Of a stretch of 64,000 nucleotides of DNA, positions 1-64,000 are shown piece by piece. Under the pieces are notes generated by a model. The model searched no databases. It was not told the origin of the DNA and worked only from the letters and a program-made list of their open reading frames with translations. A program made the position numbers and the translations under genes. Origin of the DNA: Desulfosoma sp. (GTDB lineage Bacteria; Desulfobacterota; Syntrophobacteria; Syntrophobacterales; DSM-9756); contig JBBFKY010000003.1 in the NCBI GenBank assembly GCA_037481875.1, forward strand, positions 344,428 through 408,427, in the 5' to 3' direction. How positions within the stretch are numbered: position 1 is the first letter of the stretch; every line of letters begins with the position of its first letter.

Positions 1-1
1 T

Positions 2-298
2 AACCCTCACGTGATCCCGAGCTTACGTTTTACGGAAATTCATTCCGGCTACGACATTCCCGATCGCGGCCCTTTTGTGCAAAAGATTCGCCAAATTCTG
101 GAAACCCATGCCTTACCCTGGGATCCCGTGCCCTTTCGAAGCCACAGTGACGCCAACACTTTGTGGAGTGCCGGCGTCAAACCCATTTTGTTGGGGCCTG
201 GGCAGCTGGAAAAGGCTCACTCTCCGGAAGAATCCGTATCCTTTGATCAGGTGGCCACAGCCGCGCGCATCTATGCCGACATTTTGATGTCGCTCTAG
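2..298 (+). CDS. M20-family metallopeptidase/deacylase, C-terminal end (partial)
   Basis: The reading frame is open to the left window edge and ends with TAG, so only the last ~98 residues are present. The visible part has the shape of the C-terminal half of the catalytic domain of ArgE/DapE/ACY1-type M20 peptidases. It contains a SHSDANTLWSAGVKPILLGPG stretch (the usual position of a metal-linked Asp and a Gly-Pro-Gly turn), followed by an AHSPEESV segment that matches the conserved AHtpdEyv motif supplying the last metal-binding His. The family hydrolyses amide bonds of acylated amino acids or small peptides using two zinc ions. The substrate cannot be told from this fragment. The M20 assignment is fairly secure from motifs; the subfamily is open. 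Confidence 0.75.
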   Translation, partial: NPHVIPSLRFTEIHSGYDIPDRGPFVQKIRQILETHALPWDPVPFRSHSDANTLWSAGVKPILLGPGQLEKAHSPEESVSFDQVATAARIYADILMSL

Positions 299-416
299 GA
301 AGCGGACATCACCAAAGTCCGTTTCCATGGGTTTTGTTTCAAAAGGAGCATGATTTGAAGAAATTTTTGAACAGCCTCTGTTGACCCCCGCCATTTTCAT
401 GGTATGTTTTGCGGTC

Positions 417-668
417 TAGGAGCTTGTTCGAAAATGAGAATGACCCCTTTCAGGCCGGAACGTAGGGGCACGGCGCGTCGTGCCTTGGCGCCTCAAAACC
501 TTTGTTTTCCTGGGAGCACGGGCGTCCTGCCCGCACAAACGGTGGAATAAAGGCCCGTGCCCAAGGAAAAGACACGGTTTCAGGTTTGTGAGGGCGAAGC
601 GGCGTTTCGCCCCTATCCTGACATGCCATTGAAGACTTCGGTATTGCAAGATCTCGGACAAGCTCCTA
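417..668. mobile_element. MITE-like element with 15-bp terminal inverted repeats
   Basis: A ~250-bp non-coding block is bounded by TAGGAGCTTGTTCGA (417-431) and TCGGACAAGCTCCTA (654-668), which are inverted repeats with one mismatch. The outermost TA on each side could be a duplicated TA target, as made by IS630/Tc1-mariner transposases. Inside are GC-rich palindromic stretches (for example gggcacggcgcgtcgtgcc, and gggcgaagcggcgtttcgccc near 592-612) and the phrase tttcaggtttgtgagggcga, which recurs in other gaps of this window. No protein is encoded. It lies between the M20 gene and the DUF2914 gene. Confidence 0.6.
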
Positions 669-727
669 ACAGGCTGTCAAAGAAGTTCTGGAATAGGTGG
701 GCGCCGCGCAGATGTGTATCCATCCGG

Positions 728-754
728 AAGACGAGTCGTAAGTCCGTCTTTTTT
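728..754 (+). terminator. possible intrinsic terminator
   Basis: A short stem AAGACG/CGTCTT (728-733 with 745-750) with an 11-nt loop runs straight into a T-tract (749-754). The stem is only 6 bp, so the call is weak. The rest of the gap between the M20 gene and the DUF2914 gene (299-416 and 669-951) shows nothing else recognisable. Confidence 0.35.
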
Positions 755-951
755 GCTGAAGAATTCAAAGGCCCGCTTCCGCGGCAATGACGTAAGAAAT
801 CAGGATGCAGGTTTTCCGCAACCTCACAGATTCGGGCTCATGGCATGAGGCCTTCGAAGCGGCTGGGTTTTTTCATGTCAACCAGTGCCACCTAGGGTTC
901 ATCTTCTGAAGGCGTGGTGTGCTCGTCCGTTCAAGCGAAAGGAATCGATCC

Positions 952-1470
952 ATGCCCATGGCCGTTGGCATCGAACGTTGTGCTGTCATCGTACGATCAC
1001 GGAAACGCCACTCTTACTTTCAAACCCTACGGAAGCTAGTGTTTTTCGCTTTGGGGATCGTGGGTCTTACCGCCGTTCTCCTTTTCTACGAACCCCTTGC
1101 AGGACACGCAGAGGAAAAGGCCGAACCGTCTACCAATGTCAATGCAGGCCTGACATTGGGTCGAGCCGTGCTTTGCGAGGCTGTGGAAAACCTCAATCCG
1201 GTCAACCCCGCGTGGGTTTTTTCGGTCTCGCAAGGTCAAATTTACTGCTTCACGGAATTCCTGACGGTACGGGCCCAAACAGTGATCTTTCATCGTTGGT
1301 ACCATCGGGATTCTTTAACCACACAAATTAGGCTGAAACTTTATCCTCCACGATGGTCAACCCACAGCGTGTTAAGGCTGCGTGAGGCGGACAAGGGGCC
1401 CTGGAAAGTGGAAATCACCGACGCCGAAGGGCGTGTTTTAAACGTTCTTCGATTCAGCATTGTGGATTAA
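952..1470 (+). CDS. DUF2914-domain membrane-anchored protein
   Basis: 172-residue protein. An N-terminal basic stretch is followed by one hydrophobic helix (about residues 26-46, VFFALGIVGLTAVLLFYE), placing the rest outside the cytoplasm. The C-terminal ~100 residues look like DUF2914: a conserved Cys-containing start (LCEAVENLNPVNP), a G-x-I-Y-C-F strand, an HRWYHRD core and a final GPWKVEITDAEGRVL strand pair. The function of this domain is not established. The ATG at 952 is preferred over an in-frame start 33 bases upstream because AAAGGA lies at proper spacing before it. It is 5 bases from the diadenylate cyclase gene and probably co-transcribed. Confidence 0.7.
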   Translation: MPMAVGIERCAVIVRSRKRHSYFQTLRKLVFFALGIVGLTAVLLFYEPLAGHAEEKAEPSTNVNAGLTLGRAVLCEAVENLNPVNPAWVFSVSQGQIYCFTEFLTVRAQTVIFHRWYHRDSLTTQIRLKLYPPRWSTHSVLRLREADKGPWKVEITDAEGRVLNVLRFSIVD

Positions 1471-1475
1471 ATTCC

Positions 1476-2936
1476 ATGCGATCCATTCTTCTGGTTCTTT
1501 CGTCTATTCGATGGCAGGATGTGGTTGACATTTTAATCAACAGCTACATCTTGTTTCGAGTCTACGTTCTCTTTCGGCACACCAACGCTTTCCGTATTCT
1601 GGCAGGCATCGCTTCCCTCTGGGTCATTCAGGAATTAGCCGCCTCCTTGGGTCTGATCCTGACCAGCTGGGCCCTTCAAGCCATTACGGCTGCCGCCGCC
1701 ATTATCATCATCGTGGTGTTTCGCAACGAAATCCGTACTGCCCTGCAGGCTCGTAACCTCAAGAACTTTCTTTGGGGATCCCCTTTGGAAGAAAAGTCCT
1801 CCCCGGTCACCGTGCTGGTGGATACCCTGTTCCACATGGGCAAGAAACGTATGGGCGCCCTGATAGTTTTTCCGGGCAAGGAAGACCTTCGAGAACTGAT
1901 TCACGGCGGCATTCCGTGGGATGGACGTGTGTCTCAGGAAATGCTCATGAGTATCTTTTGGCCCAAGAATCCCGTCCACGATGGAGCGGCCATTGTAGAA
2001 GGGGACAAGGTGACGGAAGTGGGAGTCCTTTTGCCTTTGTCCCAAAGAACGGACCTGCCCACCTTTTACGGCACACGGCACCGCGCCGCCGCCGGTCTTG
2101 CGGAACGCTCCGACGCTCTTGTTGTGGCCGTCTCCGAAGAACGTGGACGGGTCACCGCCGCCAAAGACTCCTGGATCAAGCCGGTAGGCCAACCCGAAGA
2201 ATTGATTCACATTTTGGAAAACCATCTGGGCATCGAGCAACAGCGCGATCCCCGATACCGCAAGAGAGAAATGACCAAACTGGCCATCGCCGGGGTGCTC
2301 TCCCTCTTTATCATAAGCGCCATTTGGCTTGGGTTCACTCGAGGCCGAGATACCCTTATGGAACTGGACGTGCCCGTAGAATTCGTCAATCGTCCGGCCC
2401 AATTTCAAATCCTGGACACTTCCGCCAACAAGGTCCATTTGCAGTTTCATGGATCCAGCGCCATTGTGAAATCCTTGCGACCCGAACAGATCACTGTTCG
2501 AATCAATCTTGCCAAGGCTGTGGAAGGTCTGAATGTCTTTCCCATCACCAAGGAAAATATTCAGATGCCTCCAGGACTTTTCCTCAACAGCGTCAACCCG
2601 GCCACTTTGGAAGTGACTCTGGACGTTCCAGGGACTAAAATTGTTCCCGTGCAGGTAGACTGGACAGGAAAGCTTCCGGACAACATCCTGATTACCGACG
2701 TGCAAGTCGTCCCATCCGAAGTTCAAGTGCTGGGCGGCAAAACGCTCCTAGCAGGCATTCATACCTTTTACACGGCGCCCGTACGTGTGGACAGCCTCAC
2801 CCAATCCGGCTCCCTCGTCGTCCCCCTCATCATCACACCGGCTTCCCTGAAGCTGGCCGATCCGGCTCAAGAGCGTGTCGAAATTCGTTTTACCATGACC
2901 AAACGCTCGGAAAAGAAAGGACCACCGGAGGGTTAA
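1476..2936 (+). CDS. cdaA: Membrane diadenylate cyclase fused to YbbR-like domains (CdaA-CdaR type)
   Basis: 486 residues. Three N-terminal hydrophobic segments (about 15-85) precede a DisA_N/DAC domain (about 95-255) carrying both catalytic signatures: DGA at 169-171 (PVHDGAAIV) and RHR at 201-203 (GTRHRAAA). The enzyme condenses two ATP into the second messenger c-di-AMP. After a fourth hydrophobic segment (about 269-287) come two YbbR-like repeats (about 293-385 and 388-475), predicted extracytoplasmic. In Firmicutes the YbbR part is a separate regulator (CdaR/YbbR) encoded next to cdaA; here both are one polypeptide. c-di-AMP usually links to potassium/osmotic and cell-wall homeostasis. 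No c-di-AMP phosphodiesterase is in the window. Confidence 0.88.
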   Translation: MRSILLVLSSIRWQDVVDILINSYILFRVYVLFRHTNAFRILAGIASLWVIQELAASLGLILTSWALQAITAAAAIIIIVVFRNEIRTALQARNLKNFLWGSPLEEKSSPVTVLVDTLFHMGKKRMGALIVFPGKEDLRELIHGGIPWDGRVSQEMLMSIFWPKNPVHDGAAIVEGDKVTEVGVLLPLSQRTDLPTFYGTRHRAAAGLAERSDALVVAVSEERGRVTAAKDSWIKPVGQPEELIHILENHLGIEQQRDPRYRKREMTKLAIAGVLSLFIISAIWLGFTRGRDTLMELDVPVEFVNRPAQFQILDTSANKVHLQFHGSSAIVKSLRPEQITVRINLAKAVEGLNVFPITKENIQMPPGLFLNSVNPATLEVTLDVPGTKIVPVQVDWTGKLPDNILITDVQVVPSEVQVLGGKTLLAGIHTFYTAPVRVDSLTQSGSLVVPLIITPASLKLADPAQERVEIRFTMTKRSEKKGPPEG

Positions 2937-3021
2937 CGCTTTTTCAGCCTTCGGCCCACGTTGAGAGCGTGAGACGCTGCCCAAGGGATGGTTCTTGGCG
3001 ACTTAAGAAGGAGGTGCTGCC

Positions 3022-4422
3022 ATGACCATCACACCTTCCGACTCGGCACGATCACGAAAGATTAGCGCCTTATGGATCGGCTACCTGGGATGGGTGGTGG
3101 CTTCGGCCACCATCGTTCTTCTCAAAAAACTCGGTTACAGTGACATTACCTTCCATCAAATCGGCATCTTCATCGCAGCAGCAACTTTGGCTCACTTCAT
3201 CGGTTGGACTATGGTCCTTCTTGGATGGGATTCCCTCTTTCGTTTTGACCCTCACTTTGTGCTTATACCCAATTGGTTCTTTTTCGCTCCAGTCGCCGCC
3301 TACGGCTTTTATGCTGTCGGCACGGCCCGCGACCTCATGCTTATAGGATGGCTTATGGGCTTTTTCTTTCTAGCCGGCCACGTGCGTTTTCGATGTGTTC
3401 TTCTGACGGCCTGCTATTACATGTCTCTCTATCTCGCTTTTCTTGTCCTCATGAGCCGCATGGATGGACACAGGCCGGACTATCTTCGAGAAGTTGTCCG
3501 TATCGGGGCTTTCCTGGCGGTGTGCGTGTTTCTGGCTGTGCTTCTGGATCGGTTTGCTTCCCAAAAAGCCCATCTCAAGGAATCCATCGCGCAGCTCAGG
3601 GAAAAAGATCGGGAAATCACAAGGCTTAATCAAAAGCTTGCCCGGTTTGTCAGCGATCCTTTGGTGAAACATCTGACCAGGGAAGAAGGTGGCTCTCTGT
3701 TCGAACACAGGCGCAGGAAGATTACCATCTTTTTTTCGGACATCTGTCGTTTCAGCACCATTACAGACACCATGGAGCCTGAGGAAACGGCCGAGCAGCT
3801 CAATGAGTACTTTCACGCCATGATCCCACTTGTCATTGAGCACAAGGGCACTCTGGACAAGCTCATGGGAGACGGCATCATGGTCCTCTTTGGAGCTCCC
3901 GATGATATGGACCCGGCGGAAGGCGCGCACCGGTGCCTGCAAATGGCCGCAGCCATGCGAGATAAACTCAGGGTCCTCAACCACAAGTGGACCCAGAAAG
4001 GCTATCCTCACGCCCTGCAAGTGCGCATGGGTGTGCACACTGGGCTGAGCGTGGTTGGAAGCTTTGGGTCGGAACACTGGATTCATTACACAGCTATCGG
4101 CTCCCAGGTCAACGTGGCGGCCAGGCTGCAACAAATCGCCGAACCCGACCAGATCCTGATCAGCCGAGCCACCTACACGCTGGTGGCGGACAAGATTCAG
4201 GCTCGAGACCTAGGTCCTATGCCCTTGAAGGGTCTGCATCAGCCCGTGCACGTCTATGAATACCTCGGCTTTCATGCCGATAATCACAGCCATCGAATTA
4301 TCGAAGAAGGATCCGGGTATTTCGTCTACGTGCACTCTGACGCCGTGGAAGCTCCAAAGATGCGGGAACTGGCAGATCTTTTCGACGCCATGTGGAGGAC
4401 AAAAAAAGGACGTAAAGAGTGA
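3022..4422 (+). CDS. Class III adenylate/guanylate cyclase with N-terminal membrane domain
   Basis: 466 residues with a strong AAGGAGGT Shine-Dalgarno at 3006-3013. Residues ~15-178 hold about six hydrophobic segments forming an integral membrane sensor. A short charged helix (about 180-208) links it to the cyclase homology domain (about 230-415). Catalytic features are visible: metal-binding aspartates D240 (FFSDICRFS) and D284 (MGDGIMVLFG), RMGVHTG, and the transition-state pair N364/R368 (GSQVNVAARL). Lys280 with Thr357 in YTAIG fits the pattern of bacterial adenylyl rather than guanylyl cyclases. It probably makes cAMP as a homodimer in response to a membrane signal; the stimulus is unknown. 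It ends 3 bases before the convergent H-box gene. Confidence 0.85.
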   Translation: MTITPSDSARSRKISALWIGYLGWVVASATIVLLKKLGYSDITFHQIGIFIAAATLAHFIGWTMVLLGWDSLFRFDPHFVLIPNWFFFAPVAAYGFYAVGTARDLMLIGWLMGFFFLAGHVRFRCVLLTACYYMSLYLAFLVLMSRMDGHRPDYLREVVRIGAFLAVCVFLAVLLDRFASQKAHLKESIAQLREKDREITRLNQKLARFVSDPLVKHLTREEGGSLFEHRRRKITIFFSDICRFSTITDTMEPEETAEQLNEYFHAMIPLVIEHKGTLDKLMGDGIMVLFGAPDDMDPAEGAHRCLQMAAAMRDKLRVLNHKWTQKGYPHALQVRMGVHTGLSVVGSFGSEHWIHYTAIGSQVNVAARLQQIAEPDQILISRATYTLVADKIQARDLGPMPLKGLHQPVHVYEYLGFHADNHSHRIIEEGSGYFVYVHSDAVEAPKMRELADLFDAMWRTKKGRKE

Positions 4423-4425
4423 TTC

Positions 4426-5847
4426 TTACGGCTGCTGAGGAGAAAGCTCCACCGAAGGTCCCGACATTTCCTCGGATCGCAACAGAGGACGCCAGTAATC
4501 GGGAAGGTTCTTTGCCGAGCCGTTTTTCATGAATTCCAAGATACGGTTCGTGCGGGTTTCCATGTCAGGAATGATTTCCGCCAAGGCTTTTAAGCTGGAG
4601 AGCACTTTTTGAGTGTGTTTCTTATGAGGCACATCCATCCCAGGGTGGTTCAAAAGCTCGAGAACCTGCTCCAACATGGGCAGCTTTTCCGCGGAAAATT
4701 CCACGTAAGCCACCTGAGGCCACAAGGTGCGCACCTCTTTCGGCAAATGCTCAAGACGATCGGCCAGTGCCTCGTCGGTTCCCAGCCACACGGCGCTCTT
4801 TAACCGCTCCAAAACCCCTTGAATTTCACGGCTCAGATCATTCCACACCGAGGTCTCCCTCAAAAGGCGTTCCCATTTGGGCTGAATCTTCATGGCGATC
4901 CAATTGACGGCTTGTTCCGGCAACAGAGGTGTCACCAAAAACTCTCTTTGCTCAGCCAAGAGATCGCGCCCCAAGGTCGCGAGATCCCCCTGTCCGTTGA
5001 GTGAGTGCAGACGCCCTTCAATGTATTCATTCAGGCGGCGCACAAGCGAGGTCTTGTCTTCAAGGCCTGCCACGTGTTTTCGAATCTCTTCTTCCCACTG
5101 TTCTCGAAGAAAACCCACCTCGGCGTTGATGGCGGAAAAGATAAAACTTAACTTCATCAAAGTGTTACGAAGCTCATGCGCCAAAGCGTTACAAGAAGCG
5201 AACCGTTGAAGGGCCATTTCATTTTGCACCTGGTTCAGGGTTTCCCGAATATGAAGCGAGAACATTTCGGTTCCCAAAATTCGAGAAAGCTTCTTGATCA
5301 CCTTGGTGGCACGATCCCCTCGTTGAATGGTGTGCGGCAAAAAATGTATCTTGATGACCGCCACCACCACGTAGTCCGTGTCTTGCCAAATAGGCGAGCC
5401 TTTCCAGTTGAGCGGATATTCAAGGCCGGTAAGATCGTCTCCGTAAAGATCCGTCTTTTTCACCAAAACCGGCTCCATGTGGTGCCAGTCTTCAGGCTCT
5501 CCACTCAGCTGCTTGCGCACACTGCGCTGATCTTCATATGGATTGTCCGCCGTCCAGCTCTTTTGCCGTTCCACGCACCATGCCATGGCTTCCAAGGCGC
5601 GGCCGGGACGATCTCGATACTGTTCCCAGGTTTTTCCCGGTGGATTGTAGTCCGAGACAGCTGGAAGCCCCCAGTGAATGGTTCCGTTGCCGTGTTCTCG
5701 AATGCCGGAAGTCACCCTCACGGAACGCAATTCGGGCATGGGACCGATACGGTAAACGGTTCCCTTGGTCGCATGATCCAAACACAGCAGAATGGTCTCG
5801 ATCATGTTCTTGCAGGTTTTCTCGAGAATATCGTGACCAATAATCAT
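4426..5847 (-). CDS. Uncharacterised protein with a histidine-kinase-like H-box but no ATPase domain
   Basis: 473 residues, no signal peptide or membrane helix. The N-terminal ~200 residues resemble a soluble sensory module but match no family I recognise. At 219-235 the sequence CNALAHELRNTLMKLSF looks like the dimerisation/phosphoacceptor helix of a HisKA histidine kinase, with His224 in the ALAHELRN context. The remaining ~230 residues are helical and charged and contain no N, G1 or G2 boxes of a HATPase domain. It could be a phosphotransfer protein, or a kinase relic that acts only as a dimer. It is convergent with the cyclase gene. Function is not assigned. Confidence 0.6.
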   Translation of the reverse strand: MIIGHDILEKTCKNMIETILLCLDHATKGTVYRIGPMPELRSVRVTSGIREHGNGTIHWGLPAVSDYNPPGKTWEQYRDRPGRALEAMAWCVERQKSWTADNPYEDQRSVRKQLSGEPEDWHHMEPVLVKKTDLYGDDLTGLEYPLNWKGSPIWQDTDYVVVAVIKIHFLPHTIQRGDRATKVIKKLSRILGTEMFSLHIRETLNQVQNEMALQRFASCNALAHELRNTLMKLSFIFSAINAEVGFLREQWEEEIRKHVAGLEDKTSLVRRLNEYIEGRLHSLNGQGDLATLGRDLLAEQREFLVTPLLPEQAVNWIAMKIQPKWERLLRETSVWNDLSREIQGVLERLKSAVWLGTDEALADRLEHLPKEVRTLWPQVAYVEFSAEKLPMLEQVLELLNHPGMDVPHKKHTQKVLSSLKALAEIIPDMETRTNRILEFMKNGSAKNLPDYWRPLLRSEEMSGPSVELSPQQP

Positions 5848-5913
5848 GCCGTGTTACCCCTCGGTCTCATAATCTCAACAACCTTCCATCACCAAAGTCT
5901 ACCTGTTTAATCG

Positions 5914-5942
5914 GAAACTTTCAGAAGGTCAATAAGCACTTC
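5914..5942 (-). promoter_or_regulatory. candidate sigma-70 promoter for the H-box gene
   Basis: On the minus strand TTGACC (5937-5942) is followed after 17 bases by TAAACA (5914-5919). The -35 element is good and the -10 is poor. It lies about 70 bases upstream of the ATG at 5847. The rest of the 5848-6203 gap holds no gene that I can support. Confidence 0.35.
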
Positions 5943-6161
5943 TTGCCCATAAAGGTTCGATGCACATTCCATACCAAACACCGCACAACCTTGTCAGCTG
6001 CAACCCGGCTTTTTCCATTTTACTGTCAAATGGCTAAATTCCTTAAAAGTAAGACACTTACAAACGATTCATGAAGGACCTCCATGTCCTGGGAAGAGAA
6101 CCCTGGCACGATTTGGAACGAGCTTCAGGGTCTTGAAGTGACCATGGCCGCACAGGGAGGT

Positions 6162-6197
6162 GTGCAACGGATTGCACTTTTCGGCAATCCGTTGCAT
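6162..6197. terminator. 12-bp perfect hairpin just past iorB
   Basis: GCAACGGATTGC (6164-6175) pairs perfectly with GCAATCCGTTGC (6184-6195) around an 8-nt loop, starting 7 bases after the iorB stop codon. The T-tract (gtttttta) is on the plus-strand side only, so as an intrinsic terminator it would work best against plus-strand transcription entering the operon. On the minus strand it may act as a 3' stabilising hairpin. Confidence 0.55.
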
Positions 6198-6203
6198 AGT
6201 TTT

Positions 6204-6848
6204 TTAGCTACAGACTCTAGCGAAGCCCAGGTCAAAGGCCTTTTGGTTGATATCGTACAGTTTGGGCGAAAAGAGCCGATGAAGGCAAGCGTCCCACGCT
6301 TCCTTGGCAATAGGAAGCACCTGCATGGCCGCTACGGCTCCCATGACCACCATGTTGGCCGCCTTGACGGAACCGGCTTCACGGGCCAATGCTTCTGCAT
6401 CCAGCGTGACAATCTTTGCCAATTTTTCCTTAAGGTACTTGACGGCATCCCCGATATCGGGATAACGCCCCTGTCCGGCCGCCACCGTAAAAGGCACGAT
6501 GGGTGATATGCTGACCACGGCAGAGGTTTTGGGATGGCACCGATTGAGAGCCCGCAGAGCTTCCAAGGGTTCAAAGGCTACCAGCACGTCGGCCTGGCCC
6601 TCTCCCACAATGGGGGCTTGAATGTCTCCGACCACGACGGAAGATTCCACCACACCGCCCCGTTGGGCCATACCGTGGATTTCACTCATGCTCGCATGAA
6701 GTCCCGCGGCCAAAGCCACCTCTCCCACCAATCGCGTGGCCAAAAGGGTTCCTTGCCCTCCCACCCCTGTAAAGAAAAGGCGCAGACCATGAAAGCGCCC
6801 ATTTTTTTCTGTCGTCACCGTTTCATCCTCCTGTGCAGCCTTATCCAT
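6204..6848 (-). CDS. iorB: Indolepyruvate:ferredoxin oxidoreductase, beta subunit
   Basis: 214 residues, matching the pyruvate/ketoisovalerate oxidoreductase gamma-type domain of IorB. It opens with FTGVGGQGTLLATRLVGEVA (nucleotide-fold glycine motif) and continues with SEIHGMAQRGGVVESSV, the hallmark of this family. With IorA it interconverts arylpyruvates plus CoA and aryl-acetyl-CoA plus CO2 with ferredoxin. AAAAGG lies 8 bases before the ATG. It is the last gene of the liv-paaK-iorAB operon, 64 bases after iorA. Confidence 0.93.
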   Translation of the reverse strand: MDKAAQEDETVTTEKNGRFHGLRLFFTGVGGQGTLLATRLVGEVALAAGLHASMSEIHGMAQRGGVVESSVVVGDIQAPIVGEGQADVLVAFEPLEALRALNRCHPKTSAVVSISPIVPFTVAAGQGRYPDIGDAVKYLKEKLAKIVTLDAEALAREAGSVKAANMVVMGAVAAMQVLPIAKEAWDACLHRLFSPKLYDINQKAFDLGFARVCS

Positions 6849-6912
6849 TTCAAGCCTTTTGGTTGGTTGGATCTCTTAAGAAAGCTGCTTAAAAAAAAGA
6901 AACACCGGACCG

Positions 6913-8772
6913 TCAGGCCTCGATTTTCTTCGGTTTGATGGCGTCACACAATTGAGCGCACACGGAACAGCCTCCACACAGAACTTCATTGATGCGAACA
7001 CAGGCTTCGCCGCCTCGATCTTGAGTCCACACAAAGGCGGTACAGCCAAGCTGCGCCAGATCTTCTCGGCATGGACGACAATCGCCTGTAACCTGGAACA
7101 CGACTTTTTGTTTCGTGCCAAGGATTCGACGCTCATAAAGCGGGCAGGGGGATCGGCTGATGAGGACGGAAACCCCACCCTCTTTCATGCCGGTTTTCAT
7201 TTCCTGCAGAACCTGCTGGGTCTTTTTTACTTGCAAGGGGTTGACCACAGCCAATTTTTTCACGCCGCATCCGCGCACCAAGGTTTCCAGATCCACCTTG
7301 GCTTGTCCTTTGCCTTCCTTGGTGAGCCACACACCGGGATGAGGCTGGTGGCCCGTCATGGCTGTGGTGCCGTTATCGAGAATCACCAAAAGGAGGTTTC
7401 TTTCATGGTTCACGGCGTTGATAAGCCCCGTGATACCGCTGTGAAAGAAGGTGGAATCCCCGATAAAAGCCACGACCGGTCGATCCAACACGCGGCTGAA
7501 ACCTCCGGCCGTGGAAATGCTGGATCCCATGCAGATCAAGAAATCGGCCATCTGCAAAGGAGGTAAAAGCCCCAGGGTGTAGCAGCCGATATCCGTCGGA
7601 TAGACGGCTTCATCGCCGAAGACCTTTTTGACACTAAAGAAAGTGGCCCGATGAGGACATCCCGGACATAGGTTGGGAGGACGAGCCGGTAGATCCTGGG
7701 GCACGGCCAAAGGCTCAGGATCCTGAAACGCAACCCCGAAAAACCTACTGACAGCCTTCTTCACCAGCACCGTGTCCAACTCAAAAGCCCTGGGCACAAA
7801 CTCTTTTCCGGCAATCTTTCCGCGAAATCCACATTTTTGAGCAATCCCCCGCACGGATTCTTCTAGGAACGGCTCCAGTTCCTCCACCACCAGCACGGTT
7901 TCGAGGCCGCTCAAAAATTCTGCAACAAGCCTTTCGGGAAAAGGGTGCGTCATGCCGAGCTTTAGAAAACGGACGCGCTCCTTGATCCCCAGTTCCCGCA
8001 CGGCGTCTTGAACGTAGAGTGCCGAAACACCACTGGAGATGATGCCCCAAGGCCCGGTGCCTTCCACGGTGTTAAAGGGGCTTGTTTCCGACGTTTCTTT
8101 GAGCTGGGCATGTTTTTCCAAAAGCTTAAGGTGCAGCTTTCGCCCGACCATGGGGACCACGACCAGATTGAATGGATCCTTGGTAAAGGTGCCTTTCGAT
8201 TTTCCAGGAAAAATGTCTCCCAGGGTGACGGGGCCTCGGCAGTGGTTGACTCGAGTCGTGGTTCGCAGCAAGACGGGAAGTCCGTACTTTTCAGACAAGG
8301 CGTAACCGGTCACCACCATGTCCTTGGCCTCCTGGGGTGTGGCCGGTTCCAACATGGGCACCCCGGCCATCTTAGCAAAATACCGGTTATCCTGTTCGTT
8401 CTGGCTGGAATGAAGGGAAGGGTCGTCGGCCGAGACAATGACCATACCTGCCTTAACGCCCACATAGGCCAAAGTCATGAAAGCATCGGAAGCCACGTTG
8501 AGCCCTACATGCTTCATGGACACCAGACTGCGCACGCCGCATTGAGCCGCAGCACAAGCGGATTCCACAGACACCTTTTCGTTCACCGAATATTCCACTT
8601 CTGTTTCGATTTCAGGACCCAAGGCGGCGAAGCCGTCGATGATTTCCGAAGACGGCGTTCCAGGATAAGCAGCGACAAAGCCCACTCCGGCTTCAACGGC
8701 TCCGCGAATGATAGCTTCATTGCCTAAAAGGAATTTCTTTTCACCTCGAGTCCCGATCAGCAGGTCATGCAT
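6913..8772 (-). CDS. iorA: Indolepyruvate:ferredoxin oxidoreductase, alpha subunit
   Basis: 619 residues, full length for IorA. An N-terminal pyrimidine-binding domain (GNEAIIRGAVEAGVGFVAAYPGTPSSEI) is followed by the C-terminal half of the pyruvate oxidoreductase fold. A TPP-binding domain with GDSTFFHSGITGLINAVNH comes next, then a Cys-rich tail with CPGCPHR earlier and CRPC...C and CGGCSVCAQLC at the end for Fe-S clusters. The tail is shortened after the last Cys and the usual CPAF appears as CTAF. The enzyme oxidatively decarboxylates indole-, phenyl- and hydroxyphenylpyruvate to aryl-acetyl-CoA, or runs in reverse with reduced ferredoxin. A strong GGAGGAGG ribosome site precedes the ATG. 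It is 17 bases downstream of paaK. Confidence 0.95.
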   Translation of the reverse strand: MHDLLIGTRGEKKFLLGNEAIIRGAVEAGVGFVAAYPGTPSSEIIDGFAALGPEIETEVEYSVNEKVSVESACAAAQCGVRSLVSMKHVGLNVASDAFMTLAYVGVKAGMVIVSADDPSLHSSQNEQDNRYFAKMAGVPMLEPATPQEAKDMVVTGYALSEKYGLPVLLRTTTRVNHCRGPVTLGDIFPGKSKGTFTKDPFNLVVVPMVGRKLHLKLLEKHAQLKETSETSPFNTVEGTGPWGIISSGVSALYVQDAVRELGIKERVRFLKLGMTHPFPERLVAEFLSGLETVLVVEELEPFLEESVRGIAQKCGFRGKIAGKEFVPRAFELDTVLVKKAVSRFFGVAFQDPEPLAVPQDLPARPPNLCPGCPHRATFFSVKKVFGDEAVYPTDIGCYTLGLLPPLQMADFLICMGSSISTAGGFSRVLDRPVVAFIGDSTFFHSGITGLINAVNHERNLLLVILDNGTTAMTGHQPHPGVWLTKEGKGQAKVDLETLVRGCGVKKLAVVNPLQVKKTQQVLQEMKTGMKEGGVSVLISRSPCPLYERRILGTKQKVVFQVTGDCRPCREDLAQLGCTAFVWTQDRGGEACVRINEVLCGGCSVCAQLCDAIKPKKIEA

Positions 8773-8789
8773 GTCGGCCGCCTCCTCCT

Positions 8790-10115
8790 TTACGTCGTCG
8801 TGCGTCGATAATCCACAAAGGGTTTCACTTTCCCATGTTCCCGCACCAGAGAACCTCGCTCCACCAATTTGATCCGTGGAACCAAGCCGATAAAGTTGGC
8901 CACCTTTTGGCGCATTTCGTCCACTAAAGTTCGTTGCTCCCTCATCTTGTCAAAAAACAGTTGTTCCGTAACCTCTATCCATATTTCCAGCTGATCCATA
9001 TGGCCCTGGCGTGTCACCACCACCTGATAAGGAGGCCTTGCCCCTTTGACCTGTTCCAAGACATCCCCAATACGCTCAGGAATGATGTTGATGCCCTTGA
9101 TGACCACCACGTCGTCGCAGCGGCCTTCAATGCGGGAAATTCTTCGAAACGTCCTTCCACAAGGGCACGGCTCTGGAAGAAGTCGGCACAGGTCCCCCGT
9201 GCGGTAACGTATCACCGGAAAGGCCTCTTTGGTCAGTGTCGTGATGACCAGTTCCCCCATTTGCTCAGGCTCACAGGGCTCTCCCGTCACAGGATCCACA
9301 ATTTCCACGAGAAAGTGGTCCTCTTGGACGTGCATGCCGTTTTGTTCAAGGCATTCTCCGGCAACCCCGGGTCCCATGACTTCACTGATGCCGTAATTGT
9401 CCGTGGCGGTAACAAAAAGTCTTTCCTGAATCTCTCGGCGCATCTCCTCCGTCCATGGTTCTCCGGCACACACGGCACGCCTTAGGCTTAACCTCTTGGG
9501 ATCCACTCCCAGTTTTTCCATGGTGTCTGCAATGATCAAAGCGTAGGAAGGCGTGCAGACCAAGGCTGTGGTGCGAAAATCCTGCATGATCTTGATCTGG
9601 CGTTCGGTTCGCCCTACCGATGTGGGAAGCACCGAGGCTCCCAATCGCTCCGCCCCATAATGAATGCCTAAACCTCCCGTAAGCAATCCATAGGCAAAGG
9701 TCACCTGAATGACATCATCATGCGTCAGTCCCGCCGAAGCCAGGATTCTGGCCACCAGCTGCGCCCAATTCTTGAGGTCCCGCTTGGTGTAGCCTACGAC
9801 CCGAGGGTTGACGGATGTTCCCGAAGACGAATGCACTCGAACAACTTCTCGAAGAGGAACGGCAAACATTTCGTAAGGGTAGCTGTTGCTCACGTCGTCT
9901 CGAGTGGTGAAGGGAAGCCTTCTGAGATCCTCCAAGTCCCCTAAGTCATTTTCAGGCACAAAGCCGATGTCCCGAAACATTCTTCGATAAAAGGCCACAT
10001 TGCGATCGACCCGGTTCAAAGTGGCCTGAAGCCGCTCCAGTTGCAACTGACGCAGCTCCTCCAGGTCTAGGCACTCCTTTTCCGGTTCCCAAATTGAAAC
10101 CGTATCCGGTGTCAT
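8790..10115 (-). CDS. paaK: Phenylacetate-CoA ligase family (aryl-acid:CoA ligase)
   Basis: 441 residues from the ATG at 10115, chosen because GAGGGG precedes it closely; an in-frame ATG lies 24 bases upstream. It is an adenylate-forming enzyme of the PaaK type. Visible motifs are the phosphate loop HSSSGTSVNPRVVGYT, the YGLLTGGLGIHYGAERLGA helix region, CAGEPWTEEMRREI, DNYGISEVMGPGVAGEC and YRTGDLCRLLPEPCPCGR, with a C-terminal lid domain. It makes aryl-acetyl-CoA from aryl acid, ATP and CoA. Placed directly before iorAB, it supplies the thioester that IorAB can reductively carboxylate, or hydrolyses/couples the product in the other direction. There is no paaABCDE oxygenase nearby, as expected for an anaerobe. 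Confidence 0.92.
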   Translation of the reverse strand: MTPDTVSIWEPEKECLDLEELRQLQLERLQATLNRVDRNVAFYRRMFRDIGFVPENDLGDLEDLRRLPFTTRDDVSNSYPYEMFAVPLREVVRVHSSSGTSVNPRVVGYTKRDLKNWAQLVARILASAGLTHDDVIQVTFAYGLLTGGLGIHYGAERLGASVLPTSVGRTERQIKIMQDFRTTALVCTPSYALIIADTMEKLGVDPKRLSLRRAVCAGEPWTEEMRREIQERLFVTATDNYGISEVMGPGVAGECLEQNGMHVQEDHFLVEIVDPVTGEPCEPEQMGELVITTLTKEAFPVIRYRTGDLCRLLPEPCPCGRTFRRISRIEGRCDDVVVIKGINIIPERIGDVLEQVKGARPPYQVVVTRQGHMDQLEIWIEVTEQLFFDKMREQRTLVDEMRQKVANFIGLVPRIKLVERGSLVREHGKVKPFVDYRRTTT

Positions 10116-10337
10116 GGCTGTCCCCTCAAACGGACCCATTGCATTTTTTTATATTCTGAAAACTCCATTGCGCACGCTTCAAAGACTATAGGACCAGGTG
10201 ACAGGCTCGTGAAGCATCCCCGTAGAGCTCGGGCCTTTTAAAGCCAGGCGGACGCTATGGTCTACTCTTTTCAAAAAAATCGGTGCGATAGCAGTATTCC
10301 TTCACACCCTTGAACCATCAATCCTTGAAAAGCCTTT

Positions 10338-11069
10338 TTAGGCATCCCAAATCTCTTTGGCCCCTTTGCCCAAATAAGCCCTTTGGACTTCACGATGGGC
10401 CAAAAGGTCCCGGCCGTCGCCTTGTAAGACGATTTTTCCGGTTTCCAGAACATAGCCTCGATCTGCAATCTGAAGGGCAGCACGAGCGTTTTGTTCAATG
10501 AGCAAAATGGTCCGTCCTTCTTTTCGCAGTTCCAGAATAATGTCGAAGATTTCCCGGACAATCAAGGGGGCCAATCCCATGGAGGGTTCATCCAAAAGAA
10601 GAAACCGAGGCCGTGCCATTAAAGCTCGGCAAATGGCAAGCATTTGTTGTTCTCCACCGCTCAAGGTTCCTGCCAACTGATGCCGCCTTTGCCTTAAGAC
10701 AGGAAATCTGTCCAGAAGCCGATCCATGTCCCGGCGCATGCCATAGCGATCTCTTCGGTGAACAAAAGCGCCCATTTCCAGGTTGGCTTCCACGGATAGG
10801 GTGGCAAAAATCTGTCTCCCTTCAGGAACAAGAGAAACACCCTTGTGCACCACATCTTCAGGAGCCAATTGCGTTAGGTCCGTGTCTTCAAAAAGCACGA
10901 CGCCTTTGGTGGGTTTAAGAAGCCCACAGATGCAATGAACCAAGGTCGTCTTTCCGGCACCGTTGGCGCCGATCAGGGCCACAATTTCACCGGAGCGCAC
11001 ATGAAGGGAGACCCCCTTAAGGGCATGAATATTCCCGTAGTAGGCGTGCAGACTTTTGACCGTCAGCAC
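10338..11069 (-). CDS. livF: Branched-chain/aromatic amino-acid-type ABC transporter ATPase (LivF)
   Basis: 243 residues with the LivF hallmarks: Walker A GANGAGKTT, VPEGRQIFATLSVEANL (Q-loop region), LSGGEQQMLAICRALMARPRFLLLDEP (signature and Walker B) and the switch region IEQNARAAL. It powers import together with LivG on the inner face of the membrane. The gene is followed by a 222-base stretch (10116-10337) before paaK in which I see no gene; the operon may have an internal processing or promoter site there. The substrate class is uncertain because Liv-type importers also carry aromatic acids and amides. Confidence 0.92.
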   Translation of the reverse strand: MLTVKSLHAYYGNIHALKGVSLHVRSGEIVALIGANGAGKTTLVHCICGLLKPTKGVVLFEDTDLTQLAPEDVVHKGVSLVPEGRQIFATLSVEANLEMGAFVHRRDRYGMRRDMDRLLDRFPVLRQRRHQLAGTLSGGEQQMLAICRALMARPRFLLLDEPSMGLAPLIVREIFDIILELRKEGRTILLIEQNARAALQIADRGYVLETGKIVLQGDGRDLLAHREVQRAYLGKGAKEIWDA

Positions 11070-11147
11070 AGTTTTACTCCCTTTACGGAACGACTCATGA
11101 CTTGGATGTTATGAAACACGGCTCTTCTGCCCGCACGGCTGATGGAA

Positions 11148-12008
11148 TCAAGCCCTTGTTTTTCGTGGTTCATCGTTGTCCGCAGACGATCTTTTTTGGA
11201 GTCCACTGTTCCCGTTTCCCCACTCTTCTCCTAAGTACGCTTGAATGACGTTTGGGTTGTCCTTAATTTCCCGTGGAGGTCCGGAGGCCAGCACTTGGCC
11301 GAAATGGAGCACCAAAACCCGGTCTGAAATATCCATCACCAGATTCATGTCATGTTCCACGAGAACCACCGTGATCCCTTTTTGCTGAATCCTTCGAAGC
11401 AATTCTCCAAGTTCTTCCGTCTCCCGCGTATTCAATCCCCCCGCGGGTTCGTCCAGTAGAAGCAGAATGGGATCCGTCGCCAGGGCTCGAGCGATCTCCA
11501 AAATCTTTTGCTTCCCCAAAGGCAGGGCTCCCGCAGGCAAATCACGAGCCTCCTGAAGTCCTGCGAAAACCAACCAGGCTTCGGCCTCTTCACGAATTCT
11601 GGCCTCTTCACGGCGCATGGACGGCAGCCGAAATCCTGCGGCCCAAAACCCTGAACGGGTCCGGGCATGGCGCCCGACCATTACATTCTCCCACACGCTC
11701 ATGTGCGAAAACAAAGCAACATGCTGAAAGGTGCGGGACAAACCTCGTCGTGCAATTTCGTGGGGACGCTTTCCTTCAACAGGCTCCCCTTGAAAAAGCA
11801 CGGTGCCGGAAGACGGTTTGAGCAGACCGCTGATGCAATTGAGCAGTGTGGTTTTGCCTGCTCCATTGGGTCCGATAATCGATTGAATGATGCCTCGAGG
11901 GATTTGAGTGGTCACGCCCTTAAGGGCCACAACGCCCCCGAAGTGCATATGCACCTCATGGAGTTCTAAAATGGGTGCGGTCGATGATGATAAGGATCCT
12001 TCGCCCAT
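11148..12008 (-). CDS. livG: Liv-type ABC transporter ATPase (LivG)
   Basis: 286 residues, LivG type: Walker A GPNGAGKTTLLNC, GLSRTFQHVALFSHMSVWENVMVG, the degenerate signature LPLGKQKILEIARAL, Walker B LLLLDEPAGGLN, and VEHDMNLVMDISDRV. Compared with LivF it carries the longer insertion between Walker A and the signature that is typical of LivG. A ~25-residue low-complexity tail (GNSGLQKRSSADNDEPRKTR) extends beyond the usual end. It starts 3 bases after livM. Confidence 0.92.
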   Translation of the reverse strand: MGEGSLSSSTAPILELHEVHMHFGGVVALKGVTTQIPRGIIQSIIGPNGAGKTTLLNCISGLLKPSSGTVLFQGEPVEGKRPHEIARRGLSRTFQHVALFSHMSVWENVMVGRHARTRSGFWAAGFRLPSMRREEARIREEAEAWLVFAGLQEARDLPAGALPLGKQKILEIARALATDPILLLLDEPAGGLNTRETEELGELLRRIQQKGITVVLVEHDMNLVMDISDRVLVLHFGQVLASGPPREIKDNPNVIQAYLGEEWGNGNSGLQKRSSADNDEPRKTRA

Positions 12009-12011
12009 GGG

Positions 12012-12995
12012 TCATGAGCCGCCATCTGAGTGAGTTTCACGCAGGCCACGTCTTCGTCCAACCATGCCTTGAAGCCAGACCACCAACCCTTGCGGAACGA
12101 ACAGGGCCACAATCAAAAGAATGCCGCCGTAGACAAGGATTTCAAAGTCGGCGAAAACCTGAAGCCATTCGTTCCCCACGAACGTCAACAGCACGGTCCC
12201 CACCAAGGCGCCCCACAGACTCTGCATTCCACCGACCACCACCATGAGCACAAACCGAATGGACCACATCAAATCAAAAGATCCCGGTGAAAGAAAGGAA
12301 ACGTAGTGGGCATAAAGACTTCCGGCAATGGACGCTGTAACGGCGCTGTACATAAACACTTGCACCTTGAGGGTCGCCACGGGAACCCCCATGGCTTCTG
12401 CTGCCTTTTCGTCATCGTGAATGGCGCGCAGAGCTCTGCCCACACGAGAATGAAGCACATGGCGTGAAAACAGAAAAACGAGGAGAACCATGCCCCAAAC
12501 CAGGTAAAACCAGGCCATATCCCCCGTAAGTTTTCGACCTGCGACAGAAAGTCCGGGAATACCTCCCAACCCCGAAGGTCCTCCGGTCCAATCCACTTCT
12601 TCGTTCATGATAATGTGGACAATGACCCCAAAACCCAAGGTGGCCATGGCCAGGTAATGCCCTTTAAGGCGTAAAGCCGGCTTTCCCACAAGCCAAGCGA
12701 TAGCGACGGCAACTAAGGCTCCGGCTGCCAAGGCGGCCCAAGGATTCCAATGAAAATGCACTGTGAAAATTCCCGAACCGTAGGCGCCGATACCGAAAAA
12801 GGCGGCTTGAGCCAAAGAGATTTGTCCGGCAAATCCCATGAGAAGACTCAAACCAAGCGTCACAAGGCTAAAGATGCCGGCGAAAATCATGACGTCCGTG
12901 TAATGGGAAAAAGAGCGAGAAATCCCGGCGAGCCACGGGAATACGGCGAGAAGAATGGTCAGGGCACCAAAGGCGGTCTTTTCCCGAAGAGACAT
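12012..12995 (-). CDS. livM: Liv-type ABC transporter permease (LivM)
   Basis: 327 residues, polytopic, with the LivM landmarks GFAGQISLAQAAFFGIGAYG, the RLKGHYLAMATLGFGVIVHI stretch and the cytoplasmic coupling loop VGRALRAIHDDEKAAEAMGV. It forms the membrane channel with LivH. It follows livH with a gap of 5 bases and precedes livG by 3, so the permease and ATPase genes are tightly coupled. About eight to nine hydrophobic segments are visible. Confidence 0.92.
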   Translation of the reverse strand: MSLREKTAFGALTILLAVFPWLAGISRSFSHYTDVMIFAGIFSLVTLGLSLLMGFAGQISLAQAAFFGIGAYGSGIFTVHFHWNPWAALAAGALVAVAIAWLVGKPALRLKGHYLAMATLGFGVIVHIIMNEEVDWTGGPSGLGGIPGLSVAGRKLTGDMAWFYLVWGMVLLVFLFSRHVLHSRVGRALRAIHDDEKAAEAMGVPVATLKVQVFMYSAVTASIAGSLYAHYVSFLSPGSFDLMWSIRFVLMVVVGGMQSLWGALVGTVLLTFVGNEWLQVFADFEILVYGGILLIVALFVPQGLVVWLQGMVGRRRGLRETHSDGGS

Positions 12996-13000
12996 GGCGC

Positions 13001-13903
13001 CTAAAACCTCTTCAGCCCGGCGGCCTCTTTGCTTCCAAACAGGCCTTCCGGCTTAAAGAACAGCGCCAACATGAGCAACACAAGGGCCACGGCGTCCTTG
13101 TAACCGGAGGAGAGATAACCGGCGCAAAAGGATTCCGACAATCCTAAGAGCAGGCCGGCTACCAAAGCCCCGGAGAACTGCCCGAGTCCTCCGAGGACAG
13201 CGGCGCCAAAACCCTTGAGCCCAAGCAAAGCGCCACGATCATATTCCATAAGGGTGATAGGACAGATGGCAGCCCCGGCCACAGCCCCTACGGTGGCGCT
13301 CAAAACAAAGGACAGCATCACCATGGTGCGCACGGGAATTCCGACAAGTCTCGCGGCATTGGGATTGTCGGCACAAGCCAGCATGGCTTTGCCGTAAAAA
13401 GATTTACGAAAAAAGACGGTTAAGATACCCACAACCAAAGCACTGATTCCCAATACCCAGAGAGCTTGAGGTTGCACGGCCACACCGTGCCAGAGAAAAG
13501 CTCCGGTGCCGCTGAAAGCCGGAAGTCTGTGAGGATCCTTGCCCCAGGCCAGCATGGCCCCACCTTTCAGCAGAATGGAAAAGGCGATGGTGACAATGAT
13601 CATGGAAAGAACCGTGGCGTGGCGAGCTCGCCGTATCACGTATCGTTCCAAAAACAACCCCACAACTCCCACCGTGAGTACCGCGCTGAACACCGCGGGC
13701 GCCAAAGGCAAACCGCACGTCTGATGATAAAAAACCCCAAACAACCCCCCAAGCATCACAAATTCACCTTGGGCAAAATTGATGATTTCAGTGACGTTGT
13801 AAATGATGTTGTATCCGATGGCCACCAGGGCATAGATGGCACCAATGGTTATGCCACCCAGTGCGTACTGAAGCCATGCCGCTCCGTAAAAAAAGTCGCC
13901 CAT
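13001..13903 (-). CDS. livH: Liv-type ABC transporter permease (LivH)
   Basis: 300 residues from the ATG at 13903, preferred over an upstream in-frame start because the family begins with a short amphipathic segment (MGDFFYGAAWLQYALGGITIG). Landmarks: ALVAIGYNIIYNVTEIINFAQGEFVMLGG, the coupling loop YGKAMLACADNPNAARLVGI and GLKGFGAAVLGGLGQFSGALVAG. Polytopic inner-membrane protein. The gene lies 93 bases downstream of the binding-protein gene. Confidence 0.92.
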   Translation of the reverse strand: MGDFFYGAAWLQYALGGITIGAIYALVAIGYNIIYNVTEIINFAQGEFVMLGGLFGVFYHQTCGLPLAPAVFSAVLTVGVVGLFLERYVIRRARHATVLSMIIVTIAFSILLKGGAMLAWGKDPHRLPAFSGTGAFLWHGVAVQPQALWVLGISALVVGILTVFFRKSFYGKAMLACADNPNAARLVGIPVRTMVMLSFVLSATVGAVAGAAICPITLMEYDRGALLGLKGFGAAVLGGLGQFSGALVAGLLLGLSESFCAGYLSSGYKDAVALVLLMLALFFKPEGLFGSKEAAGLKRF

Positions 13904-13996
13904 GAAGACGCCCTTAGCTCGGTTTTTCCTCAAAAAAGCCGGCGTGCTCGTCACCGCATGTGTCGGCACGCCGGCTTGAAAGCTTGCCCCTGCTTT

Positions 13997-15178
13997 TTAC
14001 CAGGGAGCCAAAGCCCAATCGCCGTTTTTCACTACAACCATTTCCAGGTCATCTTTACTTAAGCCATTGTGATCCTGAGGCGAGAAATTAAAAATACCGT
14101 GCTGGCCCACAAAACCTTGAGTGTTTTCCAAAAAGTCGCGAATCTTTGCCGGATCCGGCCCCACGGCTTTCAAAGCGGCGACGGCCAAGTGCAGGGCATC
14201 CCAGGCATGACCACCGAAGGAAGAAACCGGCTCGTTATATTTCTTTTCGTACGCTTCCGTGTAGGCCATGATGACCTTCTTTTGCGGGTGCGTGTCCGGA
14301 AGCAGCGGGCCGACATTCACCCGAGCCAGCGGCAGCAGGACACCTTCCGCGGCATTTCCTGCCAATTCCAGATTCTTGCGGCTGCCGAAGCCGTGGCTTT
14401 GATACAAAGGAATGTTTTCCATTCTCAAGTCCCGCCACCCTTTGACGGCCAGCACCTGGGTCGGTCCCACAGACCAGTTCACAATGGCTTCCACCTTGGC
14501 TTCACGCATTTTGGTCAATTGGGCCGTCAAATCCGTATCTTTGGGGCCGTACCGTTCGTCGGCGAGCACCGTGATGCCATATTCGGGGGCAAGACGCAAG
14601 AGTTCCTCTCGGCCGCTGGCTCCAAAGCCCGTGGAAGCGGTCATGATACCGATCTTGGAAATGCCTTTAGCTTTCATGTAATCGTACATTTTTCCCACCA
14701 CGTGCTTGTCGGATCCTGCAACCTTAAAAACCCAGCGTCGTTCGGCCACCGGCTCCACAATTTTGTAGCTGGCCGCGCAGGAGATGAGAGGCACTTGCGC
14801 CTCTTCCACGATGGGAACCACGGCCAAACTGGCGTCACTTTGGGTAGGCCCGATAATCACCGGGACCTGATCCGTTTTGATAAGCTTCTTGACCGCCAGC
14901 GCGCTCTTGGTGGCATCGCTCTCATCATCATAGATAATGAGTTCCAAAGGATGGCCGTTGATACCTCCTTGGCTGTTGATTTCGTCCCGAATCATTTCCG
15001 CCGTTTTCTTTTCCGGTTCCCCGAGAAAAGAAGCCGTTCCAGTAATGGCAAAAACGGCACCGACCTTGTAAGGTTCTTTTCCCGCATGAACCCCCTTCGG
15101 CTGCACGAGGCCGACAGCCCACCCGCACAGTACCACCACACCAAGGACACTCCACACCCAACGCTGCTTTGCCTTCAT
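13997..15178 (-). CDS. livK: Liv-type periplasmic substrate-binding protein
   Basis: 393 residues with the start at 15178, which is preceded by GGAGG and starts a clear signal peptide (MKAKQRWVWSVLGVVVLCGWAVG ... VHA-GKEPYK). The body is a type I periplasmic-binding fold (Peripla_BP_6): KVGAVFAITGTASFLGEPEKKTAEM, INSQGGINGHPLELIIYDDESD and VIIGPTQSDASLAV. The family binds branched-chain or aromatic amino acids, amides or aromatic acids; ligand specificity cannot be read directly. Because the downstream genes are paaK and iorAB, an aryl acid or aromatic amino acid is the likely ligand (inference). It is the first structural gene after the attenuator. Confidence 0.88.
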   Translation of the reverse strand: MKAKQRWVWSVLGVVVLCGWAVGLVQPKGVHAGKEPYKVGAVFAITGTASFLGEPEKKTAEMIRDEINSQGGINGHPLELIIYDDESDATKSALAVKKLIKTDQVPVIIGPTQSDASLAVVPIVEEAQVPLISCAASYKIVEPVAERRWVFKVAGSDKHVVGKMYDYMKAKGISKIGIMTASTGFGASGREELLRLAPEYGITVLADERYGPKDTDLTAQLTKMREAKVEAIVNWSVGPTQVLAVKGWRDLRMENIPLYQSHGFGSRKNLELAGNAAEGVLLPLARVNVGPLLPDTHPQKKVIMAYTEAYEKKYNEPVSSFGGHAWDALHLAVAALKAVGPDPAKIRDFLENTQGFVGQHGIFNFSPQDHNGLSKDDLEMVVVKNGDWALAPW

Positions 15179-15207
15179 CCCTTCATCCTCCCTGTGCCCA
15201 GAGTGAC

Positions 15208-15239
15208 AAAAAAGGGCCGTGGGAACATCCCACGGCCCT
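15208..15239 (-). terminator. second leader terminator (T2) of the liv-paaK-ior operon
   Basis: On the minus strand a 12-bp perfect stem, AGGGCCGTGGGA paired with TCCCACGGCCCT around a 3-nt loop, runs into a run of six Ts. It ends 29 bases before the ATG of the binding-protein gene, so it must be bypassed for the operon to be expressed. Its 5' arm (15228-15239) can alternatively pair with the 3' arm of the first terminator (15249-15259, CCCACGGC with GCCGTGGG), which would prevent T2 from folding. Confidence 0.85.
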
Positions 15240-15242
15240 AAC

Positions 15243-15287
15243 AAAAAAAGCCGTGGGCAAACCTGGATCTGCGGTCTGCCCACGGCT
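15243..15287 (-). terminator. first leader terminator (T1) of the liv-paaK-ior operon
   Basis: On the minus strand an 11-bp perfect stem, AGCCGTGGGCA (15277-15287) with TGCCCACGGCT (15249-15259) and a 17-nt loop, is followed by a run of seven Ts. It lies 20 bases downstream of the leader-peptide stop codon. The 5' arm overlaps the sequence that can pair with the end of the leader reading frame, so terminator and antiterminator are mutually exclusive. Confidence 0.88.
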
Positions 15288-15326
15288 AACTTGGCGGAGT
15301 GTCGACGTCACCGACGGGCAGACCGC
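15271..15326 (-). promoter_or_regulatory. antiterminator hairpin of the Tyr attenuator
   Basis: GCGGTCTGCCC at the 3' end of the leader reading frame (15316-15326, minus strand) is perfectly complementary over 11 bases to GGGCAGACCGC (15271-15281). The latter includes five bases of the 5' arm of terminator T1. Pairing of the two blocks T1. A ribosome stalled on the upstream Tyr codons would leave 15316-15326 free, allowing antitermination. A ribosome reaching the stop codon at 15308-15310 would cover it, allowing T1 to form. This is read from sequence complementarity only. Confidence 0.8.
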
Positions 15327-15379
15327 CTGAGGTAGCCGTAGCCGTAATAGTCATATCGCCGGGAAACCGAAAAAACCAT
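15308..15379 (-). CDS. Tyr-rich leader peptide of the liv-paaK-iorAB operon
   Basis: A 23-codon reading frame (ATG at 15379, TGA at 15308-15310) whose residues 9-16 are YDYYGYGY: five Tyr codons (TAT, TAT, TAC, TAC, TAC) in eight. It ends in a basic tail (LRRSARR). GAGGAG lies 5 bases before the ATG. An in-frame ATG 18 bases upstream (15397) could extend it to 29 codons. Its position between a promoter-like sequence and mutually exclusive antiterminator/terminator hairpins marks it as the sensing peptide of a transcription attenuator that would respond to charged tRNA-Tyr. It is not expected to have a function as a protein. Confidence 0.82.
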   Translation of the reverse strand: MVFSVSRRYDYYGYGYLRRSARR

Positions 15380-15434
15380 GATGCTCCTCTGCCTCATGAA
15401 ACCCTGCCCGTCCATCGGAACCCTTTTCGCCTCT

Positions 15435-15464
15435 CGTTTACCTGCTCCCGCGTTCCTGTGTCAA
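15435..15464 (-). promoter_or_regulatory. candidate promoter of the attenuated operon
   Basis: On the minus strand a perfect TTGACA (15459-15464) is followed after 18 bases by TAAACG (15435-15440), or after 17 by GTAAAC; the -10 match is weak. Transcription would start near 15428, giving a leader of roughly 30-50 bases before the Tyr-rich peptide. The -35 overlaps the last codons of the FKBP gene, so the operon is probably separate from it. Confidence 0.5.
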
Positions 15465-15988
15465 GCTGAAACTCTTGATCCTTGTGCACCTTTATCAGGG
15501 AAAAATTCCAAGCGCCCTCCACCGGTGCAAGACGGCCGTAATTCCCTCTTGGATGCCTCGCAGATATCCTTGATCTCGATGTCGAATTCGGCGTAGGTGC
15601 CCGCACCAGGTTTGTTGAAATCGGCCACAACCACATCATCTCGAAGTTCTCGGACCAAAAATTCCACAAGACATCGGTTGCGCATCTCTCGATAAACCCT
15701 GCCCGGCTTCAGCCGCTCGGGCTTGTAGTCGCTTCTCGGCAATTCTCGAACCAGTTCAGGGTCATAGGGACCGAAGATCTCTTCCGGAGGCACATAGACG
15801 GAGACACGGTCCCCGATTTTTTTGTTCATGATAGCCGCTTCCACCGATGGATATTGCACATCCACACCATAGACGAAGGTGCACGTTCCAGGAGGTGCTT
15901 CGGTCACTGTGCCGTCGGGGGATATGGTTTTCAGGGTGAAATCAATGGTGACTTTCATGCACGGTTTGACTTGCAGAGCTTCTTTCAT
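15461..15988 (-). CDS. SlyD-like FKBP-type peptidyl-prolyl cis-trans isomerase
   Basis: 175 residues. The N-terminal ~70 residues form an FKBP-like half-domain (MKVTIDFTLKTISPDGTVTE, FVYGVDVQYPSVEAAIMNKKIGDRVSVYVPPEEIFGPYDPELV). The Pro-x-Glu-x-x-Phe-Gly segment starts the insert-in-flap region characteristic of SlyD-type chaperone-isomerases. It lacks the long His/Cys-rich metal-binding tail of E. coli SlyD. The ATG at 15988 is preferred over one 9 bases upstream because AGGAG then has normal spacing. It probably catalyses prolyl isomerisation in protein folding. It ends where the liv operon promoter begins. Confidence 0.8.
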   Translation of the reverse strand: MKEALQVKPCMKVTIDFTLKTISPDGTVTEAPPGTCTFVYGVDVQYPSVEAAIMNKKIGDRVSVYVPPEEIFGPYDPELVRELPRSDYKPERLKPGRVYREMRNRCLVEFLVRELRDDVVVADFNKPGAGTYAEFDIEIKDICEASKRELRPSCTGGGRLEFFPDKGAQGSRVSA

Positions 15989-16568
15989 GGGCGGCATTCT
16001 CCTTTGTGAACGAACGAAAATCTTGATGATTACCCAAACTATCTAAGACTCTTCGTCATGGATGTCTAGAAGGCTTTCCGAAAACATTGTTCGGCTGCCT
16101 AGGAGTAGCGTTCGACTCACCTTTCGTAGGGATCGTGAAACGCCTCGTGATGTTCGGGAACGGTCCAGGAACCCCTCCGCAAGTCAGGAGAATTTCCGAG
16201 ATCCTTCGTAAGGGCGAATCGGTGTGTGCGCCCTATGTCCACGCTGGGCCACATGGATTTTGAAGGCCGACTCTTCAGTCTGTCCTGCAGAAGACGGCTC
16301 GAGTTCGTCCGACGGCATGAACGGACAAGGCTACTTCCCACAAAACAAAGCCGTTTTTTCTCTTGAGTTCACTTCACATGTGCTATAGGGATGCCCTCGG
16401 GTTTTTCCTTAAGGCCAAAGCGCTGCAAGCAAGATTCTAGTATGCGCCGAAAACAAAATGCACAACACGAGGACCCACCCTCGGCGCATCGTGAAAAGGT
16501 TTGCCTGCAACGGGTATGAATGAAATAAGTCTTCAAGCAGGTTTCTAACCAACGGCGGATAGAGTCCC
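15989..16568. other. 580-bp intergenic stretch with no supported gene
   Basis: This is the divergent region between the FKBP gene and pgeF. I find no convincing reading frame, RNA or repeat. A TATAGG box at about 16384, preceded by cttgag 16 bases upstream, is a weak promoter candidate for pgeF but lies almost 200 bases from its start. Confidence 0.4.
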
Positions 16569-17363
16569 ATGAGCCCGTGCGAGCACCCCCTGAACCCTTT
16601 TGTGTGGCCCCAACTCAGTGCCGTCTCCGGACTTGTTCACGCCGTTTTTACACGCCACGGTGGAGTCAGTGACCCGCCTTACGCAACACTCAATGCGGCC
16701 CTGAACAATGGGGACAATCCGAAAGCCGTCTCGGAAAACCTGAGAAGGATCACCTCCTGGATCGGCTTGAAAATGTTGGTCACCGCACCCCAAGTGCACG
16801 GCTCCCAGGTGCTCGTGGTGGATCAAACCTCGTTGAACACCTTTCCACTAAAGACCGAAAACGGCTTTTCCCTCGCCATCGGTCCTCAGGCCGACGCTAT
16901 GGTCACCTCCATGGTGCATGTCGGTCTCTTGATCAAGATTGCCGACTGCCAAGCCGTTTTCCTTGTCGACCCGCTGAGACGTGTCGTGGCTAACGTGCAT
17001 TGCGGCTGGAGGGGAAGCGTCCAAAATATTTTGGCTCAAACCGTCCAGGTCATGCAGGCCCGGTTTGGAACCCGTCCCGAAGACCTTTTGGCGGCCATCA
17101 GCCCGTCCTTGGGACCTTGTTGCGCGGAATTCCGCAGCTATGCCTCCGAAATTCCTCAAGAATTGTGGGAATTTCAAATCCGTCCCACTTATTTCGATTT
17201 TTGGGCTGTCAGTCGATATCAGCTCACAGCATGCGGGCTGCGGCCTGAAAACATCTACACGGCAGGTGAATGCACCGTGTGCCGTCGAGACATCTATTTC
17301 AGTTACCGCGGTGAAAAAACCAAGGGCCGCATGGCGGCGGTAATCGGATTGACATCAGATTAG
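16569..17363 (+). CDS. pgeF: Peptidoglycan editing factor/purine nucleoside phosphorylase-like multicopper-fold protein (YfiH family)
   Basis: 264 residues, full length for the YfiH/YlmD (COG1496) family. The conserved zinc/active-site triad is present: H77 (PQVHGSQV), C127 (IADCQAV) and H144 (VHCGWRG), with the GPCC motif further on. Members have been described as polyphenol oxidase-like, as purine nucleoside phosphorylases/adenosine deaminases and as removers of misincorporated serine from peptidoglycan precursors. The cellular role here is open. It lies 15 bases upstream of pyrK and is likely co-transcribed with it. Confidence 0.9.
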   Translation: MSPCEHPLNPFVWPQLSAVSGLVHAVFTRHGGVSDPPYATLNAALNNGDNPKAVSENLRRITSWIGLKMLVTAPQVHGSQVLVVDQTSLNTFPLKTENGFSLAIGPQADAMVTSMVHVGLLIKIADCQAVFLVDPLRRVVANVHCGWRGSVQNILAQTVQVMQARFGTRPEDLLAAISPSLGPCCAEFRSYASEIPQELWEFQIRPTYFDFWAVSRYQLTACGLRPENIYTAGECTVCRRDIYFSYRGEKTKGRMAAVIGLTSD

Positions 17364-17378
17364 GGAAAGTTCAAACGA

Positions 17379-18251
17379 GTGCCTAGGGTTCAGGAAAAAG
17401 CCAAAATTCTCGAAAATCACAAGGAAGCGGAAGGAATCTACCGCCTTGTGCTTTATGCACCGAGAATCGTCCCCACCGCTCGCCCAGGTCAGTTTGTCAT
17501 GGTGCGGGTCGCTTCGGAAGGATCGGACCCTTTGTTGGCCCGACCCTTTTCCTTTCATCGGCTTCATAAAGAAGACGGCCTCTTTGAACTTTTGGTAAGA
17601 GTTGTCGGCAGGGGGACACAGCTTCTATCGCAAAGCCGTCCAGGAAGTCCCCTGCAGGTGGTGGGGCCTTTGGGACGTGGGTTCACCTTACCGACCAGCG
17701 CGCAAGAGACCGTGTTTTTCGTGGCCGGAGGCATCGGGATCGCGCCGCTTCAAGCCCTGCTTGACCATGTGCTGACCACCACCCATAAAGATCATCCGGA
17801 ACGTGTTTATCTTTTTTACGGAGTTCGTACGGCCGGCGAATTCATCTCCTTGAATTCATTAAAGCGAACCGGAATACACTTGGTATTAAGCACCGATGAT
17901 GGATCGACGGGACAATCGGGCACGGTGGTGGAAGCGGTGCAGCAGTCCGTGAAAGATCTTTCGTCGATGCCGGAACGACTCTATGCGTGCGGCTCTTTGC
18001 CCATGCAGGTGAGTCTGGCTCGTTGGGTTCAAGGGCGTAACATTTTTGTTGAAATGTCCCTGGAATCCATGATGGCCTGCGGCCTTGGGGCTTGCTTAGG
18101 TTGTGCTTTGCCCGCCGTGCATGCCGACGGCCCCGAGGTGGAACACTATCTTCATGTTTGTCAAGACGGTCCTGTTTTAGACCCGAGAAGGATACGATGG
18201 GACAAAGTCCAACCCCTCATGGTTCGGCCCCAGACCTACGTGTCTCTTTAG
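17379..18251 (+). CDS. pyrK: Dihydroorotate dehydrogenase B, electron-transfer subunit
   Basis: 290 residues from a GTG start. A ferredoxin-reductase-like FAD domain (RPGQFVMVRVASEGSDPLLARPFSFH) is followed by an NAD-binding domain (VFFVAGGIGIAPLQALLDH). A C-terminal [2Fe-2S] site comes last, with cysteines in MMACGLGACLGCALP and HVCQDGPV. It passes electrons from PyrD to NAD in pyrimidine synthesis. It overlaps the start of pyrD by 55 bases, which suggests translational coupling of the two subunits. Confidence 0.93.
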   Translation: MPRVQEKAKILENHKEAEGIYRLVLYAPRIVPTARPGQFVMVRVASEGSDPLLARPFSFHRLHKEDGLFELLVRVVGRGTQLLSQSRPGSPLQVVGPLGRGFTLPTSAQETVFFVAGGIGIAPLQALLDHVLTTTHKDHPERVYLFYGVRTAGEFISLNSLKRTGIHLVLSTDDGSTGQSGTVVEAVQQSVKDLSSMPERLYACGSLPMQVSLARWVQGRNIFVEMSLESMMACGLGACLGCALPAVHADGPEVEHYLHVCQDGPVLDPRRIRWDKVQPLMVRPQTYVSL

Positions 18252-19198
18252 GGCCGCTGCAACTGGCCAATCCGGTGCTCACCGCCTCGGGAACTTTCGG
18301 CTACGGGCTGGAATTTTCCGATTTTGTAGATCTTTCTCGGCTAGGCGGCATCGTTGTTAAAGGCCTTTCCTTGAAACCTCGACCGGGGAATCCGCCGCCT
18401 CGTCTCGCCGAAACCCCCTGCGGCCTGCTCAATGCCATCGGCTTGGAAAATGTGGGCGTCGAAAAGTTCATCGAGGACAAACTACCACTGCTTCGCCAGA
18501 GGGGTGCCCTGATTATCGTCAACATTCTGGGCAACACCGTGGAAGAATACGCCGAATTGGCGGCTCTTCTTTCAGGTGTCCCAGGAATCGCCGCTTTAGA
18601 AATCAATATCAGTTGTCCCAACGTGAAAAAGGGTGGCATGGTTTTCGGCACCGACCCTCACATGGCGGCTCAGGTCGTCGCCGCCGTGCGCAAGCGTACG
18701 CACCTGCCTCTCATCACAAAACTAAGCCCGAATGTCACTTCCATAGCGGACATTGCTCGTGCCGTCGTGGATGCGGGTTCGGATATCCTCTCCTGCATCA
18801 ATACCGTTTCAGCCATGGCCGTGGATCCCTTCAGCCGGCGTCCCAAGTTGGCCAACATTCTTGGAGGGCTGTCCGGGCCCGCCATTAAGCCCATCGCCTT
18901 GCGATGTGTGTATGAAACCGTGCAAGCGGTCTCCTGTCCCGTTATCGGCATCGGAGGGATTCAAACGGCTCTGGATGCTTTGGAATTCCTTCTGGTGGGG
19001 GCTTCGGCCGTTCAGGTGGGAACCGCCAATTTTGTTCACCCCAGGGCCAGCTTGGACATTCTTGACGGTATCGAAAGGTTTTGCCGTCAGCAAGGTCTCG
19101 GCGCGATCACCGATTACATCGGCACTTTGGACACTTCATGCCGCTTTCCCCTCGCCGACATGTCCTGTGACTTGTCACATCCGAGGCCCTTTCCCTGA
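18197..19198 (+). CDS. pyrD: Dihydroorotate dehydrogenase B, catalytic subunit
   Basis: 333 residues from the ATG at 18197, which has GAGAAGG 6 bases upstream and lies inside the end of pyrK. Class 1B signatures: NPVLTASGTFGYG, NAIGLENVGV, the active-site loop NISCPNVKKGG with the catalytic Cys, and a C-terminal FMN phosphate site (GIGGIQTALDALEFLLVGASAVQVG). It oxidises dihydroorotate to orotate in the cytoplasm with PyrK as partner. The C terminus is about 20 residues longer than usual. Confidence 0.95.
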   Translation: MGQSPTPHGSAPDLRVSLGPLQLANPVLTASGTFGYGLEFSDFVDLSRLGGIVVKGLSLKPRPGNPPPRLAETPCGLLNAIGLENVGVEKFIEDKLPLLRQRGALIIVNILGNTVEEYAELAALLSGVPGIAALEINISCPNVKKGGMVFGTDPHMAAQVVAAVRKRTHLPLITKLSPNVTSIADIARAVVDAGSDILSCINTVSAMAVDPFSRRPKLANILGGLSGPAIKPIALRCVYETVQAVSCPVIGIGGIQTALDALEFLLVGASAVQVGTANFVHPRASLDILDGIERFCRQQGLGAITDYIGTLDTSCRFPLADMSCDLSHPRPFP

Positions 19199-19256
19199 TC
19201 GCCCCGAAACCCGGGCGCAGACTAAAACGTTCAGCGCCAAATTCTCCTGTGTCACA

Positions 19257-19844
19257 TCATCTGCGGGTGAAATGCTTTCCTTCCAAACGACACTGGCGAA
19301 GCCACGCCGGGTCCTTTTCGATATCCTTTTTCCCTTCCAATTCCCTGAAACAGAGTTCCCCGACCACTCGGCCGCCTACGGCGTCCATAAAGTAAGTGAA
19401 GGTGAGCCTCGCACAGTCAAAAAGACGTTTCCCGCGAGTCGCCGCGGCACTGAGCAGGTAACCTCTTTTGCTCACCCCTTCTTCCTCGGGCTTTGAAGAG
19501 GGATGGGCTTGTTCTTGCAAGCTTTTTTTCATGAACAAGGCTTGACAGCGATCGATAAGCAGCTTCACTTGTCCGGTGACATTGTAGAAATACACGGGAG
19601 TGGCTAGCACGATGCCTTCGGCTTTTTCCAGCAGAGGATAAACCTCTTGCATATCATCCTTAACGACACACTGACCTGTTTCATCGCAGCCGCCGCACCC
19701 GAGACAGCCCTGCATGGAGAGTTTTCTCACGTAAATGGGGCTGACTAAAGCCCCTTCCTCTTGGGCTCCTTCCAAAAAAGCATCCAGCATCTTATCCGTG
19801 TTTCCACCTACCCGCGGTGATCCGTAAATCCCCACAATATGCAT
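19257..19844 (-). CDS. Iron-sulfur flavoprotein/NADPH-dependent FMN reductase family
   Basis: 195 residues with a flavodoxin-like fold. It begins MHIVGIYGSPRVGGNTDKML (FMN phosphate loop), followed by a compact cysteine motif CLGCGGCDETGQCV of the type that binds a [4Fe-4S] cluster in Isf proteins. ATPVYFYNVTGQVKLLIDRC is the second FMN-binding loop. Isf-like proteins in anaerobes reduce oxygen or peroxide or transfer electrons from ferredoxin. The precise role is unknown. It is convergent with pyrD and divergent from the second liv operon. Confidence 0.8.
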   Translation of the reverse strand: MHIVGIYGSPRVGGNTDKMLDAFLEGAQEEGALVSPIYVRKLSMQGCLGCGGCDETGQCVVKDDMQEVYPLLEKAEGIVLATPVYFYNVTGQVKLLIDRCQALFMKKSLQEQAHPSSKPEEEGVSKRGYLLSAAATRGKRLFDCARLTFTYFMDAVGGRVVGELCFRELEGKKDIEKDPAWLRQCRLEGKHFTRR

Positions 19845-19877
19845 GAATTCTTCTCCTTTGTTGGAAAACCTTCGTGA

Positions 19878-19907
19878 TTGAAAGCACGTACGCGCCTATG
19901 CTATAGA
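19878..19907 (+). promoter_or_regulatory. candidate sigma-70 promoter of the second liv operon
   Basis: TTGAAA (19878-19883) and TATAGA (19902-19907) are separated by 18 bases, with a predicted start near 19914 and a ~60-base leader before the ATG at 19977. No leader peptide or terminator is visible in this leader, unlike the first liv operon. Confidence 0.5.
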
Positions 19908-19976
19908 GGCTTTCGTCTTGGATCGACTGTGATGTCCCATAAACCCCATCACTTTTCAAGCCAAGGAGGAAAAACC

Positions 19977-21149
19977 ATGTCGCGACGAAAACCCTTGATT
20001 GTTTTTTTTGCTTTCTTAGCCGTCGTAGGCTACCTGTCCATGGCGTCGGCTGCGAACACGATCAAGATCGGTTTTAACATTCCTCTCACCGGCGACATTC
20101 CCAAAGTGGGAGAAGGATCCAAGTACGCGGCCGAAATTTTTCTGGCGGAGGTGAATGGGGCCGGTGGCATCAAGGTCGGAGACAAGACCTACTTACTGCA
20201 GTTTATTTATGAGGACAACGAATCCAAAGCGGAATCGGCTACGGCTGCTGCCCTGAAGCTCATCACGCAAGACCAGGTCCTGGCCATCGTTGGACCTCAG
20301 GCCAGCAAACAAGCCATTCCCGCAGGGGAAGTGTGTAATTCTTACAAGACTCCAATGATTTCCCCATGGTCGACCAATCCTCAGACCACATTGAACCGCC
20401 CTTATGTGTTTCGAGCCTGTTTCTTGGATCCTTTTCAGGGACCGGTAGCGGCCAAGTTCGCTACTGAAGAATTTCAAGCCAAAAAAGCCGCAGTCCTTTA
20501 TGACATTGCCAGCGATTATCCCAAGGGACTCGCTGAATATTTTAAGGAAGCTTTTGAAAAGATTCACGGACCCGGTTCTGTGGTGGCTTTTGAAACCTTT
20601 ACCACCAAGGATCGCGATTTCAGTGCGCAGCTGACCAACATCATCAAATCCGGCGCCGATGTTCTCTTTACCCCTCAATACTACGACGAAGTGCCCCTGA
20701 TCGTAAAACAGGCCCATCAATTGGGATGGAAGAAACCCATCATGGGCAGTGATAGTTGGGGTTCGGCGGAACTCATGAAACTGTGCGGGGATGACTGCAA
20801 GGGGCTCTTTTTCACCACCCACTATGCGGCTGCGGGAGCTAAAGGGGCCACCAAAGAGTTTATCGACAAATACAATGCCAAATACGGGTATGTGCCGGAC
20901 GATGTGGCGGCCCTCACCTGGGATGCCATTCGGCTTCTGGTTCAAGCCATTCAAAACACGGGAGGGCTAACCGGGGATCTGGAAAAAGACCGTGATAACG
21001 TGAAGAATGCTTTGGCCCAAATCAAGGACTTTGAAGGTATCACCGGGAAAATGACTTTCACCCCTGAAGGCGATCCCATCAAGTGCGCCGTGGTGGTGAA
21101 GATCAGTGATAAGGGGGAATTTGAATTTTACAAGTCCGTATGCCCATAA
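19977..21149 (+). CDS. Liv-type periplasmic substrate-binding protein (second system)
   Basis: 390 residues starting at 19977 behind AAGGAGG. The signal peptide is MSRRKPLIVFFAFLAVVGYLSMASA-ANT. The body is a Peripla_BP_6 protein: IKIGFNIPLTGDIPKVGEGSKYAAE, VNGAGGIKVGDKTYLLQF and AIVGPQASKQAIPAGEVCNS. A disulfide could form at LCGDDCKG. It delivers a branched-chain amino acid or a related ligand to the LivHM-GF complex encoded downstream. It is separated from livH by 700 bases holding two repeats and a strong hairpin. Confidence 0.9.
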   Translation: MSRRKPLIVFFAFLAVVGYLSMASAANTIKIGFNIPLTGDIPKVGEGSKYAAEIFLAEVNGAGGIKVGDKTYLLQFIYEDNESKAESATAAALKLITQDQVLAIVGPQASKQAIPAGEVCNSYKTPMISPWSTNPQTTLNRPYVFRACFLDPFQGPVAAKFATEEFQAKKAAVLYDIASDYPKGLAEYFKEAFEKIHGPGSVVAFETFTTKDRDFSAQLTNIIKSGADVLFTPQYYDEVPLIVKQAHQLGWKKPIMGSDSWGSAELMKLCGDDCKGLFFTTHYAAAGAKGATKEFIDKYNAKYGYVPDDVAALTWDAIRLLVQAIQNTGGLTGDLEKDRDNVKNALAQIKDFEGITGKMTFTPEGDPIKCAVVVKISDKGEFEFYKSVCP

Positions 21150-21168
21150 CCCATGGTGCGGCGTAACC

Positions 21169-21330
21169 TAGGGGGGCTTGTCCGAAAGAGAGAAAAGGCA
21201 ATGGTTTTTCTGGGAGCAGGGGCCTTCGGCCCGCCATCTGTGCGGGTGGAGAACCTTCGCTCCGAGAAAAATAGCTCCGATTCAGGTTTGTAGGGGCGAG
21301 GCGGCGCCTCACCCCTACCTGAAACAGCGT
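21169..21330. repeat. intergenic repeat, copy with one recognisable end
   Basis: It begins TAGGGGGGCTTGTCCGAAA, matching the terminal repeat of the element at 417-668, and contains tttcaggtttgtaggggcga-like sequence (ttcaggtttgtaggggcgag) and the palindrome gaggcggcgcctc. The right-hand terminal repeat is missing. No coding potential. Confidence 0.55.
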
Positions 21331-21375
21331 TCGTATCAGAGGTCATTGGGCGTTTTCGGTCAACCCTCTCGAGTT

Positions 21376-21510
21376 TTTCCCAGAACCAATTTTGCCGTGG
21401 GACCGCGGGCGCCCCGCCCGCTCAAATGGCGGGACAAGAGCCCGCTGACGAAAAGATACAGGTGTCGGCTGGTAGGGACGAGGCGGCGCCTCGCTCCTAC
21501 CGGAAAAGGT
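21376..21510. repeat. intergenic repeat, degenerate second copy
   Basis: The block runs tttcccagaacc ... gtgggaccgcgggcgccccgcccgct ... ggtagggacgaggcggcgcctcgctcctacc. The last part is a 12-bp imperfect palindrome related to the neighbouring copy. It has no terminal repeats. With the preceding copy it fills the gap between the binding-protein gene and livH. Confidence 0.5.
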
Positions 21511-21736
21511 ATTCGAGGCGCCAATCATTGTGTGCTCTTGGACACGCTCTCGATGGCAAGCCGAAAGATAGCAATCAGCATGGGCTCTCACTTCATGGCA
21601 TCCACGAAGACCGGCAAAAAGGGGCAAGCCTTGGTTTTTCTGAAAGCACAGGAAACCGGCAGGGAACGCTCCCCTTATAGCATCATTCGGTGGGTCCAGT
21701 TTTGAACGAAAGTCTTGCTTGATTGCTCACATGGAC

Positions 21737-21773
21737 GGGCTCCCTCGCCCTCCCTCGTACGGCGAGGGAGCCC
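21737..21773 (+). terminator. strong intercistronic hairpin without T-tract
   Basis: GGGCTCCCTCGCC (21737-21749) pairs perfectly with GGCGAGGGAGCCC (21761-21773). There is no T-run after it, so it is more likely a stabiliser of the upstream binding-protein mRNA or a site that attenuates the permease genes than a simple terminator. Confidence 0.5.
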
Positions 21774-21849
21774 TTGCCTTGCAACGGGGTTTTTCCGGGA
21801 ATCCCCGAAGCGTTTCAACGTCAACCCTTAGAGAAAAACGGAACGGCTC

Positions 21850-22776
21850 GTGGATTTGCTTCTGCAAAACATCCTGAACGCTCTTCAGTGGGGAAGTTTT
21901 TACGCCCTGATCGCTCTGGGCTACACCCTGGTCTATGGGGTGTTGCTCTTGATCAATTTCGCCCACGGAGACATCTTCATGGTAGGGGCCTACATCGGCT
22001 TTTTCGTCGCTAATTTCCTCTTGGGCGTCTATGCTTTTAAATTGCCCGTAAGCCTTTCTCCACCCTTGGTTTTCGTGCTTACCCTTTTGGCCGCTATGGT
22101 TTTGACGGCTCTTGTGGGTGTCACTTTGGAAAGAGTGGCCTATCGGCCGTTGCGACGTCGTGGTGCCCCGCGTCTTTATGTGGTCATCACCGCTCTGATG
22201 TGCGGCTTGCTTTTGGAAAATGGCAATTTGGCTCTTCTCGGAGCCAGCCGACGCAGTTTTCCCACCCTGATTCCCACAACGGTCTATGACGTAGCCGGCG
22301 TGCTTGTCACCAACGTGAAAATCCTCGTCATCATCGCGACCATTCTTGTCTTTATTTTTTTAGAGACCGTCGTGCGCAAAACAAAGCTCGGCATGGCCAT
22401 GAGGGCTATTTCCTATGATCGCATGGCCGTTCCCCTGATGGGTATTCCTGTGGATCGTGTCATTGTTTTCACTTTCGTTCTGGGGTCTTCCATGGCGGCT
22501 TTGGGAGGGGTGCTTTTCGCTTCGGCTTACCCGGTTCTAGAACCCTACATGGGGGCTCTCATCGGCTGGAAAGCTTTTATTGCGGCGGTCATCGGCGGCA
22601 TCGGTGAAATTCGAGGGGCCTTTGTGGGCGGATTTCTTCTCGGCTTTGTGGAGATTTTTGTAGCCGCTTTCTTCCCGTCCACACTGAGGGATCTTATCGC
22701 CTTCAGCATTTTGCTGGTGTTTTTGAGTTTCCGTCCTACAGGCATTTTCGGTGTCGCACGGGCCACCAAAATCTGA
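21850..22776 (+). CDS. livH: Liv-type ABC transporter permease (LivH, second system)
   Basis: 308 residues from a GTG start. Polytopic, with LivH landmarks GSFYALIALGYTLVYGVLLLINFAHGDIFMVG, the coupling loop LGMAMRAISYDRMAVPLMGI and GWKAFIAAVIGGIGEIRGAFVGG. It pairs with LivM encoded 17 bases downstream. Confidence 0.92.
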   Translation: MDLLLQNILNALQWGSFYALIALGYTLVYGVLLLINFAHGDIFMVGAYIGFFVANFLLGVYAFKLPVSLSPPLVFVLTLLAAMVLTALVGVTLERVAYRPLRRRGAPRLYVVITALMCGLLLENGNLALLGASRRSFPTLIPTTVYDVAGVLVTNVKILVIIATILVFIFLETVVRKTKLGMAMRAISYDRMAVPLMGIPVDRVIVFTFVLGSSMAALGGVLFASAYPVLEPYMGALIGWKAFIAAVIGGIGEIRGAFVGGFLLGFVEIFVAAFFPSTLRDLIAFSILLVFLSFRPTGIFGVARATKI

Positions 22777-22793
22777 GTGCAGGACAGAAGAGC

Positions 22794-23816
22794 ATGCAAC
22801 GTTATCTCGGACTCTGGCTATACCTTGCCTTTTCCTTGGTGCTTCTGGGGATCTGTCAAGCTCGATGGCTCACTCCTTACGTGCAACTGGTGATCATGTT
22901 CATCGGCATCAACATTATCCTGTCCAGTTCTCTGAACCTCATCAACGGGTATATGGGAGAATTTTCTTGCGGACATGCGGGATTTATGGCCGTTGGGGCC
23001 TATGTGGCTTCCATTCTTAATGTGTGGCTGTTTACGTCCCATAAGGTTTTCGGTCCTCCGATCTTGACACCCTCGGCAGCCGTCTACCTCTTTCCGGTGA
23101 CACTGGTTGCAGGAGGCCTAGCGGCCGCTCTGGCGGGCCTTCTCGTGGCTTTTCCTTCCTTTCGCACGCGAGGTGACTACCTGGCCATTATCACCTTGGC
23201 GGTGAACTACATTGTCAAGAGCTCCGTGGAAAACATTCAAGCCATCGGTGGTGCCCGAGGATTCATGGGCATGCGCAAAGTTATCGAAGAAATGGAAGCG
23301 GTTTGGCGTATTCCCTGGGTGCTGCTGTGGGTTCTCGTTTTTACAGGGCTTACCGTTTGGATTCTGCACCGGTTTGTGTCTTCCTCTTACGGCAAGGGGA
23401 TCGTCGCCATTCGGGACGATGAGATCGCTGCTGAAATCATGGGTGTGGACACTCGGCGCATGAAGCTTGTGGCTTTCATGCTCTCATCCGGCCTTGCCGG
23501 CATCGCCGGAGGCCTTTTTGCGCACATTCTCGGTTACATTAACCCGGGAACCTTCACGATCATGAAATCCACGGAAGTCATGGTCATGGTCTATTTAGGA
23601 GGAATGGGATCCTTGAGCGGGTCGGTTTTGAGCGCGGTGGTTTTTACAGTCATTCTGGAACTGCTTCGACCGCTTCAGGTTATCAAATGGGTCGTGATTC
23701 CTCTCCTGCTCATTCTGCTCATGCTTCTTCGACCCGAGGGCATTCTCGGCAATCGGGAACTGACGGACGTCTTTCCGAAGCTTCGCCGATGGTTTGCCAC
23801 GGAAAAGGAGGCCTAG
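22794..23816 (+). CDS. livM: Liv-type ABC transporter permease (LivM, second system)
   Basis: 340 residues with LivM landmarks SSSLNLINGYMGEFSCGHAGFMAVGAYV, SFRTRGDYLAIITLAVNYIV and the coupling loop YGKGIVAIRDDEIAAEIMGV. It ends in TAG, which abuts the ATG of livG directly (the stop is followed at once by the start). Confidence 0.92.
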   Translation: MQRYLGLWLYLAFSLVLLGICQARWLTPYVQLVIMFIGINIILSSSLNLINGYMGEFSCGHAGFMAVGAYVASILNVWLFTSHKVFGPPILTPSAAVYLFPVTLVAGGLAAALAGLLVAFPSFRTRGDYLAIITLAVNYIVKSSVENIQAIGGARGFMGMRKVIEEMEAVWRIPWVLLWVLVFTGLTVWILHRFVSSSYGKGIVAIRDDEIAAEIMGVDTRRMKLVAFMLSSGLAGIAGGLFAHILGYINPGTFTIMKSTEVMVMVYLGGMGSLSGSVLSAVVFTVILELLRPLQVIKWVVIPLLLILLMLLRPEGILGNRELTDVFPKLRRWFATEKEA

Positions 23817-24593
23817 ATGGCGCTCCTGGAAGTTCGAAAACTCACACACTATTTCGGAGGCCTTCGCGCCGTTGCCAATTTCAACCTCCGTCTGCAAGGC
23901 GGAGAGCTCTTGGGGCTGATCGGACCCAACGGGGCGGGAAAAACCACTGTCTTTAACCTTGTCTGCGGGTTCTATAAGCCGACGGAAGGCCAAATTCTCT
24001 TCCAGGACAAAGAGATTACCGGGCTACGGCCTCACGCCGTCACCGCCATGGGCATCGCCCGAACCTTTCAAAACATTCGACTCTGGAACACCCTCACCGT
24101 CTTCGATAACCTCTGTATCGCCCAGCATTTTCGACTGGGGTACGGCTTGCTGGACACTGTGTTGCGCACGGCACGATACATCACCCGGGAACGAAGCGTG
24201 CGTCGCACCACGGAAGAGCTTTTGGAAATCATGGGTTTGCGCCATTACGCCTATGAATACCCGAACAATCTTCCCTACGGTATGCAACGCCGCCTGGAGA
24301 TCGGACGAGCTCTGGCCACTCGCCCTAAACTCCTGCTGCTGGATGAACCGGCCGCGGGCATGAACCCCGGCGAAATCGGTCAGCTGGTGGAAACCATCCG
24401 ATGGATCCGGGAATCCTTTCAACTGACCATCTGGCTCATCGAACACCACATGCGGGTGGTCATGAACGTCTGTGAACGCGTGCAGGTCCTCGATTTTGGA
24501 GAAACCATCGCCGACGGTCCTCCGGATGAGGTTCGACGCAACCCTCGAGTGATCCAGGCTTATCTTGGGAGTGAAGAACTGAGCCATGCTTGA
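23817..24593 (+). CDS. livG: Liv-type ABC transporter ATPase (LivG, second system)
   Basis: 258 residues: Walker A GPNGAGKTTVFN, ARTFQNIRLWNTLTVFDNLCIA, signature region LPYGMQRRLEIGRALATRP, Walker B LLLLDEPAAGMN and IEHHMRVVMNVCERV. The ABC signature is the degenerate YGMQR type common in LivG. It overlaps livF by 8 bases. Confidence 0.93.
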   Translation: MALLEVRKLTHYFGGLRAVANFNLRLQGGELLGLIGPNGAGKTTVFNLVCGFYKPTEGQILFQDKEITGLRPHAVTAMGIARTFQNIRLWNTLTVFDNLCIAQHFRLGYGLLDTVLRTARYITRERSVRRTTEELLEIMGLRHYAYEYPNNLPYGMQRRLEIGRALATRPKLLLLDEPAAGMNPGEIGQLVETIRWIRESFQLTIWLIEHHMRVVMNVCERVQVLDFGETIADGPPDEVRRNPRVIQAYLGSEELSHA

Positions 24594-25305
24594 AGTCACG
24601 AACCTGCATGTCCGCTACGGCAACATCGAAGCCCTGCACGGCATTTCTTTCACCGTTCGGGAAGGAGAAATGGTGGCTTTGCTTGGAGCCAACGGTGCCG
24701 GAAAGACCACCACTTTATGCAGCATCATGCGGCTGCCACCTCCTGAAGGGCCTGTGGTGACCCAGGGAAGTTTACGCTTTAAAGGTGTAGACCTTTTGAA
24801 TGTCCCGCCTCACGAGGTGGTCGCTAAACACGGTATCGGTTTGGTTCCGGAAGGACGCCACATTTTCGGGAATCTCACCGTCATGGAAAACCTGCGCATC
24901 GCCACCTATGCTCGAAAAGATCACGCCGCCATTGCCAAGGACATGGACAGGGTTTTTACGCTTTTTCCCCGGTTGGCCGACCGAAAAAACCAGAGAGCGG
25001 ACACCCTGAGTGGTGGTGAGCAACAAATGCTGGCGATGGGTCGAGCTTTCATGTCCGGCGTGCGATGGATTCTTTTGGACGAACCATCCATGGGCCTTTC
25101 TCCTCTGCTCATGCAGGAACTGTTTCGTGTTCTGAAGGAACTTAACGAAACAGGTACCACCATTTTGGTGGTGGAGCAAAATGCGCATCTTGCTTTGCGG
25201 TATGCTCACCGAGCCTATGTTTTGGAGACAGGGCGAATCGTGATGGAAGGGCCGGCCCATCTGCTGGCTCAAGATCCGGAAGTGAAAAAAGCCTATCTCG
25301 GCTGA
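24586..25305 (+). CDS. livF: Liv-type ABC transporter ATPase (LivF, second system)
   Basis: 239 residues: Walker A GANGAGKTTTLCSI, VPEGRHIFGNLTVMENL, LSGGEQQMLAMGRAFMSGVRWILLDEPSMGLSP and VEQNAHLALRYAHRAYVLE. It completes the importer and is followed 17 bases later by serA, suggesting the transporter and serine synthesis are expressed together. Confidence 0.93.
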   Translation: MLEVTNLHVRYGNIEALHGISFTVREGEMVALLGANGAGKTTTLCSIMRLPPPEGPVVTQGSLRFKGVDLLNVPPHEVVAKHGIGLVPEGRHIFGNLTVMENLRIATYARKDHAAIAKDMDRVFTLFPRLADRKNQRADTLSGGEQQMLAMGRAFMSGVRWILLDEPSMGLSPLLMQELFRVLKELNETGTTILVVEQNAHLALRYAHRAYVLETGRIVMEGPAHLLAQDPEVKKAYLG

Positions 25306-25322
25306 CACACAGGAGCAAACCC

Positions 25323-26903
25323 ATGAAGGTCCTTATCTGTGACGGGATGCACGCTCAGGGTTTGAACATTTTACGTGCCGATTCGGACGTGGAAGTTTTG
25401 GCGCCGGATCAGCCCAGCGCCGACCAGATTCGAGAGATGCTGCCGGAATGCGACGCCATGGTGGTGCGCAGTCGCACCAAAGTTACCGAAGAACTCCTGG
25501 ACAACGCTCCTCGCCTTAAGGTGATCGGCCGAGCGGGTACAGGTGTGGACAATATCAATGTTCCTGCAGCCAGTGCTCGTGGAATTCTTGTCATGAACAC
25601 GCCTGGAGCCAACGCCATGGCGGCCGCGGAACACACGATGGCTCTGATGCTGGCTCTGGCTCGCCATGTGCCTCAAGCGACCCAGTCCATGCGAGAAGGC
25701 CGCTGGGACAAGAAGCGTTTCATGGGCACCGAACTGTACCAACAAACCCTGGGGATCATCGGCCTGGGGAAAATTGGAACCATTGTCGCCGATCGGGCTC
25801 TTGGTTTCAAAATGAACGTGCTGGCCCATGACCCACACATCACCCCGGAAACAGCGGCCATTCTAGGAACCGAATGGGTAGAGCTTGACGAGTTGTGGCA
25901 GCGCTCAGACTTCATTACCCTCCACACACCCCTCACCCCCGAAACACGAAACCTCATCAATCGAGACACTCTCGCCAAAATGAAAAAGGGGGTACGAATC
26001 ATCAACTGTGCCCGCGGTGGCCTCATCGACGAAGAGGCCCTCTATGAGGCGCTGGTGGCCGGACATGCGGCCGGAGCGGCCTTGGATGTTTTCGCCAAGG
26101 AACCTCCGGAAGGAAGCCCGCTCCTGACTTTACCCAATGTCATTTTCACGCCGCATTTGGGAGCTTCCAGTTACCAAGCCCAGGAAAACGTCTCCAGAGC
26201 CATCGCCACCCAGATTTTAGACTATCTGAAACGGGGTATTATTCGAAACGCCGTGAATTTTCCGTCCATCAGTGCTCGAGAATACGACCGTATTCGTCCC
26301 TACATGGTCCTCGCCGAAAGACTCGGACACCTGCACGGCCAGTTGAGCACGCCCATCGAACGCGTGGAAATCGAATACAGCGGCCCGGAACTTCAGGAAT
26401 TACCATTGGATCCCTTGACCCAAAGCATCGCCAAGGGGCTTTTGGATCCCGTCCTGGCCGAAAAGGTCAATTTGGTGAACGCCCCCATGCTTTTGCAGGA
26501 ACGCAAAATCCAGCTCACAGCCACCCGGACTTCAGAAAGTCGAGGCTACACCGGTCTCATTCGAGTCACCGTGGAAAGTAAGGGCCAAAAGAAATCAGCT
26601 ACCGGCGCCGTTTTTCCCGAAAACGAAATCCGCCTTATTCGCCTCAACACCTATAGGTTGGAAGCTGAACTGGAAGGCATCAATCTGATTGTTCAAAACA
26701 AGGACACTCCTGGCGTTATCGGCTTTATCGGCACCACTTTGGGGGCCTATCAAGTGAACATTGCCAATATGCACCTGAGCCGCACGCCTGACAGGGACAG
26801 GGCTGTAGCCATTATTCGCCTTGATAGCGAAGCTCCCGAAGAAGCCCTACGAACCCTTCGAGAGAACCCAAGCATTCTTTCCGTCGAACAAGTGTGGTTG
26901 TAA
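25323..26903 (+). CDS. serA: D-3-phosphoglycerate dehydrogenase
   Basis: 526 residues, the long form with three C-terminal regulatory regions. The NAD-binding site is GLGKIG (147-152); catalytic residues are R231 (NCARGG), E260 (AKEPP) and H278 (TPHLG). An allosteric substrate-binding domain (about 320-450) and an ACT domain (about 455-526, NLIVQNKDTPGVIGFIGTTLGAYQVNIANM) follow. It oxidises 3-phosphoglycerate to phosphohydroxypyruvate, the first step of serine synthesis, and the ACT domain normally mediates feedback by serine. Confidence 0.95.
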   Translation: MKVLICDGMHAQGLNILRADSDVEVLAPDQPSADQIREMLPECDAMVVRSRTKVTEELLDNAPRLKVIGRAGTGVDNINVPAASARGILVMNTPGANAMAAAEHTMALMLALARHVPQATQSMREGRWDKKRFMGTELYQQTLGIIGLGKIGTIVADRALGFKMNVLAHDPHITPETAAILGTEWVELDELWQRSDFITLHTPLTPETRNLINRDTLAKMKKGVRIINCARGGLIDEEALYEALVAGHAAGAALDVFAKEPPEGSPLLTLPNVIFTPHLGASSYQAQENVSRAIATQILDYLKRGIIRNAVNFPSISAREYDRIRPYMVLAERLGHLHGQLSTPIERVEIEYSGPELQELPLDPLTQSIAKGLLDPVLAEKVNLVNAPMLLQERKIQLTATRTSESRGYTGLIRVTVESKGQKKSATGAVFPENEIRLIRLNTYRLEAELEGINLIVQNKDTPGVIGFIGTTLGAYQVNIANMHLSRTPDRDRAVAIIRLDSEAPEEALRTLRENPSILSVEQVWL

Positions 26904-26910
26904 TGGCTTC

Positions 26911-26950
26911 AAAAAAGAACCTGCCCGGCCGGAGGGGGGAGCCGGGCAGG
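26911..26950 (-). terminator. intrinsic terminator between convergent serA and ilvE
   Basis: CCTGCCCGGC (26920-26929) and GCCGGGCAGG (26941-26950) form a 10-bp stem. On the minus strand it is followed by TTCTTTTTT, making a good terminator for transcription coming from ilvE, although it lies ~170 bases past the ilvE stop. It may also slow plus-strand transcription leaving serA. Confidence 0.6.
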
Positions 26951-27117
26951 CCAAGGAGGGGTTAGGAGAAGGCGACATCGCGTTCGCCTACCTGTGCGTA
27001 CTTTAATGACATCCTGAACGGAATTCAACCCCTCTGCGCAGAATCCTTGATGACATTTTCGTGGCAAACGAGCCCACCCCGCAGGTCAGGACGGCCAAGG
27101 GATGGGCGCCAAGGTCC

Positions 27118-28191
27118 CTAAATGTCTAGACGATAAACCCATCCAAAGGGATCTTCCTTCTCACCGTATTGAATCGCTGTGATTTCATCATAGAAACGTC
27201 GGGACCATTCCCCCACGCCTCCGTCGGCCACTTTGTAAATCTTGTCCTTGTAACAGACCTGACCTACGGGTGAAATGACAGCCGCGGTACCTGTTCCAAA
27301 AACTTCCTTCATCGTTCCGGACTCGATGGCGTCGACGACTTCATCAATGGCGATGGGTCGCTCATGGACGGTGAGGCCCCAATGTTTGGCCAAATGAATA
27401 ACGGAATCGCGGGTGACCCCGGGAAGAATGGAACCGCTCAGGGGAGGTGTCACCAGTTCGTCTTTGAAGAGGAAGAAGATGTTCATGGTGCCCACTTCTT
27501 CCACGTAGCGGCGCTCCACGGCGTCCAACCACAGCACCTGCGTGTAGCCTTTTTTCTTGGCCACCTCCTGCGCACGAAGGCTCGCCGCGTAATTGGCCAT
27601 GGTCTTGGCTTCCCCGACACCACCCCGCACGGCCCGCACATATTCGTCCGTGACATAGATTTTTACAGGATTGAACCCTTCCGGATAATAAGCTCCCACA
27701 GGCCCGGTAATCACATAGTGAATGTATTCCGTCGCCGGTCGCACACCCAGATGGGGTTCCGAAGCGATCATGGTAGGCCGGATGTAAAGGGAAGCGCCTT
27801 TGCTTCGAGGTACCCAGTCCGCATCCAGGCGCACCAAGGTTTCGATGGCCTGAAGGTGAAAATGAATGTCCACTTCGGGCATACATAGGCGCTGCGCGGA
27901 CCGGTTGAAACGCTTCATGTTCTCCAAAGGACGAAAGAAGAGAATGCGTCCATCGGCGCAGCGGTAGGCTTTGAGCCCTTCAAATATGCCTTGGCCGTAA
28001 TGAAGCACCATGGCGGCCGGATCCAAAGGCAGCGGCCCATAAGGGACAATACGGGCGTTTGTCCACCCGCCATCGGTCTTAAAGTCCATAAGGAACATAT
28101 GATCCGTAAAGACTTTACCGAAAACCAATCCCGCATCCGCCGGTCGAGTTTTTCTCTGTTGCGGTGCCACAGCATGAATGGCGATTTCCAT
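27118..28191 (-). CDS. ilvE: Branched-chain-amino-acid aminotransferase
   Basis: 357 residues from the ATG at 28191, which follows GGGAGGTG at ideal spacing; an upstream in-frame start would add 21 unlikely residues. It is a fold-type IV PLP enzyme of the larger eukaryote-like BCAT group: LHYGQGIFEGLKAYRCADG, GASLYIRPTMIASE, GGVGEAKTMANYAASLRAQ with the PLP lysine, and EEVGTMNIFFLFKDELVTPPL. It transfers amino groups between Leu/Ile/Val and 2-oxoglutarate, and may also act on arylpyruvates. It is probably in one unit with the upstream ABC ATPase (74-base gap). Confidence 0.93.
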   Translation of the reverse strand: MEIAIHAVAPQQRKTRPADAGLVFGKVFTDHMFLMDFKTDGGWTNARIVPYGPLPLDPAAMVLHYGQGIFEGLKAYRCADGRILFFRPLENMKRFNRSAQRLCMPEVDIHFHLQAIETLVRLDADWVPRSKGASLYIRPTMIASEPHLGVRPATEYIHYVITGPVGAYYPEGFNPVKIYVTDEYVRAVRGGVGEAKTMANYAASLRAQEVAKKKGYTQVLWLDAVERRYVEEVGTMNIFFLFKDELVTPPLSGSILPGVTRDSVIHLAKHWGLTVHERPIAIDEVVDAIESGTMKEVFGTGTAAVISPVGQVCYKDKIYKVADGGVGEWSRRFYDEITAIQYGEKEDPFGWVYRLDI

Positions 28192-28265
28192 AGTCACCTC
28201 CCCACGAAGACTGACCCTTTTTCGATACAGAACCCCCTCTTTCCCACGATCCAAAGCCGACCCCG

Positions 28266-29006
28266 TCAGTGGGTCAAAATCTTGCTCAAGAACAGCCGCG
28301 TCCGCTCATTCTGCGGGTTGGTAAAAAACTCTTGAGGAGGCGCGCTTTCCAGTAAACGCCCCTCGTCCATGAACACCACGCGGTGCGCCACTTCCCGAGC
28401 GAACCCCATCTCGTGGGTGACCACCACCATGGTCATCCCTTCCTTGGCCAAATTCTTCATGACATCGAGCACTTCGTTAATCATTTCCGGATCCAATGCC
28501 GATGTCGGTTCATCGAACAGCATGATCTTGGGCCGCATGGCTAACCCTCGAGCAATGGCCACCCTCTGCTGTTGTCCTCCGGAAAGTTGCGCCGGGTAAT
28601 GGTTCGCTTTTTCTCGAATCCCGACCTTCTCCAAAATCTCAAGCGCCAACTCCTCGGCTTCCTTTCTCGACATCTTACGAACCTTCATGGGAGCCAAGGT
28701 GATATTTTCCAAAGCCGTCATGTGCGGGTAGAGATTAAACTGCTGAAAGACAAAACCGATTTCAGCCCGCAGCTTGGTGATGTCTGTACGAGGATCGTTC
28801 AGATCCATGCCATCGACCACGATAGTTCCCTTTTGAATGGGTTCCAGTTTGTTGATGCAGCGAATCATGGTGCTCTTTCCCGACCCGCTCGGCCCACAGA
28901 CCACCACCACTTCCCCAGCGGCCACATCAAAGTCGATATCCCTGAGGACATGCAACGGGCCGAACCATTTGTTGACACCCCGAAAAAGGATCATGGGCAT
29001 TCCCAT
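28266..29006 (-). CDS. glnQ: Polar amino-acid ABC transporter ATPase (GlnQ/HisP type)
   Basis: 246 residues: Walker [14 protein letters not shown]-loop [18 protein letters not shown], signature [17 protein letters not shown], Walker [15 protein letters not shown] and switch [18 protein letters not shown]. The order and spacing are those of the GlnQ family that powers uptake of glutamine, glutamate, arginine or other polar amino acids. No cognate permease or binding-protein gene is in the window, so the partners must be encoded elsewhere. The start has only a weak ribosome site; GTG or ATG alternatives nearby would change the N terminus by a few residues. Confidence 0.9.
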
Positions 29007-29357
29007 GGCACAGAACAGACTCCAGCGTTGCTTTCAAACGTCATCGGCGATGATTCGAAACGTTACATTACGCCACCGGGCGGCCCTGCGCAAGGATCGA
29101 AATCCCGACAATCGTACTCAAAAGCTTCGATCATCCGTGCGCCCGATAAAGAATCCCTGCCGGAAGAGAAACCCTTGTTTCCAAAAGTTTCCGCCGCGGT
29201 TTTCAAGGTGGTGTCTGAAGCAGCGAGCTGTGCCTTAAATTGAAAGACGGTTTTCGGATTTTTTGAGGAAGTTCCGCCAAAAAATCGTGAGGTTCCGACA
29301 TTGTGGAAAAGACGTTGGCCGGGAACGGAAAAAACAGCCGAAAGAGTCTTTGACGCT
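29007..29357. other. 351-bp gap with no supported gene
   Basis: Lies between the end of the ABC-2 permease gene and the start of the amino-acid ATPase gene, both on the minus strand. I see no credible reading frame, RNA, repeat of the local family or clear promoter. Confidence 0.4.
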
Positions 29358-30095
29358 TTAATCCCTTGCTCGATCCACGGTAAAGACCGCCATCATGAAA
29401 CAGGCTGCACCCAAGAAAGCAAGCAGGACATAAGGAAAGGCATCCGGGGTTCGGCCAAAGGCTGCTTCGCGCATGGCTGAAGTGGCATGAGTAATCGGTA
29501 AGAACTGAAGCATTTTCTGAGCCCATACGGGCAGATGGGCTAAAGGAAAAAAGGTGCCGCCCAGAAAAGCCATGGGCGTGATGATAAAGTTGCTCATAAA
29601 AGCTTGATCCGCATGGGATTTTACGAGCATCGCCAAAGCCACGGCAAGCCCTGAAAAAACCAAGCTGTTTAAGATGAAAGCAGCCCAAAACAAGATGTTG
29701 TACGAGAGGAAAACCCCAAAGAGGGCCCCGAGCCCGATGATCACCAAACCGGCCAGCATGGCACGGGTCACGCCGGCCAGCACTTCGCCCAGCACGTAAT
29801 CTACATGGCTTATGGGAGCCGCTTGAAACTCCTCAAAAATGTGCCAATAAAACCGTGCAATATTGATCTCGCTTCCTATGGCAAAGGCCTGCGTCATGCT
29901 CGTCATGGCCGCCAACCCAGGAATGAGAAATTCCAAGTAATCGGACCCTTGCACATGCACGTGCCGACCCATGCCATAGCCGAACGCCACCAGATAAAGC
30001 AGGGGCGCGACAGACCAGGAAAGCACCTGTCGGAATAAACGGCGACGTAGGATAAGAATTTCCCTTAGATAAACGGCGGCCCAAGCGCCACTCAT
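29358..30095 (-). CDS. ABC-2 type transporter permease
   Basis: 245 residues from the ATG at 30095, which overlaps the last codons of the upstream ATPase gene by 4 bases. A basic N-terminal amphipathic segment (AVYLREILILRRRLFRQVLSW) precedes six hydrophobic segments and the ABC-2 signature region (NFIITPMAFLGGTFFPLAHLPVWAQKMLQFLPITHAT). It is an export-type permease of the DrrB/NodJ/YadH group. Substrates of this group range from drugs to glycolipids; nothing in the sequence decides which. Confidence 0.85.
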   Translation of the reverse strand: MSGAWAAVYLREILILRRRLFRQVLSWSVAPLLYLVAFGYGMGRHVHVQGSDYLEFLIPGLAAMTSMTQAFAIGSEINIARFYWHIFEEFQAAPISHVDYVLGEVLAGVTRAMLAGLVIIGLGALFGVFLSYNILFWAAFILNSLVFSGLAVALAMLVKSHADQAFMSNFIITPMAFLGGTFFPLAHLPVWAQKMLQFLPITHATSAMREAAFGRTPDAFPYVLLAFLGAACFMMAVFTVDRARD

Positions 30096-30928
30096 GCCAC
30101 CCTCTTTCCCGTATAGAACAGAAAGGCATCTTCCAGATTCACCCGTCGCAGAGTATAGCCGTTTCGATGAGCTTCGGCATACTGACGAGCCGATTCTCTG
30201 TCTGGAAAATAATGAGTCTGCATCTCGTTTTCCCGGTAGGAATCGATGGCCCATTGCCCCAGGCCGTCCATGAGTCTCCTCGGGGTGTCAATGACCACGA
30301 TCTTGCCTTCATCGATGAAAGCCACGCGGTCGGCCAAAAATTCGGCTTCTTCGATGTAATGAGTGGTAAGAAACACCGTCACGCCGTCTTGCTGAATCTT
30401 TTTGACCAATGTCCAGATACGACGTCGAATGGCTGGATCCAGTCCCACCGTAGGCTCATCCAAAAACAAGACTCTCGGCCGATGCAACAAAGCTCGAGCG
30501 ATCATGAGCCGCCGCTTCATGCCCCCGGAAAGGTGCTTGACCAAACTCGAGCGTTTCTCTTCCAGTCCGACATAATCGAGAAGTTCTTTGATACGATCCC
30601 GAATCGATTTGTTGCTCAAGCCGTAAAGTTTTCCATGAATGAGCAGGTTTTCTTCCACCGTCAGTTCCGCATCCAGGTTGACATGCTGCGTCACCAGCCC
30701 ATGGAGTCTTTTCGCTTTCAAAGCTTCTTTTTCCACATCTTGACCGCCGATTAAAGCCCGACCGCCACTAGGCCGGGTTAAGCCTGTCAGGATGCGGATG
30801 GTGGTCGTCTTGCCGGCTCCATTGGGTCCAAGATAGGCGAAAAGCTCGCCCGCAGCCACGGACAAACTGACCCCTTTAAGAGCTTCCACCGACTTGTAAC
30901 GTTTTTCCAGGTTTTCAATTTCGATCAT
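30092..30928 (-). CDS. ABC-2 type transporter ATPase (DrrA/NodI/CcmA-like)
   Basis: 278 residues: Walker A GPNGAGKTTTIRIL, VTQHVNLDAELTVEENLLIHGKLYG, signature LSGGMKRRLMIARALLHRP, Walker B VLFLDEPTVGLDP and FLTTHYIEEAEFLADRV. A C-terminal extension of about 60 residues follows the ATPase core, as in DrrA-type proteins, and likely contacts the permease. It is coupled to the permease gene by a 4-base overlap. Confidence 0.9.
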   Translation of the reverse strand: MIEIENLEKRYKSVEALKGVSLSVAAGELFAYLGPNGAGKTTTIRILTGLTRPSGGRALIGGQDVEKEALKAKRLHGLVTQHVNLDAELTVEENLLIHGKLYGLSNKSIRDRIKELLDYVGLEEKRSSLVKHLSGGMKRRLMIARALLHRPRVLFLDEPTVGLDPAIRRRIWTLVKKIQQDGVTVFLTTHYIEEAEFLADRVAFIDEGKIVVIDTPRRLMDGLGQWAIDSYRENEMQTHYFPDRESARQYAEAHRNGYTLRRVNLEDAFLFYTGKRVA

Positions 30929-31020
30929 GAAAAGCGCCTCATGGTCCGCCTGGAGGTTTTACCGAGTCCTTCCTTATAATTGTCCAAGAGCGAAAAATCC
31001 AGACCAGCGCTTTTCGGAGG

Positions 31021-31617
31021 CTAGCAACGAGTGGCCTTTAAGAGATAAAGACCAGGTTTATCAACCAGTTCCTGACATCGAAAACCTGCATCCATGAGAA
31101 GCCGTGCCATGGTGGGAGCATCGGGGAGCACGTCACGACGGACGTCGTCGTGAGAGGCATGATGGCGGGCAAGCTCCAGACGACTCAGCAAATGGGCGAT
31201 GATCAAGTCCCCGCCCGGTTTAAGCACTCGAGCCATCTCGGACAAGGCTCGGGAGGGATCGTCAAAATGAGGAAAAGCCGCAAAACATAGGACCCGGTCG
31301 AAAACAGCACTTCGGCAGGGAATGGCATGGACGTCGGCCTGCAGGACATGGGCGGTCACTGCTTGGCATTTCTTCGCGGCTTCGAGGGTCATGGCTCGCG
31401 CCAAATCGAAAGCCACGATGAACCCCGTCGGCCCGATACGCTCAAGGATGTATGGGATAAGAATCCCGGGGCCTGTGCCTACATCCAAGACTTTTTCGCC
31501 GAGTCGTAAACCGAACTCAGGCAGAAGCCCTTCCAAACGACGTCGAACTTCTGGAGGATAACAGGATTCCTCCCATGTGCGGGCCCGCGCTTCAAAAAAT
31601 TCCACCTTGGCAGTCAT
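31021..31617 (-). CDS. Class I SAM-dependent methyltransferase
   Basis: 198 residues from the ATG at 31617 (GGGAGCG upstream). Motif I EKVLDVGTGPGILIPYI and an acidic end of strand 2 (VAFDLARAM) bind SAM. DVHAIPCRSAVFDRVLCFAAFPHFDDPSRALSEMARVLKPGGDLIIAHL is the UbiE/Methyltransf_11 pattern. The substrate is unknown. It sits upstream of the ABC-2 exporter genes on the same strand with a 92-base gap, so it may act on the exported compound or may be independent. Confidence 0.82.
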   Translation of the reverse strand: MTAKVEFFEARARTWEESCYPPEVRRRLEGLLPEFGLRLGEKVLDVGTGPGILIPYILERIGPTGFIVAFDLARAMTLEAAKKCQAVTAHVLQADVHAIPCRSAVFDRVLCFAAFPHFDDPSRALSEMARVLKPGGDLIIAHLLSRLELARHHASHDDVRRDVLPDAPTMARLLMDAGFRCQELVDKPGLYLLKATRC

Positions 31618-31734
31618 GGGGCGCTCCCTAGCCCTCATCTTGTTTTCTGTTGTTTACGATACAAGGAAGGATTCTTTTTGGATCCTAGGTTTCATAGGCA
31701 TTTTCAGAGCGTGTCAGACCACTCGCAAGACCAA

Positions 31735-31860
31735 GGTCTTCATTGCCGTTTCATGGGAGGGGCACGGCGCGCCGTGCTTCTCCAAAACCGAAGCTGAGTC
31801 TTGTCCTGGGGGCCCGGGTCGCTACCCCGCCATTTTTGCGGGAAGCCCCTGAACCGCCGG
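31735..31860. repeat. intergenic repeat, degenerate copy
   Basis: GC-rich inverted blocks (ggggcacggcgcgccgtgc, then gggggcccgggtcgctaccccgcc) resemble the left part of the element at 417-668. No terminal repeats are visible. It occupies the gap between the methyltransferase gene and the interrupted TonB receptor; nothing else is seen in 31618-31991. Confidence 0.45.
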
Positions 31861-31991
31861 GAAAACCACCGCTTCTTTCTCATTATCGAGCTTGGTTTTG
31901 GGCATTGACGCCAGTGCCCCCTTACCCTCTAAGTTTACCTGCGCTCACCGCGGGGACGCACCGATAAATGCGCCTCATGGCCGAACCATTT

Positions 31992-33956
31992 CTAAAACAT
32001 GAGCTTGGCTCCCACCATCACATTGGTACCCGGCATGGGGTATCCAGGGAGATACTCGTAACTTTCATCCAAAATGTTTTCCACAGCCACATAAACTGTG
32101 CCTTCTACGTTGTTGAAAAGTAGAGGAAAACGGTAACTGAGTTTGCCGTTCATGAGGAAATAACCATCGACGCTTTGAGAGTTGATAACCCCGGCACGCC
32201 GAGCCTGCTCGCGAACGGGCATGGATCCCACATGTTCCCCGTCGAGACTGAGGGTCCAACGATCCAGAAAACGCCAATTGACCCCGGCACTCACCGTCCA
32301 TTCAGGGGTATAGGGAAGATCTTCCGGGTCCGCATCCAAGTAAGTTATTCCTACGAACAAGGCCAACCGATCCATGGGATAAATCGTCGCCGTGGCTTCT
32401 ACGCCTTTCAGAGTGTAGTCTTCCAAATTGGTATAAATAGGCGGAAAAGGAGGTGGAGGCAACACGACATAACGATCCGAACCTTTATCTCGAAACAGCG
32501 TGATATCGGTCGTCAACCAGGAACTCCACCGATGACGTAACCCGATTTCATAATGGTTCAGAACCTCGGCATCCAGACTTTTCCAGGAATCTTTCAGAGC
32601 CGGAAGGACACGCTCGGAAAAAACCACCACGTCCAACCCGGGATAAAGCACACCTCGGGCATACCTGGCGTATAGTTCCGTCTCCTTATACCCCAGTACA
32701 AGTCCTGTTTGAGGAGCCCATCGTGAATCAAAGTCTGTGTGATCGTAATAGCGAATACCGGCCGAAGGCACGACATGAAAACCTTGCCGGTCCCCGAACA
32801 TGTGGCTAAAAGCCACAAACGGCGAGAGGATGGTGAAGCCGTGACCCTTCCATACGTCCTTTCTGCCATCCGTATAATAGGCGTCATAGTCGCCTTCGGT
32901 TCGCTCCCAGTCGAGACCCGCTGCGATTTCACCACCCGGCCAAAGGGCGAAACGTTCCCGCACCTTCAGTCCGTAAAACAAAAAATCATTGAACAGATCC
33001 TGTCGCACACCACTTGCAGAAGTGGGTTGATTCAACCAATCACCCTCCCCGCTGCTGCGGTACACTTTCAAGAATCCCGATGCCTTTTCGTATTCATTGG
33101 TCAAAGTCGCCGAAAGAAGCCAAAGGCGCGTTTCATAGCGTCCAAGGCGTTGGGACTTTGGAGCCCCTTGCACACCAGGATCGTCGGCATAATTGTCGTT
33201 CCACAGGGTGAAGGCATAGGCTTTCCAATGGGGATTCAGATCCAACCCCACACGTCCGTAAAGATTTCCCAAAGCTCCATCGGCGTTGTCGCGATGTCCG
33301 TCGGAACGACGGTAAGCGCCACCGACGTAATAATTGAAGGGAGCCACAGTGCCACCATGTTCTCCTCGAACCACCACGGTTTCATAGCTGCCGTAGGCAC
33401 CCCCGAGCGTGGTGGTGAAACCTTCGGAAGGCGCGGTTTTGGGCACAAGGTTCACCACCCCGAAAGCATTGCCGAAAAGGTGTGGCTGCGGGCTTTTGTA
33501 AACTTCCACAGATTCCGCTGGATCGATGGGCAAAAGATCCAGCAGAGGGTGATTCCAAATGCTCATGTAAACCGGCACACCATCCACAAAGGTTTTGATT
33601 TCAGCGCCGGGCCGGCTTGATCCCAACCCGCGAATGAACACAGCTCCCCCTGTCGCCCCTCCAAAAGATCCCACAGGATTGTACCGAGATATGGTCACTC
33701 CAGGGGTCCGGCGCAGCGCTGTCTAAAGATCCTACGCGTTCAGGTCTTCCATCTGATCCTAAGTGACAACCGATTTCTGAGCAGCAAAGGCATCCCCTCG
33801 GTTACCTTCGATAATGGGTGACGCTACCACATGGACCGGCTCCAAAACCGCAGCCGTTCCAGGCTCCGCCGCGCCAGAAATGTCGGCCCCTAGAACATAG
33901 AGACCGAGGAGCCAAACGATACTCCCGACACTTTTCACACAGAAACGCCTTTTCAT
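31992..33956 (-). pseudogene. TonB-dependent receptor gene interrupted by three in-frame TAG codons
   Basis: A single frame of about 654 codons encodes a signal peptide (MKRRFCVKSVGSIVWLLGLYV ... SGA-AEPG), a plug domain (EPVHVVASPII, then ALRRTPGVTISRYNPVGSFGG and VFIRGLGSSRPGAEIKTFVDG) and a complete beta-barrel ending in the typical aromatic terminus (GAKLMF). TAG codons at 33759-33761, 33732-33734 and 33723-33725 fall in the plug linker, all in the same frame, with no frameshift: VVT-stop-DQMEDLNA-stop-DL-stop-TALRR. The natural stop is also TAG. The start at 33956 has AGGAGG. Most likely a recently inactivated receptor; amber readthrough is a less likely alternative. It follows the FmdE gene by 4 bases. 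Confidence 0.75.
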
Positions 33957-33960
33957 GACG

Positions 33961-34584
33961 TTAACCTCCTGACAATTTTTCCGCACATGAACGGCAACGG
34001 CTCCCCAATGGGGTACGGATCATTTTGCTCGGCATGGTCGGCTCCCCGCACCCGGAACACGGCCTCGAAGGTTCCATGCGAGCCCTTTCGGGTACCGGCC
34101 CTTCGACCCACGTGGCTTGGAACAAGGATTCAGGATCGGCTTGCAAAATCTCGCGAGTCCGTCGGGTGTGCAGTTCATGAAACTGAGCCTTTTGGGCCGC
34201 ATCGGCCTCGCCGCTCATGATCTTTTTGAGAAGCTCAAGATGTTCTGGGTTATCGCCAAGCCCATCCCCTCTGAGAGCCACTCGAACGCCCCGGCCCAAA
34301 GGCCGGCTGTAAAGGGTCAAGGCGATTTTTCCATAATCCTTGTGATGAAAATTCCCTTTCCCAAACGTGCATCCGGTGAGAACCTGGACGGCGTCCACAA
34401 AACAGGCGTCGTTTTCCACCACGGCCACCAACTCCTCGTCTTCAGCCCGCTCTTGCCGAAGTTCTTTCAAGGCAAGCCTTGCGGCCACAAACCCCAAGGC
34501 CAACCCCGGACACTCATGGCCGTGAAACGCCGCGCACTGCTCCCACATCTCCGTGTTTTTCTTTTCCATATTGCCTTCCATCAT
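33961..34584 (-). CDS. FmdE-family protein with C-terminal zinc ribbon
   Basis: 207 residues from the ATG pair at 34584 (GGAGA upstream). The FmdE domain is visible: CAAFHGHECPGLALGFVAARLAL with conserved His/Cys, VVENDACFVDAVQVLTGCTFGKGN and FHHKDYGKIALTLYSRP. The C-terminal zinc ribbon has CSGCGEP and CRSC. FmdE was named from tungsten/molybdenum formylmethanofuran dehydrogenase operons, but the domain alone is not a known catalytic subunit and often occurs next to metal uptake genes. Here it lies between two TonB receptor genes, which supports a role in metal or metal-cofactor handling (inference). Confidence 0.82.
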   Translation of the reverse strand: MMEGNMEKKNTEMWEQCAAFHGHECPGLALGFVAARLALKELRQERAEDEELVAVVENDACFVDAVQVLTGCTFGKGNFHHKDYGKIALTLYSRPLGRGVRVALRGDGLGDNPEHLELLKKIMSGEADAAQKAQFHELHTRRTREILQADPESLFQATWVEGPVPERARMEPSRPCSGCGEPTMPSKMIRTPLGSRCRSCAEKLSGG

Positions 34585-34756
34585 CGTTCTTTCTCCATAC
34601 TCCAAGAAAATGCAACGGAAAGCCGAACCTTTAAAACAATCCATCCTGATTTCGCGACGCCTCTTTCTCATTGAAGGCGAGGAACCCTTTGAAACCTAGA
34701 CGCATGTGTGGAACCGGTTTCCAAAAAGCAAAGCCCATGAATTTTCGTTCAAAGAT

Positions 34757-37045
34757 TTAGAATTCCAGACTCGCCGAAACCACGAACGTCAAAGGCGCTC
34801 CGGTATAATAACTGGCAGCACCTCCGCGATTGTCGTCAGAAACATTAATCAGCGAAATGTATTTTTTATTGAAGATATTATAGATGTCCAAAGAAAGGTT
34901 AAGCGTGTTGTCGAAAAATAGGTTCTTGATTTTGTAGCGTGCGCCGAAATCTACGACCATATAGCCGTCTATTTTCTCGTTGTGCTGAATATCCCCGTAT
35001 CGTTCGCTAGAATACCTTAGGGAAGGAATAAGTTCCAGATCTTTGAAGCTGTATAACAAACCTGTTCGAACCATGACCTTAGGGGTATCCACCACCTGAT
35101 CCCCTTTGACCGAATAGGTCTGTCCTTGATAATTGATGTCTTCATCATATTCCATGAACGTCACGGTCGGGTTGATAAAAAGGGTGAGATTCTTCATGAG
35201 AAAAACATTTGTTTCCACATCCAAGCCGTAGCTTCGCGCTTTCCCGATGTTTTGCTGGTAGCTCAAGTTGACCCTTGGATCGTAGACCGTGGTGAGAAGA
35301 TTCTTGTGCTTGCCGTAGAACACCGTGGGGGCCAACTCCAACCAGGCGGTGTTCCAACGGAATCCGAGGTCCACATTGTCGGATCTTTCGATGTCGTAAC
35401 CTTCAAAAAGATCGTTCAGGGTAAGGCCTGCCGCCCGAAAGGTGCTTCGGTTGGTATTGTAGAGGTTGATCAAGGGCATGTAGGCATAAGGACGAATGAA
35501 ACTTTTGCCGTAACTGGCATAAACGGAAAAATCTTCACTAAGACGATAGCCGGCTCCAACCGTCGGCAGCCAAATGTCATAGTTTCGAGCTTCCCGGTTC
35601 AGATCCGGGGCCGGCACCGGGGTGTAACTGGGGGGTGGGGTTGTGTAGCCTTGACTGTCACTGTCCTCAAAACGAAAATATTTCATCCCAGCCTGCCAAT
35701 CAAAGGGTCCATGCGATCCGGACACTTTCACATAAGGGCTGTGCACATAGGTGGTTCCCGAGGTGGCGGCGACACCGACCCCTCTGTAAACAAGGCCCAT
35801 CCCCGCCATGCCATAGTTTTCGGAAGTGATGTTCATGTTCGCGGCTTCATACATGTACCCCAACGTCGCCGAAAAAGGCGCCAGAACTCCTCGCACTTCG
35901 CCTATAACGCCTTTTCGGTCGATATCTCGATATCTTTTTTGAACCATACCTCCTTGAGCCGTGCTGCCTTGACAAATTTCGGTGTCCTCGTCGGCATAAT
36001 AAGGCTTGAGAACGAACTGAAGATGTTCCCAGGGCTTTACGGTCAATATGCCGAACACGTCGCTGTTGTTGTAGCTTCCCTTGTTGTAGTCGTAGTAATT
36101 TATATCCGTTGAAGGTGTTCCTGTCAGATCTGAGTTGTAATCCTTTGCATAGTTTTTGGAGAGGTTTCGCGTCTGCTGATATGTGAGAGGTCTATAAAGG
36201 TTTTGATCCAGGTCGTTGATGTTCACCCATAACTTAGCGTTCAACCATTGGCCCACATCCTGGCTCAGCATGAGGTTGGCGTTGTTTCGAGGGCCGATCT
36301 TTCCCGGGCCTTTCCACTTGTCCGCTTCCGTATAGGAATAGGAAGCGCTGAGCTTTGTTGCCAAAGGGCCCAAACGTCCGGAATCCACGCGGCCTTCGGA
36401 GCGCGTATAGGTGTGCGATCCCACACTTTGGCCCAGATGCACTCCGAAATCGTCCTGAGGCCAACGAGGCTGCAACCACAGGGCGCCGCCGCGGGATCCT
36501 ATGCCGGTGCCGATATCTCCTGGAACCGCACCCTTGTAGAGAGAAATGGATTCCACATTCATCATGTCGTAGATATAGTCCCGAGGCCCAATGGGATTGC
36601 CGCCGTAATTGGGAATTCCTTCCACGGTAAGCGCCGCCAGGTAACCGCGCACACCCCGAACTCGCATGGCCTGCTGTTCCGCCGCCAACCCGAAGGGATC
36701 CGGGCTTTCCACCTGCACTCCTGGAAGAATGCGTAAGGTTTCATAGACGCTGGTCGAAGCGCGCGGCCCCTGAGCCTCCATGCCTTTTTTGGTCACCGCT
36801 GTTCCCGTGTAAACGGTCTCGTCGGCCTGTCGGGTCGGAGTCAGAATCTTTTCGGCCTGAACCACGATGTCCTCGATTTTTTTCTCTGAAGATCCGCTCT
36901 GTTCGGCCGAAACAACCAAGGCCGGTAACAGCATCGCCGCTAGAGTCGCCATGCAAAGAACCCAGGTACGCTTCGGCTTGAGGCGCCTTTGTGTCTCTCC
37001 CTCTCTTGTGCCGCTTTTTGCCCCTGTTCTGATTGTCGTGTCCAT
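34757..37045 (-). CDS. TonB-dependent outer-membrane receptor
   Basis: 762 residues from the ATG at 37045, preceded by GAGGAGGAGG. The signal peptide lies around residues 20-47 (KRTWVLCMATLAAMLLPALVVSA). A TonB box-like IEDIVVQAEKI, a plug domain (YETLRILPGVQVESPDPFG, MRVRGVRGYLAALTVEGIPNYGG, SISLYKGAVPGDIG) and a ~22-strand barrel ending in VVSASLEF follow. It would import a large scarce ligand such as a metal chelate. The ligand is unknown; the adjoining FecB-type binding protein gene suggests they work together. Confidence 0.9.
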   Translation of the reverse strand: MDTTIRTGAKSGTREGETQRRLKPKRTWVLCMATLAAMLLPALVVSAEQSGSSEKKIEDIVVQAEKILTPTRQADETVYTGTAVTKKGMEAQGPRASTSVYETLRILPGVQVESPDPFGLAAEQQAMRVRGVRGYLAALTVEGIPNYGGNPIGPRDYIYDMMNVESISLYKGAVPGDIGTGIGSRGGALWLQPRWPQDDFGVHLGQSVGSHTYTRSEGRVDSGRLGPLATKLSASYSYTEADKWKGPGKIGPRNNANLMLSQDVGQWLNAKLWVNINDLDQNLYRPLTYQQTRNLSKNYAKDYNSDLTGTPSTDINYYDYNKGSYNNSDVFGILTVKPWEHLQFVLKPYYADEDTEICQGSTAQGGMVQKRYRDIDRKGVIGEVRGVLAPFSATLGYMYEAANMNITSENYGMAGMGLVYRGVGVAATSGTTYVHSPYVKVSGSHGPFDWQAGMKYFRFEDSDSQGYTTPPPSYTPVPAPDLNREARNYDIWLPTVGAGYRLSEDFSVYASYGKSFIRPYAYMPLINLYNTNRSTFRAAGLTLNDLFEGYDIERSDNVDLGFRWNTAWLELAPTVFYGKHKNLLTTVYDPRVNLSYQQNIGKARSYGLDVETNVFLMKNLTLFINPTVTFMEYDEDINYQGQTYSVKGDQVVDTPKVMVRTGLLYSFKDLELIPSLRYSSERYGDIQHNEKIDGYMVVDFGARYKIKNLFFDNTLNLSLDIYNIFNKKYISLINVSDDNRGGAASYYTGAPLTFVVSASLEF

Positions 37046-37207
37046 GGAGCCCTCCTCCTCTGATCGGATCTGTCGTTGAGAACGATGCGCTTCAGCGGCG
37101 GATACACGGGTTCCCTGTGCCCGAATTTTTTCTCGTTTTATCGTGAAACCAGACAGCAACCGGTTCTACGGCTCGACCCCTTCGTGGGGCATCGCGTTTC
37201 TTGCCCT

Positions 37208-38308
37208 TCATGGGGCTGAGGTCGCTTCCAGCGACACGACCCCTCCAAGGGGCCCGTACAGTTGTTCCATTTCCGCGTACACAGACCGGCCTACAAAGGT
37301 GCCGTAAATCCGATCCGCGGCTTGGCGTAGGTCCACGTCGGTAAAGTGTTCCGGGTAAAGCACTTTGCCGACGGCCACGGCATCCACGAGAGCTGATTCC
37401 ACATTGGTGGCGTAAGCGTTGAAGGGGAATAAAAGGTAAACGCGTCGGTTTTGAAACGCTTTCAAGCGACGGTAAAAGGCGCCATGTTTTCTGAAATCTT
37501 CTTCCACAAGCCGCAAACCGCCGCCGTCGATGAACACCACTTCAGGGTTTAGGACCAGGAGCTGCTCCCGGTCCAAAAACAGGTGACCGCCAAGGCGACT
37601 CTGAATGGATTCCGCTGCATGGGTGACGTGGTTCCATAGAAAAGGCACATAATGCAGTTCTGTACTCAAGATGCCGTAAGCCCCCTTGTACCCGATGCCT
37701 CCCACATAAGCTCGAGGCCTTTTCGATGCGGGCACACCCTCGGTGCGACGCTGAAGATCTTCACGGAGTTCTTCTACAAAGCGAGCTAATTCTTGAGCAC
37801 GTTCTTCACGGCCCAGAACCTTTCCGGCCACGCGCAAGGAATTGAGGATTTCCTCGTCGAAGGAAGCAAATCGCCCGTAGCTCAAGACCACCACGGGCAC
37901 TCCAGCCATGCGGCTCACTTCGTCCGCCAGAGCCCTATCCATATAGGTCGTGAACACCACATCCGGTTTGACGGCCAGAAGGGGCTCGATATCGGGTTTC
38001 GTGTTGATGCTGGTGGGACCTCCGGGACCGATGAGAGGCAGCTGAGCCAGTCGGGGATGTGCCATCCGATAGGGACGACCGGAAGCACTGGTCTTTTCAA
38101 TGCCTTCCACACCGACCACCAGGTCTTCAGCTTGCAAGTAGACGATGAAACGCAAGGCTCCAGGTCCCAGGCAAATGATGCGGCGAGGCGTTTGCGCAAA
38201 GTGTACCGTGCGCCCGGCCGTGTCGATTACTGAAAAAGGCTGCGCCGCCCAGGACCCCGAACCGAAAAGAAAATACGCCGACACAACGAGACTTAGGCAT
38301 TTTCTCAT
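37208..38308 (-). CDS. FecB/BtuF-type periplasmic metal-chelate-binding protein
   Basis: 366 residues from the ATG at 38308. The signal peptide is MRKCLSLVVSAYFLFGSGSWA-AQP. The helical-backbone metal receptor fold is seen in FSVIDTAGRTVHFAQTPRRIICLGPGALRFIVYL, EPLLAVKPDVVFTTY and QLLVLNPEVVFIDGGG. It has longer loops than BtuF and has GALR where BtuF-type proteins usually read SLTE near the binding groove, so corrinoid is not implied. Likely ligand: a siderophore-like or other metal chelate. Downstream of the ATPase gene and upstream of the TonB receptor. Confidence 0.87.
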   Translation of the reverse strand: MRKCLSLVVSAYFLFGSGSWAAQPFSVIDTAGRTVHFAQTPRRIICLGPGALRFIVYLQAEDLVVGVEGIEKTSASGRPYRMAHPRLAQLPLIGPGGPTSINTKPDIEPLLAVKPDVVFTTYMDRALADEVSRMAGVPVVVLSYGRFASFDEEILNSLRVAGKVLGREERAQELARFVEELREDLQRRTEGVPASKRPRAYVGGIGYKGAYGILSTELHYVPFLWNHVTHAAESIQSRLGGHLFLDREQLLVLNPEVVFIDGGGLRLVEEDFRKHGAFYRRLKAFQNRRVYLLFPFNAYATNVESALVDAVAVGKVLYPEHFTDVDLRQAADRIYGTFVGRSVYAEMEQLYGPLGGVVSLEATSAP

Positions 38309-38379
38309 AAAGCATCCTTTGGTTGACTCGCTTTCTCCTGCGAAAAGAATGACCTGAAGCCTTGAGCCCAAAAACCGTC

Positions 38380-38520
38380 AAGCTTGTCCACCGGCGAATT
38401 GCTCCTGGGAGAACGGGCGTCCCGCTCATCCACTCTGTGGGCTGAAGACCCATGATTTCAGAATTTCACCTGTTTCAGGTTTGTGGGGGCGACAAAGCAC
38501 CTCATCCCGACAAAATGGCC
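38380..38520. repeat. intergenic repeat, partial copy
   Basis: Starts aagcttgtccaccgg (part of the terminal repeat AGCTTGTCCGA) and contains cctgggagaacgggcgtcccgct and ctgtttcaggtttgtgggggcga, the signature phrases of this family. It separates the metal-chelate-binding protein gene from its ATPase gene within what is otherwise one operon. Confidence 0.55.
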
Positions 38521-38572
38521 TTGGATGCCACGGTCTTTCGTGCTCTCGGAAAAACTCTCAGGCCTCCCTGAC

Positions 38573-39325
38573 TTATTTGGGCACAACCACCAAAACATCC
38601 TCGATACGGCACACCAGCACATCGACCCCATAGATTCGGCGCACGATCTCGGCGGACACTTCATCGGGTGATACGGCCTTTTCGATACGGCCGTCTTTGA
38701 GAAAAAGAAGACGGTCACAAAAGCGCAGGGCCATATTGAGATCATGAATGGCCGCTATCACGGCCAAAGAGTCCTTACGGCTGATGTGGCGCACAAGCCG
38801 CATCATTTCTATCTGGTTTTTCAGGTCCAAATGGTTGGTCGGTTCATCCAGGAGCAGCACCTTGGGTTTTTGGGCAATGGCTTTCGCCAAAAGGACTTTT
38901 TGAGCTTCGCCGCCGCTGAGGGTCGAAAAACGGCGATGGGCTAACGGCCCCAAATCCATAGTCGTGAGGATCCGTTCCACATTGTGCACATCCTGACGGG
39001 TAGGTCCCCAGCGCCGATGAGGGAGAGCCCCCAGGAGGACTACTTCAAAAACCGTTAACTCGGAATCCTTACTCTTTTGCGGCACGGAGGCCATCGAACG
39101 AGCAATCCCTTTGGGTCCTAGAAGCCGCAGATCCTCGCCTTCCAACAGGACCGAGCCGATTCGAGGCTGAAGAACGCCGTTGAGACATCTAAGCAGCGTG
39201 GATTTACCGGCACCGTTGGTGCCGCACACCGCCACGATTTCCCCAGGGCCCACGTCAAAGCGAACCCCTTGAAGCACCGCATGACTGTTGTATTGAAATT
39301 CAATGTCCAGCACGGAAAGAATCAT
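38573..39325 (-). CDS. FecE/BtuD-type ABC transporter ATPase
   Basis: 250 residues: Walker A GTNGAGKSTLLRCLNG, Q-loop MASVPQKSKDSELTVFEVVLLG, signature LSGGEAQKVLLAKAIAQKP, Walker B VLLLDEPTNHLDLKNQ and AIHDLNMALRFCDR. It energises the FecCD-type permease encoded just upstream, overlapping it by 4 bases. Confidence 0.9.
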   Translation of the reverse strand: MILSVLDIEFQYNSHAVLQGVRFDVGPGEIVAVCGTNGAGKSTLLRCLNGVLQPRIGSVLLEGEDLRLLGPKGIARSMASVPQKSKDSELTVFEVVLLGALPHRRWGPTRQDVHNVERILTTMDLGPLAHRRFSTLSGGEAQKVLLAKAIAQKPKVLLLDEPTNHLDLKNQIEMMRLVRHISRKDSLAVIAAIHDLNMALRFCDRLLFLKDGRIEKAVSPDEVSAEIVRRIYGVDVLVCRIEDVLVVVPK

Positions 39326-40335
39326 GGTCGCCTTTTGAGTAACAAGGTCAAAAAGAATGGGGCTCCGAGAAATGATGTCACCACGCCCACGGGAAAAGAG
39401 CCTGTTCCAAACACCACACGGGAGAAGGTATCGGCAAGGAGCAACAAAGCGGCGCCTAACACAGCGGAAACAGGGACCAGGAACCTGTGATCTGCTCCCA
39501 CGATATGCCGGGCCGCATGAGGGGCAATGAGTCCCACAAAGGCAATGACTCCATGAAAAGCCGTGGCCAAAGCCGAGACCAAAGCCGCGACGACGAGTCC
39601 TTGCCAGCGAAGTGTTTCCACGGAAATACCAAGGGTTTTAGCGGGTTCTTCGCCCATATCCAGAGCGTTGAGGTGCCAGCGCCACACATACCCTATGAAC
39701 CACAGCACCAACACAGCCACACTCAGCCAACCGATCTGGCTCCAGTTGGATCGTCCCACATCACCGAAACTCCAGGCCACCGCCATAGCCAACCGAGTCT
39801 CATCGCTAAGAACCTGCAGCAGCACCGTTGCCGCTCCAAAAAGTGAAGACAGTGCCACGCCCGAAAGAATGACAGCCTCCGGCGTGAGGCCTCGAAGCCG
39901 TCCCAAGACAACGATGAGCCCCGTGGCTGCCAAGGAACCCACAAAAGCGGCTACGGCTGTCCAAAAGGGGCCGGCTTGAAAAAGAATGATGACACAGGCG
40001 GCTCCGAAAGCCGCTCCCTGACTGATTCCCAGCGTGGAAGGGGACCCCAGAGGGTTTCTGAGCAGTGTTTGGATAAAAAGGCCGGCCAAGGCCAAACCCG
40101 CCCCCACGGAAAGGCTTGCGGCAATACGAGGTAGTCGAATGTTCCACACGACCAAGACGTTTGTGTCGTCCACGAGCCGAAAAAAGGAACGAAAGAGCTG
40201 CCCAAGGTTCATGGGGTAGGTTCCAGAACTCACCGCGATCACGGCCAAAACGCCTGTGGCGCCTGCCAGGGTAAAAAGGATTTTTCGCTTTCTTCTGGCC
40301 TTGAGCCAAAAGGTTTCTGCGAGTCTGTAGCTCAT
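39322..40335 (-). CDS. FecCD/BtuC-type ABC transporter permease
   Basis: 337 residues from the ATG at 40335. Ten hydrophobic segments of the FecCD fold, with LPRIAASLSVGAGLALAGLFIQTLLRNPLGSPSTLGISQGAAFGA, GEEPAKTLGISVETLRWQGL (coupling helices) and AFHGVIAFVGLIAPHAARHIVG. It is the first gene of the second binding-protein-dependent importer in the window. In this neighbourhood (CooT, DUF3842, FmdE) nickel, iron or another chelate are candidates. Confidence 0.9.
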   Translation of the reverse strand: MSYRLAETFWLKARRKRKILFTLAGATGVLAVIAVSSGTYPMNLGQLFRSFFRLVDDTNVLVVWNIRLPRIAASLSVGAGLALAGLFIQTLLRNPLGSPSTLGISQGAAFGAACVIILFQAGPFWTAVAAFVGSLAATGLIVVLGRLRGLTPEAVILSGVALSSLFGAATVLLQVLSDETRLAMAVAWSFGDVGRSNWSQIGWLSVAVLVLWFIGYVWRWHLNALDMGEEPAKTLGISVETLRWQGLVVAALVSALATAFHGVIAFVGLIAPHAARHIVGADHRFLVPVSAVLGAALLLLADTFSRVVFGTGSFPVGVVTSFLGAPFFLTLLLKRRP

Positions 40336-40474
40336 ACAGCTCACTTCCCGAGAAGGTGTTTTCCAACAAAAAGAAAAGGGCACACAAACGCCGTTTCCCT
40401 TTCTCCAAGGAGTTAAAAACGGCCTTCGTGGCCCTTTTTCAGGCTCGAAAAGGGAAGCGCTTCATGCGCATCCC

Positions 40475-40745
40475 GGAACGTGCAGGGCGGACGCGGAGCG
40501 GACACATCGGGCCGCCCCTCAAAAATCAGAGGACAAGGTGTCGGTTCGCCCCTACAAACTCAGAAAACCCGGCGGACACTTGGTATGCCTTTGGATGGTG
40601 TTGTTTGGAGGCATGACCCAGAATCCGCCGGAACACGTCTTTTGGTGGTGAGGGCCGGACACATCAAGCCTCGAGCCGCCCCGACAGACTCTGAGGTCAG
40701 GGCGGGCGTCTGCGCTCGCCCGCGCACAAAGCCCGCTTTTGAACG
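40475..40745. repeat. two adjoining degenerate copies of the intergenic repeat
   Basis: First copy: gcagggcggacgcggagcgg ... gtgtcggttcgcccctacaaactcag (40475-40565). Second: gagggccggacacatcaagcc ... gggcgggcgtctgcgctcgcccgcgc (40648-40728). They share the rggggcgaac/gttcgcccctac core with other copies. They occupy the gap between CooT and the FecCD permease; I see no gene in 40336-40774. Confidence 0.45.
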
Positions 40746-40774
40746 AGTTGCCGGGACAACGAAGCCCGATGTGA

Positions 40775-40966
40775 CTACTGGGCTTCAAACAGAATCTTGT
40801 GATCCACCAGATTCATGATCTTGATACGGCCCCGAATTGTCTTGCGATCCCCAAAGATTCCCACAAGACGCCAAGTATCCTCACCCTCCGGTTCCACAAT
40901 GTCCACCGATTCCATGAGGAGCTCTTCCCGGCCATCCTTGATCACATAGGCGTTGGCTTCACACAT
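40775..40966 (-). CDS. cooT: CooT-family small nickel-binding protein
   Basis: 63 residues, the usual length for CooT-like proteins. It begins MCEANAYVI, with Cys2 as the expected metal ligand, followed by GREELLMESVDIVEPEGEDTWRLVGIFGDRKTIRGRIKIMNLVDHKILFE, an SH3-like beta fold with the conserved NLVDHKI end. CooT binds nickel as a dimer in carbon monoxide dehydrogenase systems; many anaerobes carry homologues of unknown role. It overlaps the DUF3842 gene by 8 bases. Confidence 0.82.
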   Translation of the reverse strand: MCEANAYVIKDGREELLMESVDIVEPEGEDTWRLVGIFGDRKTIRGRIKIMNLVDHKILFEAQ

Positions 40967-41387
40967 TGCTGATGACCTCCTTGATTTTCCCTTCCACAGC
41001 GGCCTGGACTAAGTGGGGAAGCGGTTCTTTAACGACGCCAACAATTTCCACCTTTTCTTGACTTAGTGGAATAAGCACCTTCTGTGCCGGACAGGATGCC
41101 ACAGCTTCAGCGATCTTGGGAGTCACTTCCCCGAGCATGCTGTGAGCCCATGTGACCGAAATAGGGCCCACGACGCAATCCGCGGTCGAGACCGTCCAGC
41201 AGATGGCACTTTCCCCGGTGGCACCACGGTTCGCCCCGGCTTTGAGCATCTGGGATGTGGCAATGGCGTTTGTCCCTAAGGCGATCACTTCCACACTTTC
41301 TCCAAAAGCGGCTTTGAGAGCCTTGATGACGGCGGCTCCAATGCCACCGCCTTGACCGTCGATCACACAGATTCGTTTTATGGACAT
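40959..41387 (-). CDS. DUF3842 family protein
   Basis: 142 residues. It has a Rossmann-like start (RICVIDGQGGGIGAAVIKALKAAFG) and the family stretch EVIALGTNAIATSQMLKAGANRGATGESAICWTV. No function is established; the glycine-rich motif suggests nucleotide binding. It is translationally coupled to cooT, a pairing I recall from other strict anaerobes. Confidence 0.78.
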   Translation of the reverse strand: MSIKRICVIDGQGGGIGAAVIKALKAAFGESVEVIALGTNAIATSQMLKAGANRGATGESAICWTVSTADCVVGPISVTWAHSMLGEVTPKIAEAVASCPAQKVLIPLSQEKVEIVGVVKEPLPHLVQAAVEGKIKEVISNV

Positions 41388-41577
41388 TCCATAAACTCGC
41401 TTTCCGTTGTCTTATGAAGAGATGCCCAATGTTGGCAAGGAAGCCTCACTCATCAGGAAGAACCGCGTGCAGGTTCCCTTTTGTTTTCCTGCCATGGCTC
41501 GGCTTTGTGCCTCTCCAACATCACAAACAAAAACAAAAGCTTTTGGGGCAGACCCAAGACTTTTTCCTCATGCCTCG

Positions 41578-42483
41578 CTACGTCAATTCAAAGACCAGCC
41601 CAATCTCCACGGCCAATGGCCGATTTAAAACATCTCGAGGAAATCCCGGAAAAGGGGCGGCATCCCGAACAGCTTTAACGGCCGCTTCATCGAGAAGGTT
41701 CGAAGATGAGCTCTTGACCAGCTCCAAGCCCTCAATGGTCCCGTCCGGCCGAATGACGAACCGCACGGTCACGCGTCCTTCCACGTGCCGACGTCTCGCG
41801 GCGTAAGGGTAATTTTTGTAGCGATCGATCCGCTGACGCACCTGACCGAGAAAGAGTTTGACAGGATCTTCGGTCCCAACGGCCTTGGGGACCGATTGTC
41901 CCTGAGGCGGACCGACCGCCGCGGTCCTTGACGGCATCTCCGAAGGCGCCGCCTCTTGCACACTCGACGAAGGAGTTTCTTGAGGGACCGAAACCTTCTT
42001 TTCTTGTACTGGTTTTGGTTTAGGTTTCTTTACTTTTTCGGGTACTTCCACGGGCTGAAGGGGTTTCGGTTCAGGCACCGGTTCCTGTTTGGTTTCAGGC
42101 GGTTTAGGTTTTTCACGAGGCTGCGGCTTAACATCCGGCATGGCCAAAGACGAAGCCGGCTCCAGGGGCTTCCGTGGCTCCACAATGGACACCAGGTCCA
42201 GATCGATCACCTGAAGAGGCTGCTTGTGAAACCAGCGAGCATCACCGGCAAGAAGCATACCGTGAAGAATCATGGAAAGCAGCAGGAAAAGGCCAAAAAA
42301 ACGATGGGATCGAGCCTGAAAAGGCTCTGGAGACGCCAGGTTTTTTTCACGTGCTCCATGGAAAGCCTCGAATTCTCGACGTTGGAACCTTTGGGGTCCT
42401 TTCAACACCGAGTGCCCAGACCTCTTTTCTGAAACAGAGCCGTCAGGCAAGGAATCTAAGCGTTTCGTTAAAGACGGTTTCAT
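41578..42483 (-). CDS. tonB: TonB energy-transducing protein
   Basis: 301 residues. A cytoplasmic N terminus of about 60 residues, longer than usual, precedes a single membrane anchor (FFGLFLLLSMILHGMLLAG, with the His used in proton coupling). A Pro/Lys/Glu-rich periplasmic spacer (about 110-175) and a C-terminal TonB domain (YPYAARRRHVEGRVTVRFVIRPDGTIEGLELVKSSSSNLLDEAAVKAV) follow. It couples the ExbBD proton motor to the outer-membrane receptors. It overlaps exbD by 4 bases. Confidence 0.92.
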   Translation of the reverse strand: MKPSLTKRLDSLPDGSVSEKRSGHSVLKGPQRFQRREFEAFHGAREKNLASPEPFQARSHRFFGLFLLLSMILHGMLLAGDARWFHKQPLQVIDLDLVSIVEPRKPLEPASSLAMPDVKPQPREKPKPPETKQEPVPEPKPLQPVEVPEKVKKPKPKPVQEKKVSVPQETPSSSVQEAAPSEMPSRTAAVGPPQGQSVPKAVGTEDPVKLFLGQVRQRIDRYKNYPYAARRRHVEGRVTVRFVIRPDGTIEGLELVKSSSSNLLDEAAVKAVRDAAPFPGFPRDVLNRPLAVEIGLVFELT

Positions 42484-42890
42484 GGTGACGGTCTCTCCGT
42501 GGCAAGACGAAGCCGGGCGGCTCCAGCCGCCTTGATAGTGTCCATCACCTGCACCACGCGATCCAAAACCAAGCTTCTGTCCGCCTTGAGGACCACGGCG
42601 GTTTCCGGATTCGACTGCAGCCGCTCTTTGATCACCGTCGACAGGTCTTCTAAAGTGACAGCCTTCGCCCCAAGATACACATCCCCTTCGGAGCTTAGGG
42701 TGACAATGATTTCCCGATCTTCCGATGGGACAACAGAAAGGGCTTGAGGTAACTGCACTCGAATCCCTTCCTCCGTCAGGAAATTGGTGGTCAGCAGAAA
42801 GTAGACAAGGAGCAAGAAAACAATGTCGATCAAGGAAGTAAGTGGTGCCTGCACAGTGTAGCGCGGTCTTTTACGTCGGTGCACCAGCAT
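42480..42890 (-). CDS. exbD: Biopolymer transport protein ExbD
   Basis: 136 residues with one N-terminal membrane helix (PLTSLIDIVFLLLVYFLLTTNF) carrying the essential Asp (LIDIVFLLL), then the ExbD/TolR periplasmic domain (LPQALSVVPSEDREIIVTLSSEGDVYLGAKAV). Part of the proton-driven motor with ExbB and TonB. Confidence 0.92.
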   Translation of the reverse strand: MLVHRRKRPRYTVQAPLTSLIDIVFLLLVYFLLTTNFLTEEGIRVQLPQALSVVPSEDREIIVTLSSEGDVYLGAKAVTLEDLSTVIKERLQSNPETAVVLKADRSLVLDRVVQVMDTIKAAGAARLRLATERPSP

Positions 42891-42896
42891 AAGCGA

Positions 42897-43508
42897 TCAA
42901 CTCCCGCAGGCCATGGACTTGCTTTTGAAAAGACGAACCACACCATCTTGGAGCCGTGCTTCATAGCGGTCCACCTGGCTGGTCAGATAACTGTGAGCAA
43001 CCATCACGGGCAAGGCCACAAACAGGCCGGCCGCCGTCGTCAGCATGGCCTCCCAGATGCCGCCCGCCAACACGGAAGCATCCACTTTTCCTCCCAGCTC
43101 CTGAATAGCCATAAAGGCCCTGATCATTCCGGTGACCGTGCCCAAAAGGCCTAACAGAGGAGCAATATTGCCGATCGTCGCCAGAGCCTGCAGATACCGG
43201 GAAAGTTCCCGAACCTCCTCTTCGACGCTATGGACCAAAACGGTTTCCAAAGTCTCCCGATCCGCTTCCACCACTTCCAACCCCTGAGCCAAAACCCGCC
43301 CCATGGGGGATCGACTTTTAAGGGCCGTTTCCATGGCTTCGCTTATTTTTCCTTCACGAACCAGGGCCGAGACTCGATCCGCTACGTAGCGGCCGCGGCG
43401 TCGAAGGACCGCAAAACGGACGCTGCGCTCCAAAAAAATCGCCAATCCCAAAACGGAGCACAGCAGAATGGGAAGCATGAGAATGCCACCCTTGGTAAGA
43501 AACGCCAT
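42897..43508 (-). CDS. exbB: Biopolymer transport protein ExbB (MotA/TolQ/ExbB family)
   Basis: 203 residues from the ATG at 43508; two in-frame GTG codons lie just upstream and the AGGGAGG site fits any of them. Three membrane segments; the conserved block YLQALATIGNIAPLLGLLGTVTGMIRAFMAIQ and WEAMLTTAAGLFVALPVMVAHSYL contain the channel Thr/Gly pattern of ExbB. The first gene of exbB-exbD-tonB. Confidence 0.92.
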   Translation of the reverse strand: MAFLTKGGILMLPILLCSVLGLAIFLERSVRFAVLRRRGRYVADRVSALVREGKISEAMETALKSRSPMGRVLAQGLEVVEADRETLETVLVHSVEEEVRELSRYLQALATIGNIAPLLGLLGTVTGMIRAFMAIQELGGKVDASVLAGGIWEAMLTTAAGLFVALPVMVAHSYLTSQVDRYEARLQDGVVRLFKSKSMACGS

Positions 43509-43597
43509 CACAACCACGAACCTCCCTTACCGCTGCATACCGCCGGATTTCTATCCAGGCTCAACAAAACGGGTTGCCGAGCGGCGCAAAAGAAAAA

Positions 43598-43642
43598 GCC
43601 ACGATGCTTCGCGTCAACTTCAAAAGCGAAGACCTTCGTGGC
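43598..43642 (-). terminator. terminator between btuD and exbB
   Basis: GCCACGA (43598-43604) and TCGTGGC (43636-43642) close a larger stem with an inner CTTCGC/GCGAAG pairing. On the minus strand it is followed by TTTTTCTTTT, so it would end transcripts of the btu operon before exbB. Confidence 0.6.
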
Positions 43643-43791
43643 CCTTTTGTTCATCATGGGACATGGTTTTTCGGAACGCCTTCGAGGCGCCATTGTCGAG
43701 CCTTTCTTACCCAAAACCCTTCTTGTTGTCAATCGGGGCGACTCCTTTGAGCCGGATTTGTTGCCATGCAACCCCAAAAGTCATTTATCAA

Positions 43792-44634
43792 TTACGCTGA
43801 TACATTTCCTTTACTGATTTTCGATGAAGGTTCATGACGACTTTCCAAATATCTTTTGGGCACCAAGGTCACTCTGGGAAAATTTCCCAGTGGACTTTTG
43901 TCCACGAGCACCACGCATCCGTAAGTTTCTTCGAGAGTTTGAAAAGTAAATACCTCTTCCGGAGGCCCCTGGCGTATGACATGACCGTTTTTCAGCAGCA
44001 GAACACGATTTCCGTACATGGCCGCCAGGTTGATATCGTGGGAGACCATAATGACGGTGAGTTGACGTTCTCGTCGCAGATCTTCCAGAAGATCCATAAG
44101 GCGGATCTGATGGGCGGGATCCAGGGCGGCGGTCGGTTCGTCCAGCAGAAGCAGTCGGGGTTCCTGGCACAGGGCTTGAGCCAGAAAGATGCGCTGCCTC
44201 TCCCCACCGCTTAGGCTCGTGACAGGACGGTTCCACAGGTGGACCACATCCGTCAGAGCCATAGCTTCCATCGCTTTGGCTGTGTCGTCGGCATCTTCCA
44301 GGTGCAACAAGCTGAGGTGCGGATGGCGCCCCATGAGCACCACTTCCAAGGCGGTAAAAGCAAAATCCATAAACACAATCTGGGGTAGATAAGCAATCAG
44401 GCGAGCTCGGTCTCTTCGACGATAAGATGCCATGGATCGGTCCAAGAGCCTCACGGTCCCTGAATCAGGCTGTTCCAATCCTGCCAGGAGCTTGAGAAGA
44501 GTGCTTTTTCCCGACCCGTTGGGACCGGCCACAATAAAAAACTCTCCCTCCCTCACGGACATCGAAACATGATCCAGGGCTTTGACAGCCCCGTAGGAAA
44601 AAGTCACATTCTCAAGAGACACCATGGTCTTCAT
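43792..44634 (-). CDS. btuD: Corrinoid ABC transporter ATPase (BtuD)
   Basis: 280 residues: Walker A GPNGSGKSTLLKLL, LIAYLPQIVFMDFAFTALEVVLMGRHPHL, signature LSGGERQRIFLAQALCQEP, Walker B LLLLDEPTAALDPAHQ and MVSHDINLAAMYGNRVLLLKNG. FecE/BtuD family. Assigned to corrinoid uptake because the operon is under a cobalamin riboswitch. It overlaps the permease gene by 4 bases and is the last gene of the operon. Confidence 0.9.
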   Translation of the reverse strand: MKTMVSLENVTFSYGAVKALDHVSMSVREGEFFIVAGPNGSGKSTLLKLLAGLEQPDSGTVRLLDRSMASYRRRDRARLIAYLPQIVFMDFAFTALEVVLMGRHPHLSLLHLEDADDTAKAMEAMALTDVVHLWNRPVTSLSGGERQRIFLAQALCQEPRLLLLDEPTAALDPAHQIRLMDLLEDLRRERQLTVIMVSHDINLAAMYGNRVLLLKNGHVIRQGPPEEVFTFQTLEETYGCVVLVDKSPLGNFPRVTLVPKRYLESRHEPSSKISKGNVSA

Positions 44635-45659
44635 CGCATGGCTCGGCGTAACAACAGAATGAATAAGGGCGCTCCGATCAGGGCCGTGATCACCCCGGCG
44701 GGCATTTCTCCATGTTTAGGAATCCAGCGGGCCAGGGTATCGCACAGGATCAAGTACGCCCCTCCCCCGAAAAAGCAGGCGGGTACCAGCACTCGATGAT
44801 CCGGTCCGAAAAGCAGCCGCAGCGCGTGCGGCACCGCCAAGCCCACAAATCCTAGGAGTCCCGTGGCACAGACCGCGGCGCTGACCATGATCGTGCACAC
44901 CGCCAGCAGGAACAGGCGTGTCCTTTTGACGGGAACCCCAAGGGCTTCCGCGGTTTCTCGACCCATGAGCATCACGTTCATGGGACGAGCCATGGCAAAA
45001 AGGATCATGGAACAGATCACCAGCACCACACCCAAGCCATACACGGCGGACATTTCGGCGCGGGATAAATCTCCCATGAGCCAGAAAAGGATGCTGTGCA
45101 AGCGAGCATCCTGCGTGGTGGAAACGAAAAACAAAATGAGCGCCCCACAGAAGGCGTTGATCATGACACCGGAGAGCAGCAAGGTATCCCGGCGTAAACC
45201 GCCGCGCCCGGAAGCAAGAAGCAACACGAAGGTCAGGGACAAAGCACTGGAAACAAAAGCCATGGCACTTACACCCGGGAAAAGGGAAAGCCCCATGAGG
45301 ATCCCCGCAATGGCCCCAACGGCCGCACCTCCGGATGTGCCAAGAATATAGGGTTCCGCCAGAGGATTCCGCAGAAGGGCTTGAAACACGAGACCACCAA
45401 GGGCCAAAGCCGCTCCTGTTTCCAAGGCCATCCAAACCCTGGGCCAACGCAGTTGCCAGAGAATGGTCCACATGGTGGCATCCACAGCGTCTTTGCCTTG
45501 AAAGGATCGAAAAACGGCCGCAAAATCGATCCCTGAGGATCCAACGGCTAAGCCAAAGATCATAGCTCCAGCCAAAACCAAGGCGCAAAGGACCGTCACA
45601 ATCAGCATACGGGTCGGTGTGACCACAGGAGTGGGCCTATCTTGCTGATGGGAGGTCAT
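44631..45659 (-). CDS. btuC: Corrinoid ABC transporter permease (BtuC)
   Basis: 342 residues with a FecCD fold: RWPRVWMALETGAALALGGLVFQALLRNPLAEPYILGTSGGAAVGAI, the coupling segment MGRETAEALGVPVKRTRLFLL and ATGLLGFVGLAVPHALRLLFGPDHR. It overlaps btuF by 23 bases. Inner-membrane partner of BtuD. Confidence 0.9.
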   Translation of the reverse strand: MTSHQQDRPTPVVTPTRMLIVTVLCALVLAGAMIFGLAVGSSGIDFAAVFRSFQGKDAVDATMWTILWQLRWPRVWMALETGAALALGGLVFQALLRNPLAEPYILGTSGGAAVGAIAGILMGLSLFPGVSAMAFVSSALSLTFVLLLASGRGGLRRDTLLLSGVMINAFCGALILFFVSTTQDARLHSILFWLMGDLSRAEMSAVYGLGVVLVICSMILFAMARPMNVMLMGRETAEALGVPVKRTRLFLLAVCTIMVSAAVCATGLLGFVGLAVPHALRLLFGPDHRVLVPACFFGGGAYLILCDTLARWIPKHGEMPAGVITALIGAPLFILLLRRAMR

Positions 45660-46575
45660 GGAAAAGTTCCGGATGAAGAATTTTCGCCAGCAGTTCCAAC
45701 CCTTCTACCAACCTAGGACCAGGCCGATCAAAAAGATCAGACGGCACCAGAGACACACGGTTCATGGCCGCCGCCGGTATGCCTCGCCATTGCAGCCACT
45801 GTTCACGCACCTGTTCGAAGACCTGCTCCCGTTCCATGGACGAGACAATAATGAAATCCGGCCGTAATCTCATGACCTGCTCCAGAGTGAACCTGGGGTA
45901 GGGTTCCGGGCCTTCCGCCACGTTTCTCCCTCCGGCCCGCACAATGATCTCATGCGCAAAGGTTTCCGTTCCCACGGAAACGATGGGGGAAACCCCGATT
46001 TGAAAAAACACTCTCGGTCTGTCAAGGACGGTGCCGAGTCGTTTTTCCACGTCTTGAACACGTCGGCGCATGTCGGCCACCAGAGCCTGCGCCTCATTTT
46101 GCACTTGAAGCACATCCCCCAGAGCCAGAAGGGTTTCCATGACTTGGCCCAAAGTCCTGGGGTTCACGGCGTACACAGGAATACCGACACTTTCCAGTTT
46201 TTCCACAGCTTCTCGAGGATTCCCGTCCTTGATGGCGAGACACAAATCCGGCTTCAGGGCCACGATTTTTTCCACGTCCGGGTGCACGTAAGAGCCTACT
46301 CGAGGAAGATCCTTCGGGAACGCCGGATAATTGCTGTAGCGACTCACTCCCACCACTCGATACCCCGCCCCCAGAGCAAAAACCATTTCCGTGAGGCTTG
46401 GCGCCATGGTGATGATCCTTTGGGGCCTTTCCGGAACACGGACTTGTCTTCCCACCGGATCCACCACATCACGAGCGTAGGACCACGAGGCCGACAGGAG
46501 TACGAGTCCAAAAACGCAGACCCAAACACATCGTGCCGAGCTGATCCATGATTCGAGACCAAGTCCACGGTTCAC
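45637..46575 (-). CDS. btuF: Corrinoid-binding periplasmic protein (BtuF)
   Basis: 312 residues. Signal peptide about 1-34 (CVWVCVFGLVLLSASWSYA-RDV), then DPVGRQVRVPERPQRIITMAPSLTEMVFALGAGYRVVGVSRYSNYPAFPKDLPRVGSYVHPDVEKIVALKPDLCLA. The SNYP segment with a downstream SYVHPD closely follows the BtuF pattern. It delivers corrinoids from BtuB to BtuCD. It starts 20 bases after btuB. Confidence 0.9.
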   Translation of the reverse strand: MNRGLGLESWISSARCVWVCVFGLVLLSASWSYARDVVDPVGRQVRVPERPQRIITMAPSLTEMVFALGAGYRVVGVSRYSNYPAFPKDLPRVGSYVHPDVEKIVALKPDLCLAIKDGNPREAVEKLESVGIPVYAVNPRTLGQVMETLLALGDVLQVQNEAQALVADMRRRVQDVEKRLGTVLDRPRVFFQIGVSPIVSVGTETFAHEIIVRAGGRNVAEGPEPYPRFTLEQVMRLRPDFIIVSSMEREQVFEQVREQWLQWRGIPAAAMNRVSLVPSDLFDRPGPRLVEGLELLAKILHPELFHDLPSAR

Positions 46576-46595
46576 AGGCCATCCCCATAAGCCTT

Positions 46596-48587
46596 TTAGA
46601 ATTTCATCGATGCTCCCAGCATGAAAGCCGCACCAGGCGCAGAATATCCGAAAACCTGTTCGTAGTCGGCATCCAGAATGTTCGTTCCTTTAAGGAAAAT
46701 TTCCAAATTTTTCATGGGCATGGGAACCGGCATGTCATAAGAGACCACGGCATCCAGGACGAAATAATCATCTAGGCGGACTCGTCCTGGTGCCATCCAA
46801 TCGCGATAGTCCGCATCATCTCGGCTTCCCACGTAATGCCCGACAAGTCGGCAATGAAGGTTTTTCCAGCGGGAATGCAGCCAGCCTGAAGCGCTATACT
46901 TCGGCCGACGTAGAAGTTTCTTTCCTTCCTGAAAAGCCACGGAATCCAGCCCACCATCATCGGTCACTTTCGTATCCAAAAAGGTCATGCTGGCTCCCGC
47001 CGTCATGTTTTCCATCAGGTGAGCTTCCAGGCCCAGTTCCACACCACGGCTTTTGGCGGCTTGAATGTTGAAAAAATTCGGCGTCCTTTCGGGCGGGGCT
47101 GGGAAAGGGGTCGGCACGTAGGCAATAAGCTCTTTGGAGCGGCTTTCAAAGTAGCTCGCTGAAGCCTGAAGCCGCCGACCAAGACGCTGGGACACTCCCA
47201 CTTCCCAGGATGTGGCTTTTTCCGGATCCAGATCGGGGTTTCCCAGGGTCCAGGAGTCGTTGGCGAAATTTTCATAGAAAGTGGGTTCCTTGATGCCTTC
47301 AGCAGCCGCCACCCGCAGCGTGGTTCCCGTTTCCTGAATGTCCAGAGCCGCCATTCCTCGAGGTGTCACTTCGGTGCCATAAGCACTATTGTCTTCCACA
47401 CGAAAACCACCCACCAGATGAAGACGCTGAAACAGCCTTACCTGTTCCTGCACATAGACGGCATCGTTGGAGCGGTCCGCACTGAGTTTCGTGGTCTCGA
47501 AATAGACCGTTTCCTGCTTGTAATTTTGCTGATCCCGTTCGTAACCGACCGTCAAGACGCTCGTGACATTCTCCCAAAGAGACCAAGAAAGGTTCGCATG
47601 ATAATCCAAAGTGGCGCGCGCCTCATTGTAGCGGCCGTAAGAATCAGCGAAATCGGTCACTTCGTCGTAAGGATCCAGGTTCCGACGTCGGTTCTGATGA
47701 TAGCCGAAACTGACCACGTTTTCCCACCATGGAGTGCTCTGAACCCTGGTGGAAACACCCAACACGGTGTCCTGTTGCCTCTGGGTTTGGTGCGGATCCA
47801 AAGGGGCGTACTTATCCCCGGTGCTTTCCGTAGGGTATTCGTAGCGGCTGTCTGTCCATCGCCCCGTCAAGCTTACCTCCCAGGTGTCCTTAGGAAAGAA
47901 ATCGAACCGGGTGCTCATGGTATTGTTCCAATAATCGTTGTTGATCTTGAGAATACCTCCGTCGTCGATTCGGCCGTAGGCGGCGGAATACCCGAAGCGA
48001 TCGTTACCGCCTGAAACACGCACCTTTTGCTCTCCCATGTAGCGATTTCGATCCGAACGTATTCCATGGGCTGTGGAAACTTCCACCGAGCCGGGGCCGG
48101 ATCCGGATTTGGTGAAAATGTGTATGACCCCACCGATGGCATCGGATCCATACAGAGAGCTCTGGGGACCTCGGACGATTTCAATACGCTCGATATTGTC
48201 CGTGCTAAGATTTTCCCAATAAAAATCGCCGCCGCTCAGGTTCACGTGCACACCGTCGATGAGTACCATTGTGTAGTTGGCTTCTCCGCCACGAGGAAAA
48301 ACCACGGTTTGGGATCCGCGGGATCCAAAACGAATGGGATGAAACCCGGCCACATCCTGAAGCAGTTCCGCCACGTCGGAAGCCCGCCGTGCCTTGATTT
48401 CCTCTTCCGTGATCACTGTGGATGAAACCCCTAGATACTGCATCGGAACAGCCGTTCGCGTCGCCGTCACCACCACATCCTCCGCTTTCCACACAGGCTG
48501 ATCCGTTCCAAGGCTTGGTATCGCCCACACCGAAATCACGACCATGACAATGGCTGCCAAACCCGGGTGTTTCCACCTTTGCCCCAT
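46596..48587 (-). CDS. btuB: TonB-dependent vitamin B12 receptor (BtuB-like)
   Basis: 663 residues from the ATG at 48587, which has AGGAGG 8 bases upstream; the frame stays open for another 300 bases but that part is the untranslated leader. Signal peptide about 8-30. Next come a TonB box (EDVVVTATRTAVP), a plug (VAELLQDVAGFHPIRFGSRGSQTVVFPRGGEANYTMVLIDGVHVN, NIERIEIVRGPQSSLYGSDAIGGVIHIFTK) and a 22-strand barrel ending FMLGASMKF. The BtuB assignment rests on the cobalamin riboswitch upstream and on btuFCD downstream. Confidence 0.92.
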   Translation of the reverse strand: MGQRWKHPGLAAIVMVVISVWAIPSLGTDQPVWKAEDVVVTATRTAVPMQYLGVSSTVITEEEIKARRASDVAELLQDVAGFHPIRFGSRGSQTVVFPRGGEANYTMVLIDGVHVNLSGGDFYWENLSTDNIERIEIVRGPQSSLYGSDAIGGVIHIFTKSGSGPGSVEVSTAHGIRSDRNRYMGEQKVRVSGGNDRFGYSAAYGRIDDGGILKINNDYWNNTMSTRFDFFPKDTWEVSLTGRWTDSRYEYPTESTGDKYAPLDPHQTQRQQDTVLGVSTRVQSTPWWENVVSFGYHQNRRRNLDPYDEVTDFADSYGRYNEARATLDYHANLSWSLWENVTSVLTVGYERDQQNYKQETVYFETTKLSADRSNDAVYVQEQVRLFQRLHLVGGFRVEDNSAYGTEVTPRGMAALDIQETGTTLRVAAAEGIKEPTFYENFANDSWTLGNPDLDPEKATSWEVGVSQRLGRRLQASASYFESRSKELIAYVPTPFPAPPERTPNFFNIQAAKSRGVELGLEAHLMENMTAGASMTFLDTKVTDDGGLDSVAFQEGKKLLRRPKYSASGWLHSRWKNLHCRLVGHYVGSRDDADYRDWMAPGRVRLDDYFVLDAVVSYDMPVPMPMKNLEIFLKGTNILDADYEQVFGYSAPGAAFMLGASMKF

Positions 48588-48679
48588 GGCTTTTCCTCCT
48601 CTTTTGATTCGGAAGTGTTCCCGACCACGCCCCGTGAAGCCTCGTTCCATGGCAAACCCCTCACCACATCCATGCAGGA

Positions 48680-48780
48680 ACTCCATGCAGGAACAACCCA
48701 ACGTGCACACCTTGCCGGCAATCCCCGTAAGGGCGAGGCGGCACCCCGCCCTCACAACCCGTGTCTGGATTGGCGCGGCT
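48680..48780. repeat. intergenic repeat fragment inside the btuB leader
   Basis: The stretch ccgtaagggcgaggcggcaccccgccctcacaac is a GC-rich imperfect palindrome related to the other copies of the local repeat. It lies between the riboswitch terminator and the btuB ribosome site, so it is part of the mRNA leader. Confidence 0.4.
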
Positions 48781-48888
48781 CTGGTCTCGGAAGTTCCCAT
48801 AGGGGAGCGGTGGTGCTCCGTCTCTAAAATCAACTTCCAGGCTCTGACAATGCTTCTTGTTAAAAGGGCTACGCCGCTAGGCATCAAA

Positions 48889-48918
48889 TAAAAAACCCGG
48901 GTTCCTGAAGAACCCGGG
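48889..48918 (-). terminator. expression-platform terminator of the cobalamin riboswitch
   Basis: CCCGGGTTC and GAACCCGGG (48896-48904 and 48910-48918) form a 9-bp stem with a 5-nt loop, followed on the minus strand by TTTTTTATT. It lies ~70 bases after the aptamer, indicating transcriptional control: cobalamin binding would favour this hairpin. Confidence 0.85.
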
Positions 48919-48990
48919 ATCTCCCTTTTTCATCCGGTGGTTTCCTCGGCCGTCATCCTCATCCACCCGAAGGTGCGGCCGTAGTTTCTA

Positions 48991-49148
48991 TCCAGGCAGG
49001 TCTTCTGACTCTCGGATCATCCTACCGGCTGCGCCTTCCCACCCTCAGATGAAAGGCAGTGGCTTTAGGCAGCCTTCGTTCCCGATTACAGCGGCGGGCC
49101 CGTTCCCGATTTTCACGGGATTCCCTATTAAGCTGGAAAGCACCTGGA
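48991..49148 (-). promoter_or_regulatory. Cobalamin (B12) riboswitch
   Basis: On the minus strand the closing helix TCCAGG/CCTGGA (49143-49148 with 48991-48996) encloses the conserved parts of the aptamer. These are AATAGGGAATCCCGTGAAAATCGGGAACGGGCCCGCCGCTGTAAT, the B12 box AGCCACTG (49057-49064), and GAGTCAGAAGACCTGCC near the 3' end. It controls the btuBFCD operon downstream. The element lies in the 48588-49551 gap. Confidence 0.93.
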
Positions 49149-49158
49149 CACCGATCTC

Positions 49159-49437
49159 CTAGCAAGCACCTTGTTGTCTGTCAAGCATGGAGAAATTCCC
49201 CGTGGGATTGTGCTCCTGTGGGACATCGGGAAATGTGTGTGAAGAGAGCGCCATGCAGCCGGAATTCACTTCCAGAACACGTTTTTCGTGGTAGGTGGCA
49301 AGGAAATAGCGGCACCGGCCGATGTCGGCACTCCAAAGGCGCTCAATATCTTCCGCCTTGGGAAAGATCTTGCCCTGAACCGACGGGGCCGGCCAAGCGT
49401 TGAAACCTTGAAGGGGGGACCGAGATGTCCGCCCCAC
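49159..49437 (-). CDS. possible small protein upstream of the riboswitch
   Basis: 92 codons from a GTG. The middle (FPKAEDIERLWSADIGRCRYFLATYHEKRVLEVNSGCMALS) reads like a folded small protein, with two Cys and a balanced composition, but I recognise no family. The ribosome site is poor and the frame would contain the riboswitch promoter near its end. It may be a genuine short gene, the remnant of a longer one, or chance. Confidence 0.3.
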   Translation of the reverse strand: MGRTSRSPLQGFNAWPAPSVQGKIFPKAEDIERLWSADIGRCRYFLATYHEKRVLEVNSGCMALSSHTFPDVPQEHNPTGNFSMLDRQQGAC

Positions 49438-49551
49438 GACCGCTTCGTGAAAGACTTTTTTCTCCCGCCCCCGGAAACTAAGAAAAACTAGGCTTAAGCA
49501 TAAGCAGGCGGTTTTTATGCATCAGACCGTTCGAAGCGGTCCCTGTCGAGG

Positions 49552-50409
49552 TCAAGAAGGCCCTTTGTCGGTTCCAAAGCTGTGCTCAGGTCCTGGAAAA
49601 ATGCCGCCTTCCACCTCTTGACGGTATCGGCTGACCGCCTCCATAAGCCTTTGACCCAGCATATCGTATTGCTTGACGAACCTTGGAACAAATCGGTCAA
49701 ATAAACCCACAAGATCGTGAATCACCAAAACCTGACCGTCACACGCCGGTCCGGCGCCGATCCCGATGGTAGGAATAGGCACGGCTTCCGTAACGCGTTC
49801 GGCGAGAGGCGCCGGAATCGCTTCCAGGACCAAGCTGAAACATCCCGCTTGGGACAAAGCTATGGCATCGTCTATCAGTTTTTTGGCTGCCGCCTCATCT
49901 TTTCCCTGGACCTTGAACCCTCCCAGCTTGGCAATACTTTGCGGAGTCAGACCCAGATGGCCCTGCACCGGAATGCCGGCTTCCACGATCGCTTCCACCT
50001 GCCTGATCACGGAAGCGCCCCCTTCCAGCTTAACCGCCTGAGCCCGCCCTTCCTTAAGAAAGCGGCCGGCGTTTTCCACGGCTTGGGACACACTGGCTTG
50101 ATAGGACAAAAAAGGCATATCCCCGATGACCAAAGCCCTCTGAGCGCCCCGAGCGACAGCTCGCGTGTGGTGCAACATCTCTTCCATGGTCACCGAAAGG
50201 GTGTCTTCGTGGCCCAGCATGACCATCGCCAAGGAATCTCCCACAAGGATCATGTCCACACCGGCTCGATCCACCCATCGAGCCATGCAGTAGTCATAGG
50301 CGGTAAGCATGGTGAGCTTGCGCCGCCCCTTGGCCGCCATAACGTTTGGGACGGTGATTCGAGACGGCGATGTCATGGATGGTGCTTCAGGTCTTTGGTT
50401 CGTGGTCAT
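49552..50409 (-). CDS. panB: 3-methyl-2-oxobutanoate hydroxymethyltransferase
   Basis: 285 residues with AAAGGAG before the ATG. A (beta/alpha)8 barrel with family motifs LTAYDYCMARWVDRAGVDMILVGDSLAMVMLGHEDTLSVTMEEMLHHT (metal-binding Asp), VIGDMPFLSYQ, AVKLEGG and IPVQGHLGLTPQS. It transfers a hydroxymethyl group from methylene-tetrahydrofolate to ketoisovalerate to give ketopantoate. It overlaps the end of panE by 23 bases. Confidence 0.95.
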   Translation of the reverse strand: MTTNQRPEAPSMTSPSRITVPNVMAAKGRRKLTMLTAYDYCMARWVDRAGVDMILVGDSLAMVMLGHEDTLSVTMEEMLHHTRAVARGAQRALVIGDMPFLSYQASVSQAVENAGRFLKEGRAQAVKLEGGASVIRQVEAIVEAGIPVQGHLGLTPQSIAKLGGFKVQGKDEAAAKKLIDDAIALSQAGCFSLVLEAIPAPLAERVTEAVPIPTIGIGAGPACDGQVLVIHDLVGLFDRFVPRFVKQYDMLGQRLMEAVSRYRQEVEGGIFPGPEHSFGTDKGPS

Positions 50410-51328
50410 AGGAGCTCTCCTTTATTCTGACCAGTTGGGTCAAGGTCCAGTTGACAGGGGCCGAAAGACCGCGCTCTTCCGCATACTGCACGACGGCTCC
50501 GTTGATGGCGTTGATTTCCGTAGGTCGCCGGGCTTCCACATCCTGACGCATGGACGAACGATTGGTCGCCGTCGCCTGCGCTACCGCCAAAACATGTTCC
50601 ACGGTGTCTTCGGGAAGGTGGATCCCTTCAGTTCGTGCCACGGCCATGGCTTCTCGAACCGCCGCCGCACACAGTTCCCGTGCCAGCACGATGCCAGGAA
50701 TTTGGCCGTTTGTAAGGCCGCAGAGCGCCGTAATGGCATTGATCCCCACGTTCACGCATAGTTTTTGCCAAAGAATCCGGCGAATATCCTCACGGTAATG
50801 GGCTTCCAGGCCGGATTCGGCAAAAAGGTTCAAAATGTTCTGGATTCCAGGTGGCTTCGATCCGGTGAAACTTCCAAAAGAGGTGGGGCCGACCCCTCCA
50901 TGGCGGACCACTCCCGGAGCCAGCTTGGTGGCTCCCTGGGCCGTTACCCCCACAAGGACGCGTTCCGGACCTACCAAATGGGCCAATGTTTCTCCGTTTC
51001 CCATACCGTTTTGAAGGGTGAGAAAAAGTGTTTCAGGCGTCACAGATTGAGGAGGCACCAAGCGCAAGGCTTCCCTTGTGGCGTAGCTTTTCACCATGAC
51101 CAGAACCAGATCTGCGCCCGGTTCCAAAGGCACCGGTTCAAAGGACGCGTTCAGGCGCACAAGCTTTTCCTCCCCATCCATTTCCTGAAGACGCAGCCCA
51201 TGAGTTTGAATGGCTTCCACATGGGTCACATCCACATCCAACAAAAGAACCTCAGCTCCAGCCATGGCAAATCGCGCTCCGAAAAGACAACCCATGGCTC
51301 CGGCTCCTACCACAAGCACATGCATCAT
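50387..51328 (-). CDS. panE: 2-dehydropantoate 2-reductase
   Basis: 313 residues from the ATG at 51328 (AAAGGAG 11 bases upstream); an open frame extends 138 bases further but lacks a ribosome site. It starts MMHVLVVGAGAMGCLFGARFAMAGAEVLLLD (NADPH site). KSYATREAL, TLQNGMGN and the C-terminal CVNVGINAITALCGLTNG with the catalytic Lys just before it (LWQKLCVNVGIN) fit ApbA/PanE. It reduces ketopantoate to pantoate, the step after PanB. Confidence 0.93.
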   Translation of the reverse strand: MMHVLVVGAGAMGCLFGARFAMAGAEVLLLDVDVTHVEAIQTHGLRLQEMDGEEKLVRLNASFEPVPLEPGADLVLVMVKSYATREALRLVPPQSVTPETLFLTLQNGMGNGETLAHLVGPERVLVGVTAQGATKLAPGVVRHGGVGPTSFGSFTGSKPPGIQNILNLFAESGLEAHYREDIRRILWQKLCVNVGINAITALCGLTNGQIPGIVLARELCAAAVREAMAVARTEGIHLPEDTVEHVLAVAQATATNRSSMRQDVEARRPTEINAINGAVVQYAEERGLSAPVNWTLTQLVRIKESSYDHEPKT

Positions 51329-51557
51329 CGGCTTGTTCTCTCCTTTCTCCGCGGTTCTATGACCTGAACGGCCTAATCCATCTCTCTCGGTCGATATGGA
51401 TCGCCAGACATACTGGCAAAGATCGATCCTCAGGACAAGGACGCCTCGAACTTTTTTTCCCTGCACTCTCGGACTGCCGTAAACCCTTTGACGAAAGGCC
51501 TTGTCTAAGAGGGTGTCAATCAGGAGAGGAACAGGATTCTTTCATAGGAGAGAGGAC

Positions 51558-51902
51558 ATGAGGAAAAACCACAAGGCGTTGATGATCCTCATCCTTATTC
51601 TTGCTCTTGGGGTTTTGGGTATGGCCGCGGACGCCGAAGCTCGTAAGTCGAAACACCATAAACACTACCACTATGTTCCGGCTCCATGCCCGTCACAGAA
51701 AATCGTCGTGCACCACTACTACCCGTATCCTACGTACCGATACGCGCCACCGCCACCGCCCCGTCGTGTTCATGTGTACCATTACTACGAACCGTGTTAT
51801 CCTTGGTGCGGCTCTTACCCTGCTCCACGAGGCCCCTATGTGGGTGGCTATGTGGGAGACGGGGGATGGTCCTTGATTTTTGAAACGGGCGGCCGCTGGT
51901 AA
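51558..51902 (+). CDS. Small secreted His/Tyr/Pro-rich protein
   Basis: 114 residues from the ATG at 51558, which has AGGAGAGAGG upstream. Signal peptide MRKNHKALMILILILALGVLGMAADA-EAR, then a low-complexity region with SKHHKHYHY, HHYYPYPTYRYAPPPPP and HVYHYYEPCYPWCGSYP, and a Gly-rich end. Two or three Cys residues may form a disulfide. No family is recognised; the His/Tyr clusters could bind metal or pack into an envelope layer. It lies just upstream of the ECF sigma gene on the same strand. Confidence 0.7.
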   Translation: MRKNHKALMILILILALGVLGMAADAEARKSKHHKHYHYVPAPCPSQKIVVHHYYPYPTYRYAPPPPPRRVHVYHYYEPCYPWCGSYPAPRGPYVGGYVGDGGWSLIFETGGRW

Positions 51903-51959
51903 GACGCATGGCTTAGCGACCAGGGCCCGTGCGACGGACCCCGTACGGAAGGCTACTCG

Positions 51960-52676
51960 GTGACTTACTCCTTTCAGGTGCCTGAGGACACCCCTTTGGA
52001 GGTTCCGGAACCGTTAAAGGAGCGCCACGAAAAGGGCAACGGTTCGGACCCGAAAGGCGGTGATGAGTTCAGTCTGGTGCTTCGAGCGCAGGCGGGGGAT
52101 GCCGCCGCCATGGACGCCATCATCGCCGCCTACCAACAGATGGTGTTTTCCGTGGCTTATGCTCTGAGCGGGTTTGATCGCGATGAGGCCATGGATGTCA
52201 CTCAGGAAACACTGATCCAGGTTTTTCGAAAAATCGACCAATTTGAAGGGCGATCGTCTCTAGGCGCCTGGATCCGGCGTATCGCCGTCAACACAAGCCT
52301 TCTGGCTCTGAAAAGAAAAAAACGGCGCCTTCAATTCATTCTGCCCTGGCGCCTTTTCGCCAAGGATGAAAATGAGGAACGGCTCTTTGATCTGCCGGAC
52401 GACAATGACGGCACGGGACCCAAAGATCCATTGGAAGCCCTTTCCACCAAGGAACTGCAACGGGATGTGCGCAAAGCGATGGAAGGTCTTTCCGAGAAGC
52501 AACGGACCGTTTTTCTCCTCAAGGTGTTTGAGGAATTAACCATTGCGGAAATCGCCGAAGTGACAGGCATGGCCTTAGGAACCGTGAAAACCCACCTGTT
52601 TCGTGCCACACGCACCGTAAGAGACCGCCTGACGGCCATGGGTTACGGCGACAATCCACAGGGGACGACTTCATGA
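51960..52676 (+). CDS. ECF-type RNA polymerase sigma factor
   Basis: 238 residues from a GTG start. A ~40-residue acidic N-terminal extension precedes region 2 (about 45-115: MVFSVAYALSGFDRDEAMDVTQETLIQVFRKIDQFEGRSSLGAWIRRIAVNTSLLALKRKKRR). A linker follows, then region 4 (about 165-225: ALSEKQRTVFLLKVFEELTIAEIAEVTGMALGTVKTHLFRATRTVRDRL; here read from MEGLSEKQ). Overlap of 4 bases with the anti-sigma gene. Confidence 0.92.
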   Translation: MTYSFQVPEDTPLEVPEPLKERHEKGNGSDPKGGDEFSLVLRAQAGDAAAMDAIIAAYQQMVFSVAYALSGFDRDEAMDVTQETLIQVFRKIDQFEGRSSLGAWIRRIAVNTSLLALKRKKRRLQFILPWRLFAKDENEERLFDLPDDNDGTGPKDPLEALSTKELQRDVRKAMEGLSEKQRTVFLLKVFEELTIAEIAEVTGMALGTVKTHLFRATRTVRDRLTAMGYGDNPQGTTS

Positions 52677-53257
52677 GAGGCTGCAAGGACTTCGAAGAAA
52701 CTCTTATGCTGGACGTGTTCGGCGAATTGAATCCGGACGAATTTTCCCGCTGGAGTCTTCACGCCGCAGAATGCGACCTTTGCGCGGCGGAACGTCGACG
52801 GCTTATCGAGATGGTGAAGAGCGTAAAGGCGGCGGGAATACCGGAACCCATTTCTGAATCGGAAGCCGACCGCCTCCGTGCTCACGTGCGCCGTGCCTTG
52901 AACAATGAGGCCAGCGGGGGGTTCCCCGAAAAGAGACCTTCACTTTGGAGAAGCTTTGGGTGGAAACCCGCATGGGCTTTCGGGCTTGTTTTCACCGCCG
53001 CGCTGCTCACCGGGGGACTCTATTGGAAGATGATCCCTTACGCCCCAGACTCCACGAACACACCCGTGACCACGAGCGCGATTTCCACAGAAGACCGAGA
53101 AGTCGTGGAAAACTTGGATTTCTTGAAAGAGCTCGACACCATTCGAAAACTGGTCTCCGTGGTCGATAAAGAAGCCCAGGAAAGCTCTTCGGAGGACGAA
53201 ACGGAGGCTTCATCGCCCCCTGTTTCATCGCACTTGAAAAAAGAATCCTATGTGTAA
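52673..53257 (+). CDS. Membrane anti-sigma factor with zinc-finger (zf-HC2) domain
   Basis: 194 residues. The cytoplasmic N terminus has the HAAECDLC (HxxxCxxC) motif of zinc-binding anti-sigma domains. One membrane helix (about 98-117, AWAFGLVFTAALLTGGLYW) follows, then a Ser/Glu-rich periplasmic part. It should hold the adjacent ECF sigma factor inactive until an envelope signal. Its last residues (VSSHLKKESYV) lie in the first copy of a 39-base direct repeat. Confidence 0.85.
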   Translation: MRGCKDFEETLMLDVFGELNPDEFSRWSLHAAECDLCAAERRRLIEMVKSVKAAGIPEPISESEADRLRAHVRRALNNEASGGFPEKRPSLWRSFGWKPAWAFGLVFTAALLTGGLYWKMIPYAPDSTNTPVTTSAISTEDREVVENLDFLKELDTIRKLVSVVDKEAQESSSEDETEASSPPVSSHLKKESYV

Positions 53258-53333
53258 AAATCCGTCTTTGGACGCCGCCTCAATCGGTCTGAAAGTTTCA
53301 TCGCATTTGAAAAAAGAATTTTATGTGTAAAAA
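53222..53333 (+). repeat. 39-base direct repeat, 73-base period, at a gene junction
   Basis: 53222-53260 and 53295-53333 match at 36 of 39 positions (gtttcatcgcacttg... versus gtttcatcgcatttg...). The first copy covers the end of the anti-sigma gene, the second the start of the DUF3106 gene, and both contain TATGTGTAA, a stop codon overlapping a start codon. Confidence 0.9.
53250..53330 (+). CDS. 26-codon mini-ORF created by the junction duplication
   Basis: Starts at the ATG of the first repeat copy (MCKN, as in the DUF3106 protein) and ends VSSHLKKEFYV at the TAA of the second copy (as in the anti-sigma factor). Its start overlaps the stop of the anti-sigma gene, and its stop overlaps the start of the DUF3106 gene. 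It probably serves as a coupling relay for translation or is simply a by-product of duplication. No function as a protein is proposed. Confidence 0.45.
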   Translation: MCKNPSLDAASIGLKVSSHLKKEFYV

Positions 53334-53844
53334 CGTCCATTCGCCCACCAAAACCCATTCAGCCGGCCATCCCACACGATGGACCCTCCCTCGTCTGAGA
53401 GGACTTTCTTTAGTTTTCTTGTGCATCTATCTCCTCATTCTTTTCCAGCCGGCATCGGTGACGGCTTCCCATGTCATGACACGCTTCGACCAAACTTTGG
53501 TTTTCGGCCCGCACGGAGCCCAGCCTGATAAACTTTATGTCAAGCGCCCGGATGACGGAGAAAAGTCCGTCAATCCCTTTTTCGATTTCAAGGGCCGATC
53601 CAAGCCCGCGCCTCAATACCAAGAATGGCAGTCCCTGCCGGCTCAGGATAAAGACGTTCTGCGCCGTCGCATGCATGAATACCGCAGCCTGCCTCCAGCG
53701 GAGCAGGAACTGTATCGACAACGCTGGCGGCAATGGCAGCAGATGTCTCCGGAAGAAAAGCGTCGCGTCGAATCGGACCTTCAACGATGGAACCAATTGT
53801 CTCCCGAAGAGCGTGAAGCTCTCCGTCGCCTTTTCCAACGTTAA
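53323..53844 (+). CDS. DUF3106-domain secreted/membrane protein
   Basis: 173 residues. An N-terminal hydrophobic helix (LSLVFLCIYLLILFQPASVTA-SHV) looks like an uncleaved or late-cleaved signal. The C-terminal third has three DUF3106-like repeats: YQEWQSLPAQDKDVLRRRMHEYRSLPPAEQELYRQRWRQWQQMSPEEKRRVESDLQRWNQLSPEEREALRRLF, an amphipathic helical array. Function unknown. Genes of this kind often follow ECF sigma/anti-sigma pairs in this group of bacteria (from memory). Confidence 0.7.
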   Translation: MCKNVHSPTKTHSAGHPTRWTLPRLRGLSLVFLCIYLLILFQPASVTASHVMTRFDQTLVFGPHGAQPDKLYVKRPDDGEKSVNPFFDFKGRSKPAPQYQEWQSLPAQDKDVLRRRMHEYRSLPPAEQELYRQRWRQWQQMSPEEKRRVESDLQRWNQLSPEEREALRRLFQR

Positions 53845-54555
53845 GGGCATGGCGCCATAAAGATTTTCCGTCTCTTCCACAAGGAACCTGGCCTCGGGTG
53901 CTTCTTCTGCGCCCTCGCGCGCCCAGGGCTTGTACCCTGCTCCCTTTCCCGCCGCCAACCCTCGGCACTACCTCATCCCGGTTCCGCAGGACTCAGCCCG
54001 GGTCCTTAGATGTCGGGCTATGCGCTAGCCTGGGGCCATCTTGTGTCGCAACTTCCCCCTTGATGAAAAGGCGGCGGCTGATTTCCTTTGGCACCTCCAA
54101 CAGGATCGAAAACCCCAACAAGGAATTCAGGCGCAGGAACCGGCCTCTGGAGATGCTCTCTGGAGAATGTTCCTGTTGCACGTTCTTTGCCTTCCTAGGG
54201 GTCACGATGCAATTTCATCGAAAATCGAGCTGCGTAAAAACACAGCCTTTTGGAATCAGGCCTAAGGGCGGCTTGCGGGATGGAGAGTATTTTCCATAAA
54301 CGAGTTGACACCAGTTCCTTGATAGTCATAGATAGCGCCCTGGATATGTGCCGGCGGTTCTCGGGAGTTCAACATTCTGTGGCCGATGCATGACGTCAAC
54401 AACTGGGGAGAGGGTGCGGGCCTTTCGGGATCATCGAACAGAGGACATTGAAAGCGCAGACGAGAAGCGGCTGCTTTGTGGGTACTCGAGAGGTTGAGGA
54501 TAAAAGACATGGTCAAAGAGGACGCGAAGAACTGCAAGGAGGTGGGGACGGAGGC
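53845..54555. other. 711-bp gap with no supported gene
   Basis: Lies between the DUF3106 gene and the polysaccharide export permease. Several short frames are open on both strands but none has a ribosome site plus protein-like composition. A leader or promoter for the polysaccharide operon should lie here, but I cannot point to a convincing one. Confidence 0.4.
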
Positions 54556-55377
54556 ATGAGCTCTCTTTCCGTTCCCGTAAATCCCTTTGCGCACCTGAAG
54601 GCCGTCTGGGCCTATCGCGGATTCATCCTTGGCAGCGTAAGGCGCCAATTTCAGGCTCGATACCAGAATTCCCTTCTGGGAGCCGCCTGGACGGTGCTCA
54701 ACCCGCTCGCCATGATCCTGATTTACACGGTCGTTTTTTCGCAGCTTATGCGAACCCGGCTTCCGGGTTCGGAAAACGCCTTTTCTTACAGCATTTATCT
54801 TTGTTCGGGAGTCCTCACCTGGGGTTTGTTTTCGGAGATAACCAGTCGATCGCTCACTGTGTTTATCGAACATGCCAATCTCATCAAAAAGCTGAGTTTT
54901 CCCCGGCTGTGCCTCCCCGTCATTGTCCTCGGTAACGCCATCCTGAATTTCATCATCATCTTCGGGCTTTTTACGGTGTTTCTTCTTGTGACGAAAAACT
55001 TTCCCGGTTTACCCTACCTTGCGGTTTTTCCCCTTGTTGCCGTCGAGGCGGCTTTCGCCATTGGTCTCGGTGTGACCCTTGGAATACTCAATGTGTTCTT
55101 TCGAGATGTAGGCCAGTTCTATGGGGTGATCCTGCAATTCTGGTTCTGGCTTACCCCTATCGTCTACCCTGTCTCGGCTCTACCGGAATGGGCCCGGCGG
55201 TTGTTGGACCTGAACCCCATGGCCGGTCTCATAGCCGGGTTTCAGACCATCTTTGTGGAAGGCCGGTGGCCGCTATGGAACAAGCTCATCCCTATCACCT
55301 TGCTGGCCTTTGTCATGTGTAGTTTGGGGATCCGGCTGTTCCTCAGGCATGCAGGGGAGATGGTGGATGAATTATAG
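54556..55377 (+). CDS. wzm: O-polysaccharide ABC exporter permease (Wzm)
   Basis: 273 residues from the ATG at 54556; the frame is open further upstream but the family starts with a short segment such as MSSLSVPVNPF. Features: RGFILGSVRRQFQARYQNSLLGAAWTVLNPLAMILIYTVVFSQLM, LFSEITSRSLTVFIEHANLIKKLSFPR (coupling helix) and WFWLTPIVYPVSALPEWARRLLDLNPMAGLI. Six membrane segments of the ABC-2 polysaccharide group (Wzm/TagG/KpsM). It exports undecaprenyl-linked glycan across the inner membrane with Wzt. Confidence 0.92.
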   Translation: MSSLSVPVNPFAHLKAVWAYRGFILGSVRRQFQARYQNSLLGAAWTVLNPLAMILIYTVVFSQLMRTRLPGSENAFSYSIYLCSGVLTWGLFSEITSRSLTVFIEHANLIKKLSFPRLCLPVIVLGNAILNFIIIFGLFTVFLLVTKNFPGLPYLAVFPLVAVEAAFAIGLGVTLGILNVFFRDVGQFYGVILQFWFWLTPIVYPVSALPEWARRLLDLNPMAGLIAGFQTIFVEGRWPLWNKLIPITLLAFVMCSLGIRLFLRHAGEMVDEL

Positions 55378-55427
55378 ATGTTTATGAGAAAGTCTATGAT
55401 GTTAAGCACACGGTTTTGAACTGATAT

Positions 55428-56645
55428 ATGGCTGTTCTTCGCGTCAATAACATCAGCAAGGCCTATAAGCGCTATCACAAGAAATCAGGCCGCCTCCTTG
55501 AGTGGTTAGGTCTTGGCACGCATCACGAACGGATCTGGGTGCTAAGGGACATAAACTTTGTTGTCCATTCCGGCGAGGCGGTGGGGATTATCGGTGTCAA
55601 CGGCGCTGGAAAAAGCACCCTTCTCAAGATAATCGCCGGCACAGTGCAGCCTACCAGCGGGAGCGTTCAGATCCATGGACGCGTGTCGGCCCTGCTGGAA
55701 CTGGGCATGGGTTTTCATCCCGATTTCACAGGAAGACAAAATGTCTATATGGCCGGGCAACTGCTGGGGTTGCGTGTGGAGGAGATTCGGGAACTGATGC
55801 CCCGGATCGAGGCCTTTGCCGAGATTGGCGACTACATGGATCAGCCGTTCCGGGTGTACTCGAGCGGCATGCAGGTTCGGCTGGCCTTTAGCGTGGCCAC
55901 GGCCGTCCGACCCGATATCCTCATCGTGGACGAGGCCCTGTCTGTGGGGGATGCCTATTTTCGGCACAAAAGTTTCGACCGGATCCGCGAGTTCCGGAAA
56001 TTAGGCACCACGCTGCTCTTCGTTTCCCACGACCGTAATGCCATTGTGAGCATTTGCGACCGTGTCCTTCTCCTGAACCGGGGGCGTCTGGTCATGCAGG
56101 GCGAGCCCGAGGCAGTAATGGATTATTATAATGCTATGCTGGCATGTCACCAAAAACAGATGGTTAAGCAGATTGTAACTGAAAGTGGCAAGACACAGAC
56201 TGTTTCTGGCACTGGTGAGGCGACAGTAAGCTATATTCGCTTGCTAGATGAAAGTGGAACACCTCTTGAAGTTGTTCATGTGGGCCAGTTGGTTTGCTTG
56301 CGCATTGTTGTTCAAATCAATTCATTCATAGAGCGGCTCGTGCTTGGTTACGCCATAAAAGATCGTTTAGGTCAGGTCATTTATGGCACCAATACACACC
56401 TAAAAAATCAGCCGCTCTTCAATGTTGTTGCTGGTGAACGTTATCAGTATGACATTACATTTCGTGCCACCTTAGGACCTGGTACTTATTCCATTCAAAC
56501 AGCACTTTGCAGTTCAGATACCCATCTCGTAAATAATTATGAATGGCGTGATCTAGCACTGGTATTTGAGGTCGTCAATGTTAACAACGCACATTTTGCA
56601 GGATGTGCATGGATTGATCCTGATATCGGAATAACACCGCTATGA
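55428..56645 (+). CDS. wzt: O-polysaccharide ABC exporter ATPase with C-terminal glycan-binding domain (Wzt)
   Basis: 405 residues. The ATPase part has Walker A GVNGAGKST (57-65), a Wzt-type Tyr-rich N terminus, LGMGFHPDFTGRQNVYMAGQLLGL, signature YSSGMQVRLAFSVATAVRP and Walker B ILIVDEALSVGD. Residues about 255-400 form a Wzt_C beta-sandwich (LVCLRIVVQINSFIERLVLGYAIKDRLGQVIYGTNTH, GPGTYSIQTAL), which in O9a-type systems recognises the modified non-reducing end of the finished chain. Base composition turns AT-rich from about 56,110, at the boundary between the two domains. It overlaps the next gene by 4 bases. Confidence 0.93.
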   Translation: MAVLRVNNISKAYKRYHKKSGRLLEWLGLGTHHERIWVLRDINFVVHSGEAVGIIGVNGAGKSTLLKIIAGTVQPTSGSVQIHGRVSALLELGMGFHPDFTGRQNVYMAGQLLGLRVEEIRELMPRIEAFAEIGDYMDQPFRVYSSGMQVRLAFSVATAVRPDILIVDEALSVGDAYFRHKSFDRIREFRKLGTTLLFVSHDRNAIVSICDRVLLLNRGRLVMQGEPEAVMDYYNAMLACHQKQMVKQIVTESGKTQTVSGTGEATVSYIRLLDESGTPLEVVHVGQLVCLRIVVQINSFIERLVLGYAIKDRLGQVIYGTNTHLKNQPLFNVVAGERYQYDITFRATLGPGTYSIQTALCSSDTHLVNNYEWRDLALVFEVVNVNNAHFAGCAWIDPDIGITPL

Positions 56646-57892
56646 CTATCATTTCTTACGCTCAAAATTTTGAAGACGTTATGCTTTGGCGTGCGCTCAA
56701 GCATGTTAGCCATGGTTTTTATATAGACGTCGGCGCTTGGTCGCCGGACATAGAGTCTGTCACGAAAGTCTTCTATGAACGGGGTTGGCGTGGTATTAAC
56801 ATTGAACCAAACCCTGTTTACCATCAAATGCTTCTGGAAAAAAGACCTAGGGATATCAATCTCAAAATTGCCATAAGCGACAAACCTGGTTTATTGGAAA
56901 TGACTTTTGTTGAGAACTCAGGCCTTTCTACACTGTCCAAGAAACTTTCCAACATCTACAAAGAAGCCGGATGGAGTGTAAAAAATCAGCTCGTACAAGT
57001 GAAAACTTTATGTCAAGTTTGGGAAGATTACATCACTGACGGGCAAGAAGTCCAATTCTTGAAGATTGATATTGAAGGACTGGAAGAGTTAGCTATCAGG
57101 GGTAATGATTGGACAAAAAATCGTCCATGGATCGTTGTGGTGGAAGCAATGGAGCCTATGTCGCAAGTAGAGTCCCATCACGTTTGGGAACCTATATTGC
57201 TTCAAGCAGATTATATTTTTGCTTATGCAGATGGGTTGAATCGTTTTTACGTAGCTAAAGAACGTGCTGATTTGCTGCCAACCTTTGCTTATCCGCCTAA
57301 TGTCTTTGACGGATTTGTATTGGTGTCTCAAAAACAGGCTGAGGCCCGGGCCCAGCAGGCGGAAGCACGCGCCGCTCAAGCACAAGCCCGAGAGGCCGAA
57401 GCAAAAAGCCAAATGCAGCAGGCTATACAGCGTGCGCTCCACGCAGAGGAGCGTGCCGAAGAGGTCATGAAGCTTTACAAGGATATTATTAACAGCAAAT
57501 CATGGAGGATTACAAAACCTTTGAGATATGCCGGCATGTTTGCAAACCGCCTTCTAATAGGTACCTACGCTTGGCTTACATTTTCTCCCACAAGCATACC
57601 TAGAAGAGTGTTGGAACAAACGCTGACCAAGGCAAAACACTACATCAATGCCCGCCCAAGACTTAAAATGCATGTAATAAAGGTTTTAGAACATTTTCCA
57701 AAGCTTAGTGATAAGCTGCAAAGGTTAGAATATAGCGCATTTCCATCTACTTCTCTGCACACTTTAGGATTCAGCCTTAAAGATTCCATGGACAGCAGTC
57801 GTGATTTACAATTGTCTTGCCTTTCTTCGCGAGCCCAACACATTTATATGGACCTAAAAAAAGCAATCGAACGCACCAAGTGTCCAAAATAA
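56642..57892 (+). CDS. FkbM-family methyltransferase with C-terminal coiled coil
   Basis: 416 residues. An FkbM-type domain (about 5-210: SYAQNFEDVMLWRAL, GFYIDVGAWSPDIESVTKVFYERGWRGINIEPNP with the SAM loop, VQFLKIDIEGLEELAIRG). Then a coiled-coil segment of Ala/Glu/Gln heptads (about 225-280, QKQAEARAQQAEARAAQAQA), and INSKSWRITKPLRYAG, which is common in polysaccharide enzymes. The layout of transferase plus coiled coil next to Wzm/Wzt resembles WbdD, which caps the chain and measures its length. The methyl acceptor and any kinase partner are not seen. Confidence 0.82.
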   Translation: MTIISYAQNFEDVMLWRALKHVSHGFYIDVGAWSPDIESVTKVFYERGWRGINIEPNPVYHQMLLEKRPRDINLKIAISDKPGLLEMTFVENSGLSTLSKKLSNIYKEAGWSVKNQLVQVKTLCQVWEDYITDGQEVQFLKIDIEGLEELAIRGNDWTKNRPWIVVVEAMEPMSQVESHHVWEPILLQADYIFAYADGLNRFYVAKERADLLPTFAYPPNVFDGFVLVSQKQAEARAQQAEARAAQAQAREAEAKSQMQQAIQRALHAEERAEEVMKLYKDIINSKSWRITKPLRYAGMFANRLLIGTYAWLTFSPTSIPRRVLEQTLTKAKHYINARPRLKMHVIKVLEHFPKLSDKLQRLEYSAFPSTSLHTLGFSLKDSMDSSRDLQLSCLSSRAQHIYMDLKKAIERTKCPK

Positions 57893-57963
57893 AACATTTG
57901 CGTAGTCGTTGCCGTGAACTTGTTTTTTAACTATTGTGGCAAACAGTGATGATTTAAGGGAAA

Positions 57964-60900
57964 GTGTCAATGCGCATTGTCATCGACATGCAAGGGGCGC
58001 AGAGTGAGAGTCGTTTTCGCGGCATTGGTCGCTATACTATGTCTTTTACCAAAGCGATCGTCAGAAACCGGAAAGAACATGAAATCATCCTTGCACTTTC
58101 GAGTCTTTTTCCGGAAACCATCGAGCCCATTCGGGCGGCTTTTGACGGCTTGCTGCCGCAGGAAAAGATTGTCGTATGGTATGCGCCGGGGCCAGTGATG
58201 GAGAGAACTCCGGGGAACGACAACAGAAGAGAAGTCGCTGAGCTTATCCGCGAAGCATTTCTTGCAAGTCTCAAGCCTGATGTTATTCACATCACCAGCC
58301 TGTTTGAAGGTTACGTCGATGATGCTGTCACCAGTATCGGCAAGTTCGATCAGAGAACACCAGTAAGTGTGACGCTTTACGATCTCATTCCACTTGTGAA
58401 TCAGGAACATTACCTTAAACCCAATCCACGTTATGAGCAATATTATCGTCGAAAATTAGAATCACTTAAAAAAGCCTCGCTTTATTTGGCAATTTCCGAA
58501 TTCACATGCCAAGAAGGAAGGCACTACTTATCAGCGTCAAGCAATTCATTTATTAACGTATCGACTGCTGTGGAAGATGATTTTCAACCCCAAAACATTA
58601 GTGATGAAACAGCTCGCCGGATTTTTGCCAAATTTGGTCTTCGTCATCCCTTTGTTCTCTATACTGGGGCAATTGATGAGCGGAAAAATCTACCGCGTCT
58701 AATTCATGCCTATGCTGCGTTGTCAGCCAGTCTGCGCGCAAGCCACCAACTGGTGTTTGCTGGCAAGATTCCTGAAAGCTATATGGTGCAGCTTCGGCAT
58801 ATAGCTGAAATGGCCGGGCTCAAAGCCAACGAGCTCATTTTCACCGGCTATGTCAGTGATGAAGAACTTGTCCAGCTTTACAACCTCTCCCGGCTCTTCG
58901 TTTTTCCCTCCTGGCATGAAGGCTTTGGCTTGCCAGCACTTGAAGCTATGGCCTGTGGTGCGCCGGTGATAGGGGCAAACACCAGCAGTCTGCCGGAAGT
59001 GATCGGGTTGGAGGAAGCGCTGTTTGATCCCTTTGACGTCAAGTCTATTACCAGTAAGATGACGCAATCATTAGAAGATGAAAGCTTTCGACAGCGGTTG
59101 CAAGAACACGGCCTGCGACAAGCTAAAGAGTTTTCTTGGGACAAAACAGCCAAGCGGGCGATGACCGCATGGGAGGGGCTGCAACCATGTAAAACAAAAG
59201 TGTATGCCCAGCCGGCTTCAGGGCGAAAGCCAAGGCTAGCCTTTGTCTCCCCCTTGCCACCCGAGCGCACCGGCGTTGCCGATTACAGCGCAGAATTGCT
59301 TCCGGCATTATCCACATACTACGACATCGAAGTTATCGTCGCCCAGAAGCGGGTGGAAGATCCGTGGATCAATCAGCATGGAAGGATCCGTGATGTCAAT
59401 TGGCTGCGAACTAATTTGCATCAGATAGATCGTGTGCTTTATCAGGTTGGGAATTCACCTTTTCACCAGCACATGCTGCCATTGATGACCGAAATCCCTG
59501 GTGTGGTGGTGTTGCATGATTTTTATATGAATGAATTGATGGCCTGGCTGGAGTTACACGGAGGCGTAAAATTCGCATGGACTCAAGCGCTTTACCACAG
59601 CCACGGCTATGCGGCTGTCCTAGCCCGCTATCAAAACGTTGATAAGGCAAAGATCAATTATCCTGTCAATGGCCATGTCGTACAGCATGCACTGGGCATT
59701 ATTGTCCATTCTGAATACTCTCGGGAATTGGCGCGGAAGTGGTATGGGCCTCAATGGGCTGAGAATTTTCACGTGGTGCCGCACGTGCGTATACCAAGCA
59801 GGTTTGCTGATAGGCAGAAGGCCCGCATAGAGTTAGGCATTACAGAGAAAGACTTCCTTGTATGCAGTTTCGGTTTTCTGGGTGATACTAAATTAAATCA
59901 TAGGCTTTTACAGGCATGGTTGAGGAGCTCCCTATGTAGTGATACAAATTGTTATCTTGTGTTTGTAGGAGAAAATCAAGGTGATGCTTATGGCACTAAA
60001 CTGCTCAAGACAATTGCTGATAGTGACTGCAAAGATCGTATTCTTATAACAGGCTTTGCGCCGACAGAACTATTCAAGCGATATTTAGCTGCAGCAGATG
60101 TGGCTGTCCAATTACGCACACAAAGCCGCGGCGAAACATCCGGTGCGGTATTGCATTGCATGAACTATGGCCTACCTGTCATTGTCAATGCCCATGGTTC
60201 CATGGCGGAACTGGATCGGGATGCCGTCTGGATGCTGCCAGACGAGTTTGAAGACAGCGAGTTGGTCGACGCTTTGGAAAAGCTTCGCCAATCCCCAACA
60301 CTGCGTGATCAAATCGGGGCTCGCGCGCGCAATTACATATCGGCCCACCACAGCCCAGAAGCTTGCGCTCGGCAGTATGTCAAAGTTATTGAAGGAGTTT
60401 ATTCACGCACAGCCAACAGCTTGCCTAAGTTGATTCAGTCGCTGGCAAACAAGCCAGACTTTAAGCCTTCCAAAAAGGAGATGCTAAATCTGGCCGTCAC
60501 GCTTGCTCGAAACCACCCTCTGCCTAGACTTGCAAAACGGCTGTATCTGGATGTCTCTGCCACGTGCCGTCACGATCTTAAAACGGGTATACAGCGTGTG
60601 GCACGAGCCTTGACCCTGGCACTGATAGAATCACCACCCGAAGGTTATCGCACTGAACCAGTTTACCTGAATCATGAAAACGGGGCATGGTTCTACCGCT
60701 ACGCCCGACGTTACACTTTGGGGTTGCTGGGATGTCCTTCAGACAGATTGGAGGATGCCGTGGTCGAGCCGGAGGCGGGTGATATACTTTTAACGGTTGA
60801 TTTTTCAGGCAATATGTTGATTCATGCGGTGGAATCTGGGTTCATGCGGGATTGTCGCAATCGTGGCGTTTCTATCTATGCGATGGTTTATGATTTACTG

Positions 60901-61749
60901 CCTGTGCGAATGCCGGAAGTCTTTCCTCCAGGTGCAGATCAAATATTTGCTTTATGGCTCAAGGCAGTCTCTGCATTTGATGGAGCGATTTGCATTTCAA
61001 AGGCTGTAGCCGATGACCTGCGTGTATGGTTTGACGACAACCTGCCTACACTTCCCGAAGGTCGCCGTCCATATTCCATAGAGTGGTTTCATCTCGGGGC
61101 GGATGTTCTCAATTCTGCACCTACCCGAGGCGTGCCGATCGATGGGGAGGAAACTCTCCAAAAGCTCAAGTCTCGGGTTACTTTTCTCATGGTGGGCACC
61201 ATCGAGCCTCGCAAGGCCTACCTGCAAACGATTCATGCTTTCGATCAACTTTGGGCGAACGGTCTCGATGTCAATTTAGTCATTGTAGGTCATGAAGGAT
61301 GGAAACACGTGCCCAACGACATGCGCCGTGACATCCCACAAACCATCGAACTTCTGCGATCGCATCCTGAACGAAACAATCGCCTTTTTTGGCTTGAAGG
61401 TATAAGCGACGAATATCTGGAAAAGGTCTACGCCGCAAGTACTTGCCTGATCGCCGCTTCCTATAGTGAAGGCTTTGGATTGCCGCTTATCGAGGCGGCA
61501 CATCACAAACTCCCTATCATTGCCAGGGATATTCCTGTCTTTAGAGAGGTGGCCGGCGATTTTGCATATTACTTTCCAGATAGTAGAGAATCGGAAGTAC
61601 TTTCAACGGCAATAAAACATTGGCTTACTCTGTACAAACACAATCGACACCCACAACCAGACGCAATACCATGGCTTACATGGAAGATGAGTGCAAAGAT
61701 CTTGACCGAAAAGCTTTTTACCTTCATAGCACTACCAACACACACTTAA
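57964..61749 (+). CDS. Three-module GT4-type glycosyltransferase (putative polymerase)
   Basis: 1261 residues with three GT-B modules in a row. Module 1 (about 1-410) begins MRIVIDMQGAQSESRFRGIGRY and has the GT4 E-x7-E motif in SWHEGFGLPALEAMACG. Module 2 (about 420-830) begins LAFVSPLPPERTGVADYSAELL and has SRGETSGAVLHCMNYGLPVI. Module 3 (about 860-1261) begins YLDVSATCRHDLKTGIQRVARAL and has SYSEGFGLPLIEAAHHKLPI. Multi-module GT4 proteins such as WbdA build the repeat unit and polymerise it. Linkages and sugars cannot be read from sequence. AT-rich relative to the flanking chromosome. Confidence 0.88.
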   Translation: MSMRIVIDMQGAQSESRFRGIGRYTMSFTKAIVRNRKEHEIILALSSLFPETIEPIRAAFDGLLPQEKIVVWYAPGPVMERTPGNDNRREVAELIREAFLASLKPDVIHITSLFEGYVDDAVTSIGKFDQRTPVSVTLYDLIPLVNQEHYLKPNPRYEQYYRRKLESLKKASLYLAISEFTCQEGRHYLSASSNSFINVSTAVEDDFQPQNISDETARRIFAKFGLRHPFVLYTGAIDERKNLPRLIHAYAALSASLRASHQLVFAGKIPESYMVQLRHIAEMAGLKANELIFTGYVSDEELVQLYNLSRLFVFPSWHEGFGLPALEAMACGAPVIGANTSSLPEVIGLEEALFDPFDVKSITSKMTQSLEDESFRQRLQEHGLRQAKEFSWDKTAKRAMTAWEGLQPCKTKVYAQPASGRKPRLAFVSPLPPERTGVADYSAELLPALSTYYDIEVIVAQKRVEDPWINQHGRIRDVNWLRTNLHQIDRVLYQVGNSPFHQHMLPLMTEIPGVVVLHDFYMNELMAWLELHGGVKFAWTQALYHSHGYAAVLARYQNVDKAKINYPVNGHVVQHALGIIVHSEYSRELARKWYGPQWAENFHVVPHVRIPSRFADRQKARIELGITEKDFLVCSFGFLGDTKLNHRLLQAWLRSSLCSDTNCYLVFVGENQGDAYGTKLLKTIADSDCKDRILITGFAPTELFKRYLAAADVAVQLRTQSRGETSGAVLHCMNYGLPVIVNAHGSMAELDRDAVWMLPDEFEDSELVDALEKLRQSPTLRDQIGARARNYISAHHSPEACARQYVKVIEGVYSRTANSLPKLIQSLANKPDFKPSKKEMLNLAVTLARNHPLPRLAKRLYLDVSATCRHDLKTGIQRVARALTLALIESPPEGYRTEPVYLNHENGAWFYRYARRYTLGLLGCPSDRLEDAVVEPEAGDILLTVDFSGNMLIHAVESGFMRDCRNRGVSIYAMVYDLLPVRMPEVFPPGADQIFALWLKAVSAFDGAICISKAVADDLRVWFDDNLPTLPEGRRPYSIEWFHLGADVLNSAPTRGVPIDGEETLQKLKSRVTFLMVGTIEPRKAYLQTIHAFDQLWANGLDVNLVIVGHEGWKHVPNDMRRDIPQTIELLRSHPERNNRLFWLEGISDEYLEKVYAASTCLIAASYSEGFGLPLIEAAHHKLPIIARDIPVFREVAGDFAYYFPDSRESEVLSTAIKHWLTLYKHNRHPQPDAIPWLTWKMSAKILTEKLFTFIALPTHT

Positions 61750-61762
61750 GGGGATGAATCTT

Positions 61763-63400
61763 ATGAAATTATTTTTTGATCACATTCCAAAGACAGCAGG
61801 AACAAGCTTACGCACATTTTTGGAAGAGGCATTCGGTGTAGGGATGGTTTCACCTCTATTATCATATTTAAAACTGGACCATGCCTTAACTCTTTATAAA
61901 CAAGAGAAAATTCTCTGGGGCCATTTTGATTTCATTCCAGGTCAAACACTTCCGGCTGGCTATATTTCTGCAACCATGCTAAGAGAACCCGCTGAACGAA
62001 CGTTATCTGATTTCTTTTTTTCTAAATTCGATGTCTTTCCATTTCAACGTGACGCTAAATTAAACGAGCTATCAATTGCGGAGGCTTTTTCTGACCAGCA
62101 AATATTGTTCTCCTACTCTAATACGCAATCAGTCCATTTCGCACGGTTTTACCATCCTAATCCGCGAAATCTTTCTGCAAACGAGTTGTTGCGTTTGGCA
62201 AAGAAGGGGCTTGAACAGTATGATCTTGTTGGAACTACAGAAAGGATTGCTGAATTCTGCGATGAATTAAGGAGAATTTTTAATTTACCGAAAGATGTGA
62301 TGCTAAAAAAATTAGAGGTTACATCTAGACGACCAATCTTTTCAGATCTTCCTCAAAACATTCAAAAAAAGATACAAGAAATTACCCACATTGATAAACA
62401 ACTCTGGGAGTATGCAAATGAGCTGTTTGAGACAAAAACAAAACGCTTTTTTTTTACAGAGAAAGACCTTTCGTTATTGCCTGCTAAGGAAAACAATACT
62501 TTTGCTGCAGTAACCCCCGTTGTCGAAGATGACGCCATCGAATTGTTGGGTGTGCGCGTACGTGGTCATCCAAATCCCTACCGATGCCGGCTGCTTTCTG
62601 GTGAAGAGATAGTAATCACTATCACATTCAGATGTCACAAGGATGTCGATGACCTTACAATTGGTTATAGTATTCACCATGATTCTGGTTTGCATATATT
62701 TGGGGTAAATACCAGGCTTATGGGCTATAATCTTAAATGCAAGGCAGGCAATGACTTTCAAGTGAAGTTTGCGTTTCCAGGGAATCTCGGCATTGGTAAG
62801 TATTATGTTCACGTGTCTGCACATACTGGGCTTACTCACTTGGAAAGATGCTTTTTCTGGAGAGAAAAGGCGGCTTTTTTCCAGATTGTTGGTTGTTTAG
62901 GTATTCCTTTTGAGGGATTGGTTCGTTTGATGCCAGTATGTCATATAGGAGATGAGTTAATAATAAAAGATACCGAAACACAAGCAAATGGCTTTAAAAT
63001 TGTTGGGTTAAATAACCCACCGCTTACGGATATAAAGGGAAGTATTCGAGCCCTCACTCCAATTCCACCGGTCCTGCCTGGTCAGCAGTTTTCCATCCTG
63101 GTCGAGATTACGAATGATGGAAAGGAGGAGTGGTTTTTTGGGACAGAACCAATACGGCCAGTGCATATTTCATATCATTGGCTTGATAAGAATGAGAATA
63201 TAGTCATTTGGGATGGACATAGAACTTATTTATCAGGAAGCCTACCACAAGGCGCTAAAATAAGAGCCAATGCCTTTGTGGAAGCACCTAAGCAAGAAGG
63301 GGAATTTATACTTGAACTAACATTAGTACAAGAAGCAGTATGCTGGTTTGACCAGAAAGGCTTCAAAACATGCAGGCTGAATTGTAGGGTTACGAGATAA
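61763..63400 (+). CDS. Sulfotransferase fused to a Wzt_C-like domain
   Basis: 545 residues from the ATG at 61763, which has AGGGG at good spacing; an ATG 9 bases upstream is too close to it. N-terminal sulfotransferase domain (about 1-235) with the PAPS 5'-phosphosulfate loop FFDHIPKTAGTSLRTFL and TMLREPAERTLSDFFF (3'-phosphate side). Residues about 255-400 form a Wzt_C-like beta-sandwich (EEIVITITFRCHKDVDDLTIGYSIHHDSGLHIFGVNTRL, GIGKYYVHVSAHTG). The last ~115 residues look like a further Ig-like sandwich (ILVEITNDGKEEWFFGTEPIRPVHISYHWLDKNENIV). It probably sulfates a sugar at the chain end. Strongly AT-rich. Confidence 0.82.
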   Translation: MKLFFDHIPKTAGTSLRTFLEEAFGVGMVSPLLSYLKLDHALTLYKQEKILWGHFDFIPGQTLPAGYISATMLREPAERTLSDFFFSKFDVFPFQRDAKLNELSIAEAFSDQQILFSYSNTQSVHFARFYHPNPRNLSANELLRLAKKGLEQYDLVGTTERIAEFCDELRRIFNLPKDVMLKKLEVTSRRPIFSDLPQNIQKKIQEITHIDKQLWEYANELFETKTKRFFFTEKDLSLLPAKENNTFAAVTPVVEDDAIELLGVRVRGHPNPYRCRLLSGEEIVITITFRCHKDVDDLTIGYSIHHDSGLHIFGVNTRLMGYNLKCKAGNDFQVKFAFPGNLGIGKYYVHVSAHTGLTHLERCFFWREKAAFFQIVGCLGIPFEGLVRLMPVCHIGDELIIKDTETQANGFKIVGLNNPPLTDIKGSIRALTPIPPVLPGQQFSILVEITNDGKEEWFFGTEPIRPVHISYHWLDKNENIVIWDGHRTYLSGSLPQGAKIRANAFVEAPKQEGEFILELTLVQEAVCWFDQKGFKTCRLNCRVTR

Positions 63401-63406
63401 ACACAC

Positions 63407-63459
63407 GAAAGCGCCACTTAGATCTACAATGTATATTACATCTTTAGATCTATGCTTTC
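63407..63459. terminator. long hairpin after the polysaccharide operon
   Basis: GAAAGC (63407-63412) pairs with GCTTTC (63454-63459). Inside are TAGATCTA twice (63419-63426 and 63445-63452) and ATGTA/TACAT, so an almost complete stem-loop can form 7 bases after the last stop. There is no clear T-tract. Confidence 0.55.
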
Positions 63460-63569
63460 ACCTTTCGTTATCCTTAATCCGTAAGAGTGTGTCTATACAT
63501 ACACGTATCATCAGGCATTTATCTTATTGATGTTCCTTCGCTTCTGTGCTATAGGGTCTCTTGTCCCAA

Positions 63570-64000
63570 TTTCACCCGGCAGCTGCCGTCGGGGAAAGAA
63601 TGGAGATTCAATGATCTGCGAAGGCCTTCTCCAGCGGGCACTTGGACCTGGTTCTTGTGGGCCATTTGATCAACGGCAGCACGGAGGTTTGCCAACGGGT
63701 GGGAAAGGAAGTTCAGGGACCGCCTATCAATTCTCACGGGGATGGGGTCAAGACCTGGGTAGGGCTTTTGTGTCCGGGGAAGAGCGACTTTGAAGCCGCC
63801 GGAGGGGCGGGTCCGGCGATGACGGGTTCAAAGAGGCTCTGGACTTCCAAAAGGTCCCTTCTCAGGAAACCCTGCGACAGCGCTTCGACAAGCACGCGAG
63901 AGTTTTCGAACGTCTTACCGGCGCCGCCGGCGTTGAGCTGCTTGTAGGTTCCCGTAACGGCTCTTTCCACGGGGGATGTGGCTTTGGACCTGGATGTTTT
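63570..64000 (+). pseudogene. IS1380-like transposase remnant, frameshifted, cut by the window edge
   Basis: Reading through changes of frame recovers N-terminal transposase segments: LPSGKEWRF, then SGHLDLVLVGHLINGSTEVCQRVGKEV, and in another frame DGFKEALDFQKVPSQETLRQRFDKHARVFERL. Near the edge, DVALDLDV looks like the first catalytic Asp region. The segment VPSQETLRQRFD is characteristic of IS1380-family transposases. At least two frameshifts and an in-frame stop mean it is inactive here. It flanks the AT-rich polysaccharide genes. Confidence 0.6.

Follow-up and report, generated by a model that had tools for sequence, protein, structure and literature searches.

The window analysed here, a 64,000-nucleotide stretch of Desulfosoma sp. 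DNA, comes from a genome of 3.4 Mb whose LivK is 91% identical to that of an uncultured Desulfosoma, a near relative. On its minus strand, from 15178 down to 6204, lies the operon livKHMGF-paaK-iorAB, as proposed by an earlier sequence-only reading that had placed a liv-paaK-iorAB operon behind a putative tyrosine attenuator, and the order of these genes is conserved in relatives. The operon opens with livK (13997-15178), which encodes a periplasmic binding protein (PF13458), and continues with genes for the permeases LivH (13001-13969) and LivM (12012-12995) and for the ATPases LivG (11148-12008) and LivF (10338-11069), followed by a paaK-like gene for an aryl-CoA ligase (8790-10139), iorA (6913-8772), and iorB (6204-6848). 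IorA passes the NCBIfam cutoff for TIGR03336 with 737 bits. The PaaK-like protein matches TIGR02155 with 494.6 bits, under the cutoff of 646.3, and thus the exact PaaK substrate is not fixed. An apparent further Liv-type periplasmic binding protein is encoded on the plus strand at 19878-21149, outside this operon.

Upstream of the operon a consensus scan predicts, without experimental data, a minus-strand promoter at 15436-15464 (TTGACA, a spacer of 16, and GGTAAA) that was absent from the earlier description. Its -35 box (15459-15464) shares nucleotides with the stop codon of the preceding gene (15461-15997), which is FKBP-like by eye and has no Pfam match. With a promoter at this position the leader should be part of the transcript, and a TTGAC -35 box is found upstream of the leader in 35 of 41 orthologous loci, so a start above 15208, without which the earlier interpretation would fail, is possible as far as such predictions go. 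The leader peptide ORF itself spans 23 codons on the minus strand (15308-15379; MVFSVSRRYDYYGYGYLRRSARR followed by the stop codon), with an AGGAG-like site immediately 5' of its ATG, and in-frame upstream ATGs could extend it to 35 codons (15415). The putative regulatory codons within it, YDYYGYGY (15332-15355), include five Tyr, and among the 1466 short ORFs of the window this is the sole one with at least five Tyr in eight codons.

Intrinsic terminators are located between the leader ORF and livK, on the same strand. T1 (15243-15287) has a 15-bp stem and a 9-nt loop followed by TTTTTT, and T2 (15208-15239) has a 12-bp stem and a 3-nt loop followed by TTTTT, a U-tract that is kept in relatives. 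Together with the end of the ORF they supply five conserved segments: A (GCGGTCTGCCC, 15316-15326), which lies within the ORF and forms the 5' strand of the antiterminator; B (15271-15286), the 5' arm of T1, of which 15271-15281 pairs with A; C (15250-15263), the 3' arm of T1 and also the partner of D; and D (15228-15238) and E (15214-15224), the 5' and 3' arms of T2. The reading frame, its Tyr codons, the ribosome site, and both terminators, T1 with its T-run, were all found as the sequence-only reading had described them, and the 11-bp complement that it drew between 15316-15326 and 15271-15281 is exact. It had also suggested that the 3' arm of T1 can pair with the 5' arm of T2, and the isolated C-D hairpin does reach -19.4 kcal/mol, versus -24.7 for T2.

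When livK orthologs were fetched from related genomes and their upstream regions examined, 41 leaders were recovered, in families f1, f2, f3, f5, and f6 of the same class, which comprises sulfate-reducing and related anaerobic bacteria; the leader-bearing species include Desulfacinum infernum, D. hydrothermale, and Desulfoferrobacter suflitae. By our own reading of the codon clusters 35 of the 41 leaders are dominated by Tyr (YYYYGY, YYCYAY, YYRYIY, YYYYYYYY, and YYYYYCYY are examples), four are dominated by Phe (L028, L114, L116, L117), L059 is mixed, and L019 is weak, keeping one Tyr. The conservation of Tyr codons in relatives, which had been put forward as a check on the initial idea, is therefore met in most leaders. 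Counting the first 10 cluster codons, with the second copies in family f2 excluded, gives 184 Tyr, 18 Phe, and 1 Trp, and throughout the 41 leaders Tyr is written by both TAT (103) and TAC (85), indicating that it is the amino acid that is kept and not a nucleotide string. The second livK copies in family f2 have Phe leaders instead of Tyr leaders (L114, L116, L117, with FFFCFF and FCFF). A tandem livK pair at L118 (G016:C80) has a leader for each gene, MKNYYYYYYV (Tyr) for the first and MFYFYFYFFT (Phe/Tyr) for the second, and the Tyr leader of L025 (G048:C3), YYCYYY, is followed by T1 only, without T2, and by a long gap to livK. The leader accompanies livK despite a varying upstream neighbour (tRNA-Leu in three loci). 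No such leader was seen at the orthologs L036 and L046 or at the distant Desulfobacteria livK loci that were examined.

The structure was analysed in 34 non-redundant liv sequences. The antiterminator A:B, which is conserved and mutually exclusive with the terminator helix B:C, is paired at 96.7% of its positions, has four pairs altered on both sides, and has a covariation score above those of all 500 shuffles, which supplies the compensatory changes that the sequence-only reading had named as a test of this helix. Pairing amounts to 89.2% for B:C, 87.7% for C:D, and 90.5% for D:E, and covariation speaks for B:C and D:E as well. When partners were permuted among loci, the cognate combination was matched in 0 of 5000 permutations for each of A:B, B:C, and D:E and in 34 of 5000 for C:D, and for the controls A:D and B:E the cognate combination was not better than the permuted ones in this liv set. 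In the liv set few independent changes underlie the covariation of C:D, and its signal could partly stem from an inherited duplicated hairpin. A separate set of 48 other attenuators, taken from the hits of a covariance model, had not been used in model building, and the covariance model holds B:C and D:E only, with A:B and C:D left unpaired; in this set the cognate z was -11.1 for A:B and -6.1 for C:D, compared with +0.8 for the control A:D and -3.8 for the control B:E. That B:E also beats permutation here means that relatedness gives some background. A candidate segment 1 (GGACGGGCAG, 15404-15413, minus strand), a possible partner of A in the absence of a ribosome, is only weakly supported (p = 0.06 versus shuffles in the window, p < 0.05 in 7 of 34 loci, and cognate versus permuted 114/5000, with the control at 391/5000). 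On the evidence of sequence comparison, we regard the helices A:B, B:C, C:D, and D:E, the leader ORF, its Tyr codons, and the operon as established features.

The arrangement suggests a ribosome-mediated transcription attenuator that would read the supply of charged tRNA-Tyr. If Tyr is plentiful, the ribosome would reach the stop codon and cover A, B would pair with C (T1) and D with E (T2), and transcription would stop ahead of livK, at T1, at T2, or at both. If Tyr is scarce, the ribosome would stall on the Tyr codons upstream of A, and A:B would form once B has been made, leaving C free to pair with D; with both terminators blocked, livKHMGF-paaK-iorAB would be transcribed. In all 34 loci the stop codon lies at -2 to +28 nt from the 5' end of A, so that a ribosome at the stop should mask all or much of A, and with a ribosome placed there both terminators fold in 34 of 34 loci. 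When the ribosome stands at the Tyr codons, A stays largely accessible, and with such a stalled ribosome and the polymerase just past B, A:B forms in 32-33 of the 34, but in the equilibrium fold with a stalled ribosome it wins in only 10-14, and D:E is still formed in 29-30. Equilibrium folding was dropped as proof of the switch in favour of the order in which the segments are made, as the terminated form prevails in the majority of folds with a stalled ribosome, and since this form usually returns at equilibrium the switch must be kinetic and would need ordered co-transcriptional folding. Kinetic switching is accepted for the trp and his attenuators. That livKHMGF-paaK-iorAB is controlled by an attenuator seems to us close to certain on the computational evidence, with readthrough inferred, and Tyr is very likely the signal, although the response is likewise inferred, there being no expression data. 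The explanation as a whole, with its Tyr attenuator, relay, and salvage function, is one in which we place good confidence, on the understanding that stalling, kinetic trapping, the Tyr response, and the metabolic direction have been deduced from DNA alone.

The sequence-only reading had further supposed that antitermination at T1 is passed on to T2 like a relay; this remains plausible and agrees with the disappearance of the first U-tract in some relatives, but it requires co-transcriptional kinetics in a system where the terminated form usually wins at equilibrium, and we rate it as probable that the relay reaches T2. Five of the 34 liv loci have lost the U-tract after C with B:C pairing retained, and it is missing in 11 of the 48 other attenuators, while the U-tract after E is kept in 33 of 34 and 48 of 48, respectively; the U-counts after C and after E do not differ significantly in the liv set (Wilcoxon, p 0.18), and the argument draws on the clear losses only. 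Retention of B:C after the loss of its U-tract is sensible if this helix works in the relay and does not serve as a terminator alone, and the sequences thus appear to favour a relay over two independent terminators. It could still be that only T1 is under Tyr control, that T2 is a partly leaky backup, and that C:D is a by-product of hairpin duplication. C:D and D:E are almost iso-energetic (mean -16.7 versus -17.7 kcal/mol), C:D is usually no more stable than D:E in f1 and f3, D:E wins the equilibrium folds, the covariation of C:D in the liv set is modest, and L025 has T1 only, all of which would suit such a T1-only control. We nevertheless consider it unlikely, because L028, L117, L045, L047, and L048, in addition to the 11 other attenuators, have no proper first U-tract, so that only T2 can terminate there and A can reach T2 solely via B:C and C:D, and because C:D has the cognate z noted above in the 48-member set and is stronger than D:E in most f5 loci, where it also uses the first U-tract. 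A more radical objection, that the Tyr ORF arose by chance and the hairpins simply terminate, in tandem, the FKBP-like gene that precedes them, can point to the end of that gene at 15461, on the same strand and about 250 nt or less from the hairpins. It is hardly credible, given that a separate predicted promoter lies in between, that the Tyr codons and A:B pairing are conserved, and that the leader, A, and the hairpins go with livK in five families whatever the upstream neighbour; this linkage across changing neighbours led us to rule it out.

With regard to physiology, the operon probably imports arylacetic acids (or aromatic amino acids), from which the aryl-CoA ligase and reductive carboxylation by IorAB would rebuild tyrosine. 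In some archaea, aryl acid import, CoA activation, and reductive carboxylation constitute a route to aromatic amino acids, and control by Tyr starvation fits, by inference, an aryl-acid salvage route of this sort. A salvage role for livKHMGF-paaK-iorAB is moderately likely in our estimation, the anabolic direction of PaaK and IorAB being inferred. A tyrA gene is present in the genome as well, near an operon that has a Phe/Tyr leader and contains aroB, and so the liv-paaK-ior operon would supplement de novo synthesis; the twin Tyr leaders before an ADP-forming acyl-CoA ligase in G271 are a second hint of salvage. Anaerobes also employ IorAB and aryl-CoA ligases to oxidize amino acids, and some leaders contain one to three Phe codons, from which one might argue for general aromatic sensing, or for tRNA-Tyr sensing on behalf of a catabolic operon that oxidizes aromatic amino acids. 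This is doubtful, though not negligible, since starvation-induced control suits synthesis or uptake and not breakdown, and since the same genome contains paaK-livKHMGF-paaK as a parallel operon behind a Phe leader, and trpE and trpB-like genes stand behind Trp leaders, so that the sensed amino acid follows the product.

Several known systems resemble the liv leader in part. The his leader of enterobacteria alternates between the stem-loops AB/CD/EF and BC/DE, and like the liv leader it is a chain of alternative helices in which translation sets the register and an intrinsic terminator stands at the end (PMC10989985). The liv leader has two successive registers, A:B with C:D versus B:C with D:E; its topology is that of the his leader, a likeness absent from the sequence-only reading, and the relay is therefore not new in kind. 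It differs from the his leader in having Tyr instead of His codons, in the U-tract that follows the middle hairpin in most loci and creates tandem terminators, in the weak support for its first helix (1:A), and in the uptake, aryl-CoA, and IorAB genes that it would control. The E. coli trp, pheA, and pheST attenuators also use end-product codons within a short ORF and an antiterminator competing with a terminator (PMC11802643), whereas the liv leader has another amino acid, a longer helix chain, and a transporter/salvage operon. The aroR leader of Corynebacterium glutamicum aroF (Phe-Tyr-Phe) is likewise an aromatic leader with a Tyr codon, but it is reported to respond to Phe limitation and not to Tyr (PMC11802643 citing Neshat 2014), and liv leaders have up to 8 Tyr codons, often without Phe. 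The uORFC-13-1 motif upstream of Acholeplasma aroF, a candidate aromatic uORF attenuator from comparative genomics (PMC8632094), has Phe codon(s), another structure, and belongs to another phylum. The idea of helix chains, which the liv leader shares, was reportedly advanced in predictions of attenuators by Lyubetsky and co-workers in 2010 (cited in PMC4833913). Our literature search gave no demonstrated Tyr-responsive ribosome-mediated attenuator, with the caveat that its coverage was partial and a prior description is not excluded. An Rfam search of the region found no family, the best match, at 21.8 bits, falling short of the gathering score of 43. As far as searched, then, three things appear to be new: the sensing of Tyr, the terminators in tandem, and a family without an Rfam entry (the window member having been searched). 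If true, the Tyr switch would predict substrate and direction for vaguely annotated transporter, ligase, and oxidoreductase genes, and the same genome would pair a Tyr operon with a parallel Phe operon; the natural variants, with the first U-tract present or lost or with T1 only, would offer material on how helix chains relay ribosome position to a distant terminator.

In the class, 54 of the 55 genomes contain a match to the covariance model, and in a sample of 395 genomes from the phylum 175 do so at E <= 1e-5; the Tyr-rich columns of the model favour hits with Tyr or Phe codons. Among the members inspected, the sensed residues are Phe, Trp, Phe/Tyr, Leu, and Ilv, fitting the next gene: Phe leaders stand before paaK-livKHMGF-paaK, Trp leaders before trpE, trp-operon DAHP synthase, and trpB-like genes, and mixed Phe/Tyr/Trp leaders before DAHP and ADTH synthases. 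We see a little better than an even chance that one relay attenuator family governs most of the aromatic amino acid economy in the anaerobes of this phylum, from the two types of enzyme that open the shikimate pathway (DAHP and ADTH synthase) to distinct aryl-acid salvage operons for Tyr and for Phe, with the codon reporting the product of the operon and with tandem terminators giving two-step termination in many members.

The genome of the window has several such leaders besides that of livK. At L155:2470-2582 (G000:C1:555969-556081) a Phe-rich leader with FFRFGF...GGFFFRKSAHG and tandem hairpins precedes the second cluster, paaK-livKHMGF-paaK, an arrangement that recurs in L159, L160, L161, and L170. 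Trp leaders are found before a DAHP synthase-trpE-trpG-trpD operon (WWCWWW, L157:2312-2396) and before a TrpB-like gene (VWSWWW, L158:1837-1958), and a Phe/Tyr/Trp leader, GFYFYYGWY (L156:7179-7283), precedes a DAHP-synthase-like gene, tyrA, and aroB. Before the ADTH-synthase-like genes of L171, L173, L175, L181, and L184, the first hairpin is without a U-tract (TGAAAT) and one terminator is left; the L199 homologue was confirmed as TIGR01949. In G271, two Tyr leaders in succession (YYYYYYYY and YYYYYYW), both having a terminator of their own, stand before the ADP-forming acyl-CoA ligase (L203:4066-4378, G271:C106). Tandem hairpins also occur in G074 with VISLVLIVV before an ilvB-like gene (Val/Ile/Leu; L208:1569-1722) and with LLGLILG...LLLGLSL before a leuB-like gene (Leu; L209:4656-4742), both genes having been named by eye from their first residues.
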